This document shows positions 1 through 57,758 of a stretch of 57,758 bases of DNA, one piece after another; the stretch's first letter is position 1, and every line of letters starts with the position of its first letter. The position numbers and the translations under genes are program-made. The notes below the pieces were generated by a model. That model did not search any database and was not told the DNA's origin. It saw only the letters and a program-made list of their open reading frames with translations. This DNA is from Gammaproteobacteria bacterium (GTDB taxonomy: Bacteria > Pseudomonadota > Gammaproteobacteria > Arenicellales > Arenicellaceae): positions 12,875 to 70,632 of the forward strand of contig JAKVBA010000030.1 of assembly GCA_022447525.1 (NCBI GenBank). The letters are read 5' to 3'.

Positions 1-288
1 GAGCGCAATAGCCGCTATTTCAGAAACAAAATGACAGCGGCTGGTTTTACTCTGGCTGGTGCCGACCACGCGATCATTCCCGTAATGCTTGGAGATGCAT
101 TGTTAGCCTCTAAAGTGGCTGAAAAGATGTTGCAGCATAATGTCTATGTTGTGGGCTTTTCCTTTCCAGTAGTACCGAAAGGAGCGGCACGCATTCGGAC
201 ACAGATGTCAGCGGCGCATTCAATCGAACAAATAGACCACGCAATCGATGCCTTTATTTCAGTTGGTCGCGAGTTAAAGATAATCTAG
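1..288 (+). CDS. kbl: 2-amino-3-ketobutyrate CoA ligase (glycine C-acetyltransferase), C-terminal part
   Basis: The reading frame is open from the first base of the window, so this is the 3' end (about 95 residues) of a longer gene whose start lies outside. The residues around VVPKGAARIRTQMSAAH and the IPVMLGDA segment are the typical C-terminal signature of Kbl, a PLP-dependent alpha-oxoamine synthase. The family converts 2-amino-3-oxobutyrate plus CoA to glycine and acetyl-CoA in the cytoplasm, the second step of threonine catabolism. The PLP lysine and most of the fold are off-window. tdh follows after 12 bp, which is the classical kbl-tdh operon and strongly supports the identification. 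Confidence 0.93.
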   Translation, partial: ERNSRYFRNKMTAAGFTLAGADHAIIPVMLGDALLASKVAEKMLQHNVYVVGFSFPVVPKGAARIRTQMSAAHSIEQIDHAIDAFISVGRELKII

Positions 289-300
289 ATTTGTAAAATC

Positions 301-1323
301 ATGAAAGCGCTTTCAAAACTGCATGCAAAACCGGGAATCTGGATGGTGGATGCGCCTATGCCAGAATTTGGGCACAACGATTTGCTAATTAAGATCCGTA
401 AGACCGCTATTTGTGGAACGGATATGCATATCTATAACTGGGATGAGTGGTCGCAAAACACCATCCCGGTGCCCATGATCGTGGGCCACGAATATGTTGG
501 CGAAGTGGTCGACATGGGGCAAGAAGTCAAAGGTTTCCAAAAAGGTGATAGGGTTTCCGGAGAGGGGCACATTACTTGTGGTCACTGTCGAAACTGTAGA
601 GCAGGCAGGGTCCATCTCTGTAGAAATACCATAGGTGTTGGCGTTAATAGGCAGGGCGCTTTTGCCGAGTATCTAGTAATACCAGCATTTAATGCATTTA
701 AGATACCGGAAAATATTAGTGACGATTTGGCGGCTATCTTCGATCCATTTGGTAATGCTGTGCATACAGCGCTTTCTTTCGATCTAGTTGGCGAAGACGT
801 GTTAATTACTGGTGCTGGTCCAATCGGTATAATGGCTACAGCTGTGGCCAAGCATGTTGGTGCGCGCCATGTGGTGGTCACTGACGTTAATGATTATCGA
901 CTTGATCTCGCGATGAAAATGAACGCTACCAGAGCAGTAAATGTAGCTACAGAAAGCGTTGCTGATGTTATGGCTGAGTTAGGCATGACTGAGGGTTTTG
1001 ATGTCGGTATGGAAATGTCGGGTGTTCCATCGGCTTTTACTACCATGCTTGAAAATATGAATCATGGTGGCAAGATTGCGATGCTTGGCATTCCACCAAA
1101 AGATATGGGCATTGACTGGAACCAAGTTATTTTTAAAGGTCTTGAGTTAAAAGGGATTTATGGTCGTGAGATGTTTGAAACATGGTACAAAATGGCCAGT
1201 CTGATACAATCAGGGCTGGACTTGACCCCAATGTTGACCCATCAGTTTTCAATAGATGAATTTCAGATTGGGTTCGAGCAGATGGGTTCTGGTCAGTCTG
1301 GAAAGGTTATCTTGAATTGGTAA
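301..1323 (+). CDS. tdh: L-threonine 3-dehydrogenase
   Basis: A 340-residue zinc-dependent medium-chain dehydrogenase, close to the 341 residues of E. coli Tdh. Visible features are the catalytic zinc segment [13 protein letters not shown] (about residues 38-50), the GHE motif that follows, the structural-zinc cluster [15 protein letters not shown] (about 97-111), and the Rossmann glycine motif GAGPIGIMA (about 170). The enzyme oxidises L-threonine to 2-amino-3-oxobutyrate with NAD+, feeding Kbl encoded immediately upstream. The 12-bp gap to kbl indicates one transcript. The ribosome binding site is weak, which fits translational coupling. Identity is close to certain from length, motifs and operon partner. 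Confidence 0.96.
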
Positions 1324-1470
1324 ACTTACCAGCCGTTATCTGGGGCCTAATAAGGAACCTAGTGGTTATTTGAGCGACAAAGGAGTTGCTAGGTAGCGAA
1401 CCCACCATGAGTAATGTTCTACATTGAGGTGTTTATAGGCTAAGGCTTACATTAAGAATTCTTTTATCGC

Positions 1471-2625
1471 ATGCTATTTTCGTTGTTTTTAATATTTGTT
1501 GGAGCGGCTGTGTTTGCTACCGCGGCACTGATGGCAAGACAATCGCTAATTATTGGCTATATCTTGCTAGGAGTAGTCCTCGGTCCGAGTGCGCTAGGTT
1601 GGGTTACCGATACTGGATTGATCCAAGATATTTCGAATATCGGTATTATATTTTTGTTGTTTTTGCTGGGTTTGCATCTAAGCCCCAATAAGCTCTTTGA
1701 TTTACTAAAACAAACCACATTTGTGACGCTTTTGAGTTCTGGCAGCTTTGCGTTAATTGGCTGGGCGATCGCCAGTCTGGCGGGGTTTTCGATGATCAAC
1801 TCGATCGTGGTTGGTGTCGCTTGTATGTTTTCTAGTACGATAATTGGCCTGAAGCTGTTGCCCACCACCGTACTTCATCATAGACACACTGGTGAGGTGA
1901 TTATCAGTGTTCTTTTGTTTCAGGATTTAATCGCTATTGTCGTGCTACTGGGTTTAAAAGCTGCTTCCAGTCAACAAAACGCATTGACGGAGTTTGCCAA
2001 GCTCGTGGTTCTATTTCCTGCGTTGATTGGAGTGGCATGGGCACTCAAAGAATACGTATTACTCAAGTTCTTTCATAAGTACGATCGCATACAAGAGTAT
2101 GTATTTCTGCTTACTTTAGCCTGGTGTTTAGGTATATCAGAATTAGCTTATGCTGTAGGGTTCTCGCATGAGACAGGTGCATTCATCGCGGGTATTACCG
2201 TAGCTACCAGTCCAATCGCTATGTTTATCACTGAGAGCCTTAAGCCTCTGAGAGATTTTTTCTTAGTACTCTTTTTCTTTGCTTTGGGTGCGGGATTGAA
2301 TATCAACGAATTGGGGGCAATATGGGTTCCCGCTGTGATTCTCGGGGTGGTGATGCTTTTAGTTAAACCAGCGATTTTTAGATTTGCTCTAAGAAAAGTG
2401 TCAGAAACCAATCGACTGGGTTGGGAAACGGGTTTTCGTCTGGGGCAAATGAGTGAGTTTTCCTTGTTGATCGTATTTGTTGCGTTACAGAGTTCTATTA
2501 TTGATTCAGCTACGGTGTACTTTGTGCAAGTCGCTACATTAGTAACCTTTATTGGCTCAAGTTATTCTGTTGTTCTGCGTTATCCAACGCCGGTAGCGGT
2601 TTCAGAGAAGTTACGAAGAGATTAG
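1471..2625 (+). CDS. CPA2-family cation:proton antiporter, Kef-type membrane domain without RCK
   Basis: A 384-residue, almost wholly hydrophobic protein with about 11-12 predicted membrane segments. The repeated glycine-rich helices (IIGYILLGVVLGPSALGW near residue 30; SSTIIGLKLLPTT near 115; ETGAFIAGITVA near 235) are typical of the monovalent cation:proton antiporter-2 family (KefB/KefC/RosB type). It ends after the transport domain and has no TrkA-N/RCK nucleotide-binding domain, so it is shorter than KefB/C (about 600 residues). It would exchange K+ or Na+ for H+ across the inner membrane; the ion cannot be told from sequence. The next gene starts 1 bp after its stop, so the two are probably co-translated. 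No strong ribosome binding site precedes the ATG. Confidence 0.85.
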   Translation: MLFSLFLIFVGAAVFATAALMARQSLIIGYILLGVVLGPSALGWVTDTGLIQDISNIGIIFLLFLLGLHLSPNKLFDLLKQTTFVTLLSSGSFALIGWAIASLAGFSMINSIVVGVACMFSSTIIGLKLLPTTVLHHRHTGEVIISVLLFQDLIAIVVLLGLKAASSQQNALTEFAKLVVLFPALIGVAWALKEYVLLKFFHKYDRIQEYVFLLTLAWCLGISELAYAVGFSHETGAFIAGITVATSPIAMFITESLKPLRDFFLVLFFFALGAGLNINELGAIWVPAVILGVVMLLVKPAIFRFALRKVSETNRLGWETGFRLGQMSEFSLLIVFVALQSSIIDSATVYFVQVATLVTFIGSSYSVVLRYPTPVAVSEKLRRD

Positions 2626-2626
2626 T

Positions 2627-3493
2627 ATGACGTCGGTTATTTTTGGTTGTGGAGACGTGGGACGTCGTATCGCGAAGTCCTTAATTAAAGCAGGTGAGTC
2701 TACAGATGATATTTATGCCTATGTTCAAACGGCAGAGAGCGCAGAGCTGTGCGCTCGTCTGAAGGTGATCGCCTTGACTGTCGATCTTGATACTTCTGTT
2801 CGAGATCTTTCGTTGTGCGATAAGTCTGAGTTGTACTATACAGTGCCACCACAAAAGCAAGGGCATCAAGATTTGCGCAGTCGCGCACTCATACAAAAGT
2901 GGCAAGAGACTAATATCAAACCCAAAAAGGTTGTGTTGATAAGTACAACCGGAGTTTATGGAGACTGCTCTGGTGAATGGGTAGATGAAAACTCAACCGT
3001 AAATCCGCAAACTGACCGGGCCAAAAGGCGTTTTGATTCTGAAACCGTATGGCGAGAATGGGGTACAGAGAATAACGTTCCCGTTGTGGTATTGAGAGTG
3101 CCCGGTATTTATTCATTTTCTAGACTTCCGCGAGAGCGTTTGATGAATCGTACACCGGTAGTAAATCCCGCTGAATGTGGATTCACAAATCGCATTCATG
3201 CGAATGATCTTGCTGACGTCTGCATTAGGGCCATGGAGCTAGGGGTAGCGGACGAGGTATTTAACGTAACGGACGGCACACCGGGCAAGATTTCAGAATA
3301 CTTACAGGCAGCAGCTTGTGCACTTGGAATGGAAGCTCTACCTCAAATATCAATGTCTGAAGCTCAAACAACACTATCAGCTGGTATGTTGTCTTATCTA
3401 AATGAGTCAAGAAAAATCTCAAATCGGAAAATGCTTGAAGATCTTGATGTGGAACTTAAGTATCCCGACATGTTGCAAGGTGTTAAGGCTTAA
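2627..3493 (+). CDS. NAD(P)-binding SDR-family protein, YeeZ-like
   Basis: A 288-residue Rossmann-fold protein. The N terminus (MTSVIFGCGDVGRRIAKSL) carries GxGxxG for dinucleotide binding. The segment STTGVYGDCSGEWVDE (about residues 105-120) resembles the active-site region of atypical/extended short-chain dehydrogenases such as E. coli YeeZ, and a sugar-epimerase-like C-terminal half follows (NRIHANDLADVC, about 188-199). YeeZ-type proteins have no firmly assigned substrate. The start codon lies 1 bp after the stop of the antiporter gene, giving a two-gene operon. Whether it regulates the antiporter, as a detached nucleotide-sensing partner replacing the missing RCK domain, is only speculation from the adjacency. 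Confidence 0.75.
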   Translation: MTSVIFGCGDVGRRIAKSLIKAGESTDDIYAYVQTAESAELCARLKVIALTVDLDTSVRDLSLCDKSELYYTVPPQKQGHQDLRSRALIQKWQETNIKPKKVVLISTTGVYGDCSGEWVDENSTVNPQTDRAKRRFDSETVWREWGTENNVPVVVLRVPGIYSFSRLPRERLMNRTPVVNPAECGFTNRIHANDLADVCIRAMELGVADEVFNVTDGTPGKISEYLQAAACALGMEALPQISMSEAQTTLSAGMLSYLNESRKISNRKMLEDLDVELKYPDMLQGVKA

Positions 3494-3566
3494 GACAAGC
3501 TCTGACTCGATCTATCAACCGTAAATTCTGTTGTGATAGAAATAGATCGCTGATATGACAAGCGCG

Positions 3567-3600
3567 CGCAAAAGACACGGATGTTCTCGTCTCTTTTGCG
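3567..3600. other. Inverted repeat (possible weak terminator)
   Basis: A 9-bp perfect stem, CGCAAAAGA at 3567-3575 and TCTTTTGCG at 3592-3600, with a 16-nt loop. It sits between the end of the SDR gene (+) and the end of the secreted protein gene (-), where a convergent terminator would be expected. There is no U-tract after either arm and the loop is long, so a terminator function is uncertain. Confidence 0.3.
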
Positions 3601-3683
3601 GGCTCAATCGTAAGCACTCGGTGCAGCCGAGAGATTCATTGTTAGTCCTTTTTACCCAATACGAAAGGTATGCATCTTAGAGT

Positions 3684-4199
3684 TTAAGTACAATGAAAAT
3701 GGCCCTTGTGACGATAGCAGTCTAAACCGTTAACATAGTGAGGTGAATAACCCGCGGTAGGGCACACCTGATGTCTTCTATAGCCATTGTAATAGGGATT
3801 GTTTCTATTGTTATAACGATACCAATAGTCTCGACTACGAGGATCGTTATACCAACGATTTCCATAGTAGTAGCGATGGTTATACCGATGGTTGTTGCGA
3901 TATCGATCTCTATAATAGTGGCGCTGATAATAATGGCGGTGGTTTCGGTGAGAGCGATATCTATCGTGATATCGCCTGCCGTCACGATAAATTCGTCTGT
4001 GGTGCTTTTTGCCGTAGTGATCGTCGTGAACACTAAAACTAAAATTTGGTGTGTGAAAGGTGATGCCACCACCAGCGTAGACCGATGCCGGCGCCAATAA
4101 AAACAAAAGTGCCGATATACCAACCAGCAAGATCGTCCTCATGCCTCGACTCGCCCTTCTTGTTTTCTGCGAGATGTGCTTAGGTTCTTTTAAGTGCAT
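3684..4199 (-). CDS. Secreted His/Tyr/Arg/Asn-rich low-complexity protein, function unknown
   Basis: A 171-residue protein. The start at 4199 is supported by a strong Shine-Dalgarno GGGAGG 6-7 nt upstream; an internal Met at 4142 lacks one. A long basic n-region, a hydrophobic stretch (about residues 20-38) and a VYA-GGG cleavage context (about residue 42) indicate Sec export. The mature part is dominated by His, Tyr, Arg and Asn, with repeated HHR, RHYY and RYNNR blocks. It ends with three cysteines in a short tail (VCPTAGY, LDCYRHKGHFHCT). This composition could bind metals or nucleic acids or form a surface layer, but nothing shows which. I do not recognise a family with an assigned function. 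The overlapping frames in the opposite direction are compositional shadows of this gene. Confidence 0.72.
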   Translation of the reverse strand: MHLKEPKHISQKTRRASRGMRTILLVGISALLFLLAPASVYAGGGITFHTPNFSFSVHDDHYGKKHHRRIYRDGRRYHDRYRSHRNHRHYYQRHYYRDRYRNNHRYNHRYYYGNRWYNDPRSRDYWYRYNNRNNPYYNGYRRHQVCPTAGYSPHYVNGLDCYRHKGHFHCT

Positions 4200-4372
4200 T
4201 TTTGCCTCCCAAATTAAAGCGATTTACCACAATTGCCTCCGATTTTACTGAGACACAACTGAACCAAAGCTGAACCAAAGCCAGAGTTATGAGAAAACAG
4301 CACAAGCAATTTACTTTTTTATTTACCCAATCTATCCTGTACTCCGAATTTTTATAGTCAGGAGCCCAAATA

Positions 4373-6559
4373 GTGAAATCTTTAATTGTATTATTAACAC
4401 TGGCAATGCTGGTTGGATGTGAGCATATACCTGATAACCAAGGCCAAGATTTAGAGAAAATGAAGCAATACAGCAGACTTAAACAGCTGGACATCTCGGC
4501 GCCGGTGGCAAAACGAGTATCCAGCAAACGGACTTATCATGGTCAGACATTATCTGATCCCTACTTCTGGCTAAAAGACCAGGGATATCCAACAATAGAC
4601 GACGAGGATGTTCTTGATTATTTGAAGGAAGAGAACGCTTATCACCAAGCCTTTTTGGAACCTCACACTAAATTGGTAGATACTATTTTTGAGGAATTCA
4701 AAGGTCGAACTGATGAGACTGAAGAGTCTGTGCCTTACGTTGATAATGGTTATGAATACAGATGGTTTTACCGCGAAGGGGAGGAGTATCGAACTCGTAG
4801 TCGTAAAAATTTGAATACCAATGAGGAGAAGATCTTTTTAGACGAGACTAAACTCGCTGAGGGTCACAAATACTTTGTGCTTGGAGATTGGGTGGTTAGT
4901 CCCGACAATACACTATTGGCTTACTCGTATGACACTGAGGGTGATGAGCGCTACAAAGTCAAAATACAAAATATTGAGACTGGTGAGTATTTAAGCGATG
5001 AGCTTGGCGACGTCGCAGGATCTTTAGCATTTACAAAAGATGGAAAGTCTCTCTTGTATGGGATGCTCGACAAAGAGAGATGGCATACCACTGACATAAA
5101 AGTTCATGTGCTCGGCACTTCTCAGAAACAGGATCGCAGTCTTTACACTGAAAAAGACGATGGTTATTTCATTGGTTTTTATACGACTAGCAGTCGAGAG
5201 TATTTTGTTATCAGTTCGAGTCAGGGCGAAGTACAAGAGAGTTACGTAATCAAGACTGATCTGTCTGGAGAGCTACAACAAATGGTTTCTCGAGATGCCG
5301 GATTTCAACAGTCTATAGATCATGCGCATGGTTATTTCTATCTTTTAGCCAATGACTCACATCCAAATTTCAGGCTCGCTCGAGTTGTTGATAGCGAACC
5401 GACTGTTGAGAATTGGGAAACCTTACAAGCTGGAAATGATCAAAATTACTTACTGGGTCTGCAGGCTTTTGATGGCAACCTTATTCTTAAATCCAGAGTC
5501 AATGGATTAGAAAAAATAGAGTTGCTTGGATACCCTGACGAGCAAGCAAAAATGACCAGAACATCGATTAGTTTTCCAGAGGAAGTATTCACCGCTTCCT
5601 TGGGGGTAAATCCAGAATTCAATACTAATCATATTCGCCTAAATTACGAATCGATGGTGACTCCAGATACGGTGTACGATTATCAATTAAAGGACGCATC
5701 TCTCGTTACTCGTAAGGTAAAGAAGGTGCCATCAGGCTATGATAAGACTCAGTATGAAAGCGAGCGTATAATGATTGAAGCTCGTGACGGAGTCGAAATA
5801 CCAGTCACGATTGTATATAAAAAGGGGTTTAATAAAGACGCATCTCAACCTATGTGGCTGTACGGCTATGGTGCTTATTCGGCGACAATTACGCCGAGCT
5901 TTTCTACCATGAGGCTGAGTATCCTCGATCGTGGATTTTCGTTTGCTATCGCTCATGTTCGCGGTGGTTCAATGATGAGCTACCAATGGTATCTTGATGG
6001 TAAATTGAAAAAGAGAACTAATACATTTAACGATTTTGTTGATGTTGCCAAGGGGCTCGTTGATCGTAAATACGTAGCAGCCGGAAATATTTCGGTATCG
6101 GGCCGAAGTGCAGGTGGAGAGTTAATGGGGGCCGTTGTTATACAGTCGCCAGAGCTATGGAGGTCGGTCAACTTAGGTGTTCCTTTTGTTGATGTGCTTA
6201 ACACCATGCTTGATGCCTCGCTGCCGTTAACTCCTCCTGAGTGGAAGGAATGGGGTAACCCAATTGAGAATAGCGAAGACTATGACCTAATCAAGAGTTA
6301 TTCTCCCTATGACAATATTGAGAAGAGAGATTATCCACCAATGTATGTATCGGGCGGCTTGAATGATCCTCGCGTGACCTATTGGGAGCCTGCTAAATGG
6401 ACGGCAAAAATGCGTGCGGAAAAAACCGACGATAACCTATTGGTAATGCGTATTAATATGGGCGCTGGCCACTTTGCTAATTCTGGAAGATATGGCAGAT
6501 TGCGAGATTATGCTGAGGAGTATGTGTTTATGATGCTGGCTCATGGCATTACACAGTAA
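4373..6559 (+). CDS. ptrB: Oligopeptidase B (S9A prolyl oligopeptidase family), predicted lipoprotein
   Basis: A 728-residue serine peptidase starting with GTG, eight bases after AGGAG. The C-terminal alpha/beta hydrolase domain matches oligopeptidase B closely: YGYGAY, HVRGG, DGKLKKRTNTFNDF, and FVDVLNTMLDASLPLTPPEW. The triad is Ser579 in GRSAGGE, Asp665 in GLNDPRV and His700 in GAGHFANSGR; the spacings equal those of E. coli PtrB (532/617/652). The N-terminal half is the beta-propeller that admits only short peptides. The family cleaves after Arg/Lys in oligopeptides. Unlike cytoplasmic PtrB, the first residues form a lipoprotein signal with lipobox LVGC (Cys16), so the enzyme is predicted to be membrane-anchored in the periplasm. 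A strong terminator follows. Confidence 0.92.
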   Translation: MKSLIVLLTLAMLVGCEHIPDNQGQDLEKMKQYSRLKQLDISAPVAKRVSSKRTYHGQTLSDPYFWLKDQGYPTIDDEDVLDYLKEENAYHQAFLEPHTKLVDTIFEEFKGRTDETEESVPYVDNGYEYRWFYREGEEYRTRSRKNLNTNEEKIFLDETKLAEGHKYFVLGDWVVSPDNTLLAYSYDTEGDERYKVKIQNIETGEYLSDELGDVAGSLAFTKDGKSLLYGMLDKERWHTTDIKVHVLGTSQKQDRSLYTEKDDGYFIGFYTTSSREYFVISSSQGEVQESYVIKTDLSGELQQMVSRDAGFQQSIDHAHGYFYLLANDSHPNFRLARVVDSEPTVENWETLQAGNDQNYLLGLQAFDGNLILKSRVNGLEKIELLGYPDEQAKMTRTSISFPEEVFTASLGVNPEFNTNHIRLNYESMVTPDTVYDYQLKDASLVTRKVKKVPSGYDKTQYESERIMIEARDGVEIPVTIVYKKGFNKDASQPMWLYGYGAYSATITPSFSTMRLSILDRGFSFAIAHVRGGSMMSYQWYLDGKLKKRTNTFNDFVDVAKGLVDRKYVAAGNISVSGRSAGGELMGAVVIQSPELWRSVNLGVPFVDVLNTMLDASLPLTPPEWKEWGNPIENSEDYDLIKSYSPYDNIEKRDYPPMYVSGGLNDPRVTYWEPAKWTAKMRAEKTDDNLLVMRINMGAGHFANSGRYGRLRDYAEEYVFMMLAHGITQ

Positions 6560-6570
6560 TGAGTTCAAAT

Positions 6571-6603
6571 AAAATTAACCCGCCCTATGGCGGGTTAATT
6601 TTT
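6571..6603 (+). terminator. Rho-independent terminator after oligopeptidase B
   Basis: A perfect 14-bp inverted repeat: AAAATTAACCCGCC (6571-6584), loop CTAT, then GGCGGGTTAATTTT, followed by T. It lies 12 bp after the ptrB stop. A-rich and T-rich flanks allow termination in both directions. Confidence 0.88.
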
Positions 6604-6761
6604 GAAAACTCATGAACAAGTTGTTAGACTGACCAACGGGGTTTTTGCACGAACGCTTAGTTTTGTTTTTCTCAGATGTGTTCACAGTTTTGCAGGGCCT
6701 CACTGGGGCCATTGAGGAGTCCCTAACCTTTTCATCCAATATCGCTTAGAGTTACCGAGCG

Positions 6762-7085
6762 ATGCTGTATTTCCCTGTGAACAATCAATTGAAGGCTATA
6801 AAGTGTAAAAACTGCGGTGTACGTAATAAGTTAATGGATTCCCGCCCTCGTCAGATGGAGCCGATTATAAGCGTAATTTTGCCTTATAAGCCAATGCGGT
6901 GCAGGCACTGTTTGAGAAGAGCGATGTACATAGATAAGATCTTCACCAATAAGTGGAGAGTTGCACTTTGGGTAGTTTTGTTGTTGTTTTTGTTGATCCC
7001 AATCTTAGAGTCAATAACGATTGAAAATCCGAACGATTTTAATGGTTATCTGCAAACGTCAAAACCAGATTGGATGTTGGTGTAA
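6762..7085 (+). CDS. Hypothetical small membrane protein with an N-terminal zinc-ribbon-like cysteine pair
   Basis: A 107-residue ORF. Two CxxC pairs (CKNC near residues 15-18 and CRHC near 47-50) could form a zinc ribbon. They are followed by one strongly hydrophobic segment (WRVALWVVLLLFLLIPILES, about 67-86) and a short hydrophilic tail. This layout suggests a cytoplasmic metal-binding head anchored to the inner membrane. The ribosome binding site is weak (GAG just upstream of ATG). It stands alone between the ptrB terminator and an intergenic gap. I do not recognise a named family; the paired cysteines followed by a clean membrane helix make it more likely real than chance. Confidence 0.5.
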   Translation: MLYFPVNNQLKAIKCKNCGVRNKLMDSRPRQMEPIISVILPYKPMRCRHCLRRAMYIDKIFTNKWRVALWVVLLLFLLIPILESITIENPNDFNGYLQTSKPDWMLV

Positions 7086-7227
7086 TAGTCAAATAGTCGA
7101 TGGCTACTAGGATTATAAACTGATCGCTGAGTTTCTTCGCTTAGCTCGCTAGTAAACGCCGCGGTCTTTGCCACGGTTTCTGCTTATCTCTTCAATGAAC
7201 TAAGCCGCATTTACGCTCCATCAGAGT

Positions 7228-7458
7228 TTAAAAATGACCAAATAGTTTAATCTCTAGGGCAATCGAAAGGCCTAAGTAGGCGCTGAAAATGACTAGCCCG
7301 ATACCCCAGACCCACATCCACATCTGCTTGCCCTTTTTCCCAATAACGGTAAGAGCAATACCCACTAAAACACCAATAACGGCGGTCAAGATAAGCATAT
7401 TGTCGCTGGCGTGAACAGCAAGTTGCTCCTTAGGAATCTCTCCTTCTCTGTAACGCAT
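7228..7458 (-). CDS. Small two-helix membrane protein downstream of gor
   Basis: A 76-residue protein with two hydrophobic segments (about residues 22-40 and 47-67) joined by a short basic loop GKKGKQ, and a polar N terminus. Its ATG lies 6 bp after the stop of the glutathione reductase gene on the same strand, so it is probably translated from the same mRNA. No catalytic residues are visible and I do not recognise the family. It is likely an inner-membrane hairpin protein; a role linked to thiol redox is only suggested by co-transcription. Confidence 0.6.
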   Translation of the reverse strand: MRYREGEIPKEQLAVHASDNMLILTAVIGVLVGIALTVIGKKGKQMWMWVWGIGLVIFSAYLGLSIALEIKLFGHF

Positions 7459-7464
7459 TACTTA

Positions 7465-8811
7465 TTAATCTTTGTTTCTCATAGTGCAGAATTCTTCTGC
7501 TGTACTAGGATGAATACCAACGGTAGAGTTAAAATGAGTCTTGGTCGCGCCTGCTTTGATAGCAATAGCTATGCCTTGCATTATTTCAGCTGCATCAGGG
7601 CCAACCATATGAGCGCCCACGACTTTGTCTGAATCGGCATCCACGATTAATTTCATCATGGTTCGCTCACTATTCTCCGTCAATGTATGCTTTAGGATTT
7701 TGAATTCAGAAGTGTAGGTGTCGATATTCTTGAAGGCTTTTTTTGCTTGCTCAGTGCTCAAGCCGACTGAGCCGACCGGTGGTTGAGAAAAGACAGCGGA
7801 GGGGACGTTATCATGATCGGCTAATCTCTCCATACCCCCAAAAAAAGTGTCTGCGAAAGCATGCCCTTCCATAGTGGCAACAGGAGTCAATGCGATGCGA
7901 TCTGTGACGTCGCCGACGGCAAATATATTCTCTATATTTGTGCGTGAGTAAGCGTCTACGATAATTTCACCTTTGCGACCTAGCACAACACCTGCATTAG
8001 CTAAAGTCAAAGAGTCGGTGGATGGAGTTCTGCCAGTAGCAAAGAGCACACAGTCTACGTCTTTGACATCTCCATTGGTGAAAGTGACACGCCGTTTGTC
8101 GTTTTCTAACAGAGTGATCGATGCTACATTGTTGTTTAATTCGAGGCTAATTCCCTTTTTGACTATCTCTTGAGCTAAATGATCACGAATGTCTTGGTCA
8201 AAGCCTCTGAGTATTTGGTCGCCCCGATAAATCAAGGTGGTTTCAGTGCCAATACCATTGAAGATGCCTGCAAATTCTACCGCTATGTAGCCTCCACCCA
8301 CAACCAAAGCTGATTGCGGCTGTGATTCCAAATGAAATACTTCATTAGATGTGATTGCATGTTCAATTCCGTCTATTGGAGGCATATAAGGGTTGCCACC
8401 AGTCGCGATTAGAATTTTATCTGTAGTGATTTCATCGTCCCCAATCTTGACGGTCTTGTTGTCGACAAGCGAACCAGTCCCATGAAAAATCTCCACTCCT
8501 GCATTTTTAAGTAGATTTATATATATGCCGTTTAATCGGTCTATTTCCTTGTCTTTGTTAGCAATTAACGTTGACCAGTCAAAGCCATTGATTGTGGTTG
8601 ACCAACCATAACTTGCGCTGTCATGAAATTCTTCAGCAAAGTGCGAAGCATAGACCATCATTTTTTTAGGTACACAGCCCCTGATTACGCAGGTACCTCC
8701 ATATCGGTATTCTTCGCAAATAGCAACCTTTGCACCATGACTTGCTGCTATTCGGGCCGCTCTGACGCCGCCGGAGCCACCACCAATTACTACTAAATCA
8801 TATCTTGCCAT
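7465..8811 (-). CDS. gor: Glutathione-disulfide reductase
   Basis: A 448-residue flavoprotein disulfide reductase. It has the FAD motif GGGSGG (residues 10-15), the redox-active disulfide in GGTCVIRGCVPKK (Cys41 and Cys46), a second Rossmann motif VVGGGYIAVEFAG (about 182), the FAD segment AVGDVTDRI, and the C-terminal HPSTAEEF with the catalytic His-Glu. The enzyme reduces GSSG with NADPH in the cytoplasm. The CVIRGCVPKK form of the disulfide motif is that of the cyanobacterial/plant/alphaproteobacterial branch; E. coli Gor has CVNVGCVPKK. It is followed on the same strand by a small membrane protein. Confidence 0.95.
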   Translation of the reverse strand: MARYDLVVIGGGSGGVRAARIAASHGAKVAICEEYRYGGTCVIRGCVPKKMMVYASHFAEEFHDSASYGWSTTINGFDWSTLIANKDKEIDRLNGIYINLLKNAGVEIFHGTGSLVDNKTVKIGDDEITTDKILIATGGNPYMPPIDGIEHAITSNEVFHLESQPQSALVVGGGYIAVEFAGIFNGIGTETTLIYRGDQILRGFDQDIRDHLAQEIVKKGISLELNNNVASITLLENDKRRVTFTNGDVKDVDCVLFATGRTPSTDSLTLANAGVVLGRKGEIIVDAYSRTNIENIFAVGDVTDRIALTPVATMEGHAFADTFFGGMERLADHDNVPSAVFSQPPVGSVGLSTEQAKKAFKNIDTYTSEFKILKHTLTENSERTMMKLIVDADSDKVVGAHMVGPDAAEIMQGIAIAIKAGATKTHFNSTVGIHPSTAEEFCTMRNKD

Positions 8812-8915
8812 ATAAATCTCTAAATACCATTAAACAAGGTTTGCCGGAACTTACTCATTCACCAGACGTTAAGCTAACACAGAAAGCGAAGATCGATAAC
8901 ACTACGAGAGACACT

Positions 8916-8948
8916 AAAAAGGCTCTTTCAAGTCGAAAGAGCCTTTTT
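8916..8948 (-). terminator. Rho-independent terminator of rpoH
   Basis: A 14-bp perfect stem, AAAAAGGCTCTTTC (8916-8929), loop AAGTC, GAAAGAGCCTTTTT (8935-8948). It lies 33 bp after the rpoH stop, and on the minus strand the stem ends in a U-tract. Confidence 0.88.
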
Positions 8949-8980
8949 CTAAATATAATTTAATTAGCGTTATGAGGTAT

Positions 8981-9832
8981 TTAAGCTGCGAGTTTGCCTT
9001 TCATCTTTTCCATTGCGCGCTTTTCTATTTGGCGAATTCGCTCTGCAGAAACGCCATACTCGGCCGCTAATTCATGTAAGGTTGCTTTGTTGTCTTCGTC
9101 TAGCCAGCGACGTTGCAATATATCTTTGCTGCGCTCATCTAGACCTTCAATCGCGGCATATAGAGCGTCCCGATTGTTATCGCTGGTTTGCGTTTTACTA
9201 ACCACTTCCTCAGGGTTATAGCGCATGTCTGGTATGTAAGCCGATGGACTAGCCGAGAACTCGTCGTCATCGGAGTCTTTGCCGTCGAATGCTATATCAC
9301 TTGATGTCATTCGTACTTCCATTTCACGCACAGTTTTTACCGGGACATCTAAATTGTTGGCTAACTCCTGAGTCTCTTGTTCAGACATTGAGCTCAATGT
9401 TTTGCGGGCTTTGCGTAAATTGAAGAATAGCTTTCGTTGTGACTTTGTCGTAGCGACTTTAACAATTTTCCAATTTTTTAACACGTATTCGTAGATTTCT
9501 GCTTTGATCCAATGAACAGCATAAGAAACAAGGCGAATACCTCGATCTGGATCAAAATTTTTAACGGCTTTCATAAGGCCGATGTTACCTTCTTGGATCA
9601 GGTCGGCAACTGGGAGGCCGTACCCTGTAAATCCTTTAGCGACGTGAATTACGTGTCTTAATTGACTTAATACTAGCTCTCTAGCTGCGTCGACGTCTTC
9701 ATGATCTCGATATTGACGAGCCAATTTGGCTTCTTGGTCTGCTGATAGCACTGGAGCACTGTTTGCCACCTTTAAAAAGCCTGACAAAGTCGCGTCTTGC
9801 GGTACTGCTAGTGCGGTTGCTGAATTACTCAT
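8981..9832 (-). CDS. rpoH: RNA polymerase sigma-32 factor (heat shock sigma factor)
   Basis: A 283-residue group-3 sigma factor. The RpoH box QRKLFFNLR (residues 132-140), diagnostic of sigma-32, is intact. Region 2 is seen in DLIQEGNIGLMKAVKNFDP (about 78-96) and region 4 in the C-terminal helix-turn-helix AAEYGVSAERIRQIEKRA. It directs RNA polymerase to heat-shock promoters. AGGAG seven bases before the ATG sets the start. The position after ftsY-ftsE-ftsX on the same strand is the classical gammaproteobacterial order. A perfect CIRCE operator lies 100 bp upstream and a hairpin in the leader, so transcription is probably repressed by HrcA. A terminator follows. Confidence 0.97.
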   Translation of the reverse strand: MSNSATALAVPQDATLSGFLKVANSAPVLSADQEAKLARQYRDHEDVDAARELVLSQLRHVIHVAKGFTGYGLPVADLIQEGNIGLMKAVKNFDPDRGIRLVSYAVHWIKAEIYEYVLKNWKIVKVATTKSQRKLFFNLRKARKTLSSMSEQETQELANNLDVPVKTVREMEVRMTSSDIAFDGKDSDDDEFSASPSAYIPDMRYNPEEVVSKTQTSDNNRDALYAAIEGLDERSKDILQRRWLDEDNKATLHELAAEYGVSAERIRQIEKRAMEKMKGKLAA

Positions 9833-9897
9833 TTACTATCTCCTACTGAATGATTAGCTCCTCACAATTAAGCAAGCCTCACATTCTTAGTGGTTTT

Positions 9898-9916
9898 GAT
9901 ATCCCTGCTGGATATC
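9898..9916 (-). other. Hairpin in the rpoH leader
   Basis: A 7-bp stem, GATATCC (9898-9904) with GGATATC (9910-9916) and a 5-nt loop, lies between the CIRCE element and the rpoH ribosome binding site. A second AGGAG-like sequence occurs between this hairpin and the true Shine-Dalgarno. It may shape mRNA stability or translation; no function can be assigned from sequence alone. Confidence 0.4.
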
Positions 9917-9931
9917 CGCTTACTTCGAATT

Positions 9932-9958
9932 TTAGCACTCAAGAGTGAAGAGTGCTAA
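9932..9958 (-). promoter_or_regulatory. CIRCE operator (HrcA binding site) upstream of rpoH
   Basis: The sequence is exactly TTAGCACTC (9932-9940), a 9-nt spacer, then GAGTGCTAA (9950-9958). This is the full CIRCE consensus with no mismatch. CIRCE is bound by the HrcA repressor, which controls groESL or dnaKJ in many bacteria and is itself dependent on GroEL. Here both flanking genes (ftsX and rpoH) read leftward and the site is 100 bp before the rpoH start codon, so rpoH is the only plausible target. No groESL is in this window. Confidence 0.93.
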
Positions 9959-10100
9959 TAAATTTATTTTCTGAACAAATTATCGGGCTTTATGAGGTGA
10001 GCTGAGCCATTGATCTTCGTTAATTACATAGATTTAGATAGCTCTAGACAGGGAATAGTTTCAAAGGTTACCGATATGTAATCTGATGCGTTAATCAGAC

Positions 10101-11024
10101 TTATCGTGGACGAATGCGCCATAGATGTTGTGCAACTGACCAGCGTGCTGCCATCCAGCCTAGTAAGGGCCCAATAGCTAATACGATCAGAGCTTCATAA
10201 ACAGTGAGGCTATGCATCAAGGACTGCCTTTGATACATGGAGGCTAATTTTGTTAGCGGCTGATCGATCAAGGAAGCACTTATGAACAGGAAACCAAGAG
10301 CCAAAACAGAGCCAAATAATCCAAACAGAGCGCCAAAGTAAAGAAACGGGCGCTTCACAAAGGTATTAGTGGCTCCCACCAGCTTTGCGATCTCAATTTC
10401 ATCGCGACGATTGTAAATGAGTAGCTTGATCGTATTACCGACTATCAAAATAAGCCCTATCGCTAGCAGGGCGCTCAATAAAAGTCCGATACGTCTTACT
10501 ACACTCACGATCGCAGTAAAACGATCTGTCCAGTCGAGATCTAATCGAATGGTATCTATGCCGGCAATTTTGTGTAATTGCTGTTTAAGCTCGCTTAAAT
10601 CAGCAGAATTAGCGGCACCACTATTTGGCATCAATACAATCGATGGAGGGAGAGGATTCTCACCCAAAAACGCTAACTCCTCATCAAGACTCGAGTTCTC
10701 TGAAAGCAATCTAAACTCCTCTAAAGCTTGCTTTGGGGTAACGAACTCGGCCAATTCGATGGATGGATGTAATTGTATTTCTTGAAAAATCAGCTCCGCT
10801 TCGTTGCTTGAAACCTCGTTCTGTAGAAAAACCGAAATTTGCGGTCTACCTTGCCAGCTATCACTAAGCCCTTCAGAGCTCTTGACAACCACATATAAAA
10901 AAAGTGGTAACAACAGCGTAATGGCAATAATTAAAACTGTATTGATTGTGTTAGCAGGACTACGGACCATATCTCCCAGTGTGGAGATCATGACTTGTAC
11001 ATGACGAATGAAGTAACTACCCAT
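10101..11024 (-). CDS. ftsX: Cell division protein FtsX
   Basis: A predicted inner-membrane protein of 307 residues from the chosen start. The ATG at 11024 overlaps the ftsE stop by 8 bp (ATGGGTAG) and is preceded by a GGGGTG ribosome binding site; a longer frame runs to 11105 inside ftsE but is less likely. The first membrane segment (TVLIIAITLLLPLFLYVVV) is followed by a periplasmic domain of about 110 residues. Three further helices follow near the C terminus, with the FtsX/MacB-type segment YNRRDEIEIAKLVGATNTFVKRPF between them. FtsX pairs with the FtsE ATPase and couples septal constriction to activation of periplasmic murein hydrolases through EnvC-type partners. Confidence 0.93.
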   Translation of the reverse strand: MGSYFIRHVQVMISTLGDMVRSPANTINTVLIIAITLLLPLFLYVVVKSSEGLSDSWQGRPQISVFLQNEVSSNEAELIFQEIQLHPSIELAEFVTPKQALEEFRLLSENSSLDEELAFLGENPLPPSIVLMPNSGAANSADLSELKQQLHKIAGIDTIRLDLDWTDRFTAIVSVVRRIGLLLSALLAIGLILIVGNTIKLLIYNRRDEIEIAKLVGATNTFVKRPFLYFGALFGLFGSVLALGFLFISASLIDQPLTKLASMYQRQSLMHSLTVYEALIVLAIGPLLGWMAARWSVAQHLWRIRPR

Positions 11025-11739
11025 CAAACACCCCAGAGCCGGTGACGATACTACTGGCTGATTTTGCTTTTGGAGCGTGGTGATAGTCTCCGATGAGCTC
11101 ACCATGCTCTAAATGTAGCGTGCGTTTACTTAGTCGCTCAACTTGCCTTAGGTCATGAGTAGCGATTAAAACCGTCACGCCAACTCTATTAAAGTCTGCG
11201 AATATATCAATAATTTCATCCGATAAAGCCTCATCTAGATTTCCGGTAGGCTCATCGGCTAGCAGTATATTCGGGCGGTTGATGACCGCTCTAGCGATCC
11301 CAACTCGTTGTTGCTCACCCCCGGAGAGAGTAATCGGTTTCTGAGTTTCTTTGCCGTCGAGGCCTACTTTGCTTAACGCTGCCCGGACGCGCTTTCGAAT
11401 TTCGTCATGCGGCATCCCGATGACGATAAGAGGTAGTGCAACATTATCGAAAACAGTTCTATCCATGAGTAGCTTGTGGTCCTGGAAGATCACACCGATA
11501 TCACGTCGTAATGCGGGTATCTTGCCGCTACGCATTCTGCTGACGTTTTGTTGGTCAACCAAAAGTGAGCCAGAAGTTTGTTTCTCAATACGAGTAATTA
11601 GTTTAAAAAGAGTACTTTTGCCTGCTCCAGAACGTCCGGCCAAAAAAACCATTTCGCCAGCGGCTATTTCGAAGCTAACGTCTTTGAGTGCCTCGTGCCC
11701 GTTGGGGTATCTTTTATTTATTTGGCTGAGTTTAATCAT
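11017..11739 (-). CDS. ftsE: Cell division ATP-binding protein FtsE
   Basis: A 240-residue ABC ATPase. It has Walker A AGRSGAGKST (about residues 34-43), the Q-loop in VIFQDHKLL, the signature LSGGEQQR (about 139-146), Walker B ILLADEPTGNLD (about 158-169) and the H-loop in LIATHD. FtsE is the cytoplasmic motor of FtsEX at the divisome. It is longer than E. coli FtsE (222 residues) because of a short C-terminal extension. It starts 16 bp after the ftsY stop and overlaps ftsX by 8 bp, so ftsY-ftsE-ftsX form one transcription unit. Confidence 0.96.
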   Translation of the reverse strand: MIKLSQINKRYPNGHEALKDVSFEIAAGEMVFLAGRSGAGKSTLFKLITRIEKQTSGSLLVDQQNVSRMRSGKIPALRRDIGVIFQDHKLLMDRTVFDNVALPLIVIGMPHDEIRKRVRAALSKVGLDGKETQKPITLSGGEQQRVGIARAVINRPNILLADEPTGNLDEALSDEIIDIFADFNRVGVTVLIATHDLRQVERLSKRTLHLEHGELIGDYHHAPKAKSASSIVTGSGVFDG

Positions 11740-11755
11740 TTTTAAATTCCCTGTG

Positions 11756-12856
11756 TTACTCGATTAAATCAGGGATTAGGGCATTTGCAAACTCTTTTGC
11801 TAGGAACGGTTTTAAATCGTAATATCCCTCACCAACGCCAATGTAACGAATTGGTAGTTTGAATTTCTCGGTAACGGATACAGCAACACCACCTTTAGCC
11901 GAACCATCTAGTTTCGTTAAGCACACGCTGTTTACCCCAACTGCTTTTTGAAAGTGTTGCAATTGTGTTAGCGCATTTTGACCAGTGCTTGCGTCTAAAA
12001 TTTGCATTACCTCATGCGGCATGGATGGATCTAAATTACCTAACACTCGATTAATTTTTTGCAGCTGCTCCATCAAGTCTGACTGAGTGTGAAGACGACC
12101 AGCAGTGTCTATCATTAAAACATGAGAGCCTTTGACAATAGCTGAATTAAGAGCGTCGTGCGCTACTGCCGCTGCGTCGGCACCATGCTTTTGTGCTACC
12201 ACCGGAATATCCATACGCTTTCCCCATTCTTGCAGTTGTTCTACCGCTGCTGCACGAAATGTGTCTGCTGCCGCTAGCATGACTGAGCGACCTTGATCTT
12301 GAAACTGTTTGGCAATTTTCGCTATTGTCGTGGTTTTGCCCACCCCGTTGACACCGACCATCATCAGTACGTATGGACGTTGATTAAAAACGGCCCAATC
12401 TTGTTCAGCTGGTTCTAACATAGTAGTAATTTCTTCTCTTAAGGCACTGACCACTCCATGAGCATCCTGGATTCTTTCAGACTTAACTCGATGTTTGAGG
12501 GAATCTACCAATCCTAAGCTTGCCTCTACACTAATATCGCTGGTGATAAGAGCTTCTTCGAGGCTATCGAATAAGTCATCGTCGAGATCAAAGGATCCCT
12601 TGAACACGCCGCCAATTTTATCCATTAATCCACTACGAGTTCGATCTAGTCCTTGTTCGACCGTGGCTGGCTCTGCCTCAGGTGCACCAAGAGTGTCCTG
12701 ATTTGAATTAACTTCTGCGACTTTTTTGCGAGAGAAAAATCCAGCCAGTCCAGATCTTTTTTTCTCTTTTTTCGCAACCGAATCGATATCGTTTTGTGAC
12801 TCGTTATTGGATTGAAGCGTTGGTTCTTGAGTAGGCGTCTTTTTATCGTCACTCAT
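11756..12856 (-). CDS. ftsY: Signal recognition particle receptor FtsY
   Basis: A 366-residue SRP-family GTPase. An acidic, lysine-rich N-terminal A domain (about residues 1-70) is followed by the N domain and the G domain. The P-loop is GVNGVGKTT (about 168-176); DTFRAAAVEQL, DTAGR (about 250) and TKLDGSAKGG are all present. It docks ribosome-nascent-chain-SRP complexes at the inner membrane for SecYEG insertion. It is the first gene of ftsY-ftsE-ftsX and is divergent from rsmD, as in many gammaproteobacteria. Confidence 0.97.
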   Translation of the reverse strand: MSDDKKTPTQEPTLQSNNESQNDIDSVAKKEKKRSGLAGFFSRKKVAEVNSNQDTLGAPEAEPATVEQGLDRTRSGLMDKIGGVFKGSFDLDDDLFDSLEEALITSDISVEASLGLVDSLKHRVKSERIQDAHGVVSALREEITTMLEPAEQDWAVFNQRPYVLMMVGVNGVGKTTTIAKIAKQFQDQGRSVMLAAADTFRAAAVEQLQEWGKRMDIPVVAQKHGADAAAVAHDALNSAIVKGSHVLMIDTAGRLHTQSDLMEQLQKINRVLGNLDPSMPHEVMQILDASTGQNALTQLQHFQKAVGVNSVCLTKLDGSAKGGVAVSVTEKFKLPIRYIGVGEGYYDLKPFLAKEFANALIPDLIE

Positions 12857-12927
12857 AATTATCTGCTGTGGTATGGTTGCTGTGTTTTGTATTGGAGCAT
12901 ATTGTAGAGATTAGCCAAAAAATCACA

Positions 12928-13512
12928 ATGAACAAGCGAGTTAAAGCAAACACTATTAGGATTATTTCCGGGCAATGGAAGGGCCGGAAAGTTGAAGTGT
13001 TAGATGTTGAGGGATTAAGGCCGACCACCGATAGAACGAGAGAGACTTTATTTAACTGGTTGATGTTCGATGTTCAGGATGCTAGGTGTCTTGATTTGTT
13101 CGCTGGTAGTGGTGTGCTTGGTTTGGAGTGTTTGTCTCGGGGCGCAAAGTTCGTGAAGTTTGTGGAGTTAAATCTCAACTCTGCAATGTTGCTGAAACAA
13201 ACTTTGAAACATCTTAAAGCTGGAGCGGATATTGCCGAGGTAACACAACAAAGCTTTGAAGCTGCCCTGCTAACGCCAGTAAGTGAACCGTATGATTTGG
13301 TTTTCCTTGACCCTCCGTTCAAATCTGACTACTTGGTTGCAGCTATTAAGCTTCTATCTCAACCTGGTTGGTTAGCCGAGGGTGCTAAGGTTTACATTGA
13401 GCAGAGTTCAGTTAGCAAAGAGGTAGAGGTGCCCAAAGGCTGGCATGAACACAGGCGTAAAAGAGCGGGCCAAAGTTTGTCTTTACTTTACCGGTTAGAA
13501 AGTAGCGATTAA
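12928..13512 (+). CDS. rsmD: 16S rRNA (guanine(966)-N(2))-methyltransferase
   Basis: A SAM-dependent methyltransferase of 194 residues from the chosen ATG (12928), matching the usual length of about 198. An upstream in-frame ATG at 12868 would add a non-conserved extension. Motifs are IRIISGQWKGRKVEV at the N terminus, RPTTDRTRETLFNWL, the SAM site LDLFAGSGVLGLE, and the catalytic motif IV DPPF. It methylates G966 of 16S rRNA in the 30S subunit. It lies divergent from ftsY and 46 bp upstream of coaD. Confidence 0.95.
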   Translation: MNKRVKANTIRIISGQWKGRKVEVLDVEGLRPTTDRTRETLFNWLMFDVQDARCLDLFAGSGVLGLECLSRGAKFVKFVELNLNSAMLLKQTLKHLKAGADIAEVTQQSFEAALLTPVSEPYDLVFLDPPFKSDYLVAAIKLLSQPGWLAEGAKVYIEQSSVSKEVEVPKGWHEHRRKRAGQSLSLLYRLESSD

Positions 13513-13558
13513 TCGACTATTGAGTGCGTTTTTACGGTTCTAAGAGTATACTCGGCGC

Positions 13559-14050
13559 ATGAAAAAAATCGCCATCTACCCTGGTACGTTTGATCCTATT
13601 ACTAATGGTCATTTAGATCTTGTATCTCGTGCTGAGCAAATTTTCGACGAAGTGATTATAGCCGTATCGGATAATCCACGTAAGAATCCACTTTTCACCA
13701 CCCAGGAACGTTTGGCACTCGTTGACGAGGCGGTTCAAAATATTCCACATGTACATGTAGAGAGTTTTGATGATTTACTCGTTAATTTTGTGGCGCGCAA
13801 GAACGCAAAGTTTGTTATTCGTGGACTGCGAGCGGTCTCAGATTTTGAGTACGAGTTCCAGCTTGCCTCAGCAAATCGGCGTTTGGATAGTAACGTTGAG
13901 ACAATCTTTCTTACTCCACAGGAGTCAAACTACTTTATATCTTCATCGTTAGTGAGGGAGATATCTTACTATGGTGGTGACGTCAGTAGTTTTGTGCCAG
14001 AGCATATCATCGCTGCGTTAAAGTCAAAATACACCACCCAGGATACTTGA
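13559..14050 (+). CDS. coaD: Phosphopantetheine adenylyltransferase
   Basis: A 163-residue nucleotidyltransferase. The N terminus YPGTFDPITNGHLDLV carries the T/HxGH signature, and RGLRAVSDFEYE and the ISSSLVREI segment near the C terminus complete the active site. It makes dephospho-CoA from 4'-phosphopantetheine and ATP, the fourth step of CoA synthesis. Length equals the family norm. It is followed after 26 bp by a ferredoxin gene, as in Pseudomonas. Confidence 0.97.
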   Translation: MKKIAIYPGTFDPITNGHLDLVSRAEQIFDEVIIAVSDNPRKNPLFTTQERLALVDEAVQNIPHVHVESFDDLLVNFVARKNAKFVIRGLRAVSDFEYEFQLASANRRLDSNVETIFLTPQESNYFISSSLVREISYYGGDVSSFVPEHIIAALKSKYTTQDT

Positions 14051-14070
14051 GTCTGATTTGAGTTGGCTGA

Positions 14071-14358
<288 letters not shown>

Positions 14359-14389
14359 TACACTTGCTTGACGAGGACTGGACTATCGC

Positions 14390-14719
14390 TTATTGCTCAG
14401 TGAGCTCTACGTCGACCGTTTTAGGGTTGTTCCTAGCCGCAGACTCAGACTTGTGTCGCATGCTTAGCCAAAAGTGGGAAATGTCTGTTTGATACCCTTG
14501 CTTTTTTAACTTCAAAGCAATGTATTGTCTGGTTGAGCTGGTATCTTTCATAATCACCGTCAACGGTGTAGTGCCTATGACTTCTTCCGTGTCAGCGTTT
14601 AATACCTCGGCGCCAGATGGTATGGAATTCAACGTGACTGCGCCATAGCGCGATGTACAACCAGTTGTTGTTAGCGCGATAAGGAAAAACAGAGTCAGGC
14701 GTTTATAAAATGTGGTCAT
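14390..14719 (-). CDS. PEGA-domain lipoprotein, function unknown
   Basis: A protein of about 109 residues with a lipoprotein signal (hydrophobic LTLFFLIALTTTGC) and lipobox Cys at about residue 21. The following segment, VTLNSIPSGAEVLNADTEEVIGTTPLTV, is a clear PEGA domain (SxPxGAxVxxxxxxxGxTP), a small beta repeat often found in surface proteins. An alternative TTG start at 14728 sits closer to the GAGAG ribosome binding site than the ATG at 14719, so the start is uncertain by three codons. It is convergent with the ferredoxin gene. No catalytic function is indicated. Confidence 0.72.
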   Translation of the reverse strand: MTTFYKRLTLFFLIALTTTGCTSRYGAVTLNSIPSGAEVLNADTEEVIGTTPLTVIMKDTSSTRQYIALKLKKQGYQTDISHFWLSMRHKSESAARNNPKTVDVELTEQ

Positions 14720-14800
14720 GCTGCACAAAAGGCTCTCAAATTATGGGTTTGTCTATACCCAAAGCTTAAGACGAGTCGATGGTTGAAATGCCAGTATAAA

Positions 14801-16921
14801 TTAAAAATTAGTCTTGCGATCCCAGTATAGAACTTCAGCAGACTCTTTCTCAACCTTCTTTTTCGCTGCTTCTTGAGTCTTTTGGGCTACTTTTTCACCC
14901 TCAGCTAAAATATCTTCTAGAGTTTTTTGTAAGAACTTCAGCTTGTCGCTTTGCTTGACCAAGGTCCCCTGTTGGATATTAAGTTCTTCTAGTCGTGCCT
15001 CGACAGTATCAGAAGCCCTGTGAATGCGTTTAACACTCTCCAGTCTTCTCCTCAACTGAGTATGGTGCTCGCGAACGTGAGTTTCCATTGGCACCATAAG
15101 GTTATTATTCCAATTATTCGCATCTCTAAGCGCTCTAGAGAAAATTTTTCTCGATGCTGAGCACACAGACTCATAGAATTTATTTGTGATAGACATCTGT
15201 TCTTTGAAAAACAGAGTTCTGGTTTTCTTCAAATTGGCATGCTTGGCTTCTAGTCTTGCTACGTCCTGTTTATATCGTTCTAAACGCAAGCGTCGCATTT
15301 TGAAATTAGCGATCCCATGACCCTTCTCAAAATCACGGGTAATGTTCTCGGATAAATTAGCTATCTCGTTAGCTTGAGTAATCGCTGAATCGAGGTACGT
15401 ATTTAGGTGTTCGAAGTATTTTGAGATTGTCTTTTGCAGTGTTACCGAGGTCGCACATTTGGTCATATTATGCTTGGTAATAGCAATGAGCTTTTCGAGC
15501 TTTTCCTCTGACAAAGTCTTGGCTAGTTTTTTGGTCTCTTTAGCATAAACAGCCCGCAGCGCTTGATAACGTTGCATGTCTGTCTCTAAAGCTGACTTTT
15601 CCGCTTGCACCTTGAGCATGATATGCGAGATAACATCGGTGTTTTTGCTGCTTAACTGTCGTAACTCGGCGATATGTTCGTCGGCATCTTTTAGTCGTCC
15701 CCCCATTATTGATGACGCGGACTCAAGGATGCTTTCTAATGAACTGCGCACTTTGCTAACAACTATTGTTCTCTTTTCAGGGATTAGTCTGTCGGCAATG
15801 GCTTGTTCCAGAGCGCCGATATTGCTTCTTTTAAACAGCTCAGGGTCATTTTCCATTTTCGCCAGTAAGCCTTTTTGCGCTGAAACTGGAAAAATATTTT
15901 CTCTTTCTAACTTTAGAGCTTTGGATGTTGCCGTGACCTGTGCCTCTATTTCACTTTCGATCTGTGCGTCGCTTCGAATGCCATCCCATAATGCATCGAT
16001 TTTATTTAGAGCGACCAATTTTAATTGATTGGTCGCATCTTCCCCCTGACCTTTGGCTGATTTCTTTTTATGACTCACGCCGTCTAGGTGCGTTTCCCAA
16101 AGCTCTAAGTCAGTGGAGGTGACGCCGGTATCATGCGATAAAATAAAGATCACGGTATGTGCCGTCGACAGTTGGTTTATCGTTAGTTCTGGCTCGGCTC
16201 CTATCGCATTTAAACCGGGTGTATCTAGTATGACTAATCCCATTTCCAGTAATGGGTGAGGTAGATTTATCACCGCATGACGCCAACTTGGGATTTCAAC
16301 CTCGTCGAATTTGTTGACTGGCAACCCGATTTCGGAATTGTCGTTCTCCAGTAGATCAAAATTCAATTTCTTGGCGTAATTTTTACTGACCAGTTTATTA
16401 TCGGTCATGCCTTTAAGAGCTGCCGCAACACTATCCGAATTATCAGGATCGAATTCTATTTCCTGCCATAGTTCTTCATCTGCTTTGAGCTGGAACAATG
16501 GACGCTCATCTTGGCGTGACTCAATTGGTAACAACCTGATTGAAGCGGGTTTATCTGGATCGTAGAGCAATTCCGTTGGACACATGGTTGTTCGGCCAGA
16601 ACCAGATGGAAGTACTCTGCGTTTGTAGTTACCGAAAAAGATGGTGTTTATCATCTCCGATTTGCCACGAGAGAACTCAGCAACAAACGCTACCGAAAGG
16701 TTATCGTCGACTAGTGAACCTAGAACCGTCTCGAATTGATGATGAGTACGAAGGTCGGTGATGTTGTGGTCTTTCAGGAAGCGGCTTAGCTCTTGCACGG
16801 CGCCTCTAACACGTTCTCGCCATGCCGAATATTGCTCTATTTCCGTGTTTAAGATTTGCGTAGTCACATTGATCACCTTAGTAGATGTCGAATCATAGCT
16901 TGCAGACCAAATTTGTGTCAA
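14801..16921 (-). CDS. Bacterial dynamin-family GTPase
   Basis: A 706-residue protein with an N-terminal dynamin-type GTPase domain: P-loop AEFSRGKS (residues 81-88), the switch I threonines GRTTMCPTE (about 109-117), DTPGLN (233-238) and NKID (306-309). The remaining 350 residues are mostly charged helices likely to form a coiled-coil stalk (about 380-490 and 560-700). There is no obvious transmembrane paddle, so membrane binding would be peripheral. Family members bind and remodel membranes, but the role of single-gene bacterial dynamins is generally unknown. The start is TTG at 16921 without a clear ribosome binding site, and no ATG lies upstream of the P-loop, so the N terminus is uncertain. 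It is divergent from mrcB. Confidence 0.85.
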   Translation of the reverse strand: MTQIWSASYDSTSTKVINVTTQILNTEIEQYSAWRERVRGAVQELSRFLKDHNITDLRTHHQFETVLGSLVDDNLSVAFVAEFSRGKSEMINTIFFGNYKRRVLPSGSGRTTMCPTELLYDPDKPASIRLLPIESRQDERPLFQLKADEELWQEIEFDPDNSDSVAAALKGMTDNKLVSKNYAKKLNFDLLENDNSEIGLPVNKFDEVEIPSWRHAVINLPHPLLEMGLVILDTPGLNAIGAEPELTINQLSTAHTVIFILSHDTGVTSTDLELWETHLDGVSHKKKSAKGQGEDATNQLKLVALNKIDALWDGIRSDAQIESEIEAQVTATSKALKLERENIFPVSAQKGLLAKMENDPELFKRSNIGALEQAIADRLIPEKRTIVVSKVRSSLESILESASSIMGGRLKDADEHIAELRQLSSKNTDVISHIMLKVQAEKSALETDMQRYQALRAVYAKETKKLAKTLSEEKLEKLIAITKHNMTKCATSVTLQKTISKYFEHLNTYLDSAITQANEIANLSENITRDFEKGHGIANFKMRRLRLERYKQDVARLEAKHANLKKTRTLFFKEQMSITNKFYESVCSASRKIFSRALRDANNWNNNLMVPMETHVREHHTQLRRRLESVKRIHRASDTVEARLEELNIQQGTLVKQSDKLKFLQKTLEDILAEGEKVAQKTQEAAKKKVEKESAEVLYWDRKTNF

Positions 16922-17128
16922 TCTAGAGCTAAAGCAATATTTTATATAAATTCTCTAAGTTTTTGATAATTATGTATTTTTAGACGATAAAAGGTAGATA
17001 ATTTAGCTTTAGTGGTTACAAGCTCTTAAGTCAGCCGAAATTTGTCACCTCAATATGATTAAATTGACAAAAATTAGACGCTATTTTCAAGCAGCAAAAA
17101 CTACGCTTTTAAAGATTACTTACGGGCT

Positions 17129-19597
17129 ATGGCTAACAAGAAAACCCAAAATATAACCACGGATAAAAATAGTAGCAAGAAGCTTCGAGGTACTAAAGAC
17201 AACGCCGAATTTTCGATCCTCAAGCGTACGGCTGGAGCATTATGGCGCTTTTCTAAGTTAATTTTTGGGAGGGTGGTGTTAGGCTTGGTGGTCTGTTTGA
17301 TTGCTTACACCGCTTATTTGGACGTTATGATAAGGCGCGAATTTGAGGGGCAAAAATGGGCCATACCTGCTCATCTCTATACTCGCCCTTTGGAGCTATA
17401 TCTAGGTCAGACATTTGATGCCCAATTAGTTGAATCTGAATTGAAGGAGCTCGGCTACGTTGGTTCCTCATCGATTAATAGAGTAGGGACATATAATCTT
17501 AGCTCTCAAACTCTCAATGTACATCAAAGAGCATTTCGCTTTTGGGATGAAGACAGACCGCGCCAGAGAATAAGTCTCTCAGTCGTAGACGGGCGAATAG
17601 CTGATATAAAAGTAATAGAGCCGTCTGGCAATTATGAATCAACTGAGATTATTCGGCTAGAACCCAGACTGTTCGGCAGTGTATCGCCTTTAAACCATGA
17701 GGATCGTACCTTGGTAAAGTTAGATGAGGTCCCGCAGGCGCTCATCGACGCATTAATAGCTTACGAGGACAGGCAGTTTTACTCGCACTTCGGATTGAAT
17801 TTTAAGGGATTGGCAAGAGTGGCATTTTATGCAATCAAAACTGGGAAGATAATAGGGGGGGGCAGTTCGATAACTCAGCAGCTAGTCAAAAACTATTTTC
17901 TCACCTCTGAGCGTAGCCTCCGAAGAAAAGTACCCGAGATGATTATGTCAGTATTGCTCGAGGTTCATTACGACAAAAATGAAATTTTGCAAGCTTACAT
18001 CAATGAAGTAAACCTTGGGCAAGCAGGTAACCGAGCTATCCATGGTTTTGGTTTGGCAAGCCGATATTATTACGGGCGACCTCTAAACGAATTGGATCTT
18101 AGCGAGCTAACAACGCTGGTTGCGATTAATAATGCGCCGAGCAGATATAACCCACTTCGTCGTCCTGATAGGGTCGTTAAAAAGCGAGATATTGTTCTGA
18201 AATCCATGCTTGAGGCCAACAAGATAGATGATCGACAATATGAATTGGCCAAAGCATCTGCGCTAAATATCAGTCCCGTCGCAAGTCGCGCGGCGACATT
18301 ATCATATCCAAGTTTTTTGGGGCTGGTCAGAAAGGACTTGAAAGACGCGTACAAAAGTGAAGATCTGCATAGTGAGGGTCTGCAAATCTACACGACGATA
18401 AATCCAAGAGTTCAAGCCGTTCTCGAAACCTCTATTAGTCGTGAGTTGGATCGTATCGAAAAAGACCATAGTTTAGCTGAGGGAACTCTCCAGGCTGCCG
18501 CAGTTGTATTGCGCACCGACAACGGAGAGGTGGCTGCAATGCTTGGAGATCGAAACGCGAGTTTTGCTGGATTTAATCGTGCGTTAAAAGCAAAAAGGCC
18601 GGTAGGCTCATTATTGAAACCCTTTGTCTTTCTGACCGCATTGGAGTCACCAAATCGATACTCTTTAGCAAGTCTATTGCCAGACTCGCCAGTTGTTGTT
18701 GAGCAAAAAGGAAGTCCCGATTGGCAGCCTAAAAATTACGATGGTCGATCACATGGTGATGTCATGATGGTGGAAGCCTTGGCGCAGTCCTACAATTTAG
18801 CGACGGTAAACCTAGGTCTCGCATTGGGTTTAGATAAGGTTATCGATACACTCGAGCGAGTAGGCCATGATCGCTCTGTTAGAGAATTGCCCTCAGTTTT
18901 ACTTGGGGCGGTACCGATGAATACTCTTGATGTGTCTAAAATGTATTTAACGCTTGCGTCTGGCGGATTCAAGATCCCGGTGAAGTCAGTCAGATCAGTG
19001 CTAAGTGGAGAAGGCAAGCCGTTGAATCGATACGCCTTAGATATGGAGCAAGTGATCGAACCCGAATATACGTATTTGATCAATTATGCTCTCCAAGACG
19101 CTGTCCGTAATGGTACCGGCAGAGTGGTATTACGCGGATTTGAGTACGATTATGGGATTGCGGGTAAAACCGGAACCACAAACGACTACAGAGACAGCTG
19201 GTTTGCTGGATTCAGTGGAAACTATTTAACCGTGGTCTGGGTTGGGCGTGATGACAATAAACCAACTAGCTTAACTGGTGCCAGTGGTGCCGCTCGACTG
19301 TGGAAGGGGGTCATGCAGCGTTTGCCTCTGCAGCGACTTGAACTTGGGTTTAGTGAGGAAATTGTTTCCCAGAAATTCTTTTATTCTAAATTGGATGCTA
19401 CTGAGCGTTGCACTGAGCATCGAACATTGCCTGTGTTGCTGAGCTCTTTAGAGCTGGAAAATATGCCTTGCCCGGATAGAATCGAGTATGATGACCGAGA
19501 TTTAGAGGAGTCAAAATATTTCGAGCCGACCGATGAGGAGATGCCAATTGAGCGCAGACCAAGGAAGAAGAGTCTCTGGGAAAAAATTTTTGGCTAG
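17129..19597 (+). CDS. mrcB: Penicillin-binding protein 1B (bifunctional peptidoglycan synthase)
   Basis: An 822-residue class A PBP. A cytoplasmic basic tail and one membrane helix (about residues 44-62) are followed by a UB2H domain (about 80-165), the GT51 glycosyltransferase with catalytic Glu213 in EDRQFYSHFG, and the transpeptidase. Transpeptidase motifs are SLLK with Ser494, SYN at 554-556 and KTG at 680-682. It polymerises lipid II and cross-links peptides in the periplasm. The UB2H domain marks the PBP1b rather than the PBP1a branch, and is the site where Lpo-type activators act. The next gene, 42 bp downstream, encodes a TPR lipoprotein fitting LpoP. Confidence 0.96.
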   Translation: MANKKTQNITTDKNSSKKLRGTKDNAEFSILKRTAGALWRFSKLIFGRVVLGLVVCLIAYTAYLDVMIRREFEGQKWAIPAHLYTRPLELYLGQTFDAQLVESELKELGYVGSSSINRVGTYNLSSQTLNVHQRAFRFWDEDRPRQRISLSVVDGRIADIKVIEPSGNYESTEIIRLEPRLFGSVSPLNHEDRTLVKLDEVPQALIDALIAYEDRQFYSHFGLNFKGLARVAFYAIKTGKIIGGGSSITQQLVKNYFLTSERSLRRKVPEMIMSVLLEVHYDKNEILQAYINEVNLGQAGNRAIHGFGLASRYYYGRPLNELDLSELTTLVAINNAPSRYNPLRRPDRVVKKRDIVLKSMLEANKIDDRQYELAKASALNISPVASRAATLSYPSFLGLVRKDLKDAYKSEDLHSEGLQIYTTINPRVQAVLETSISRELDRIEKDHSLAEGTLQAAAVVLRTDNGEVAAMLGDRNASFAGFNRALKAKRPVGSLLKPFVFLTALESPNRYSLASLLPDSPVVVEQKGSPDWQPKNYDGRSHGDVMMVEALAQSYNLATVNLGLALGLDKVIDTLERVGHDRSVRELPSVLLGAVPMNTLDVSKMYLTLASGGFKIPVKSVRSVLSGEGKPLNRYALDMEQVIEPEYTYLINYALQDAVRNGTGRVVLRGFEYDYGIAGKTGTTNDYRDSWFAGFSGNYLTVVWVGRDDNKPTSLTGASGAARLWKGVMQRLPLQRLELGFSEEIVSQKFFYSKLDATERCTEHRTLPVLLSSLELENMPCPDRIEYDDRDLEESKYFEPTDEEMPIERRPRKKSLWEKIFG

Positions 19598-19639
19598 TTT
19601 GATTCTAAAAATTGGTACTCAACAGGAACTTTAAACAGC

Positions 19640-20161
19640 ATGATTAACTTTAGAAATCCCTTTGCTTTTATTTTTGGGTTTATGGCGATGATGCAGCTCG
19701 CTGGCTGTGCTAGCTCTGCGAGAGTTGCGCCTGATCGGAGCGTTCCTGCACCGATTGAGGAGAGAGCGATAGTTGATGGCAAAGCTTTGCCTCTGCCTGA
19801 AGGGCCAGATTTGCGAATTGAAACCATGCAAGAGAGGAAAGTTGTATCGCCCGTAGTTAAGCGATTAATTGCCTCAGCGCGCTCGCAGACCTTGTCTCAA
19901 GATTGGGATGGCGCCAGCGGTTCACTTGAGAGGGCATTGCGAATTGAGCCAAGAAATCCTAACCTGTGGTCTGCACTCGCCGAAGTGAAATGCGAGCAGG
20001 GAGCTTGGCAAAAGTGTATACAATTGGCAGCAAAGTCGAACACCTTATCTCGGGCTGATAGTTCGCTTAGAAGAAGAAATTGGCATCTGATGGCAACTGC
20101 GCATAAAGCGAATGGCAACAACGAGGCAGCGCAGCAATTTTTCGACAAACTGGCAAAATAG
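19640..20161 (+). CDS. lpoP: TPR lipoprotein, probable PBP1b activator LpoP
   Basis: A 173-residue protein with a lipoprotein signal (hydrophobic FAFIFGFMAMMQLAGC, Cys23), a proline-rich linker (about 25-65), and a helical region (about 75-170) with tetratricopeptide repeats, e.g. WDGASGSLERALRIEPRNPNLW. Gene order mrcB followed by a TPR lipoprotein is that of P. aeruginosa ponB-lpoP, where LpoP is an outer-membrane lipoprotein required for PBP1b activity. The 42-bp spacing suggests co-transcription. The assignment rests on architecture and position; TPR lipoproteins are diverse, so the gene name is a strong inference rather than proven. Confidence 0.75.
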   Translation: MINFRNPFAFIFGFMAMMQLAGCASSARVAPDRSVPAPIEERAIVDGKALPLPEGPDLRIETMQERKVVSPVVKRLIASARSQTLSQDWDGASGSLERALRIEPRNPNLWSALAEVKCEQGAWQKCIQLAAKSNTLSRADSSLRRRNWHLMATAHKANGNNEAAQQFFDKLAK

Positions 20162-20227
20162 TGAGTCTAAATATTAAAAATGACACTGAAGCCATTGATT
20201 TTTCAGTCGAATCACCCGAATGGGTAA

Positions 20228-20256
20228 TAGACCCCTATCTATTTGGGGCTTACTAT
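20228..20256 (+). promoter_or_regulatory. Weak candidate promoter for the structured RNA
   Basis: TAGACC (20228-20233, 4 of 6 matches to the -35 consensus), a 17-nt spacer and TACTAT (20251-20256, 4 of 6). It would start transcription near 20262 and give an RNA of about 190 nt ending at the terminator. The match is weak, and read-through from the mrcB-lpoP operon is an equal possibility. Confidence 0.25.
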
Positions 20257-20261
20257 TATTG

Positions 20262-20450
20262 TCTGGCGTAAAGCCTAAGTTCCTAACGGGGGGACAACAA
20301 GAGGTGCCAACGCTGTAGGGCCTTCTCAAGGTCTTACAAAGGGTCACCTCAAATTAGAAGATGATACGGGTAGGCTATCCAGAACGCGATTGGTTTACCT
20401 ATCGTATCGGGGGGACTAAAGGCAGTGATTGCAAAATCACTGCTTTTTTT
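20262..20450 (+). ncRNA. Candidate structured non-coding RNA (or lpoP 3' UTR) with two G6 motifs
   Basis: No ORF is seen here, but pairing is dense. GAGGTG (20301-20306) pairs with CACCTC (20345-20350), enclosing a GGCCTT/AAGGTC hairpin. GATACG (20363-20368) pairs with CGTATC (20403-20408), extended by TAGG/CCTA. Two unpaired GGGGGGAC motifs (20288-20295 and 20409-20416) each lie next to a helix. A strong terminator ends the element. I cannot match it to 6S, tmRNA, SRP RNA, RNase P RNA or a riboswitch I know. A second locus at 30854-30940 shares the G6 motif and its context. Transcription and strand are inferred from the terminator orientation. Confidence 0.5.
20418..20450 (+). terminator. 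Rho-independent terminator
   Basis: A 9-bp stem GCAGTGATT (20422-20430), loop GCAA, AATCACTGC (20435-20443), followed by seven T. The T-run is only on the plus-strand side, so it ends the transcript carrying the structured element and possibly the mrcB-lpoP operon. Confidence 0.9.
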
Positions 20451-20500
20451 ATCCGCGATCACTCAACAAATAGTTTTAGATAGCTGTTGCAATTGGGAAG

Positions 20501-20968
20501 CTAGTTATAGATAAAAATATATAAATTTAGGCTAGTGGCTAAGCAGAGCCAGGCAAAATAGGGTGCCATTAGCAAGGCCATCGCATGATGTGAGGTTTTT
20601 AGCGATCGAAATATGAATAAGCCGACTAAGCTTGATAGGACGACTAAATTTGCTAGGCCCAACAGTATCCATTGTTGACCAAAAAATATCCAAGACCACA
20701 TCGCATTAAATGCAAGTTGGATAAACCAAAGTTTGAGTAATAGGCCATCGTTTGATTTGCTTGCTTTAAAACCCGTCCAAGCGATCATACAGTACAGAAC
20801 GGTCCAAACCACTGGAAAGGCAATGTTGGGTGGGTTCCATGGTGCTTTATTGAGTTGTTGGTACCATTCCCCTGGAACAAAAAGACCTCCGAATAAGAAC
20901 ACTACCAAGCTCAGAAGCCCATAAAGAAATGGGCTTCTCATCAACACACTAGTAAATTCATTGCCCAT
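20501..20968 (-). CDS. tspO: TspO/MBR family membrane protein
   Basis: A 155-residue protein with five predicted membrane helices. The conserved WYQQLNKAPWNPPNIAFPVVWTVLY segment (split here as WYQQLNKAPWNPP and FPVVWTVLY) and FNAMWSWIFFG identify the TspO/MBR (peripheral benzodiazepine receptor) family, which binds porphyrins and in some bacteria affects stress responses and tetrapyrrole control. The start at 20968 is chosen because GAGGAG stands 6 nt before it; an upstream in-frame codon at 20995 lacks such a site. The gene overlaps the end of the carbonic anhydrase gene by 11 bp, so the two are translationally coupled. Confidence 0.9.
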   Translation of the reverse strand: MGNEFTSVLMRSPFLYGLLSLVVFLFGGLFVPGEWYQQLNKAPWNPPNIAFPVVWTVLYCMIAWTGFKASKSNDGLLLKLWFIQLAFNAMWSWIFFGQQWILLGLANLVVLSSLVGLFIFRSLKTSHHAMALLMAPYFAWLCLATSLNLYIFIYN

Positions 20969-21509
20969 ATTGCTCTCCTCGATACTCTTGCGCAAGTCGT
21001 TTGTAACGTTCTCTATTTATCTCGAAAAATTCTAAGTCCCGTTCGTTGATGTTACGCATTTTTTTTGCCGGTTTCCCTGCCCAGACCTCACCCGATTTGA
21101 CTTGTTTCCCGGGTGTGACAAGCGCACCCGCGGCAATCATCGCGCCTTTCTCTATCAAACAGTCATCCATAATGCACGATTGAATGCCGATAAAAGCATC
21201 ATCCTCTATCGTGCAAGCATGCAATACAGCACTGTGGCCTACCGTTACATTATCTCCAATGTAGGTGCCTTGCCCCATTTCCGCACAATGGATCATAGTT
21301 AGGTCTTGGATATTTGTTCCACTGCCAATACGAATTTCATTGACATCACCTCTGATAACACATCCAAACCATATGCTGGACTCAGCGCCTATTTGTGTGT
21401 CCCCAATGATGGTGGCATCTTGAGCAACAAACACCGAGGGATGAATCTTTGGAAGTACCCCTCGATACGCCAAGATATTTCCTCGTGTCCTGATCTTGCT
21501 AATCATCAT
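20958..21509 (-). CDS. Gamma-class carbonic anhydrase family protein (YrdA/PaaY-like)
   Basis: A 183-residue left-handed beta-helix protein built of hexapeptide repeats (IGDTQIG, IRIGSGTNIQD, TYIGDNVTVGHS). Zinc-ligand histidines expected for gamma carbonic anhydrases are visible in MIHC, GHSAVLHAC. A helical tail (about 155-183) packs along the trimer in this family. The likely reaction is CO2 hydration, but YrdA-type homologues often have weak or no activity. AGGAT seven bases upstream supports the ATG at 21509 over the longer frame to 21563. It is co-transcribed with tspO. Confidence 0.9.
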   Translation of the reverse strand: MMISKIRTRGNILAYRGVLPKIHPSVFVAQDATIIGDTQIGAESSIWFGCVIRGDVNEIRIGSGTNIQDLTMIHCAEMGQGTYIGDNVTVGHSAVLHACTIEDDAFIGIQSCIMDDCLIEKGAMIAAGALVTPGKQVKSGEVWAGKPAKKMRNINERDLEFFEINRERYKRLAQEYRGEQYGQ

Positions 21510-21676
21510 TAATTCATCCTGTGTCACTACCTTGCACGATTCTAATCCAGAGTCGATCAGCATAAAACATTAGGTTAAAATAGTCGCGTAACTTAACAAA
21601 ATATCACAAGCGAAGTGTTTCGGTTGGCAGCCACTCTATTTTCTAACCTTTGCACGCGAGCTTGATCTCCCGCCCT

Positions 21677-22780
21677 ATGAATTCGACTCCATTAACTCGA
21701 TATCACGAAGACCTGGCAAGACCAGACTTTGAGCCTGATCAAGCGCAAAAACTGGCCGTCGACAATCTTCAAAGGTTGTACGAAGACTTGTTGAATTACC
21801 AGCCCGAAAAGCAGAGTTTCTTGCAAAAGCTAGGGCTAGCAAAATCGTCACCAAAAACACCAATCAGAGGTCTTTATTTTTGGGGAGGTGTGGGTAGGGG
21901 AAAGACTTATTTGGTTGATACATTTTATGACTGCCTGCCTTTTGACAATAAACTTCGTATGCATTTTCACCGTTTTATGCATCGAATACACAACGAGCGC
22001 AAGGAATTGAGAAATGAGGCAGATCCGTTAGTAATTATTGGACGAAGACTTGCAAATGAAGCGCGTATTTTATGTTTTGATGAGTTCGTGGTTCACGATG
22101 TGGCAGATGCTGTTATTTTGGCCAGGCTGCTTAAAGTGCTCTTTGCTGAGGGGGTCAGCTTGGTCGCCACATCGAATGTAGAACCAATCAATTTATACAA
22201 AGGAGGTTTGCAACGCGATTTATTTTTACCAGCCATATCCATGCTCCAACAACACACCGATATTGTGAATATCGATTCGGGTATTGATTATCGTTTACGC
22301 TTTTTAGACCAAGCAGAGATCTATTTTTCTCCCCTCAACGAAAACGCGTTAGAAGGAATGCATTATAATTTTGATCATTTGTCGCCAGATCAGGGTGTAT
22401 CAGGCGCAACGATTGAAATCGAAGGTCGAGATCTCGATTTCGTTAGAAGAGCAGACGGCGTCATCTGGTTTAGGTTTGATGAACTATGTGACGGACCTAG
22501 ATCTCAGGCTGACTATATTGAATTGGCTGTTTGTTTTCATTCAATGTTGCTATCCGACGTGCCCCTGTTGGATCGTCTAAAGGAAGACCAGACTCGTCGA
22601 TTTATTAATTTGGTAGATGTTCTCTATGATCACAATGTAAAGTTAATTATTTCCGCCGAAGTAGAGTCAGACAAGCTATATGTCGGAAGTCGAAATGCGT
22701 TCGAATTTGATCGAACTAAAAGTCGTCTTAAGGAAATGCGATCTCATGATTATTTAGCTTTAGAGCATAAAACAGATTAG
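21677..22780 (+). CDS. zapE: Cell division ATPase ZapE (AFG1 family)
   Basis: A 367-residue AAA-type ATPase from the chosen ATG; an upstream TTG at 21650 would add nine residues. It has Walker A GGVGRGKT (about residue 70), the family-specific MHFHRFMHRIH segment, Walker B ILCFDEF, and sensor-1 region VATSNVEPINLY. E. coli ZapE binds FtsZ and destabilises its polymers during late division, especially under low oxygen or heat. It is convergent with the small secreted protein gene downstream. Confidence 0.94.
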   Translation: MNSTPLTRYHEDLARPDFEPDQAQKLAVDNLQRLYEDLLNYQPEKQSFLQKLGLAKSSPKTPIRGLYFWGGVGRGKTYLVDTFYDCLPFDNKLRMHFHRFMHRIHNERKELRNEADPLVIIGRRLANEARILCFDEFVVHDVADAVILARLLKVLFAEGVSLVATSNVEPINLYKGGLQRDLFLPAISMLQQHTDIVNIDSGIDYRLRFLDQAEIYFSPLNENALEGMHYNFDHLSPDQGVSGATIEIEGRDLDFVRRADGVIWFRFDELCDGPRSQADYIELAVCFHSMLLSDVPLLDRLKEDQTRRFINLVDVLYDHNVKLIISAEVESDKLYVGSRNAFEFDRTKSRLKEMRSHDYLALEHKTD

Positions 22781-22813
22781 CGCTGATCGAGAGCGTCTAT
22801 TTTCAAGCTTATG

Positions 22814-23242
22814 TTAGTCTTGGTGAGTGCAAGACCAAGACTTTACTCTTGGGCCGCGTTGATCCTCATCGATAGCGAACCAACTGTATCCTTGCTGCAG
22901 TATTGATGTGGGCTCGTCATTGTCCTTTCGATTGAACATGACTTTGCTTTGAACTTCGCAACCTTTGTTCTTATATACCTCGCAACTTTGATAGCCATAC
23001 TGCACAGCACGATAAAGTCTCGATCGCTTGCGTAGATTGTGGCACCCAGTCCTCTTGCTTTTTCCCCGCGTGAACCAAAAGCGGCTTTCGATTCCGTCCT
23101 TATTTACGCGATATAAACGCAGATCTTGGAACTTTACACTGACTTCTGCGGTTTCGCCAGCAACGACCTTATTTTCAGAACCGGCAGAGTCTGAAAGTAG
23201 GCATAACGTGGCGATGATTGCAGCGATTACTCTCATATCCAT
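22814..23242 (-). CDS. Secreted hypothetical protein with cysteines
   Basis: A protein of about 142 residues. The Met at 23242 begins a plausible signal peptide (MDMRVIAAIIATLCLLSDSAGS); the frame extends upstream to 23296 but would overlap the neighbouring gene. The mature part has five cysteines (GCHNL, SCEVYKNKGCEVQ, SWSCTHQD), consistent with disulfides in the periplasm. No domain is recognised. It sits 10 bp after the DUF2782-like gene on the same strand and is probably co-transcribed. A hairpin overlaps its 3' end. Confidence 0.6.
   Translation of the reverse strand: MDMRVIAAIIATLCLLSDSAGSENKVVAGETAEVSVKFQDLRLYRVNKDGIESRFWFTRGKSKRTGCHNLRKRSRLYRAVQYGYQSCEVYKNKGCEVQSKVMFNRKDNDEPTSILQQGYSWFAIDEDQRGPRVKSWSCTHQD
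22816..22842. other. Hairpin at the convergent gene ends
   Basis: A 9-bp perfect stem, AGTCTTGGT (22816-22824) and ACCAAGACT (22834-22842), with a 9-nt loop. It lies in the last codons of the minus-strand gene, 36 bp after the zapE stop. There is no good U-tract, so it may slow convergent transcription or protect 3' ends rather than terminate. Confidence 0.4.
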
Positions 23243-23252
23243 TTTTCGCGGG

Positions 23253-23657
23253 CTACCATGAGCCAAGTCGCCATTTGCTGAGTGTAGGAGTGTCATCTAA
23301 CCCATTATCGTCGCTGGCTAGTTGGCCGTCGGAGTCGTTTTCTTCGATTATTTGTTTACTTCCAAAAGAATGTTCGAATTCTATTCGGTAGATCTGACCG
23401 CTCTCTCTACGAGATTCTATGATTTTGGCTGTCCCTAACAGGCTGTCGCTGATCGTCGCCGGCTTGCCTTCATTGTCATTTTTACTTTTGATAGTTTCAA
23501 CTGAGCTCGTTGATTCGTTGTTTATTTCCGCAATCGCGGGTTTACCTTTGGTTTCTTGACCAATGCTCGGTGGGGGTGCGGTCTGAGAGTTAGTAGTTGA
23601 TGGCAGCGTGATAATAAAAATAGAGAGAACTGCAAAGAATTGGTATTTTGCTTTCAT
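23253..23657 (-). CDS. DUF2782-like secreted protein divergent from polA
   Basis: A protein of about 134 residues with a signal peptide (MKAKYQFFAVLSIFIITLPS). A low-complexity middle rich in Asn, Ser and Lys precedes a C-terminal region of about 60 residues. That region, with RESGQIYRIEFEHSFG, an acidic DSDGQL stretch and a terminal WRLGSW, resembles the DUF2782 pattern found beside polA in Pseudomonas and relatives. Function of the family is unknown. The ATG at 23657 is favoured over 23666 because of a GGA site 8 nt upstream. The divergent position relative to polA supports the family call. Confidence 0.65.
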   Translation of the reverse strand: MKAKYQFFAVLSIFIITLPSTTNSQTAPPPSIGQETKGKPAIAEINNESTSSVETIKSKNDNEGKPATISDSLLGTAKIIESRRESGQIYRIEFEHSFGSKQIIEENDSDGQLASDDNGLDDTPTLSKWRLGSW

Positions 23658-23834
23658 AGTAGCCATCCGCGTTTCGATAATATTCGATCATGTTATCATA
23701 TGATCAAATCATTTCAGGGGCATATTTTGGTCATTTTCCATAGAGAATCGAATGGTATTAATGATCACAATAGTTCGCGTCCTGCTCTAAATATCTAGCG
23801 GGATTTACCCGATCAAACTCTTAAAAAAAAGAAA

Positions 23835-26537
23835 ATGGATAATCCTCATATCATCCTTATTGATGGTTCATCGTATTTGTATAGGGCGTTTTACGTACCT
23901 CAATTAAAACGTATGCAAACTACAGATGGTCAACCGACCGGTGCTGTGTACGGAACTATTAATATGATTAAAAGTCTGATGCAGGATTACCCTAGTGCGA
24001 AATTGGTTGCGATTTTTGATGCCAAGGGCAGAAACTTTCGTCATGAGCTCTATAGCGAATACAAGGCCAATAGACCACCTATGCCGGATGAACTTCGTAG
24101 TCAAATCAATTATGTACATCGAGGCATCAAAGCAATGGGTATTCCATTGATTGCAACACCGGGCGTGGAAGCCGATGACGTTATCGGTGCCTATGCTAAA
24201 AAAGCCAGTGAGGAGGGACACACTGTTCTAGTAGCTAGTGGAGATAAAGATCTGGCACAGATTGTTAATGATAAAGTGAATCTAATCGACACCATGAAAA
24301 AAGTCATTATGGATGAAAATGGTGTGATCGAAAAGTTTGGAGTTAGACCTGATCAAATTATTGACTACTTAGCATTGATGGGCGACACATCGGATAATGT
24401 TCCCGGTGTGCCTAAGGTTGGCCCAAAAACCGCAGTAAAGTGGTTGCTCGAATATGGCTCGATACAAGGTATTATTGAAAACGCGGATAATATCGGTGGT
24501 AAGGTGGGCGAAAATCTGCGGGAGTTTATTCCCCAGTTACCACTTTCAAAACAGCTTGTAACCATTAAAACTGATTTGGATTTAGAAATTCCAATCGGTG
24601 ATCTCGGTCTGAGGCAAGCCGACACACCAGCCCTGATAGATCTATATCAAACGCTGCAATTTAAGAAATGGTTAGCGGAAATGGGGGAGGCCCTTGGTAG
24701 TGATGCTGGCCAACCCACTACTGAATATAAGATAGGAGACTATGAATTAATTCTTGAGAAGGAACCTTTTGAGAATTGGCTCGATACGCTTGCAAAAAGT
24801 GAAGGTTTTGCTTTTGACACCGAGACGACTTCGGTCAACGCGCAGGAGGCCGAATTAGTAGGTCTCTCCTTTTCAGTAGAAAGTGGCCATGCGGCTTACG
24901 TTCCAGTTGCGCATAGTTATGAAAATGCACCCAAGCAGTTAGAAAGAGATTGGGTGCTAGCGAAGATTAAGTCCTTGCTCGAGGATGAACACCTTCCCAA
25001 AATTGGGCAAAACTTAAAGTATGACATGAGCGTGTTGGCAAACTATAACATACACATGAAAGGAGTCAGTTTTGACACAATGCTGCAGTCTTATGTTTTG
25101 AACAGTGTTGCAACAAAGCATGATATGGGTTCTCTTTCTGAAAAATATTTAGGGCATACGCCTGTGCCTTTCACCGAAGTCGCTGGTAAAGGAAAAGCCC
25201 AAGTTTCGTTTGATAAGGTTGATCTTGGTCAAGCTGGACATTATGCGGCAGAGGACGCAGATGTAACTCTCAGATTACATCATCGATTAATGCCTCTATT
25301 AACGGCCGAACCTTATTTGCATCGGGTCTACAATACAGTTGAGATTCCTTTGGTTCCAGTTCTTTCAAGAATGGAAGATGCCGGTGTTAAGGTCGATGAC
25401 ACTATGTTGCTAAAACAAAGCCAAGAATTATTGGCGTCAATGCAAGCCGCAGAACAAAAGGCTTACCAGTTAGCTAAAGGGGAGTTTAACTTGGCCTCAC
25501 CCAAACAGATACAGGAGGTGTTGTACGAGCGACTGGAGCTTCCTGTTTTGAAAAAGACGCCAAAAGGAGCCCCCTCGACCGCTGAAGACGTGTTACAGGA
25601 ACTTGCATTAAAGCACGATTTGCCTCGATTGATCCTCGAGCATCGAAGCCTCGGTAAGTTGAAGTCTACGTATACTGATAAGTTGCCACTGATGATTAAT
25701 TCGCGGACTGGTCGAGTTCATACCTCCTACCATCAGGCAGTTACAGCCACGGGTAGACTGTCCTCGAGTGAGCCCAATTTACAGAATATTCCAATACGAA
25801 CCGCGGAGGGAAGGCGAATTCGGGAGGCTTTTGTAGCTGAATCGGGTTGCTTGGTGATGGCAGCTGACTACTCTCAGATTGAGCTCAGAATTATGGCGCA
25901 CTTATCGGGAGATGAAGCGTTACTGAATGCATTTAACCAGGGTTTAGATATACACAGTGCTACCGCAGCAGAAATTTTTGACGTGTCACTGGAGAACGTT
26001 TTAGGTGAGCAGAGGCGTCACGCTAAAGCAGTCAATTTCGGTTTGATTTATGGCATGTCGGCTTTTGGACTATCCAAGCAAATTAATGTAAGTCGACAAC
26101 AAGCTCAGGACTATATTGATGCTTATTTTAATCGCTATCCTGGAGTCAAAGGATATATGGATCAGACCAGAGAACGCGCTCAAGACCAAGGCTACGTAGA
26201 GACCGTATTTGGTCGGAGATTGTATTTACCCGACATTAACTCCAAGAATCACAATATGCGCCAATACGCGGAGCGAACGGCAATAAACGCTCCAATGCAA
26301 GGCACTGCAGCAGATATAATAAAACTAGCAATGATCGAGGTAGACAAGTATGTGGCAAGTACAAAAGCAGTCAAGATGATTATGCAGGTGCATGACGAGT
26401 TAGTTTTTGAGGTCGAGGAGTCTGAGATCGAGGTTGTCGTTCAGCACGTCAAGGCAGTTATGGAATCGGTTGCTAACTTAGATGTCCCGTTATTGGTCGA
26501 GGCTGGCTTTGGTAATAATTGGGCTGAGGCTCATTAG
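23835..26537 (+). CDS. polA: DNA polymerase I
   Basis: A 900-residue three-domain polymerase. The 5'-3' exonuclease is at residues 1-290 (LIDGSSYLYRAFY, DAKGRNFRHELY, TPGVEADDVIG). The 3'-5' exonuclease runs from about 300 to 500, with its catalytic Asp-Glu in FDTETTS and YAAEDADVT. The polymerase domain carries motif A DYSQIELR, motif B with RRHAKAVNFGLIYG and motif C HDELVFEV. All catalytic acids seen are intact, so proofreading should work. It fills repair gaps and processes Okazaki fragments. Two envelope genes follow on the same strand. Confidence 0.98.
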   Translation: MDNPHIILIDGSSYLYRAFYVPQLKRMQTTDGQPTGAVYGTINMIKSLMQDYPSAKLVAIFDAKGRNFRHELYSEYKANRPPMPDELRSQINYVHRGIKAMGIPLIATPGVEADDVIGAYAKKASEEGHTVLVASGDKDLAQIVNDKVNLIDTMKKVIMDENGVIEKFGVRPDQIIDYLALMGDTSDNVPGVPKVGPKTAVKWLLEYGSIQGIIENADNIGGKVGENLREFIPQLPLSKQLVTIKTDLDLEIPIGDLGLRQADTPALIDLYQTLQFKKWLAEMGEALGSDAGQPTTEYKIGDYELILEKEPFENWLDTLAKSEGFAFDTETTSVNAQEAELVGLSFSVESGHAAYVPVAHSYENAPKQLERDWVLAKIKSLLEDEHLPKIGQNLKYDMSVLANYNIHMKGVSFDTMLQSYVLNSVATKHDMGSLSEKYLGHTPVPFTEVAGKGKAQVSFDKVDLGQAGHYAAEDADVTLRLHHRLMPLLTAEPYLHRVYNTVEIPLVPVLSRMEDAGVKVDDTMLLKQSQELLASMQAAEQKAYQLAKGEFNLASPKQIQEVLYERLELPVLKKTPKGAPSTAEDVLQELALKHDLPRLILEHRSLGKLKSTYTDKLPLMINSRTGRVHTSYHQAVTATGRLSSSEPNLQNIPIRTAEGRRIREAFVAESGCLVMAADYSQIELRIMAHLSGDEALLNAFNQGLDIHSATAAEIFDVSLENVLGEQRRHAKAVNFGLIYGMSAFGLSKQINVSRQQAQDYIDAYFNRYPGVKGYMDQTRERAQDQGYVETVFGRRLYLPDINSKNHNMRQYAERTAINAPMQGTAADIIKLAMIEVDKYVASTKAVKMIMQVHDELVFEVEESEIEVVVQHVKAVMESVANLDVPLLVEAGFGNNWAEAH

Positions 26538-26639
26538 TTTAGCTGTCGGCAAGACAGAGAATTTTAGATGGTTTAGAATCTTCCCGTTAACCCATTTAGA
26601 GTACGCATGCGAATGGACCACAGGGTAGAGAGTTTTAAG

Positions 26640-28043
26640 ATGCGAAAGTTACCTGTTACGTTATCCATTGTCGGGGTGTTGACCCTGCTAACCATATGGT
26701 TATGGCCGTCAGAGGCTCCTAGTAACTCGGCTGATCCCGGCACAGACGTGGGTAAAGAGTTGGTGTACTCAGATGATCTCTCCACATTTCGAAGCACAGA
26801 AACAGCCTCGTCCCAAGACCTTGAAGATTCGTCTTGGTCCTATCATCCTGACGCTGGGCACCAGCAGCTTGACTCTGAAGATAGTTATATCCTCAATGCC
26901 GGGTTTGAATCAGCGAACCTGAAGTTTTCTGCAGGACAAATAGATCTGGCAATCGCTGCCTACCGGCAGTTGATTGAAGACTATCCAATGTTTGTTGAGC
27001 CTTACATAAACTTGGCCGCTGCGCAGGCGCAAAAGGGCGACCTAAGCTCTGCACGAAAAACATTAATGCAAGGAGCTCAGGCGAATGAATCAACCAGAGT
27101 GCTTTTTGATAGTTTGAGTAAGTTGCATGGAGCGCTTGCCGCGCAAGCTTACAGAAGCGCGTTAGAGACCAGTGGGGAATCAAGCATACAGACTAAACTG
27201 CCTAAGATTAGAGATCTGTCGACCGACTTTGAATATGCACAAAAAGTGGATTCGCTGAATAAGTTGCTGGAAAATGAAAAGACTAAACAGGCCACGCTAT
27301 CAGCAAATAGTGAGGCCCTTGCGACCGCACAAAAGCAATTAGTACAGTCTAAACAGGCATTGGGTGAATTGGAATTAGTTCGGGAAAATTTGGAGGAAGC
27401 TCTTAAGCTTGAACGCCAGAAAAGCGAAGTCGCGGCCGCTCAATTAGCGTCCGTTGAGAAACAAGCTGCAGAAGTAGAGTCAGACTTGATGGCAAAACTC
27501 AGGATTGAGTTGGCCAATGCTGAATCCGCACTGAGCAAAGCCAATATTGAAACTAAAACTCTGATTGCTAAAAATCAAGACCTTAGCCGACAAATTGAAG
27601 TTGCTAATGTGGAGGGGACTAGTGTATCGATTGCGGCTGTAAAGCCGGTTCAAAACAAAAATCAGCCACCTAGAGTTTTTGATCAAGCGATGAAGCAAGC
27701 CGCGATTGATTTGATTAAAGCTTGGGCGCAGACATGGTCAAATCAAGACGTTGATGCCTATCTGTCTTTTTACCAGAGCGACTATACATCCAGTTCAAAT
27801 TTATCAAGGGCTCAGTGGGTTGATCAAAGACGCATTCGTTTAACCAATAAGAGCTTTATTAACGTCAAAGTTAGAGACTTTTTGGTGATTCCCACAGCGA
27901 ACGGTTTTTCTGTGACTTTCACCCAACATTACCAGTCAAATACGCTTGATGACACCATCAGAAAGAGAATTGACTTTGCCTTACTTCCCGGACAGCCACT
28001 CAGTACCGCTAAAATAAGTTCTGAGAAAATAGTTAGTAGATAA
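26640..28043 (+). CDS. Membrane-anchored TPR/coiled-coil protein with C-terminal NTF2-like (Csd6-type) domain
   Basis: About 467 residues from the ATG at 26640 (GAGAG seven bases upstream); the frame also allows 26607. The N terminus is a membrane anchor (VTLSIVGVLTLLTIWLW). TPR-like helices lie near residues 85-160 (LAIAAYRQLIEDYPMFVEPYINLAA), and a long Gln/Glu/Lys/Ala coiled coil near 195-325. A C-terminal NTF2-like domain (WAQTWSNQDVDAYLSFYQSDY, near 360-465) is of the type fused to YkuD enzymes such as H. pylori Csd6. The next gene, 13 bp on, carries the same domain attached to a YkuD catalytic domain, so this may be a periplasmic scaffold for it. No enzymatic residues are seen. Confidence 0.75.
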   Translation: MRKLPVTLSIVGVLTLLTIWLWPSEAPSNSADPGTDVGKELVYSDDLSTFRSTETASSQDLEDSSWSYHPDAGHQQLDSEDSYILNAGFESANLKFSAGQIDLAIAAYRQLIEDYPMFVEPYINLAAAQAQKGDLSSARKTLMQGAQANESTRVLFDSLSKLHGALAAQAYRSALETSGESSIQTKLPKIRDLSTDFEYAQKVDSLNKLLENEKTKQATLSANSEALATAQKQLVQSKQALGELELVRENLEEALKLERQKSEVAAAQLASVEKQAAEVESDLMAKLRIELANAESALSKANIETKTLIAKNQDLSRQIEVANVEGTSVSIAAVKPVQNKNQPPRVFDQAMKQAAIDLIKAWAQTWSNQDVDAYLSFYQSDYTSSSNLSRAQWVDQRRIRLTNKSFINVKVRDFLVIPTANGFSVTFTQHYQSNTLDDTIRKRIDFALLPGQPLSTAKISSEKIVSR

Positions 28044-28056
28044 ATCAGTGATTTAG

Positions 28057-29286
28057 ATGGTAATAAGATCTTATTTGACAACTGCATTAAGAACAGCCTT
28101 TTGCTGTATCGCAATACTGCTAGGTCTGTTTTTGCCTATTGAGTCTTTTGCTGACGGTACTCAAAACGTTGGAGCTGGAGATAAAGGCTATGAACCTGCC
28201 ATCATCGAGGTTTTAGAGCGACTAGAGTCTGGCGAGCTAGAACGCGCCTTGAGCTTGGTGGAACTTCATTTGGTAAATCACCCCAAGAGTCGAATTGCGC
28301 ATCTGCTGCGAGCGGACATATTGAATGCGCAAGGCAATCCTTTTTATGAAATCGGACAGGGCTCGGCTCTTCCAGTAAAGGATTTGCAGGGACTCAAACA
28401 CCAAATAAAAGCTCGTTGGCAGCATAGTAAGGTGCACTCTCTGGTAGCAAAAGAGAAAGTACCTAGCTCACTATTGCATATCGGAGACCATCCCTATGTC
28501 CTAGTAGCTGATATGCAAAATGGTCGACTTTATGTTTATCAAAATAGTGAAGGTCAGCCAGAGTTGATTCGCGATTACTATATGTCTGTTGGTTCAGCTG
28601 GTTATGGTAAGCAGGTAGAAGGCGACAATAAAACTCCCATCGGGGTTTACCATGTTAACCGTTACATAGAGGGTAAAAGACTGCCTGATTTGTATGGAAA
28701 AGGAGCCTTTCCAGTAAATTACCCAAACAAATATGACCGGTTCCTTAAGCGCACGGGATACGGTATTTGGTTACACGGGACACCGTCAACTACCTATGCA
28801 AGAGAGCCGTGGACCAGTGAAGGATGCTTCGTCTTGAGCAATGAAGATCTTCTGGATGTAGCAAAATTTGTCAGCGCAGAAGCGAAAACTCCCGTAATCT
28901 TAAGTGACCATATTGAATGGGTTGGCAGACAAGAGCTTGATAGAAAACGACGGAAATTCCTGAGCGTGGTAAATAAGTGGCAGTCTGATTGGGAAAGTGT
29001 TGATACCTCAGCTTACCTCTCAAATTACACAACTGATCGATTGAACTTTGGAGCTACGTCTTACCATAGTTGGGCAGCAAAAAAGAAAAAGCTTAACAAG
29101 TCTAAAACATTTATTCAGGTCGATATTGATGTTGAAGAGATGTTTTTATATCCGGGCGAGACTGACATGTTTGTTGTTAGCTTCAAACAAAATTATCTCA
29201 GTAACAACTTTCAAAGCCAGCAACGCAAAAAACAATATTGGAAAAAAGATAATCTAGGGGTTTGGAAGATTATTTACGAGGGTTAG
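28057..29286 (+). CDS. YkuD-domain L,D-transpeptidase or L,D-carboxypeptidase with C-terminal NTF2-like domain
   Basis: A 409-residue exported protein with a signal peptide ending near ESFA-DG (residue 31). A short helical TPR-like region (about 45-90) precedes the YkuD catalytic domain (about 145-290). The active-site motif is intact: LHGTPST, then EGC (Cys in TSEGCFVLSN). The C-terminal NTF2-like domain (about 300-409) matches the architecture of H. pylori Csd6 and C. jejuni Pgp2, which trim peptidoglycan peptides and set cell shape; the catalytic domain also resembles E. coli YafK/DpaA. The exact reaction cannot be told from sequence. It is in an operon with the preceding TPR protein. Confidence 0.88.
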   Translation: MVIRSYLTTALRTAFCCIAILLGLFLPIESFADGTQNVGAGDKGYEPAIIEVLERLESGELERALSLVELHLVNHPKSRIAHLLRADILNAQGNPFYEIGQGSALPVKDLQGLKHQIKARWQHSKVHSLVAKEKVPSSLLHIGDHPYVLVADMQNGRLYVYQNSEGQPELIRDYYMSVGSAGYGKQVEGDNKTPIGVYHVNRYIEGKRLPDLYGKGAFPVNYPNKYDRFLKRTGYGIWLHGTPSTTYAREPWTSEGCFVLSNEDLLDVAKFVSAEAKTPVILSDHIEWVGRQELDRKRRKFLSVVNKWQSDWESVDTSAYLSNYTTDRLNFGATSYHSWAAKKKKLNKSKTFIQVDIDVEEMFLYPGETDMFVVSFKQNYLSNNFQSQQRKKQYWKKDNLGVWKIIYEG

Positions 29287-29361
29287 AAGTGGTACTCAAG
29301 TCGGTCTCTTATAAGCTCTGTATTAGACTTGTTTGAGTACGCAGATGACGAAGATCGTGAT

Positions 29362-30558
29362 TTATTTTTTAGCTGCCAAAGCCTTTTTTCTTTTGGGTAA
29401 GTTAATCTTTAGCCACTGCACTATATCTTCCCAGATTAATTGAGACTCTTTTCGGCTGGGCATTTCCCATGCGTGTGGAAGCTCAAGTGTGATGACCGGT
29501 ATGTTCAAGTTTATTCCTGCATAATTCCCTAAAGAGCCAGGGTAAGTTCCCAATAAGTTCAGCCGCAGTTTGCCCAAACTTTTTGGGGCTGTATTGAGCC
29601 GTTGTGCATCAAAATCCACAACGCCATAGGGTGCATGAATAGAAATAATTGCATCTGGCCTAAATTGATGAATTTCATCAACTAGCCACTGCGTTTCGGG
29701 TTCGCTATTGGGTGTTAGTCCTGGATATTTTCTGGGGTTACTGCCGCCCTTGGTTTTCCAGTATTTGAGTGCATTTTTTGTCCAGTCCTCTGATGGTAGG
29801 TTGCGATTTAAGTCTATTCCATTCTTATTAGTTCTCGTTGCTCCCCGTTTCAGCAGACCGTCGGGGTTCATTGCTGGAACAACGTGCCAGTGAAACAGAC
29901 CAGAATGGTGTTTGTTCAGGGTCTCTATCCAGCGGAATGTTATGCTAACGGAGGTAAGTTCGTCTCCGTGGGTCCCACCAATAACCAGTACTCGGCCAAT
30001 AGGTTCTTTGTCCTTGATCGGTGGAAACTCTCTTAACATCAATGGGACGCCTCCAACAGATTCACAGCCGCTAAGTTCGAGCTTTGATGCCATGCAGGAA
30101 TCCATCGAAACGCTAGCTAACCTGTTAGAGATCTTTTTACAGAAATTGATTCTCTCTCGCTGGTGCGGAAGCCGGTCTCGACCTGTATCAAATACGCTGC
30201 AATTAGCCTGGTAGCTTTGCATTTCCTTGGGTTTTTCATGGACTGTTGGTTTCGTATCTTCAACCGCGAGTATCGATGAGTTGTCGATTGCAGCAAATCC
30301 TAAAGAAGCCACCAAGTCTTCAGCATCTTTGCTATTGAGTTTACTGCCAGTGCCTGTGATTTCGATGGCTCGGTTTGACGGTTTAGCAAACGCTGTTTGT
30401 TGGTCTTTTGCGGTCGAGTGCTCGATGATATCTTCCTTGGATTGATTAAATTCATCTCGCTCTTTTTGATCGGCCACGCAAGCCGATAACAAGAGCACAG
30501 CGAGAAATACCAACTTGCTTAGGAAACAATTAAATCCGCTTGTTAGCCAAAAAGTCAT
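29362..30558 (-). CDS. M14-family zinc carboxypeptidase lipoprotein, MpaA-like murein peptide amidase
   Basis: About 398 residues from the ATG at 30558; a GTG at 30582 also lies in frame but would be almost at the predicted transcription start. The N terminus is a lipoprotein signal with lipobox LLSAC, and a Ser/Lys/Asp-rich linker runs to about residue 150. The catalytic domain has zinc ligands His and Glu in GGTHGDE, the third His in ISIHAPY, NRNLP and the catalytic Glu in ITLELPHAWE, as in MpaA and related M14 amidases that remove diaminopimelate from murein tripeptides. Being a lipoprotein it would act in the periplasm, unlike cytoplasmic MpaA. The substrate is inferred from similarity and from the neighbouring YkuD gene. 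Confidence 0.85.
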   Translation of the reverse strand: MTFWLTSGFNCFLSKLVFLAVLLLSACVADQKERDEFNQSKEDIIEHSTAKDQQTAFAKPSNRAIEITGTGSKLNSKDAEDLVASLGFAAIDNSSILAVEDTKPTVHEKPKEMQSYQANCSVFDTGRDRLPHQRERINFCKKISNRLASVSMDSCMASKLELSGCESVGGVPLMLREFPPIKDKEPIGRVLVIGGTHGDELTSVSITFRWIETLNKHHSGLFHWHVVPAMNPDGLLKRGATRTNKNGIDLNRNLPSEDWTKNALKYWKTKGGSNPRKYPGLTPNSEPETQWLVDEIHQFRPDAIISIHAPYGVVDFDAQRLNTAPKSLGKLRLNLLGTYPGSLGNYAGINLNIPVITLELPHAWEMPSRKESQLIWEDIVQWLKINLPKRKKALAAKK

Positions 30559-30590
30559 CTGCACCATCAGCAAAAAAGACACGAGTTGTA

Positions 30591-30618
30591 ATTATAACGT
30601 AAACAACAAGTCTGTAGA
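30591..30618 (-). promoter_or_regulatory. Probable sigma-70 promoter of the M14 peptidase gene
   Basis: Reading leftward, TCTACA (30613-30618, 4 of 6) is followed after 16 nt by a perfect TATAAT (30591-30596). It predicts initiation near 30584, about 26 nt before the ATG at 30558. Confidence 0.5.
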
Positions 30619-30742
30619 ATGATGAAGAGCTGTAGAGTGAAGATGAACGGTAACGCGAGCACCGATGAATTCGGCTAGCTCCGATCAATTTAGCGGGTAT
30701 TGACTCATGTCGCTAACAAGATAACGAGTATATAGTTTGCCG

Positions 30743-30827
30743 TTGAGGCTAGTTGTGAGGAATATGTTGAGGAATGAATGTTGAGGGGCGTTGAGGAATG
30801 ATAGCTTTTATGAAATTAGCTTTGAGG
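30743..30827 (+). repeat. Cluster of short direct repeats TTGAGG(AAT)
   Basis: TTGAGG occurs at 30743, 30767, 30781, 30791 and 30822, with a related GTGAGGAAT at 30755. GTTGAGGAATGA is present in two exact copies (30766-30777 and 30790-30801). The cluster lies upstream of the structured G6 element in a non-coding gap. Four copies contain AGGA. Confidence 0.6.
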
Positions 30828-30853
30828 ATCGAACAACTTGTATCTAGGTAGTT

Positions 30854-30940
30854 TAGGCAAGATGCCTAGAGTAGACGAATACCTTTTCGGGTATTCCAAA
30901 GGGGGGATGTCGTATGGGGGGACTGTATCTACTCTAGGCA
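30854..30940 (+). ncRNA. Candidate structured non-coding element with two G6 runs
   Basis: A perfect 13-bp outer stem (30863-30875 with 30928-30940) encloses a 7-bp hairpin GAATACC/GGTATTC (30877-30883 with 30890-30896) and a single-stranded segment with GGGGGG (30901-30906), 9 nt, GGGGGG (30916-30921). Upstream, TAGGCA (30854-30859) can pair with TGCCTA (30863-30868), competing with the outer stem, so two exclusive folds are possible. It lies in the 542-bp gap between the M14 gene and engB, the neighbourhood where Spot 42 or ErsA sits in relatives, but shows no likeness to them and no terminator. Strand is unproven. The rest of the gap holds the repeats and promoter listed separately and no credible ORF. 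Confidence 0.45.
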
Positions 30941-31124
30941 ATTCTTCCTGCAGATAACGTCTCCCAACCCGTCATCGCACACCTCGCAGACAATAAGAGC
31001 CCAAGCTGGATTTTGATTCAGCCACACCCCTATAACTGCTAACAAATGATCTTACCCGACAACCATAAATGAAAAATCAGACTAATACAAGATAAAATCT
31101 CCAACACCAAAGGATTATTTAGTG

Positions 31125-31775
31125 TTAAGCAAGTGTTGAATTATCGATCCATTCTTGGATCTGCTGTCTCATGGCGTTCACTCCAGTGAAATTTAGTGAC
31201 GAAAATGGTTCGACCGCGAATGTTCCTTTTACTTTAGCCAGTTCTTTTTCAACTTGTAAAACCGTACTTGCTATTTTCCCGCGCTTAAATTTATCGGCCT
31301 TTGTCAGCAAGACTTGAGTAGGGAGGTTCGATTCGCTAGCCCATTTAATCATTTGCCGATCCAGCGCTGAGAGTGGATGACGGATATCCATTAACAGTAC
31401 TAACACTAGCAGATTTTCGCGCTCAGTTAGATACTTCTGAATCGTTGCTTCCCAGTCTTTTTTGACGTCAAGTGGAACTTGAGCGAATCCATACCCGGGC
31501 AAATCAACCAAGCGAGCTTCGTTACCCAGTGAGAAAAAATTAATTTGTTGGGTCCGACCGGGAACTTTACTAGTCCTGGCTAGTTTGCGTCGATTACAGA
31601 GTGCGTTTATGGCACTGGATTTACCTACGTTAGAGCGACCAGCAAACGCAATTTCCACACACTGATCTATTGGAAATTGGTGCGGTTTTGCTGCTCCTAG
31701 CACAAACTCTGGATTGAGAAGGCAGCGAGGTAAGGGCGCAGATTTATCACTCGAGTTTTGATTCTTTGCAGTCAT
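31125..31775 (-). CDS. engB: Ribosome biogenesis GTPase EngB (YihA/YsxC)
   Basis: A 216-residue TRAFAC GTPase. It has P-loop GRSNVGKSS (residues 46-54), switch G2 around RTSKVPGRTQQINFF, G3 DLPGYGFA, G4 TKAD (in LLTKADKFKRG) and G5 near PFSSLN. EngB is needed for maturation of the 50S subunit. Length is that of the family. It is divergent from the cytochrome c4 gene, an order shared with Pseudomonas. Confidence 0.97.
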   Translation of the reverse strand: MTAKNQNSSDKSAPLPRCLLNPEFVLGAAKPHQFPIDQCVEIAFAGRSNVGKSSAINALCNRRKLARTSKVPGRTQQINFFSLGNEARLVDLPGYGFAQVPLDVKKDWEATIQKYLTERENLLVLVLLMDIRHPLSALDRQMIKWASESNLPTQVLLTKADKFKRGKIASTVLQVEKELAKVKGTFAVEPFSSLNFTGVNAMRQQIQEWIDNSTLA

Positions 31776-31885
31776 AAACAGAGTCTAACAAAAAAACTGA
31801 AATCAAAGGCTCAAAATAGTAAATTGAATACTCCATTGTGAGAAAGATTGAATGTTGGAAATTTGCCTAAAAGCACTTGGCTAGC

Positions 31886-31914
31886 TTGTGAATATGGCCT
31901 GTAAATGATATAAA
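31886..31914 (+). promoter_or_regulatory. Probable sigma-70 promoter of the cytochrome c4 gene
   Basis: TTGTGA (31886-31891, 4 of 6), a 17-nt spacer and TATAAA (31909-31914, 5 of 6). Transcription would start near 31921, about 67 nt before the start codon. Confidence 0.5.
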
Positions 31915-31987
31915 TCCGCTCACTTGAAAAAGCCCGTGTACTGCCTTTCATGCGGCTTATTCCTTTTGGCTTAGTTAGGAGGCCATT

Positions 31988-32602
31988 ATGTTGAAAAAAA
32001 TTCTATTTATCACTGGCTCAGCAGTTCTACTAATGAGTTCAGAATCGTTCGCCGCGGGCGATCCCGAGGCGGGTAAAACTAAGTCAGCTGTTTGCGCGGC
32101 TTGCCACGGAGCCAAGGGTGTTAGTACTTTGCCCGTAAACCCTAACTTGGCTGGGCAGGTCCCTGGTTACATTGCTGGACAATTAAAAGCTTTCAAGTCA
32201 GGTGAGCGCAAGAACGCCATCATGGCTTCTCAAGTTATTAACTTGAGTGAAGAGGATATGAACGACCTTGACGCTTTCTATGCGTCAATGCCGCCGAGCA
32301 AGGATGTAAGCTTGACTGAAGAAGCGGCGCAATTGGCAGTCGCGGGCGAGGCGATTTACAGAGGTGGATACGCGCAGAGGGGTGTTTCGGCTTGTAAGGC
32401 ATGTCACGGACCCAAAGGTTCTGGTATCGCGAAGCACTATCCGCGAGTTTCAGGTCAGCATATGGAGTACCTAGAGCAGAGTCTACTAGCGTTCAAAAAA
32501 GGCGAAAGAATTGGGCACAATGGTATTATGTACGACATTTCTTTTAGTCTATCGGAGCAACAGATCAAAGAATTGTCGGCTTACATGGCGGGTTTGAAGT
32601 AA
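31988..32602 (+). CDS. cc4: Dihaem cytochrome c4
   Basis: A 204-residue periplasmic protein with a Sec signal (cleavage near SFA-AGD, residue 23). There are two c-type haem sites, CAACH (Cys36, Cys39, His40) and CKACH (Cys136, Cys139, His140), with methionines available as distal ligands in each half (e.g. AIMASQ and GIMYDIS). The tandem-domain structure and length are typical of cytochrome c4, an electron donor to terminal oxidases or denitrification enzymes. A strong AGGAGG lies just before the ATG. A terminator follows, so it is monocistronic. Confidence 0.95.
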   Translation: MLKKILFITGSAVLLMSSESFAAGDPEAGKTKSAVCAACHGAKGVSTLPVNPNLAGQVPGYIAGQLKAFKSGERKNAIMASQVINLSEEDMNDLDAFYASMPPSKDVSLTEEAAQLAVAGEAIYRGGYAQRGVSACKACHGPKGSGIAKHYPRVSGQHMEYLEQSLLAFKKGERIGHNGIMYDISFSLSEQQIKELSAYMAGLK

Positions 32603-32619
32603 AGAAAACTACAAAAAGC

Positions 32620-32649
32620 AAAAAAAGCGATCATACGATCGCTTTTTTT
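32620..32649 (+). terminator. Rho-independent terminator after cytochrome c4
   Basis: AAAAAAAGCGATC (32620-32632), loop ATAC, GATCGCTTTTTTT (32637-32649). The stem is perfect and ends in seven T; the A-tract would also allow reverse termination. Confidence 0.92.
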
Positions 32650-32765
32650 ATGTCTGCGATAGCCCAGTGATGCGGTCAGTTTAAAGGAATAAATTTGCGA
32701 TTAAAGCACCCGGTCCAAGACGATAACCCTGAGCAGCTATCGCTGCGCAATGGTAAACTGTGGCA

Positions 32766-35528
32766 ATGGATGAATCATCGATAAGTCAACTTTCCTCGAA
32801 AGCAATCCTCATAGTGCCAACAGGTAGTTTGGCAACGTACCTTCAAGAGACCTTTGCCGATCAGAAAATCCAGCAGGGTCGTTTGGCTTGGGAGTCGCCG
32901 AATATCGTTTCTTGGCGAGAAGCTTGTCGACGAGCATGGCTGTTTAATCAGTCAAAGAGCTTTGAATTTGATACTTTAATCTCCCCTCAACAAGCCCGCT
33001 TACTTTGGACAAAGGTGGTGGATGAAACAGCTCGATCCAATAGCGAGCTCACTTTGTTAAACGTGCCGCAGACAGTAAAAGCTTGTATGCGCAGCCATCG
33101 CTTGCTTTCTGATTGGCGTTGTACCGATGAACGCCTATTGGACGAACATATTGAGGATCTCAATCAATTTATAGAGTGGCGAACTCGATATCTGAGTTTG
33201 CTTCGTAATCGCGATTTTGCTGACGATGCAGTATTGCAAAATGCGATACTCGACGCCGCTGATAAAGTCGATTTTGAGTGGCCATTTGAGCGAACAATCT
33301 GGTATGCCTATGATCTTCTTACAGCCGCTCAGCGAGATTTTAGTAGGAGTATAGAGCGAGCAGGGAGTGCTGTTATTGAGGGTGGGCCACGTCAATTAAA
33401 CGAGCAAAGCACTTATGTTCGATATGAGGATGCTGATAAGGAGATTTATGCCGTGTTTCAATCGGCTAGAAGGCAGTTAGATTTGAAGCCCGATTTGAAA
33501 ATTGGGATTGTTATTCCTGATTTACAACATCGCTATGCAAAAGTGCAGCAGATAGCGCATGATATTTTCTATCCTAATCAAACATTGCTTAATTCCGAGG
33601 GAAATCAGCTTGTCTATCGTTTTAGTTTAGGCAAACCGATGATTGATATTCCCGCAATCGAGGCTGCACTCTGTGCTCTATCGTTGCTGAAAAATAATAG
33701 CACTGTGGATGATTTTCAATTTTTGTTGAACTCAAACTATCTGCTACCAAACAGAATCGATAGCAGATTGGTTGGACATTTCGCAAAATGGCTAAGTGAA
33801 AAGCGTTTTATGCGACTGGTGATATCGAAGTGTCCAGGTTTATTTCAGGAATTTCTGGAGGAGTATAAGGAAAATGCATCATACGCAGGGTCATCAAGTG
33901 AGCAACGGCTAGTCGAACTTTTTGAAGCCTTGGCACAGTCTATTCAGCATCTGCAAGAGGAATTACAAAGTCAGTTTATTGAATCAGGTTTTAAATCGCT
34001 TCGATTCGATCGCTGGGTGGATGTTTTTAAACAATGGTTGGAAGCTTGGGGCTGGTCGTCGAGTCGTTTAGAAACCGAGTCGATGTCATCTACAAGTCAG
34101 TTGAGTAATCGTTGGGACACAGTGTTACAAGACTATTCCACCTTAAATACTGTTCAACACAGTACTGGATTGAATGGAGCGCTTTCTCATTTAAGACAAT
34201 TATTGATAGAAGCTGTGTATTTGCCCAAAAGCGCCAGCTCACCCATTTATGTTTCAGGACTCCTAGAGGCTTTGGGGCGGGAAACAGATCTATGCTTCTT
34301 AACGGGCATGACTCAGGATTTCCCTCCGCCTAGTCGCCCAGACTCATTTATTCCCAATCACTTGCTGATTTCAACTGGACTTCCTGACGCGAGTCCTCAG
34401 CTTAGCTCGATGCAGTCACAAAAAGTCATTGGAGGTTTAATTAGCGCCTGTAAGGCCATCGAAGTGAGTTTCTCGTTATACTCAAGTTCGCTAGATGAGG
34501 TAGTGAACGGTCCTTCTCCTTTGTTCTTAGCTCAATTTAGTGACTCTCAATTAGCAAAATCTGAACAGAGCGTTAACCTAGAAGGTGAACTCGAATATTT
34601 TGTAGACACCAAGGGTCCTGCTTGGTCAAGTCAATCTAAGGCTCGTGGCGGTTCAGCGATTTTTAAGAATCAGTCTCATTGTCCATTCAAAGCCTTCGTG
34701 ACACACCAGTTGCCTTTTGAGGTAAAACCAGAATCCGATTTCGGATTGAATTCTTTAGATCGTGGGAATTTGATTCACAAGATGATGGAATTGGTTTGGG
34801 GGCGGTTGCCATCGCAATCTGCCTTGTTGAAATTGGATCAATCACAGCAAGAAACAATGCTTGAATCTTGTTACCAAGAGTTGCTGTTGCACAGCTCAGT
34901 AACACTAAACGATACGCTTCAGTGCTTGTTTAAACTAGAGAAAAATAGAGTTTTTGAGCTGGTGGCTGAATGGCTTGATGTCGAGCGTAAAAGGCCATGT
35001 GATTTCTCTGTCGTTGAGCGAGAAGCTCGATATACAGGAGAGTGGGCTGGTATACGTTTTGACTATATAGTGGATCGGGTGGATGTCACTGATTCGGGTA
35101 ACTCCGTCTTGGTGGACTATAAAACCAGTAAAGTAAATAGAGCGGATTGGCACGGCGATCGTCTAAAAGAGCCTCAGTTGCCACTTTATGTCTTAGCGAG
35201 AGACGCAACAAAAGCAACAGAGTTGTCGGGTCTTGCTTTTGCTCAGCTTCGGCGTGGAGAGTGCAAATACGTAGAGCTTGCGGACGTAGGAATTTTGGCA
35301 GTCGAGAGCCATAAGACCAAGAAATATCAAGAGCAATGGCAGCAAAGTATTGATACCTGGCCAGATCAATTGACCCGTTTGGCTGAGGATTTTTTAGCTG
35401 GGCAGGCGGTCGTCGATCCGATCGACGAGACGGTTTGTCAGTATTGTAAGCTGGACTCGGTTTGCCGTATCAGCCAACTGAAAATGCAGGCTAGTGACCC
35501 TGCGTCTCAGGCAGGAGCGAGCGAGTGA
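32766..35528 (+). CDS. AddB-type PD-(D/E)XK nuclease/inactive helicase subunit
   Basis: About 920 residues. The N-terminal half is a degenerate helicase-like region (AILIVPTGSLATYLQ at the start; no canonical Walker A GKT). The C-terminal part holds a RecB-type nuclease: GNLIHKMME, DRVDV and VDYKTSK (Asp and Lys of the PD-(D/E)XK motif). The last 40 residues contain cysteines (CQYCKLDSVC) that with an upstream Cys (HCPFKAF) would bind a 4Fe-4S cluster, as in AddB. It works with the AddA-like helicase encoded immediately downstream. The ATG at 32766 is preferred over GTG at 32760; neither has a clear ribosome binding site. Confidence 0.88.
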   Translation: MDESSISQLSSKAILIVPTGSLATYLQETFADQKIQQGRLAWESPNIVSWREACRRAWLFNQSKSFEFDTLISPQQARLLWTKVVDETARSNSELTLLNVPQTVKACMRSHRLLSDWRCTDERLLDEHIEDLNQFIEWRTRYLSLLRNRDFADDAVLQNAILDAADKVDFEWPFERTIWYAYDLLTAAQRDFSRSIERAGSAVIEGGPRQLNEQSTYVRYEDADKEIYAVFQSARRQLDLKPDLKIGIVIPDLQHRYAKVQQIAHDIFYPNQTLLNSEGNQLVYRFSLGKPMIDIPAIEAALCALSLLKNNSTVDDFQFLLNSNYLLPNRIDSRLVGHFAKWLSEKRFMRLVISKCPGLFQEFLEEYKENASYAGSSSEQRLVELFEALAQSIQHLQEELQSQFIESGFKSLRFDRWVDVFKQWLEAWGWSSSRLETESMSSTSQLSNRWDTVLQDYSTLNTVQHSTGLNGALSHLRQLLIEAVYLPKSASSPIYVSGLLEALGRETDLCFLTGMTQDFPPPSRPDSFIPNHLLISTGLPDASPQLSSMQSQKVIGGLISACKAIEVSFSLYSSSLDEVVNGPSPLFLAQFSDSQLAKSEQSVNLEGELEYFVDTKGPAWSSQSKARGGSAIFKNQSHCPFKAFVTHQLPFEVKPESDFGLNSLDRGNLIHKMMELVWGRLPSQSALLKLDQSQQETMLESCYQELLLHSSVTLNDTLQCLFKLEKNRVFELVAEWLDVERKRPCDFSVVEREARYTGEWAGIRFDYIVDRVDVTDSGNSVLVDYKTSKVNRADWHGDRLKEPQLPLYVLARDATKATELSGLAFAQLRRGECKYVELADVGILAVESHKTKKYQEQWQQSIDTWPDQLTRLAEDFLAGQAVVDPIDETVCQYCKLDSVCRISQLKMQASDPASQAGASE

Positions 35529-38500
35529 TAGTTGACCAACAAGCGCGTTTAAGAGCACTAGACCCCAATCATTCTTTTATTGTTCAAGCCCCGGCTGGTT
35601 CGGGTAAAACAGGTTTGTTGGTGTATCGGTTTTTAGTCTTGCTCAATCGCGTGAACAAGCCACAAAACGTGCTGGCTATCACCTTTACGAGAAAAGCCCG
35701 AGCCGAAATGCAAGAGCGAATTCTCGAGTTGTTATTAGCAGCACAAAGCGGGCTGTCTAGTGCAGATATTTTTGAGCAGCAGGGTATAGAATTAGCAACG
35801 AAGGTGCTTGAGTCAGATCAGCGTCTGGGTTGGAAACTATTGGAAGCTCCCCATCAGTTACAAATCCTAACCATAGATGCTTTCTCGGCTAAGCTTGCGG
35901 CGAGCATGCCGTGGTTGAGCCGATTGGGAGAGCGCCCTAAAACCACGGATACAGCTCACTCACATTATGAGGTCGCTGTAGAGCAAGTACTCAATGAATT
36001 ATTATTAGAGGACTCCCAACTATCCAGCGCGTTGCAAACCGTCTTGCATGAATTGGATTTCAATTATGATAAAGCGCGTAAGTTGTTCACTTCAATGCTT
36101 GCCAAGCGTGATCAGTGGTTAAGGCATTTCGTTCACCAAGATTCATTTCAACTCAAATACAGTCTGCAAGAATCTTGGTCTGTGTTGGTCAAGGAGTCTT
36201 TAGAAAGCCTTACAACAATTTGCTCATCTGAGTTGAAGCGCAAACTAGTGTCCTTTGCTGTAGCAGCCTCGCGACGCATGGATTATTCCAGTCCTCGAGC
36301 TTTACAAAGTCTGCAGGTATTTAATGATTTTGAAGAGGGTGATGTTGAATTAACGATTGAGCATTGGCAAGCATTATCAGACTTTGTTTTGGTCAAACAG
36401 AAAGATAAGGTACGTAGAAGATTAGATAAAAGCATAGGCTTTCCAGAAAAGAGTCAAGACAAACAAGCATGCTCAGAGCTATTTGACCTAATTCAAGATG
36501 ATGCTGAGCTTATTGCCGCTTTAGCTGAAATAAGTCTGTTGCCAAACACCAGCTATAGCGAGGTGGATTGGGTGCATTTACAGGCCTTAGAGCAGGTACT
36601 AAAAGCTCTGGCCGTTAGACTGCAACTTAGATTTCGAGCCGCAGGTGAATGTGATCATAGCGAGATTACACAGCGTGCAAATCTAGCGTTGGCAGAACTG
36701 CAAAATCCAACTGATCTAGGTTTGATGCTGGACGGTCAGATTCAGCACATACTAGTTGATGAATTCCAAGATACTTCTATTACACAATTGCGTCTGTTGC
36801 AAAATCTCACCTTGGGTTGGCAGACGCAACAACAAGGCAGTAATACCTTATTTTTGGTGGGCGATCCTATGCAATCTATTTATCGGTTTCGTGAGGCTGA
36901 TGTTGGATTATTTCTTCAGGTAGTAGACAACCAGCAGACTAGAGTTTTTGAGCAGGTTGAAATCGAATCATTGGTGTTATCGCAGAACTTTCGTTCAAAT
37001 GAGCATTTGGTTGATTGGTTTAACTCGATCTTCTCGTCCAGCTTTCCAGCCACGAATGACGTTCTCAGTGGCGCTATTGCATACTCGCATGCCTTCTCCA
37101 ATAAATACAATACCGAACCTAGTCCAATTGAAATATGCTTGTGCGAATCGAGGGGTAGCGAAGCGAAATTATTACTTGAAGAAGTTAAGAAAAGTTTGAG
37201 TACCCTCCCTCGCGGTGCGCAGATAGCTATATTGGTGAGGACACGTACGCAGTTAAGTTACCTGTTGCCAGTGTTGGAGCAAGATGGGATTGATTACGCC
37301 GCCGTAGACATCGACCCCTTGCATGATCTTCAGGCTGTCAAGGATGTGATCTCCTTAGTCAAGGTAATCGCCAGTGATGATAAGCTGGCTTGGCTGGCTC
37401 TATTGCGTGGCCCCTGGTGTGGTCTGACTTTAAATGAAATAGTCGCGCTCGATCGACTGGCAGGTAGGCAGTTAAGCCTCTGGGATGTTTTGTCTGATCT
37501 GGAGGCCAGTAAAATATTAAGTGGTGATTCACTCGCTAGAGCGCTGCGATTTTTCGATGTTGTTCGGTCTGCAAGACAGCAGTATCAGCAAACGGATCTT
37601 GGCACGCTAACTCGCTGGGCATGGTTGCGCTTGGGTGGTGCGAGAACGCTGATGGGTTGTCAGTATCGTGATGTCCAACAAGTTTTCGATCTTTTAAATG
37701 AATTGCAAAGAGGGGGGGCTTTGCCACAAGCGTCTGAACTCGAGACTGGACTTGAGCGTTTGCGGGCGTCTCAAGTTGATGTCTCAGATGCCCGAGTGGT
37801 AGTAAGCACTATTCACAAGTCTAAAGGATTACAGTACCACACTGTTATGTTGCCCGGCTTAGGCAATAAACCAAGAGTGGACGATAGAGAAATATTAATG
37901 TGGGCGGAACATCAAACTAAACAGGGTGAGTCAAAATTATTATTGGCACCTCTTAAGCTTGGATCTAAAAGCGATCTCAACTCGCACTATGAGTACCTAC
38001 GCCGCCTAGAAGCAAAGCGATCAATCAATGAGGCAATGCGTTTGATGTATGTGGCCTGTACTCGGGCCGAGCATCGTTTGCTTATGTTTGCTGGCATTAG
38101 CAAAAAAGACAGCGGTGACATTTCAACTCCCGCTAAATCCACGTTGTTAGCATCGATTTGGTCAGCAGTTGATGGCACCAATGTACTGAGGTTTGAGGAT
38201 AGAGGTGATACCGCTTTACAAACCAGCATACATAATCAAACGTTGAATCGAGTCGCAGCTGATTATGTGCCTGATCTAGGGGTTGATTTTAAATGGAAGA
38301 CTCGAAAACAGTTGCACAAAAACCAACAAGAGATTGAGCAGCCAGAGGTGATGTTTGATTGGGCTACCGAGGTGGCGGCAGCAGTCGGTGTGGTATTGCA
38401 TAATTATTTACAATACGCGGGAAATTCAGTTTTATATGATCCAGTAGATCAAAGTTGCATCAAGCGATGGCGGGCAGAACTGTCTTCGCTACAAGTGCCA

Positions 38501-38890
38501 AGCGAACGATTGGAATACGCAGTAAAACGAGTGGTAAGGGGTGTTGAAAATATTCAAGCTGATAAAGGCGCCCATTTCATATTTTCGAATTATGAAATTC
38601 AACAGAATGAATATGCGATCTCTAATATCGAAAATGGATCGGTAAAGACATATCGAATCGACCGTACCTTTGTTGATCAAGATGGTATTCGATGGATAAT
38701 TGATTATAAATCCACCACTACGAATTCCAACAATATAGATGAATTCGTCAATGAGCAAATTGAACATAGACATCGCTCTCAACTACAAAAATACGCTAGA
38801 GTAATGAGTGAAATTGACGATAGACCGATTCGGTTAGCAGTATATTTTCCGCTATTAAAAGCGTTGAGGTATTGGGATTATGAAATGTAA
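35525..38890 (+). CDS. addA: AddA-type UvrD-family helicase/nuclease (double-strand break repair)
   Basis: A 1121-residue SF1A helicase. Motif I is APAGSGKTG (about residues 20-28), then AITFTRKARAEM, Walker B LVDEFQDTS (about 411), VGDPMQSIYRFREAD, and motifs V/VI in STIHKSKGLQYHTV and RLMYVACTRAEHRLL. The C terminus holds a RecB-type nuclease with RWIIDYKST (catalytic Asp-Tyr-Lys). AddAB resects double-strand breaks and loads RecA, replacing RecBCD. The GTG start overlaps the partner's stop by 4 bp, showing tight translational coupling. Confidence 0.92.
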   Translation: MIVDQQARLRALDPNHSFIVQAPAGSGKTGLLVYRFLVLLNRVNKPQNVLAITFTRKARAEMQERILELLLAAQSGLSSADIFEQQGIELATKVLESDQRLGWKLLEAPHQLQILTIDAFSAKLAASMPWLSRLGERPKTTDTAHSHYEVAVEQVLNELLLEDSQLSSALQTVLHELDFNYDKARKLFTSMLAKRDQWLRHFVHQDSFQLKYSLQESWSVLVKESLESLTTICSSELKRKLVSFAVAASRRMDYSSPRALQSLQVFNDFEEGDVELTIEHWQALSDFVLVKQKDKVRRRLDKSIGFPEKSQDKQACSELFDLIQDDAELIAALAEISLLPNTSYSEVDWVHLQALEQVLKALAVRLQLRFRAAGECDHSEITQRANLALAELQNPTDLGLMLDGQIQHILVDEFQDTSITQLRLLQNLTLGWQTQQQGSNTLFLVGDPMQSIYRFREADVGLFLQVVDNQQTRVFEQVEIESLVLSQNFRSNEHLVDWFNSIFSSSFPATNDVLSGAIAYSHAFSNKYNTEPSPIEICLCESRGSEAKLLLEEVKKSLSTLPRGAQIAILVRTRTQLSYLLPVLEQDGIDYAAVDIDPLHDLQAVKDVISLVKVIASDDKLAWLALLRGPWCGLTLNEIVALDRLAGRQLSLWDVLSDLEASKILSGDSLARALRFFDVVRSARQQYQQTDLGTLTRWAWLRLGGARTLMGCQYRDVQQVFDLLNELQRGGALPQASELETGLERLRASQVDVSDARVVVSTIHKSKGLQYHTVMLPGLGNKPRVDDREILMWAEHQTKQGESKLLLAPLKLGSKSDLNSHYEYLRRLEAKRSINEAMRLMYVACTRAEHRLLMFAGISKKDSGDISTPAKSTLLASIWSAVDGTNVLRFEDRGDTALQTSIHNQTLNRVAADYVPDLGVDFKWKTRKQLHKNQQEIEQPEVMFDWATEVAAAVGVVLHNYLQYAGNSVLYDPVDQSCIKRWRAELSSLQVPSERLEYAVKRVVRGVENIQADKGAHFIFSNYEIQQNEYAISNIENGSVKTYRIDRTFVDQDGIRWIIDYKSTTTNSNNIDEFVNEQIEHRHRSQLQKYARVMSEIDDRPIRLAVYFPLLKALRYWDYEM

Positions 38891-39296
38891 AACTTGTTTT
38901 ATCTTAGGTAGACCCTAGTCACTAACACATTCCCGTAGTAAGACTGTTAAACGAGGATAGCCGATGCAATGTTTGGAATGAGTCTTTGTTCCCCGAGCAA
39001 AAACAGTAACAGTACGGATTTGCGTGCTAAGTTTCCAAGTCGGTATCTTCAGATTCTTTCGCGCTATTTGTTATGGTTCTCGCATGTGCTGTTACGCTCG
39101 TAAGTATTGTAAGAATTAAAAAAGAATCCAAAGATTACAAATTATTTGTCATTGACTATCGTTTCACTAGCAAAGATGAATAAAAAGCTTGGCAAATATT
39201 TTCAGGTTTAAATGCGTTTCGATTCGAGCAAAGCAATAGATTTTATTAAAACGATTAAACGCTTTGTACTTAACCCAATACAACTAACAAAAAAAC
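38891..39296. other. Intergenic gap of about 400 bp with no clear gene
   Basis: The sequence turns AT-rich toward the right end. The only frame worth note is a 44-codon ORF at 38969-39103 (plus strand, starting MFGMSLCSPSKNSNSTD), with a GAGGAT about 10 nt before its ATG. It resembles nothing I know and may be chance. No terminator or tRNA is visible; promoter signals for the aldo/keto reductase were not convincing. Confidence 0.4.
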
Positions 39297-40352
39297 ATGA
39301 ATAAAATAAAACTCGGCGACAGCAATATAGAAGTCACAGAAGTATGCCTTGGTAGTATGACTTGGGGGCAACAAAATACTCAGGATGAGGCTTTCGAGCA
39401 GCTTTATTACGCCATAGATGAGCGAGGTATTAACTTTATAGATACTGCCGAAATGTATTCAGTGCCCCCAGCAAAGGAAACTGCAGGATCCACCGAGACG
39501 TTTATTGGTAACTGGTTTGCTGCGAATCCAGGGAAGCGTGAGGAGTTAGTTTTGGCCACAAAAATTGCTGGCTCTGGCATTCCATGGATTCGCAATGGTG
39601 GCAAAATCGTTGGGGAGGCTATTTTGCCGGCGATCGATGCTTCACTGCAGCGTTTACAAACTGATTACATTGACTTATACCAATTGCACTGGCCGAATCG
39701 AACATCGCCTCATTTTTCACGCCATTGGCCAGGCGCTGTAGATCCAACGAGCACTGATGTTGAACAAGATCAAGCTGATATGCTCGGAGTGCTGCAAGCG
39801 CTAGACGAGGCTGTGAAAGCGGGGAAGATTCGAGCATGTGGTTTATCTAATGAGACACCGTGGGGAATCGCTGAATACGCGCGAATTGCTGAACAGCATG
39901 CTTTGCCAAAAATGGTATCGATTCAAAATGAATTCAGCCTATTACATTTAAAGGACTGGCCTTATCTTATCGAGGCTTGTATCCATAATAACGTAGCGTA
40001 TTTACCATGGTCACCGCTGGCTGGTGGAGCTCTCTCTGGAAAATACGCAAACGGCAACAAGCCCAAAGGGGCTCGTTGGACAATGGTGCAACGTAATGGT
40101 GTCTTTCGCGATACCACATATTCACATGCGGCAATTGCTGAGTATCAGAAGGTGGCGGATCGGTTCAAGCTGTCTCTGACACAAATGTGTTTGGCTTGGG
40201 TCTATCAATTCACCGGCGTGACTTCGACAATCATTGGTGCTACCACAGTAGAACAACTGAAAGAGGACATCAACGCACACGACTTAGTCTTATCTGCTGA
40301 AGTTTTAGCGGCAATTGACGAAGTGATTAAAAAATACCCAGTGCCTTTTTGA
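39297..40352 (+). CDS. NADP(H)-dependent aldo/keto reductase, Tas-like
   Basis: A 351-residue TIM-barrel AKR. The N-terminal segment LGSMTWGQQNTQDEAFEQL and the catalytic FIDTAEMYSVPP (Asp and Tyr of the tetrad), then LATKIAG and YIDLYQLHWPNR, match the E. coli Tas branch (346 residues). The cofactor-binding C terminus has IIGATTVEQLKEDI. It reduces aldehydes or ketones with NADPH in the cytoplasm; the physiological substrate is unknown. Adjacent genes do not hint at a pathway. Confidence 0.9.
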   Translation: MNKIKLGDSNIEVTEVCLGSMTWGQQNTQDEAFEQLYYAIDERGINFIDTAEMYSVPPAKETAGSTETFIGNWFAANPGKREELVLATKIAGSGIPWIRNGGKIVGEAILPAIDASLQRLQTDYIDLYQLHWPNRTSPHFSRHWPGAVDPTSTDVEQDQADMLGVLQALDEAVKAGKIRACGLSNETPWGIAEYARIAEQHALPKMVSIQNEFSLLHLKDWPYLIEACIHNNVAYLPWSPLAGGALSGKYANGNKPKGARWTMVQRNGVFRDTTYSHAAIAEYQKVADRFKLSLTQMCLAWVYQFTGVTSTIIGATTVEQLKEDINAHDLVLSAEVLAAIDEVIKKYPVPF

Positions 40353-40380
40353 TCAGCACTGATGTCTCGCTAGCCAAGGT

Positions 40381-40410
40381 CAACGACGCTTTTTGTGTGT
40401 GGCGTCGTTG
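40381..40410. other. Hairpin between convergent genes
   Basis: A perfect 9-bp stem CAACGACGC (40381-40389) and GCGTCGTTG (40402-40410) with a 12-nt loop, between the aldo/keto reductase (+) and peroxiredoxin (-) ends. No U-tract follows on either strand, so it may be a weak or Rho-assisted terminator. Confidence 0.4.
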
Positions 40411-40428
40411 CTCTTAAAGAATAAAGGT

Positions 40429-40902
40429 TTAAAGTTGAGTGAGCATTGTTTCCACGTCACTTACTTCAAAACTACTTGGTGCCTCAATATTCAGCTGAGT
40501 TACAGTATTGTTATCAATGAGCATTGAGTAGCGCTGCGAGCGAACACCGCCAAAATCGCCGGTATTCATTGCTAGGCCCATAGCGTTTGTCAAACTGGCG
40601 CCACCGTCTGCAATCATTGCAATATTCTCAGCGTTCTGTTGGTCTTGCCAAGCTTTCATAACAAACGCATCGTTCACTGATAAACAGGCGACTACATCAA
40701 TGCCTTTATTTACTAAATTGTCATAGTTAACTACGTAACCAGGGAGATGAGCCTCTGAGCAAGTAGGGGTAAATGCGCCTGGCAATGCAAATAATACGAC
40801 TTTCTTGTTAGCGAAATACTCGTTTGCCTTAATGTCATGTTGTCCGTCTTTATCGATTACAGTGATGGCTTGCTTAGGGATTGAGTCGCCGAGTTGAATC
40901 AT
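40429..40902 (-). CDS. Peroxiredoxin of the Prx5 type
   Basis: A 157-residue thiol peroxidase from the ATG at 40902, preceded by GGAG at a 9-nt spacing (an upstream TTG at 40917 is less likely). The peroxidatic Cys is in GAFTPTCSEAHLPGY, the PxxxTxxC motif of Prx5. A second Cys (VVACLSVND) could serve resolution. Family members reduce H2O2 and alkyl hydroperoxides using glutathione/glutaredoxin or thioredoxin in the cytoplasm. It lacks a fused glutaredoxin domain. Confidence 0.93.
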   Translation of the reverse strand: MIQLGDSIPKQAITVIDKDGQHDIKANEYFANKKVVLFALPGAFTPTCSEAHLPGYVVNYDNLVNKGIDVVACLSVNDAFVMKAWQDQQNAENIAMIADGGASLTNAMGLAMNTGDFGGVRSQRYSMLIDNNTVTQLNIEAPSSFEVSDVETMLTQL

Positions 40903-41034
40903 TGTTGTTAACTCCAAAGCTTCTTTTAGAGGTTAGTGAATCAGGATTTATGGCAGAATATAAATTTCGGATGCGTTGGTGTACACCATTACGCTATCTT
41001 GGTAGAACTACATCTCTCATAATCTGAGTTCGTC

Positions 41035-41718
41035 ATGGTTGATCGACAAATAAAACTACATTCCAGCTGGTTAGGCAAGCTTCAAAGTGAATTCGAACAA
41101 GCTTATATGCAAAAACTGTCAGTATTCCTACGAAACGAAAAAGCATCAGGCCAAATAGTATACCCAAGGGGAGAGGATATTTTTAATGCACTAAACTCGA
41201 CTCCGTTAGAACAGGTAAGAGTCGTGATATTAGGTCAGGATCCTTATCATGGCCCTGGTCAGGCCCACGGTCTCAGTTTCAGTGTACCAATCGGAGAGAG
41301 GGTGCCACCATCGTTGAAGAATATATACAAAGAGCTTCATGCTGACGTGGGGTTCGAGGTGCCGTCTCACGGTAACTTACAAGCATGGGCCGAGCGAGGT
41401 ATTTTGTTACTAAACTCTGTTTTGACAGTTCGTCAGTCGTCAGCGGGGAGCCACCAGGGGCAAGGTTGGGAAAAATTTACTGATAAGATAATCGATCTCA
41501 TAAATTCAAATGCTGACAATGTGGTATTCCTCTTGTGGGGTTCTTACGCTCAGAAAAAAGGTCAAGCCATCGATCGCAGTCGTCATTTAGTTTTACAGGC
41601 ACCTCATCCATCTCCATTATCCGCACATCGAGGCTTTCTGGGCTGTCGACATTTTTCGCAAACAAATGATTATTTGGCATCATTGGATCTAACACCTATC
41701 GATTGGCAGTTGTATTAG
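41035..41718 (+). CDS. ung: Uracil-DNA glycosylase
   Basis: A 227-residue family 1 UDG. Motif A GQDPYHGPGQAHGLSFSV contains the catalytic Asp; LLLNSVLTVR and the C-terminal HPSPLSAHRGFLGCRHFSQTN (leucine intercalation loop) are intact. It removes uracil from DNA to begin base excision repair. It is followed after 35 bp by dinB on the same strand. Confidence 0.97.
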   Translation: MVDRQIKLHSSWLGKLQSEFEQAYMQKLSVFLRNEKASGQIVYPRGEDIFNALNSTPLEQVRVVILGQDPYHGPGQAHGLSFSVPIGERVPPSLKNIYKELHADVGFEVPSHGNLQAWAERGILLLNSVLTVRQSSAGSHQGQGWEKFTDKIIDLINSNADNVVFLLWGSYAQKKGQAIDRSRHLVLQAPHPSPLSAHRGFLGCRHFSQTNDYLASLDLTPIDWQLY

Positions 41719-41753
41719 GTGTTTAGCCCTGTAAAAGTTGATTTAATATTACG

Positions 41754-42848
41754 GTGCGTAAGATTCTCCACATAGACATGGATGCATTCTTTGCATCGGT
41801 AGAACAACGAGACAATCCCTCCTTGAGAGGTAAGCCAGTCATTGTTGGTGGTAAGCCAGACAGTCGAGGTGTAGTTGCTGCATGTAGTTATGAAGCGCGG
41901 GTTTTTGGTGTTCGATCCGCGATGCCGTGTGCTCAAGCCGCTAAGCTTTGTAAGGACGCAATATTTGTCCCGCATCGTTTTGACGCATACCGCGAAGCTT
42001 CGGCCCAAATTCATGAAGTGTTTCGGGAATTTGCCGATGAAATAGAGCCCCTTTCGCTTGATGAGGCCTATCTTGACGTCACGGAAAGTGCCAAGAAAAT
42101 AGGATCTGCAACGGAAGTGGCAATTAAGATAAAGCAAGGAATTAAAGATAAAACTAAGTTGGTCGCCTCCGCTGGTGTTTCTTATAACAAATTCCTTGCT
42201 AAGATTGCCAGTGATATGGATAAGCCTGATGGAATGTTTGTTATACGACCCGATCAGGCGGAGCAGTTTATAGCCGAGTTAGATATCAGAAAGTTTTATG
42301 GAGTGGGTAAAGTGACCGAGCAAAAAATGCATAGACTTGGCATTTTTAAAGGCGCGGATTTAAAAACAAAGAGTCTCGATGAACTAAAAACACTTTTTGG
42401 TAAATCTGGTCAGTACTACTTTAACGTTGCTAGGGGGGTAGATAATCGACCAGTAAAATCATCTCGGCGCAGAAAGTCGATTGGTGCTGAAGCAACGTTT
42501 GAAACTAACGTTGTTGATAAGAACGTGATCTGGGAGCGGCTGTTGCAATTATTGGGGCGGGTAGAGGCTACAATGAAAAAGAAGTCACTAAAGGCACATA
42601 CGGTAACCATCAAAGTTAAATACTCTGACTTCACTTTGATCACTCGCAGCCAAACTGTGATTGAGTTATTGGCTGATAAAGATCAACTGACAAGCCTATT
42701 GCCTATGCTTTTGAAAAAAACTGATGTTGGAATAAGGCCCATCAGACTTATTGGTGTATCGGTGTCAAAGTTGGTGTCGGTTGAAGAACAAAAGCAAGAG
42801 GGCATACTAAAATCAGAACTAGCTGGACAGCAAATGGGCTTGTTTTAA
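41754..42848 (+). CDS. dinB: DNA polymerase IV (translesion, Y family)
   Basis: A 364-residue Y-family polymerase starting with GTG. HIDMDAFFASVEQRDNP, the steric-gate region, YEARVFGVRSAMP, and the catalytic SLDEAYLDVT are all present; KFLAKIASDMDKPDG and the helix-hairpin-helix RKFYGVGKVTEQKMHRLGI follow. The C-terminal GLF suggests a beta-clamp binding tail (QQMGLF). It bypasses lesions such as N2-dG adducts. No LexA box was identified upstream by eye. Confidence 0.97.
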   Translation: MRKILHIDMDAFFASVEQRDNPSLRGKPVIVGGKPDSRGVVAACSYEARVFGVRSAMPCAQAAKLCKDAIFVPHRFDAYREASAQIHEVFREFADEIEPLSLDEAYLDVTESAKKIGSATEVAIKIKQGIKDKTKLVASAGVSYNKFLAKIASDMDKPDGMFVIRPDQAEQFIAELDIRKFYGVGKVTEQKMHRLGIFKGADLKTKSLDELKTLFGKSGQYYFNVARGVDNRPVKSSRRRKSIGAEATFETNVVDKNVIWERLLQLLGRVEATMKKKSLKAHTVTIKVKYSDFTLITRSQTVIELLADKDQLTSLLPMLLKKTDVGIRPIRLIGVSVSKLVSVEEQKQEGILKSELAGQQMGLF

Positions 42849-43172
42849 AGCGTTGACACCCTTGAGCTTAAATTTTAGCAACCCTCGATTGATTTCATTT
42901 ACCCTTTGCGATCGACTTTTTAATTGCACTATTGGGACCCTTTTGGGGTGACATTTCATATTATTAAAATGACGCCGAGATCGTAAAAGTAATAGGTAGT
43001 GATAGATTAGCCAGAGTTAGTCGGGAGTAGCACAGATTTTTGCAGAGGCACCCAAGGTGGTGTATGGTTCCGATCTGGTGCATTAGCGCTTAGGTTGCAA
43101 ACAAAGCGACTCAGCGTGTATAAGTAGCAATCCGTTCATTTATCGAAGTTAGGCGAAAAACGAAAAAATCAT
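42849..43172. other. Intergenic gap of 324 bp
   Basis: No ORF of note. The right end carries a promoter for the acyltransferase gene (listed separately). A short GACCC-TTTT-GGGGT hairpin occurs near 42937 without a U-tract. Confidence 0.5.
43095..43124 (+). promoter_or_regulatory. Probable sigma-70 promoter of the acyltransferase gene
   Basis: TTGCAA (43095-43100, 4 of 6), an 18-nt spacer and TATAAG (43119-43124, 5 of 6), about 48 bp before the start codon at 43173. Confidence 0.5.
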
Positions 43173-43718
43173 ATGTTACAAAAGGTCTGTGCATTTATTT
43201 TGTTTCGCTTGTGTGGTTGGCGGATTGAGGGAACTCCTCCAGCCGAAAACAAATATCTGTTTGTTGCTTTGCCGCATACCAGTAATTGGGATTTTGTATA
43301 TGGTTGGCTAGCGATCAATGCACTTAACCTGAATGTAAAAATATTTGCTAAAGACGTTTTTTTTGTTTGGCCTCTAAATTATATTTGTTCCTGGTTGGGG
43401 GTTATGCCAGTCAACCGACGACGCAGTACTAATTTTGTTGATTCTGTTGCCGCCATGTTTTCTGAGAGTGAATCATTGGCTGCGCTCATAACGCCGGAGG
43501 GAACGAGGAGTTATCGCCCGGTGCTTAAGAGTGGTTATTATCACCTTGCTAAAAAAGCTAATGTTCCGATCGTAGTGGCAGGTCCCAATTTTGAGACCAA
43601 GGCATTTACGATTCTAGAAGCTAGAGAACCTTACCCTACATTTGAAGAAGATGAGGCTGAAGTGATCGAGTTCTGTCGTGAGCAAATTGGAAAAAAACCA
43701 AATTGGAGTTTCCAGTAG
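43173..43718 (+). CDS. 1-acyl-sn-glycerol-3-phosphate acyltransferase family protein
   Basis: A 181-residue PlsC-superfamily protein. The catalytic HxxxxD motif is HTSNWD (about residues 35-40) and the phosphate-binding motif is TPEGTR (about 108-113). An amphipathic N terminus and a hydrophobic WPLNYICSWLGVM segment suggest membrane association. It is shorter than housekeeping PlsC (about 240), so it belongs to the small acyltransferase group whose acceptor is unknown. It stands alone with its own promoter. Confidence 0.88.
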   Translation: MLQKVCAFILFRLCGWRIEGTPPAENKYLFVALPHTSNWDFVYGWLAINALNLNVKIFAKDVFFVWPLNYICSWLGVMPVNRRRSTNFVDSVAAMFSESESLAALITPEGTRSYRPVLKSGYYHLAKKANVPIVVAGPNFETKAFTILEAREPYPTFEEDEAEVIEFCREQIGKKPNWSFQ

Positions 43719-43748
43719 CATAGTTGCTCAGCGCTTGCATCTACTACT

Positions 43749-43782
43749 GTGGGGATTCTTAACTTTATTGTTAGAATTCCAC
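43749..43782. other. Inverted repeat downstream of the acyltransferase gene
   Basis: Arms GTGGGGATTCTTAAC and GTTAGAATTCCAC pair with small bulges. It lies 31 bp after the acyltransferase stop, and no T-run follows, so termination is uncertain. Confidence 0.4.
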
Positions 43783-43983
43783 GGGCGAATAAAAGTCTTG
43801 CGTAAACTATGGTTTGGGTAATTTATTATCGGCAAATTCGGCCGAACTAAATCAACTCTTTGGGTATAGGGTTGGTCATCTTAAACGAGCGATTGAGCCT
43901 AAGTGTTCTATTTTCATGAGAACACTGTTCTACCTTATTTAAGCTTGTTGGCCAACCAAGCAAGATTCATATGTTACTTTGGT

Positions 43984-44883
43984 ATGCACGATAAGCGAAA
44001 ATTAGTGGTGGCAATATCATCGCGCGCCCTGTTTGACTTGCAAGAAAGCCATCGAATGTTCGAGGAGCAAGGGATTGAGGCGTATTGCCAATTTCAGGTT
44101 GAGCATGAGAATGAGCCTCTCGACAAAGGCGCGGCCTTCCCTCTAGTTAAAAAGTTATTACAGTTGAATAAGTTAGGTGAGCCTCGAGAGCGTGTTGAGG
44201 TGATTTTACTATCGCGTAATAGCGCCGATACTGGTTTACGTATTTTTAATTCCATTCAAGCTCATAACCTACCAATTACTCGAGCCGCGTTTACCAATGG
44301 AGGCAGTCCTTTCCGATATGTTAAGCCGTTTGGGGCCGATGTCTTTCTCTCCAGCAATCCTGGTGATGTCGCTAATACCTTGGATACAGGGTTTGCCGCA
44401 GCGACTATGCTTCCATCTGCGGCAGCTAAAGACACAGAAAACCAAGACAAGCTCTGTATCGCCTTTGATGGAGATGCGGTGGTTTTCTCTGATGAAGCAG
44501 AGCAGGTGTATCAGCAAAATGGTCTTGATGCCTTTGCTGATCACGAGGTTAAAGAAGCCAAAAGGCCGCTGCCAGGTGGTCCTTTCAGAAATATGCTAGC
44601 TGCACTACATAGCATACAGGCAGAATTTCCAGTAGACGAATCACCGATACGAACCGCGATAGTCACTGCACGCTCAGCACCAGCCCATGAGCGTGTAATT
44701 AGAACACTTAGAGCCTGGGATATTCGTATTGACGAAGCTGTTTTTTTAGGTGGTCTACCAAAGGGTGAGTTTTTGAAGACTTTCGGTGCTGATATATTCT
44801 TTGATGATCAGCAAGGGCATTGCGAGTCAGCTCGCGAACATGTACCAACAGGCCATGTGCCCCATGGGGTATCAAATCAATAG
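43984..44883 (+). CDS. Cytosolic 5'-nucleotidase I-like protein
   Basis: About 299 residues from the ATG at 43984; the frame extends to a GTG at 43903 but the extra 27 residues precede the usual family N terminus (KLVVAISSRALFDL). Characteristic segments are EVILLSRNSADTGLRIFNSI, FTNGGSPFRYVKPFGADVFLS, CIAFDGDAVVFSDEAE and FGADIFFDDQQGHCESA. These place it in the cN-I family (PF06189), which dephosphorylates AMP or other nucleoside monophosphates. It is soluble and cytoplasmic. No operon partner is evident. Confidence 0.9.
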   Translation: MHDKRKLVVAISSRALFDLQESHRMFEEQGIEAYCQFQVEHENEPLDKGAAFPLVKKLLQLNKLGEPRERVEVILLSRNSADTGLRIFNSIQAHNLPITRAAFTNGGSPFRYVKPFGADVFLSSNPGDVANTLDTGFAAATMLPSAAAKDTENQDKLCIAFDGDAVVFSDEAEQVYQQNGLDAFADHEVKEAKRPLPGGPFRNMLAALHSIQAEFPVDESPIRTAIVTARSAPAHERVIRTLRAWDIRIDEAVFLGGLPKGEFLKTFGADIFFDDQQGHCESAREHVPTGHVPHGVSNQ

Positions 44884-45020
44884 TTACGAAAATTTGGCTT
44901 TTGACACTTGCGCTATTCATTTATGTAAGACTGGCTAGTCAGGTGTTTTATCAAATGGTCAGATTAGCCAAAGATGAAGGGCTTAACTAACAAAAAGAAC
45001 ATTTGTTTATTAAACAGACT

Positions 45021-46397
45021 ATGAAAGTGAACTTTAGGTTGATGTTGTCACATACAATGATTATTAAGTCGATGGTATTGCTCGTGATAAGCTCGCTAGC
45101 GAATATTGCAATAGCGACTTCACTCCCGCTTGCGATCGATGAAGTGCCAGTGCCTTCGCTTGCCCCTATGCTAGAGAAAGTACAAGCCTCTCTTGTTACA
45201 GTCTCCTCGGAAGCTACTGTGCAGGTAAGAAGAGATCCTTTTGATGACCCGTTTTTTAGGCGCTTTTTCGATCAAAGGCGTTCGTCGGTACGAAAACGTG
45301 AGATGCAATCCGTGGGAGTAATCATCGACGCTGAGCAAGGTTATGTTTTGACCAATGAGCATGCTATACGCGGTGCTAGCTCGATTGACGTAAAACTAGA
45401 GTCAGGGCGAGTGTTCGAGGGTGTTTTGGTTGGAATTGATCCGAACTATGATCTGGCACTAATAAAAATTGACCCTGCAGATCTTACTGCAATCGAGATT
45501 GGCGACTCGAGTAGTTTAAGGATAGGCGATTTTGTCGTCTCTATTGGAGATCCATTTGGAGAGCAAAATACAATCGTCAGCGGGATTGTTAGTTCACCGG
45601 CGAGGCCTAATAGCTTAAAGCAGTACCAGCATTTTATACACAGCGACGCGGCGGTAGGCTCTGGGGTGCTGGTTAACCTAAAAGGGCAGTTAATCGGACT
45701 AAATATAGCGCAGTCAAGCTCGACTGCGGCAAATGCCAAAATAGGTTTTTCTACCCCAGTCAATATGGCAATGAGAGTCAGCAGTCAATTGGCAAAATTC
45801 GGTACGCCGCAGCGAGGTTTTGTCTCTGTCCGAGTGCAGGATTTAACCCAACAACTGGCGTTGGCATTCGATTTAGATCAGGTAGGTGGTGTGGTTGTAA
45901 CCAAAGTGTCTGCAGGTTCGAAAGCGGCTGAATCTGGTATTGAGGTTGGCGACGTTGTGTTAACCGCTGGCGGCCAACCCATTCGCAATCGAAAAGAGCT
46001 GACGACCATAGTTAATCAACAGTTTGCAGGGGATATATTGTCCTTAACAGTATTAAGGCAGGGTCAAGAGATAGCCATCGAGACGGTTTTAGAGTCCTCC
46101 TCTATAGTATCAAAGGTTGGTACCCTTATTCATAGACAGCTTGAAGGGGCAACCCTTAATGAGTTAGGAGACGGACAACAGGATTTAGGCCTACGCAATG
46201 GGGGAGTAATCGTAAGTAAAGTGATCAAGGGCAGCGTTGCCTGGGATCATGGCGTTCGAGAAAATGATGTAATAACTTCTGTAAATCGTACGCCGGTAAA
46301 GGATCTGGCAAGTTTTAGAGAGGCGATCAAAGATCAAGATGTGTTGATGTTAAACATTGTTCGCGGCAGTGGTGCAATGTATGTGTTACTGCAGTAG
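45021..46397 (+). CDS. HtrA/DegQ-like periplasmic protein with deleted catalytic-serine loop (probable pseudoprotease)
   Basis: About 458 residues: signal peptide, trypsin-like domain (about 40-260) and two PDZ domains (about 265-360 and 390-458). His114 (TNEHAI) and Asp144 (YDLALI) of the triad are present. The serine loop, normally DAxINRGNSGGAL, reads DAAVGSGVLVN: four residues are lost and GNSGG is reduced to GSG (Ser214). This should disrupt the oxyanion hole, so proteolysis is doubtful, while chaperone or scaffold use of the PDZ domains remains possible. The frame is otherwise intact, arguing against random decay. The start is uncertain (TTG at 45003, ATG at 45021 or 45057). A terminator follows. 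Confidence 0.87.
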   Translation: MKVNFRLMLSHTMIIKSMVLLVISSLANIAIATSLPLAIDEVPVPSLAPMLEKVQASLVTVSSEATVQVRRDPFDDPFFRRFFDQRRSSVRKREMQSVGVIIDAEQGYVLTNEHAIRGASSIDVKLESGRVFEGVLVGIDPNYDLALIKIDPADLTAIEIGDSSSLRIGDFVVSIGDPFGEQNTIVSGIVSSPARPNSLKQYQHFIHSDAAVGSGVLVNLKGQLIGLNIAQSSSTAANAKIGFSTPVNMAMRVSSQLAKFGTPQRGFVSVRVQDLTQQLALAFDLDQVGGVVVTKVSAGSKAAESGIEVGDVVLTAGGQPIRNRKELTTIVNQQFAGDILSLTVLRQGQEIAIETVLESSSIVSKVGTLIHRQLEGATLNELGDGQQDLGLRNGGVIVSKVIKGSVAWDHGVRENDVITSVNRTPVKDLASFREAIKDQDVLMLNIVRGSGAMYVLLQ

Positions 46398-46489
46398 GTC
46401 TGGTTTTTTCGTTGATTAACGTCTGGGCTCAGCGCTTGAAATATTGAGTCGTAAATAGGGTATCGAGTAAATGATCTGCAATAAACCAC

Positions 46490-46516
46490 CCGAAACAACG
46501 GATTTTCGGTTTTTTT
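46490..46516 (+). terminator. Rho-independent terminator after the HtrA-like gene
   Basis: A stem CCGAAA (46490-46495) with TTTCGG (46504-46509), followed by seven T (46510-46516). It lies 93 bp after the stop codon. Confidence 0.75.
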
Positions 46517-46631
46517 GACGCGCCTGCGCGTGTAAAATTCGCTCCAGTCTATGAACTGAGGCTAAGCATACTGAAAGGGCACCAGATAATCGCTTGAAAG
46601 TCGCCAGCCTCAACCAGAATTTCACGTCACA

Positions 46632-48314
46632 ATGTCGGACCACAAATTAAATAAACACAGCTCAACCATTACCCAACCTAAATCGCAGGGCGCTGGCCAA
46701 GCAATGCTATTTGGCACCGGTCTGAGTCGAGACGATATGAACAAAGCGCAAATCGGCATTGCCAGTGTATGGTGGGAAGGTAATACCTGTAATATGCATC
46801 TCAATGATTTGGCTGCGCACGTCAAGCAAGGAGTATCAGACGCCGGTTTAGTTGGTATGCGTTTCAATACAATCGGTGTCAGCGACGGTACTACCAATGG
46901 CACTTCCGGTATGTCTTACTCCTTGCAGTCACGGGACATCATTTCTGATTCAATTGAGACAGTGGTATCCGCTCAGTTTTACGATGGTGTTATTGGAATA
47001 CCTGGCTGCGATAAAAATATGCCTGGCTGCATTATTGCCATGGCACGAGTAAATCGTCCGTCAATCATGGTTTATGGAGGTACCATTAAGCCAGGCAATC
47101 ATAATGGTCGAAAGCTAGATATTATCTCTGCGTTTCAGGCATACGGTGAGTATCTGGTTGAAACCATTACCGACGAAGAAAGACAACAGATTGTAGAGAA
47201 ATCTTGCCCCGGCGCCGGCGCCTGTGGCGGTATGTACACAGCGAATACTATGGCGAGTGCGATTGAGGCCTTGGGAATGAGCTTGCCGTACAGCGCATCA
47301 GCTCCTGCTGTTGATCCTGAAAAAATAGACGAGTGTATTCGTACCGGCGAAGCTATCAAGAACTTACTCGAGATTGATTTGAAGCCGCGCGACATAATGA
47401 CCCGAGAAGCGTTTGAAAATGCAATAGTTGTTATTATCGCTTTGGGTGGTTCCACTAACGCTGTTTTGCACATGATTGCAATGGCTCGTGCAGTGGATAT
47501 AGATTTGACAGTAGACGATTTTCAGCGTGTCAGCGATAGAGTGCCATTTATCGCAGATTTAAAACCAAGCGGCCAATATGTAATGCAAGATTTACATGAA
47601 ATCGGAGGTACGCCTGCGGTAATGAAGTTCTTGCTCGAACAAGGTTTGTTAAATGGTGACTGCATAACTTGTACAGGTAAAACATTAGCTGAAAATCTCG
47701 CTGATCTGCCTGCATTGAAGGAAGGGCAAGATATCATAAAGCCTCTGTCAACGCCGATTAAACGAACTGGGCACATTCAGATTTTGAAAGGTAACTTGGC
47801 GCCAGAGGGTTCGGTGGCTAAGGTCACCGGCAAAGAGGGCGAAAAATTTATTGGGCCGGCTAACGTTTTCGATGGTGAGCAAGCGATGATCGAGGCTTTG
47901 GAGCAGGGTGTTATAAATAAGGGGGACGTGATTATCATTCGGTATGAAGGCCCCAAAGGTGGTCCAGGCATGCCGGAAATGCTGAAGCCGACCTCCGCAA
48001 TTATGGGTGCAGGCTTAGGTGAGGATGTGGCAATGATCACGGATGGTCGGTTTTCTGGCGGTTCGCATGGTTTTATTGTCGGTCATGTAGTTCCAGAAGC
48101 GCAAGAGGGAGGCAACATTGCCCTGGTGCAAAATGGTGATATTGTCACTTTAGATGCGGTTAATAATCGTATCGAAATCGATGTCAGCGATGAGGAATTA
48201 GCTGCTCGTAAAGAAAACTGGCAAGCCCCACCGTTGAAATTTACACGTGGTACCCTTGGAAAATACGTTCGGTGTGTTAAGAACGCATCCATGGGTTGCG
48301 TTACTGATGAATAG
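46632..48314 (+). CDS. ilvD: Dihydroxy-acid dehydratase
   Basis: A 560-residue IlvD/Edd-family enzyme. The Fe-S cluster cysteines are in GCDKNMPGC and [16 protein letters not shown]; the Mg2+-binding and C-terminal [14 protein letters not shown] regions (here [14 protein letters not shown]) are intact. It converts 2,3-dihydroxy-isovalerate and its homologue to 2-keto acids in valine/isoleucine synthesis. Its length of 560 fits the shorter branch rather than the E. coli type (616). Monocistronic or with the following gene 14 bp downstream. Confidence 0.97.
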
Positions 48315-48328
48315 ATAGCGAAACTACC

Positions 48329-49063
48329 GTGGGGATTTCTCGTTATGTCATTATTGTGGGTATTGTCACCGTAACCGCCCTCGCGTTGTTGAAACGGCAA
48401 ACAGACGAAAGTGAGGTTATTAGTTTTCAAAACCTCGAGCAAGATGCTGAAAAAATAGTACAGGTCAAAACAAACGATACCGAATTCGATAAGACAGTTG
48501 AGGAGGTAACTGAATCCCTTCCTGATTCACTGGAGTCAACTCCAGCACTGTCACATGAACGTACTCTCCAATATTCTCAAGATCAACTTAGTGAGGAGCA
48601 GATAGCCGAAAAGATAACGCAAGCTAAGATCGACCTCGCCAGAGTTGAGGGCGTAAACGTCAGAAAAAACGCTCAGTTTGAACGACTTATTGCAAAAGAG
48701 AGCAGTGTTGAGTTGCCTTTGTTGGAGGCGGAGTTGGCTTATCGCATTGAAGGTTGGAGGAGTGCATGGGAAGCGGGCAATATTGAGGCTTATCTTTCCT
48801 TCTACGGTGAGGGCTTTTCGCCGAGCGATGGTAAATCCTTGGAACAATGGAAGAATAGTCGAGCCAAGCTAGTCTCTCCAAAGCGTGCGATTCAATTAGA
48901 ATTGAGAGATTTTTCCGTAAGCTATGATGAGTCGAGCAATCGTAGTTTGGTTAGGTTTACACAGTATTACAAGTCCGGTAATTTTGAAGAAACCGTGGGC
49001 AAACGCCTAATACTGGCAAGCCAAAACGATCTATGGAAGATTATTTCTGAGACCACTGAGTAA
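48329..49063 (+). CDS. Membrane-anchored protein with C-terminal NTF2-like domain
   Basis: A 244-residue protein starting with GTG, 14 bp after ilvD. The N terminus is a membrane anchor (ISRYVIIVGIVTVTALALL). A charged linker (about 25-125) precedes an NTF2-like domain (about 130-244: WRSAWEAGNIEAYLSFYGEGF, then LRDFSVSYDESSNRSLVRF). This domain is paralogous to the C-terminal domains of the two proteins at 26640-29286. No enzyme domain is attached. Its stop codon is in the same frame as the following rarA, with no other stop between. Confidence 0.7.
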   Translation: MGISRYVIIVGIVTVTALALLKRQTDESEVISFQNLEQDAEKIVQVKTNDTEFDKTVEEVTESLPDSLESTPALSHERTLQYSQDQLSEEQIAEKITQAKIDLARVEGVNVRKNAQFERLIAKESSVELPLLEAELAYRIEGWRSAWEAGNIEAYLSFYGEGFSPSDGKSLEQWKNSRAKLVSPKRAIQLELRDFSVSYDESSNRSLVRFTQYYKSGNFEETVGKRLILASQNDLWKIISETTE

Positions 49064-49147
49064 CCAGTCATCGATATTCTAACGCCATCATTAGGGGCTG
49101 ATAATAGACCATTAGCTGATCGTCTGCGGCCGAATTCACTCGACGAA

Positions 49148-50380
49148 GTGGTCGGACAAACACATCTTTTATCGGAAGGTCGACCGCTACGAATCGCAAT
49201 AGAGTCTGGCAAATTACATTCAATGGTGTTCTGGGGGCCTCCGGGTACCGGAAAAACTACCTTAGCCAAACTCGTTGCCAGTCAAAGTAAGGCTGAATTC
49301 GTGGCACTATCTGCTGTATTGAGTGGCGTCAAAGACATAAGAGAGGCGGTTAAAACTGCAAAGCAGCGTTTACAGATGGGGCTTGGCGCAACTGTGCTTT
49401 TTGTTGATGAGGTCCACCGATTTAACAAGTCTCAACAAGATGCGTTCTTACCCCATATAGAAGACGGAACCATCATTTTTGTTGGTGCTACGACTGAAAA
49501 TCCATCATTCGAGTTAAACAATGCGTTGTTGTCTCGTATTCGGGTTTACGTATTGAAATCTTTGCGTCGCGAGGATCTATTTTCTTTGCTTAGGCGAGCA
49601 CTGGAGCTGGCTGATCGGGGCCTGGGACATCGAGATCTCAGTATGACTGATCAAGCTCTGCATCACTTAGCTGAGATGGTTGATGGTGATGCCAGACGAG
49701 CGTTAACTGTATTAGAAATCGCCGCAGATCTAGCAGAAACGAACGAGATTACAGAGGAACTAATCGAGCAAGTTTTTGCCGGCGGCGGCGTACGAAGATT
49801 CGATAATAAAGGCGAGGGCTTTTACGACCAGATATCAGCATTGCATAAATCGGTGAGGGGTTCTGACCCTGACGCAGGCTTGTACTGGCTATGCCGAATG
49901 CTCGATGGAGGCTGTGATCCTAAAGTGATCGCCAGACGAGTGGTGCGAATGGCTTCTGAGGACATCGGCAATGCAGACCCAAGGGCTTTACGAATTGCGC
50001 TGGATGCATGGGAGGCTCAAGAGAGAGTTGGAAGTCCGGAGGGCGAACTCAGTTTGGCACAGGCCGTGGTTTACCTTTGTGTTGCGGCCAAAAGTAACGC
50101 GGTTTATAACGCCTATAAAAAAGTCATGGCCACCATCCGAGACACCGGTTCGCTGGAAGTTCCGATGCACTTACGCAATGCTCCCACCAAGCTCATGAAA
50201 GAGTTGGAATATGGAAAAGATTATCGCTATGCACATAACGAGCCAGAAGGGTACGCGGCAGGCGAGGTATATTTACCTGATGAGCTAGAGGGGCTTAGGT
50301 TTTATCAGCCTGTAGAGCGGGGTATGGAAATCAAAATTGCGGAAAAGTTGCGTCGTTTAAGAGAGTTAGACAGTAAATAG
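49148..50380 (+). CDS. rarA: Replication-associated recombination protein A (AAA ATPase)
   Basis: The AAA+ domain is intact: Walker A GPPGTGKTT, Walker B LFVDEVHRFNKSQQDAFLPH, sensor GATTENPSFELN and a C-terminal tetramerisation region. The GTG at 49148 gives 410 residues but omits a conserved N-terminal segment that the DNA clearly encodes in frame upstream (PLADRLRPNSLDE, about 49109-49147). No ATG, GTG or TTG exists between the TAA at 49061-49063 and 49148, so the true start is either a rare codon (ATC 49070 or ATT 49076) or another mechanism. RarA acts at stalled forks with RecA and SSB. Confidence 0.93.
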   Translation: MVGQTHLLSEGRPLRIAIESGKLHSMVFWGPPGTGKTTLAKLVASQSKAEFVALSAVLSGVKDIREAVKTAKQRLQMGLGATVLFVDEVHRFNKSQQDAFLPHIEDGTIIFVGATTENPSFELNNALLSRIRVYVLKSLRREDLFSLLRRALELADRGLGHRDLSMTDQALHHLAEMVDGDARRALTVLEIAADLAETNEITEELIEQVFAGGGVRRFDNKGEGFYDQISALHKSVRGSDPDAGLYWLCRMLDGGCDPKVIARRVVRMASEDIGNADPRALRIALDAWEAQERVGSPEGELSLAQAVVYLCVAAKSNAVYNAYKKVMATIRDTGSLEVPMHLRNAPTKLMKELEYGKDYRYAHNEPEGYAAGEVYLPDELEGLRFYQPVERGMEIKIAEKLRRLRELDSK

Positions 50381-50734
50381 TTGGATAAAGCGCAGAAAGT
50401 AGATTTCAAAGTAAACAATGGTAAATCTTGCTGGAGCGAGCAATACACGGGATCTTTTCCGTCATAAAGTAGTTAGAGTGTCCATTACATGACAGGAGAC
50501 GACTATGCTCAATACAAAGCAACGCTTCGATTCAGCACCAAGTAGCCCCAGAGCAAATTTGCAACCTCATCGATGAGTGGCCGTACCATCCCCTCATAGT
50601 AAGAATGCGCTTCTTTATGCATGCGATTGCTGCGGTGTCGTGATGTCCCAAAACACATATAAACAGAGTTGTGATGGTCGGCCCGATCAGCGAATTATTA
50701 CCGATGCGCTTTTTATGATTGCGCAGTAGAGTTT
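50381..50734. other. Intergenic gap of 354 bp with an interrupted small ORF
   Basis: No recognised gene. It contains the small frame at 50505-50729, listed separately. No terminator follows rarA by eye. Confidence 0.5.
50505..50729 (+). pseudogene. Small ORF interrupted by an in-frame TGA (possible decayed gene)
   Basis: ATG at 50505 has a good ribosome binding site (AGGAG, 6 nt away) and encodes 23 residues to a TGA at 50574. The same frame then continues from GTG 50577 for 50 codons to TAG at 50727, with a cysteine cluster (ACDCCGVV) and a protein-like tail (GRPDQRIITDALFMIAQ). It may be a 74-codon gene broken by one stop, or two unrelated chance frames. I recognise no family. Confidence 0.3.
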
Positions 50735-51787
50735 TCAAATATTTTCGAAAATAACTAAGTGGTCAGCCTCTATGGCCACTTGAATCTGTTCTTCGATTGC
50801 AAAGTCCTCATGGCTGGGAAGCAGGCTCAACAGTGTTTCACCCGTTTGGGTCTCGAGCGTATAAAGTGTCTGTGCTCCTTTAAAAGCTTTGCGCTTTACT
50901 GTTGCTTTGATTGGTCCATTTGTGCGATGTATTACATCGTCTGGCCGTAATAGTATTTTAACTGATTCTTTTTTGTTGTTTTTGTTCGTGCTACCACCCC
51001 TGATAAGGCCAAAGGCGGTGGCGACGGTATTAGCGTCTTTTAGAGCCCCATCAATGAACACACCTTCGCCCACAAACTCAGCGACAAACCTGTTGTTTGG
51101 CGCGTGATAGAGCTCAAATGGCGAACTCCATTGCTGTAACTCTCCATTTGCTATTACTCCAACTTTATCACCCAGAGCGAAAGCATCGTGTTGATCATGC
51201 GTTACCATGATCGCCGTTATTCCAGCGTCTTTGAGGAGTTGCCTAACTTCGAAACCAAGTCTCTCTCTAAGTGAACTATCTAGATTAGAGAAGGGTTCGT
51301 CCATAAGTAATAAGTTAGGCTCCGGCGCCAGCGCCCGAGCGATCGCGATACGCTGACTTTGCCCTCCAGAGATTTCACTGGGATACGCATCTTTAAGCTC
51401 AGACATGCTAACGAGCTCAAACATTTTGTCCACTTGTTTACTCGCGCTGATTTTGTCCAACTTGTGCAAGCCAAATCCGACGTTTTGGGCGAGTGTTAGA
51501 TGAGGGAAGAGCGCATGGTCCTGAAAAACCATCCCAATATTTCTTTTCTCTGCTGGTACAGCTCTAGTTGAGCTCGATATTTTCTTACCAGCTAGATGTA
51601 TCGAACCTGAATCCACAGATTGGAAGCCGCTTATTGTCTTCAATATTGTTGTTTTTCCGCAGCCACTGGGTCCGAGTAGACAGCCAAGCTCCCCTTCAAG
51701 TAGTTCAAAGCTGACGTTTTTGAGTATTGAGTTTTTGGGCTCGTAGCTTGCGCTAACACCCTTGTAAGAGAGATATGATTGCTGCAT
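50735..51787 (-). CDS. Orphan ABC transporter ATP-binding protein, FbpC/PotA-like
   Basis: A 350-residue ATPase. Walker A GPSGCGKTT (about residues 38-46), FQDHALFPHLTLAQNVGFGL, signature ISGGQSQR, Walker B LLLMDEPFSNLD and THDQHDA are present. A C-terminal TOBE region (about 240-350) follows, including VKILLRPDDV. This layout is of the CUT1/iron(III) (FbpC) group. No permease or binding-protein gene is near, so the ATPase must serve a transporter encoded elsewhere. argF lies upstream on the same strand after 9 bp, so they may be co-transcribed. Substrate unknown. Confidence 0.88.
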   Translation of the reverse strand: MQQSYLSYKGVSASYEPKNSILKNVSFELLEGELGCLLGPSGCGKTTILKTISGFQSVDSGSIHLAGKKISSSTRAVPAEKRNIGMVFQDHALFPHLTLAQNVGFGLHKLDKISASKQVDKMFELVSMSELKDAYPSEISGGQSQRIAIARALAPEPNLLLMDEPFSNLDSSLRERLGFEVRQLLKDAGITAIMVTHDQHDAFALGDKVGVIANGELQQWSSPFELYHAPNNRFVAEFVGEGVFIDGALKDANTVATAFGLIRGGSTNKNNKKESVKILLRPDDVIHRTNGPIKATVKRKAFKGAQTLYTLETQTGETLLSLLPSHEDFAIEEQIQVAIEADHLVIFENI

Positions 51788-51796
51788 GCAAGCAGT

Positions 51797-52699
51797 TTAG
51801 GCGAGTAAATGCTCAAGTAAAGCTTTTTGTGCATGTAACCTATTCTCGGCCTCTAAAAACACAGCACTTTGTTTACCTTCTATGACTGTTTCACTGACTT
51901 CCATGCCGCGATAAGCCGGTAAACAATGCATGAATAGAGCGTCTTTGCGAGCCAAACCCATTAGCGATGAGTCCACACAAAAACCATCAAATGCTGCTAG
52001 CCTGACTTCTTTTTCAGCCTCTTGGCCCATGCTCGCCCAGGTGTCGGTTACAACTACATCAGCTTTCTCAGCAGCTACTTTTGGGTCATTTGATATTTGG
52101 AAATGGCCAGCATTTAATTTCGCTATCCTCTCCTTAGGTTCATAGCCGGCAGGAGTTGCAATATGTAAATCGAAATTAAACAATCTAGCTGCATTCATGA
52201 ACGAGTTGCATACATTGTTACCGTCGCCAATCCAGGCAACCTTTGCTCCATGAATACTGCCCCTCAGTTCTTTTAAAGTCTGCATGTCGGCGAGTAATTG
52301 ACAGGGGTGAAAGTCGTCGGTTAGTCCATTGATTACTGGAACGCTTGAGTATTCTGCAAGCTTTTGAACCATGCTATGTGAATCGGTGCGGATCATAATG
52401 CCATCCACCATGCTGGATATCACTCTGGATGTGTCTTCAATTGGTTCACCTCTGCCTATTTGAGTGTCGTTTGGGCTCAAATTGAGTGTGCCGCCTCCCA
52501 GTTGGCGCATACCTACTTCAAAAGATACTCGCGTTCTCGTTGATGATTTACTGAATATCATTGCAAGCGATTTATTTTTGAGCGGCTCAAATATCGCCCC
52601 TCGTCTAGTCAGTGATTTGAGCTCAACTGCTCTGTCGATAAGGTTTTCAAGCGTCGAAATTGCTAAGTCGTCGAGCGTTAAAAAATGCTGTACAGTCAT
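51797..52699 (-). CDS. argF: Ornithine carbamoyltransferase
   Basis: A 300-residue transcarbamoylase. The carbamoyl-phosphate loop SSTRTRVSFEVGMRQLGG is at about residues 52-69, followed by NGLTDDFHPCQLLADMQTL, DTWASMG and the ornithine-loop HCLPAYRGMEVSE. It makes citrulline from ornithine and carbamoyl phosphate in arginine synthesis. It starts 29 bp after argD on the same strand, forming an argD-argF unit. Confidence 0.96.
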   Translation of the reverse strand: MTVQHFLTLDDLAISTLENLIDRAVELKSLTRRGAIFEPLKNKSLAMIFSKSSTRTRVSFEVGMRQLGGGTLNLSPNDTQIGRGEPIEDTSRVISSMVDGIMIRTDSHSMVQKLAEYSSVPVINGLTDDFHPCQLLADMQTLKELRGSIHGAKVAWIGDGNNVCNSFMNAARLFNFDLHIATPAGYEPKERIAKLNAGHFQISNDPKVAAEKADVVVTDTWASMGQEAEKEVRLAAFDGFCVDSSLMGLARKDALFMHCLPAYRGMEVSETVIEGKQSAVFLEAENRLHAQKALLEHLLA

Positions 52700-52728
52700 G
52701 TCATTCGCAGGTGCACTTGAATGTGCGC

Positions 52729-53955
52729 CTAGTTAGAGGGTAGGGAATCAATCACGGCACCAATGGTGTCCACTATTTGATTGATTTGTTTTTCCGTGGT
52801 TACAACCGCAGGCAAAAGTCGAATTACTCTGCCTCCGCCAGTGATATTAAGCACTAATCCTGAGTCCAAGAAGTGCTGCGCGAGATCAGAATAAACTTGG
52901 TCCAGCTCGATACCGAGCATCAAACCTCTGCCTCGAATATCGATTACTTTCCCGGTAGTACCGATTCTTTGTTGAAGCTGTTTCTTTAGGAGCGTGCCTA
53001 GTTCCTGTGCTCGTTCTAGATAGTTCTCTTGCTCGATTATGTCTAAGACGCTCAGGGCTACTTGACAAGCGAATGGGTTGCCGCCGTACGTCGTTCCATG
53101 AGCGCCAGGGGTGATTAGCTCAGCTGCCTTACCTTGGGCGAGGCACGCTCCAATTGGAATGCCGTTGCCCAGTGCTTTAGCACTAGTAACGATATCTGGC
53201 AGAATCTGCTCAGCCTGATATGCGTACCAATAGCCAGTTCTTCCAACCCCTGTTTGGATTTCATCAGCAATCATAAGCCAGCCGTTTTTATCGCAAATTT
53301 GTCGAACCTGCTTGAGATAGCCTTTTTCTGGAACAATTATCCCTCCCTCACCCTGAATCGGCTCTAGCATGACAGCAACGATATTTTTGTTGTCGGTTAA
53401 CTCCTCTAGAGATTCTATTTTATTGTAATCGATATGGATAAAATCAGACACCAATGGTTCAAAGCCTTTCTGTATGTAATCATTACCAGATGCTGATAAT
53501 GTGGCCATGGTGCGACCATGAAAAGACCGTTTCATACAAACAATTACAGGGTTGGAAATATTTTTTTCCCTGGCGTATAAACGTGAGATTTTAATTGCTG
53601 CTTCGTTTGCTTCGGCGCCGGAGTTGCTGAAAAACACCTTGTCCATTCCTGACACTTTGCAGAGCTTTTCACTTAGTTTTGCTTGAGTAGATATGTGGAA
53701 AAGATTACTGGTGTGTATAAGCGTATTCGCCTGCAGTGAAATCGTTTGGCTGATGGTCGGATGGCAATGCCCTAAAAAAGTAACAGCAATTCCTCCCAGT
53801 GCATCGATATAGTGGTTGCCTTCCGCATCCCACAGATTGGCTGACTCACCGCGCACGAAGCTCACCGGCAAGCGCGCGTAGGCATTCATTAAATTTGGTT
53901 CTGCATAGACCTTGCTCTTGCGGCGGGTAAACTTAGAAAATAGTTTTTTCAGCAT
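52729..53955 (-). CDS. argD: Acetylornithine aminotransferase
   Basis: A 408-residue class III PLP aminotransferase. SNSGAEANEAAIKISRLYA, RSFHGRTMATLSASG, LEPIQGEGGI, DEIQTGVGRTG and the PLP lysine in SAKALGNGIPIGA are intact. It converts N-acetylglutamate semialdehyde to N-acetylornithine, and may also act in lysine synthesis. The first 22 residues (basic, KLFSKFTRRKSK) are an extension relative to typical ArgD; an internal Met at 53889 aligns with the usual start. A terminator-like hairpin lies 156 bp upstream. Confidence 0.95.
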   Translation of the reverse strand: MLKKLFSKFTRRKSKVYAEPNLMNAYARLPVSFVRGESANLWDAEGNHYIDALGGIAVTFLGHCHPTISQTISLQANTLIHTSNLFHISTQAKLSEKLCKVSGMDKVFFSNSGAEANEAAIKISRLYAREKNISNPVIVCMKRSFHGRTMATLSASGNDYIQKGFEPLVSDFIHIDYNKIESLEELTDNKNIVAVMLEPIQGEGGIIVPEKGYLKQVRQICDKNGWLMIADEIQTGVGRTGYWYAYQAEQILPDIVTSAKALGNGIPIGACLAQGKAAELITPGAHGTTYGGNPFACQVALSVLDIIEQENYLERAQELGTLLKKQLQQRIGTTGKVIDIRGRGLMLGIELDQVYSDLAQHFLDSGLVLNITGGGRVIRLLPAVVTTEKQINQIVDTIGAVIDSLPSN

Positions 53956-54005
53956 AACGTTGGTTACTCGATCTATATATGATCAATTTCTTTTCTTAGT
54001 AATTC

Positions 54006-54047
54006 CTTTTGATCTAAGTATTACTACTTTTGATCTAAGTATTACTA
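54006..54047. repeat. Perfect 21-bp tandem duplication
   Basis: The 21 bases starting CTTTTGATCTAAGTATT occur twice head to tail (54006-54026 and 54027-54047) with no mismatch. It looks like a recent slippage or duplication in the argD upstream region. Confidence 0.9.
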
Positions 54048-54110
54048 ATAGAGTCTAATTATTAATAAAGTTCTGCTATCTGATTTGCAAAACTTCCATC
54101 AATTAAAAAG

Positions 54111-54132
54111 AAAAGCGCCGGCAGGCGCTTTT
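54111..54132 (-). terminator. Terminator-like hairpin upstream of argD
   Basis: AAAAGCGCC (54111-54119), loop GGCA, GGCGCTTTT. In the minus direction the stem is followed by TTTTCTTTTT, the better U-tract. It lies between divergent genes, 156 bp before argD, so it could end a short leader or act as an attenuator. Confidence 0.65.
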
Positions 54133-54441
54133 GTTCTATTTCTTACTACTATTATTTGTGAAGTTTAATTGGAATATAGCGATTATTCAAATTTTTATTT
54201 GAAATAATATTCTTTATAAATAATAAAAACAGAATATATTTTGGTTTATAAAGTCAGATAGTAATTATATTTAATAAAAATAGCACTGAGTAGATCTAAT
54301 TTTTAAAAAAGATAGTCATTAAATTGTTGATATTTATAGATAAAATATAAATAAATTGGTATTTATTACTTCTCTATTGACCTTTTGTGCTGAAAACAAG
54401 ACACTACGCGCTGTTGAAATTCCGAAACTGAGCTAATGGTT

Positions 54442-55653
54442 ATGACTCAAATTAAAAAGGTAGTGCTGGCATATTCTGGCGGCCTAGACACCTCGATTAT
54501 CTTAAAATGGTTGCAACAAGAATATGATTGTGAAGTTGTTACATTTACTGCAGATATCGGCCAGGGAGAGGAGGTCGAACCCGCTCGTGCAAAGGCGGAA
54601 GCGATGGGAGTTAAGAGCATCTATATCGACGATTTAAGAGAAGAATTCGCTCGAGATTACGTTTATCCAATGATGAGAGCGAATGCGGTCTACGAAGGTG
54701 AGTATCGGCTTGGCACATCGATTGCTCGTCCATTGATAGCGAAGCGCTTAATAGAGATTGCCAACGAAACCGGTGCTGATGCAATTTCTCACGGTGCTAC
54801 CGGTAAAGGTAATGATCAAGTTCGTTTTGAACTGGGTGCTTATGCATTAAGGCCAGACATAAAGATTATTGCTCCTTGGCGTGATTGGGATTTGAACTCA
54901 CGCGAAAAGCTCATGACGTACGCAGCCGAGCATGGCATAGAGGTTGAGAAAAAGAAGGACGGCAAATCTCAATACTCGATGGATGCCAATCTTTTACACA
55001 TATCTTATGAGGGGGGTATTTTAGAAGACCCATGGGCTGAAGCAGAAGAGGAAATGTGGCGTTGGTCTGTGTCGCCAGAAGATGCTCCTGACAAGGCTCA
55101 ATACGTAGATTTGGACTTCCTGCGAGGCGATATCGTTGCTATTAATGGTGACTCAATGACTCCGGCAGCGGTAATGGAATGGCTAAATAAAGTGGGTGGG
55201 GCTCATGGTATCGGTCGAGATGACATAGTAGAAAATCGCTATGTTGGCATGAAGTCTCGTGGTTGTTATGAGACGCCAGCGGGTACGATTATGCTGCGCG
55301 CTCATCGTGCGATGGAGTCGCTGACATTAGACCGTGAAGTTGCTCATCTGAAAGATGAGTTGATGCCTCGCTACGCTAAGTTGATTTATAACGGTTATTG
55401 GTGGAGCCCTGAGCGTGAAATGATGCAAAAGATGGTCGATCAGTCTCAGTTGTATGTGAATGGCTCGGTCAGAGTAAAGTTATATAAAGGAAATGTCATT
55501 GTGGTTGGACGTAAGTCGGAATCAGACTCGTTGTTTGATGAGCGAATCGCCACATTTGAAGATGACGGAGGTGCTTACAACCAAGCTGACGCCGAGGGAT
55601 TTATCAAGTTAAATGCGCTAAGATTACGTTTGGGTTCTAATCGAATCAAATAG
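54442..55653 (+). CDS. argG: Argininosuccinate synthase
   Basis: A protein of 403 residues from the ATG at 54442 (GAG at a proper 9-nt spacing; ATG 54436 is too close to it). The ATP pyrophosphatase P-loop SGGLDTSI is at about residues 11-18; [29 protein letters not shown] and YEGGILEDP follow. It condenses citrulline with aspartate using ATP. It is divergent from argD-argF, making a small arginine cluster. A TTG-started glycosyltransferase gene follows after 8 bp. Confidence 0.97.
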
Positions 55654-55661
55654 CTATTAGA

Positions 55662-56369
55662 TTGAACGAGCAGTCACCGAAAGTTTCCTACAATGTCGCG
55701 ATCATTGTGCCGCTTTTAAATGAGATGCAAGCGCTGCCAACATTAGTGGCGGCGCTTTTGCGTATTAACGCAAGCGAGCTAATCATCGTTGATGGAGGTA
55801 GTGAGGATGGTAGTCGCCAGTGGTTAGAGCAGAATCAGCGAGCGGGCTTTCTGTTCGTGAACTCAGCACCCGGAAGAGCACTACAAATGAATGCGGGAGC
55901 TGCCCGAGCGTCATCGAGTACCTTGTTATTTTTGCACGCCGATACGGTGCTGCCTAATGGGGCACTAAATGAATTACATGAAAAGTCTTGGGGCAGATTT
56001 GATATTGAATTTACAGATAATCATAGTCCCAGATTCAGACTGCTTGATATTGTCGCCAGGATGATAAATTTACGATCGAGGCTCAGCGGAGTAGCGACTG
56101 GAGATCAGGCGTTGTTCGTAAATCGAAGTCTTTTTGAGCAAGTTGGGGGATTTCCTAATATCCCGATAATGGAAGATATAGCGTTGAGTAAGCTTCTCAA
56201 GCAGCGGGCCAAACCTCATTGTTCGAGACTGAAAGTTCGCACCAGTGCGCGACGATGGCGACAAAATGGACTGTATAAAACCATTCTTTTAATGTGGGCC
56301 TTGAGATTGGCTTACTTTTTCGGTGTACCAGCCGAGATATTAAAGAAGTTTTATTCTCAGGTGAGATAG
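55662..56369 (+). CDS. Family 2 glycosyltransferase, TIGR04283-like
   Basis: A 235-residue GT-A glycosyltransferase. The N-terminal IIVPLLNEMQALPTLV, nucleotide-binding VDGGSEDGS, LHADTVLP (DxD-like His-Ala-Asp) and ATGDQALFVNRSLFEQVGGFP are characteristic of the small TIGR04283 group, named after arsenosugar synthesis in some bacteria. The partner TIGR04282-type gene follows 3 bp later, the usual pair. The sugar and acceptor are unknown; the arsenosugar name should not be taken as evidence here. The start is TTG at 55662 without a clear ribosome binding site. Confidence 0.85.
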   Translation: MNEQSPKVSYNVAIIVPLLNEMQALPTLVAALLRINASELIIVDGGSEDGSRQWLEQNQRAGFLFVNSAPGRALQMNAGAARASSSTLLFLHADTVLPNGALNELHEKSWGRFDIEFTDNHSPRFRLLDIVARMINLRSRLSGVATGDQALFVNRSLFEQVGGFPNIPIMEDIALSKLLKQRAKPHCSRLKVRTSARRWRQNGLYKTILLMWALRLAYFFGVPAEILKKFYSQVR

Positions 56370-56372
56370 ATT

Positions 56373-57008
56373 ATGTCCGCTATTCCTTTGTTAGTTTTTG
56401 CTAAAGCGCCAATACCTGGGAAGGTCAAAACAAGACTGCAATCACATTGCAGCGCTGAACAAGCAGCAAGGATAGCACTAATGTTGCTGGAGAATACTCT
56501 GCAGAAAGTTTGTGACTATTGGCCAGGGCCTGTATTGATAAGTACATGGCTGGACCAAAAACACCCAGCATTACTGGCCCTAGCAAAGAAATATAACGTA
56601 GAAATAATTAATCAAGTCAAAGGGGATCTGGGTGTCAAAATGCGAGAGTCCTTTTTTGAATATGGCTACCCAATGGCTATCATCGGAAGTGACGTACCCC
56701 ACATTAAACCCGATTCGTTAGTCGTGGCACATCAAATCCTCACCTCAGGGGGCTCCGTGCTAGGGCCAAGTGATGATGGAGGGTATTATTTGATTGGTTT
56801 AAGTACGGGGGCTGATGAAGTTTTCCAAGGTCATAATTGGGGTTCTGATAGTGTGCTGGCGTCCACCCTGTCCATATGTGAGTCTGTCGGGCTACAGCTT
56901 AAGAAGCTTGAGCCTTTGCAAGACATCGATACGTGGTCGGATTTGCAAGCTGTAAAAAACAAATTGCCTGCTCTGAACGAGTATTTGATAACGCAAGGGC
57001 TCGTCTAA
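56373..57008 (+). CDS. DUF2064/TIGR04282-family glycosyltransferase
   Basis: A 211-residue protein. FAKAPIPGKVKTRL at the N terminus, IIGSDVPHI (about 109) and LGPSDDGGYYLIGL (about 130-145) are the hallmarks of the DUF2064/TIGR04282 family, a nucleotidyl- or glycosyl-transferase-like fold. It starts 3 bp after the TIGR04283-like gene and the two are almost certainly co-transcribed and functionally linked. Substrates are not known. It is convergent with msrB. Confidence 0.88.
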   Translation: MSAIPLLVFAKAPIPGKVKTRLQSHCSAEQAARIALMLLENTLQKVCDYWPGPVLISTWLDQKHPALLALAKKYNVEIINQVKGDLGVKMRESFFEYGYPMAIIGSDVPHIKPDSLVVAHQILTSGGSVLGPSDDGGYYLIGLSTGADEVFQGHNWGSDSVLASTLSICESVGLQLKKLEPLQDIDTWSDLQAVKNKLPALNEYLITQGLV

Positions 57009-57019
57009 GCTCCTTGATT

Positions 57020-57568
57020 CTAGCTTATAGTTTCAGCCTTTGGTACAAACCGAAGTGCAACTCCGTTGTTGCAATATCGTAGCCCGGTCGGGTTTGGGCC
57101 ATCATTAAAAACGTGACCTTGGTGGCCGCCGCAACGGGCACAGTGATACTCCGTTCGGGGGATAATTAGCTTGAAATCACGCTTAGTCTCTACGTGACCT
57201 TCTATGGTGTCGAAGAAACTTGGCCACCCTGTTCCACTATCATACTTCATATCAGAATCAAACAAAGCTAAACCGCAACCCGCACACGTAAATATGCCAT
57301 CGCGCTTTTCGCTGTTTAATTCGCTAGTGAATGGACGTTCTGTTCCCTCCCTACGTAAAACATCAAAAGCCATTGGGCTCAGACGCGCTCTCCACTCATC
57401 TTTGCTTAATTTCCATTTTTCGATCTCAGTCGGCCATGCCTCTGTTTGAAGATTGGTTTGGTTCATGCCATTGTTAGCTTTTAGTTCTGATTTACTTTTG
57501 GTGTCCAACGAACTAGCAGAGCTAGCTATGCTAGCGGTGGTTGCGAAAATAAAAGTTCGTCGTTTCAT
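57020..57568 (-). CDS. msrB: Peptide-methionine (R)-S-oxide reductase, predicted exported
   Basis: A 182-residue MsrB. The core (about residues 48-178) has the two zinc pairs CAGC and CARC, GTGWPSF, EYHCARCGGHQGHVFNDGP and the catalytic Cys in LRYCNNG followed by VALRF. The N terminus MKRRTFIFATTASIASSAS looks like a short export signal with twin arginines, so the enzyme probably repairs methionine-R-sulfoxide in periplasmic proteins. The spacer after the signal is Ser/Lys/Asn-rich. It is convergent with the DUF2064 gene, 11 bp away. Confidence 0.94.
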   Translation of the reverse strand: MKRRTFIFATTASIASSASSLDTKSKSELKANNGMNQTNLQTEAWPTEIEKWKLSKDEWRARLSPMAFDVLRREGTERPFTSELNSEKRDGIFTCAGCGLALFDSDMKYDSGTGWPSFFDTIEGHVETKRDFKLIIPRTEYHCARCGGHQGHVFNDGPNPTGLRYCNNGVALRFVPKAETIS

Positions 57569-57758
57569 TGTTGTGGATCTCTCAGTTAACGTCGTACATA
57601 ATTATAGTCATTCGCTCGTGATAATTATGACCTTGTTATCAAAGAAATTCTTTCAACTACTTGTTGGTTAACAGCGAAATTGTGTTAATTGGATTTTATT
57701 TTTCACTTGGCTTGCTTTTAGGTTAGTGCCTAGGAATTAGTACGATCGTAGGTCTCTT
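57569..57758. other. Upstream region of msrB to the window end
   Basis: AT-rich, with no convincing ORF or terminator. Presumed msrB promoter region; no clear -35/-10 pair was chosen. Confidence 0.4.

Follow-up and report, generated by a model that had tools for sequence, protein, structure and literature searches.

The mrcB-lpoP-tspO locus

The stretch of DNA analysed here, referred to as the window, comprises 57,758 nt from an Arenicella-like gammaproteobacterial MAG (marine Arenicella). It carries an mrcB-like gene for PBP1b followed by an lpoP-like gene in a presumed operon, and mrcB is followed by lpoP in the compared loci as well. LpoP is known from Pseudomonas as an outer-membrane activator of PBP1b (PMC7267771). 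The lpoP product has a LAGC lipobox at its N-terminus and C23 is invariant across the genus alignment. Between lpoP (+) and the convergent tspO (−) lies the element described below, and no gene follows it on its own strand. Downstream of the element, tspO/MBR is accompanied by a gene with hexapeptide repeats (gamma-carbonic-anhydrase-like) and by one for an AFG1/ZapE ATPase. The genome also encodes Hfq (E 2.5e-29) and CsrA. The features of the locus are as follows.

17129..19597 (+), mrcB-like PBP1b gene with UB2H, transglycosylase and transpeptidase domains (Pfam PF14814, PF00912, PF00905)
19640..20161 (+), lpoP-like TPR lipoprotein gene, second gene of the presumed operon (Pfam TPR matches)
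20215..20248 (+), 12-bp hairpin 3' of lpoP (fold −14.3 kcal/mol)
20228..20256 (+), sigma70-like promoter candidate TAGACC-17-TACTAT (8/12), predicted RNA start near 20262
20249-20264 (+), A/U-rich stretch after the 12-bp hairpin
20278..20284 (+), AGUUCCU, partner for either GGGGGGAC copy in alternative predicted folds
20288..20295 (+), GGGGGGAC copy 1, seen in the sequence (pairing probability 0.49 in the 20262-20450 transcript)
20296-20300 (+), predicted open segment
20301..20350 (+), hairpin P1, GAGGTG/CACCTC with inner TGTAGGGCCTT/AAGGTCTTACA (z −4.8; pairing probability 0.96-0.99)
20351-20362 (+), predicted open segment between P1 and P2
20363..20408 (+), hairpin P2, GATACG/CGTATC with inner pairs (z −2.7; pairing probability 0.95)
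20409..20416 (+), GGGGGGAC copy 2, seen in the sequence (pairing probability 0.55 in the 20262-20450 transcript)
20418..20450 (+), intrinsic terminator hairpin with seven T, ending 289 nt past the lpoP stop
20501..20995 (−), convergent tspO/MBR gene (Pfam PF03073)

A weak terminator-like site (20233-20248) falls within the 12-bp hairpin 3' of lpoP, and this hairpin together with the A/U-rich stretch may act as a weak terminator or as an RNase E processing site. The sigma70-like candidate is the sole one upstream of the element; since 1.2 such sites are expected in shuffled sequence, it is not evidence of a promoter by itself. Over the 40 bp directly 3' of lpoP (20170-20209) the sequence matches, at 88% identity (E 2e-3), the beginning of a gene for an HNH endonuclease in Escherichia Dhillonvirus phages, and would here read ATGACACTGAAGCCATTGATTTTTCAG... 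as a short ORF; the likeness is probably due to chance.

The sequence-only reading of this DNA had described the stretch as devoid of ORFs. This was nearly right, apart from two short ORFs that overlap the element: a 40-aa ATG ORF at 20361-20483 (+), which has no evident Shine-Dalgarno sequence at a proper distance, and a 57-aa GTG ORF on the opposite strand. The tail is without a convincing ORF.

Predicted fold of the element

The helices proposed earlier, both copies of GGGGGGAC and the T7 terminator were each found in the sequence. The element proper (20279-20450, +) consists of three hairpin regions, the two GGGGGGAC copies and the intrinsic terminator with its seven T. In P1 an outer helix (GAGGTG 20301-20306 with CACCTC 20345-20350) encloses an inner stem of 11 bp (20314-20324 / 20328-20338), and the outer helix of P2 is formed by GATACG 20363-20368 and CGTATC 20403-20408. 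The core of the terminator, GCAGTGATT/AATCACTGC at 20422-20430 / 20435-20443, is followed by T7 at 20444-20450, a T-run that belongs to the + strand. Because of this terminator the mrcB-lpoP transcript, or a short transcript, likely ends at 20450, as judged from the sequence.

For 20250-20460 (+) the predicted folding energy is −80.3 kcal/mol (z −6.0), and none of 200 shuffled sequences was as stable, which bears out the earlier claim that the pairing exceeds chance. The opposite strand of the element gave a z of −3.0. A fold scan of both strands of the entire window in 960 windows of 170 nt, with 20 shuffles per window, placed the one starting at 20281 (+) at rank 1 with a z of −6.4, against a background with a mean z of −0.25 and a standard deviation of 1.17. 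After removal of the terminator the element still gave z values of −4.3 to −4.9 (20279-20411, −4.3; P1 alone, −4.8). Since z stays below −4, the terminator alone is insufficient to explain the stability. Both the terminator and the predicted structure are genuine features of the sequence.

Strong folding was also seen elsewhere in the scan. Rank 2 (z −5.8) went to 361-530 (+), which is coding sequence inside a zinc-dehydrogenase-like ORF (301-1323). The segment 15961-16130, likewise coding, lies in a dynamin-like GTPase ORF (14801-16921, −) and folds strongly on both strands (z −4.9 and −4.2). An intergenic segment, 54001-54170, between the class-III aminotransferase and argininosuccinate synthase genes, reached z −4.7 on the minus strand and carries a tandem TTTTGATCTAAGTATTACTA repeat and a terminator-like AAAAGCGCCGGCAGGCGCTTTT.

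The two GGGGGGAC copies take part in alternative predicted folds. In the lowest-energy fold of the 189-nt transcript (20262-20450) AGUUCCU is joined to copy 2, giving a multibranch structure that encloses P1 and P2, whereas in a shorter transcript, or with flanks added, GUUCCU pairs with copy 1. Both copies thus compete for one partner, and the duplicated GGGGGGAC may render the fold bistable, a two-state prediction that derives from energies only. The GGGGGGAC-type motif GGGGGGACWA occurs five times in the genome (two in the element, two in coding sequence, one beside a tRNA gene) against three for the reversed control; it is at chance level, not enriched, and is not a genome-wide motif. The paired pattern, searched in 100 genomes, was matched in the own genome only. 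Long G-runs, GGGGGGGGAC and GGGGGGGAGG, adjoin a tRNA gene (G000:C124 ~13720, L119) and are possibly an assembly or homopolymer issue.

Known RNA families and relatives in other genomes

Searching the window with all 4227 families of Rfam 15 at gathering cut-offs gave no match, and the proposal of a structured RNA outside the known families stands. A relaxed Rfam search returned only sub-threshold chance matches (mir-268, 22.6/47 bits; SpF25, 16.6/48 bits). The 6S RNA (RF00013) was rejected as an identity for the element, the 6S RNA of this genome being located on another contig (G000:C24:27092-27307). A riboswitch or attenuator is unlikely because the next gene is the convergent tspO and there is no same-strand gene downstream to regulate in cis; the remaining options are a 3' UTR and an independent sRNA.

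A blastn search of 99 other genomes, among them 17 congeners, did not find the element. A covariance model built from the single sequence (172 positions, 55 pairs) recovered only the own genome among 100 genomes, and an exact scan of viral contigs gave no match to the element. Several congeners have an lpoP-tspO gap of 15-112 bp without the element and others have different neighbours. With no homologue detectable in the 99 other genomes, a conserved, function-bearing structure is without comparative support, and the element is at present a candidate on those terms. The nearest congeners share only ~69% identity in mrcB and ~57% in lpoP. At such divergence an intergenic RNA that is unconstrained or evolves fast would no longer be recognised, and the missing homologues therefore do not disprove a function.

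Two congeners, G013 and G003, have long lpoP-tspO gaps (391 and 332 bp, respectively) in which a terminator ends 280 and 287 nt past the lpoP stop. These terminator-capped stretches fold with z values of −4.3 (G013) and −4.7 (G003), and of −2.5 and −2.0 without the terminator. In the tree, the own genome and G013 are sisters (support 91/87) and G003 falls outside their clade. In unselected alignments the similarity of the element to the G013 and G003 stretches was not significant; for G013, 23 to 189 of 500 shuffles scored equally. Under the different scoring schemes, between 5 and 40 of 500 shuffles did as well as a 60-nt segment picked post hoc, AGAACG...GGGGGGA. Covariance models made from the two gaps had no significant independent match elsewhere; the search with the G013 model covered 21 genomes, G013 itself not among them, and so was run without a positive control. 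This model aligned over its full length with 20308-20449, at the corresponding place, for 12.7 bits; the terminator probably supplies most of this score, since a terminator on the other strand reaches 8.5 bits. The G003 gap (L021 2123-2300) also contains a hairpin, CCAACGGGGATGTTGG, with GGGA in the loop, which resembles a CsrA-binding hairpin.

Interpretation and comparison with known systems

The element is probably a small RNA or a structured mRNA tail restricted to this species. We tentatively favour reading it as the structured 3' end of mrcB-lpoP, capped by a terminator, which might accumulate as a ~170-190-nt, possibly Hfq-bound sRNA; accumulation of a stable RNA of 170-190 nt is plausible to the same, somewhat less than even, degree. 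The RNA, made from mrcB-lpoP or started by a weak promoter near 20228-20256, would end at the T7 terminator at 20450, and RNase E or a similar nuclease would trim it in the A/U-rich stretch at ~20249-20264. The P1, P2 and terminator hairpins would shield the resulting ~170-190-nt RNA, which, bound to Hfq, could act on a putative target through the open segments 20296-20300 and 20351-20362. The evidence in favour includes the fold (z about −6, rank 1 of 960), the T7 terminator, the tail without a convincing ORF, the gene layout and the presence of hfq, as well as the structured, terminator-capped stretches of G013 and G003 at a similar distance from the lpoP stop. By this layout the element, which has no ORF of its own, uses the same intrinsic terminator as the mRNA upstream, as in 3' UTR-derived sRNAs. 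Terminators of Hfq-binding sRNAs typically have at least seven T (PMC5558911). Counted against the favoured explanation are the lack of conservation, the short gaps of other congeners, the dissimilarity of the G013 and G003 sequences and the lack of a convincing promoter. The earlier suggestion of an sRNA or 3' UTR RNA of the PBP1b operon agrees with the layout, but no homologue is detectable in 99 other genomes.

A structured but functionally inert 3' UTR is a serious competitor, and we regard it as quite possible. The locus would then hold no regulatory RNA, just a bidirectional terminator between convergent genes with additional stems whose greatest effect would be a slower 3' decay of the mrcB-lpoP mRNA. 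The convergent layout, the lack of conservation inside the genus and the failure to find a promoter are all in line with this, and congeners with a 15-112 bp gap manage without the element; two stable hairpins besides the terminator, with z below −4 when it is removed, are nevertheless unusual even for this window. An independently transcribed, fast-evolving sRNA gene at the lpoP-tspO junction, with positional orthologues in G013 and G003, is unlikely. Terminators ending 289, 280 and 287 nt past the lpoP stop, structured stretches in all three genomes, the sister relation with G013, the end-to-end match of its model and the post hoc similarity hint AGAACG...GGGGGGA.TAAA (6 of 500 shuffles) point to such a gene, but the terminator may account for most of the model score, G003 belongs to a different clade, the unselected alignments are unconvincing and the G013 fold has no evident counterpart of P2. 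Less probable still is a fast-evolving Arenicella lpoP-tspO sRNA that is bistable via the duplicated GGGGGGAC and links expression of the PBP1b activator to envelope regulation; AGUUCCU would pair with copy 1 in a local hairpin or with copy 2 in a stem that encloses P1 and P2.

Two other origins received very little credence. The palindromic hairpins, the intergenic position and the inner stem of P1 with its GTAG-type start recall what is left of a mobile element or palindromic repeat (REP/MITE). Yet the P1 stem is single copy in the genome with up to three mismatches allowed, blastn of the element found no second copy in the genome, and plasmids and phages gave no match over the element, only the 40-bp stretch outside it, so that this origin is highly improbable. 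We give the least credit of all to a CsrA-sequestering RNA of the CsrB/RsmY/RsmZ type with the GGGGGGAC copies as GGA sites. The genome has csrA and a GGA lies inside each copy, but two GGA in 189 nt is about the chance number, none is in a hairpin loop although many GGA in loops characterise the class, and Rfam gave no match to the CsrB, RsmY or RsmZ families in either the gathering or the relaxed search.

If the favoured 3'-end RNA is expressed, the operon that encodes a peptidoglycan synthase and the lipoprotein activating it would carry an sRNA at its end, and this would illustrate the origin and turnover of structured sRNAs at one fixed place in the genomes of a genus. No sRNA study of Arenicella was found in the literature searched.

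The element is similar to 6S RNA (RF00013) in length (about 180-190 nt) but differs from it in fold. The predicted RNA resembles the ProQ-associated structured sRNAs (PMC5391140) in being extensively paired with a 3' terminator stem. Gammaproteobacterial 3' UTR-derived Hfq-dependent sRNAs (reviewed in PMC7821165) share with it the position at an mRNA 3' end, the use of the mRNA's intrinsic terminator with T7 and an A/U-rich candidate cleavage site upstream. Unlike these sRNAs, the element has no conserved seed, is not conserved in the genus and is so far a predicted RNA. On present evidence it is a candidate of a known kind, a 3' UTR or intergenic sRNA, and not a new class.
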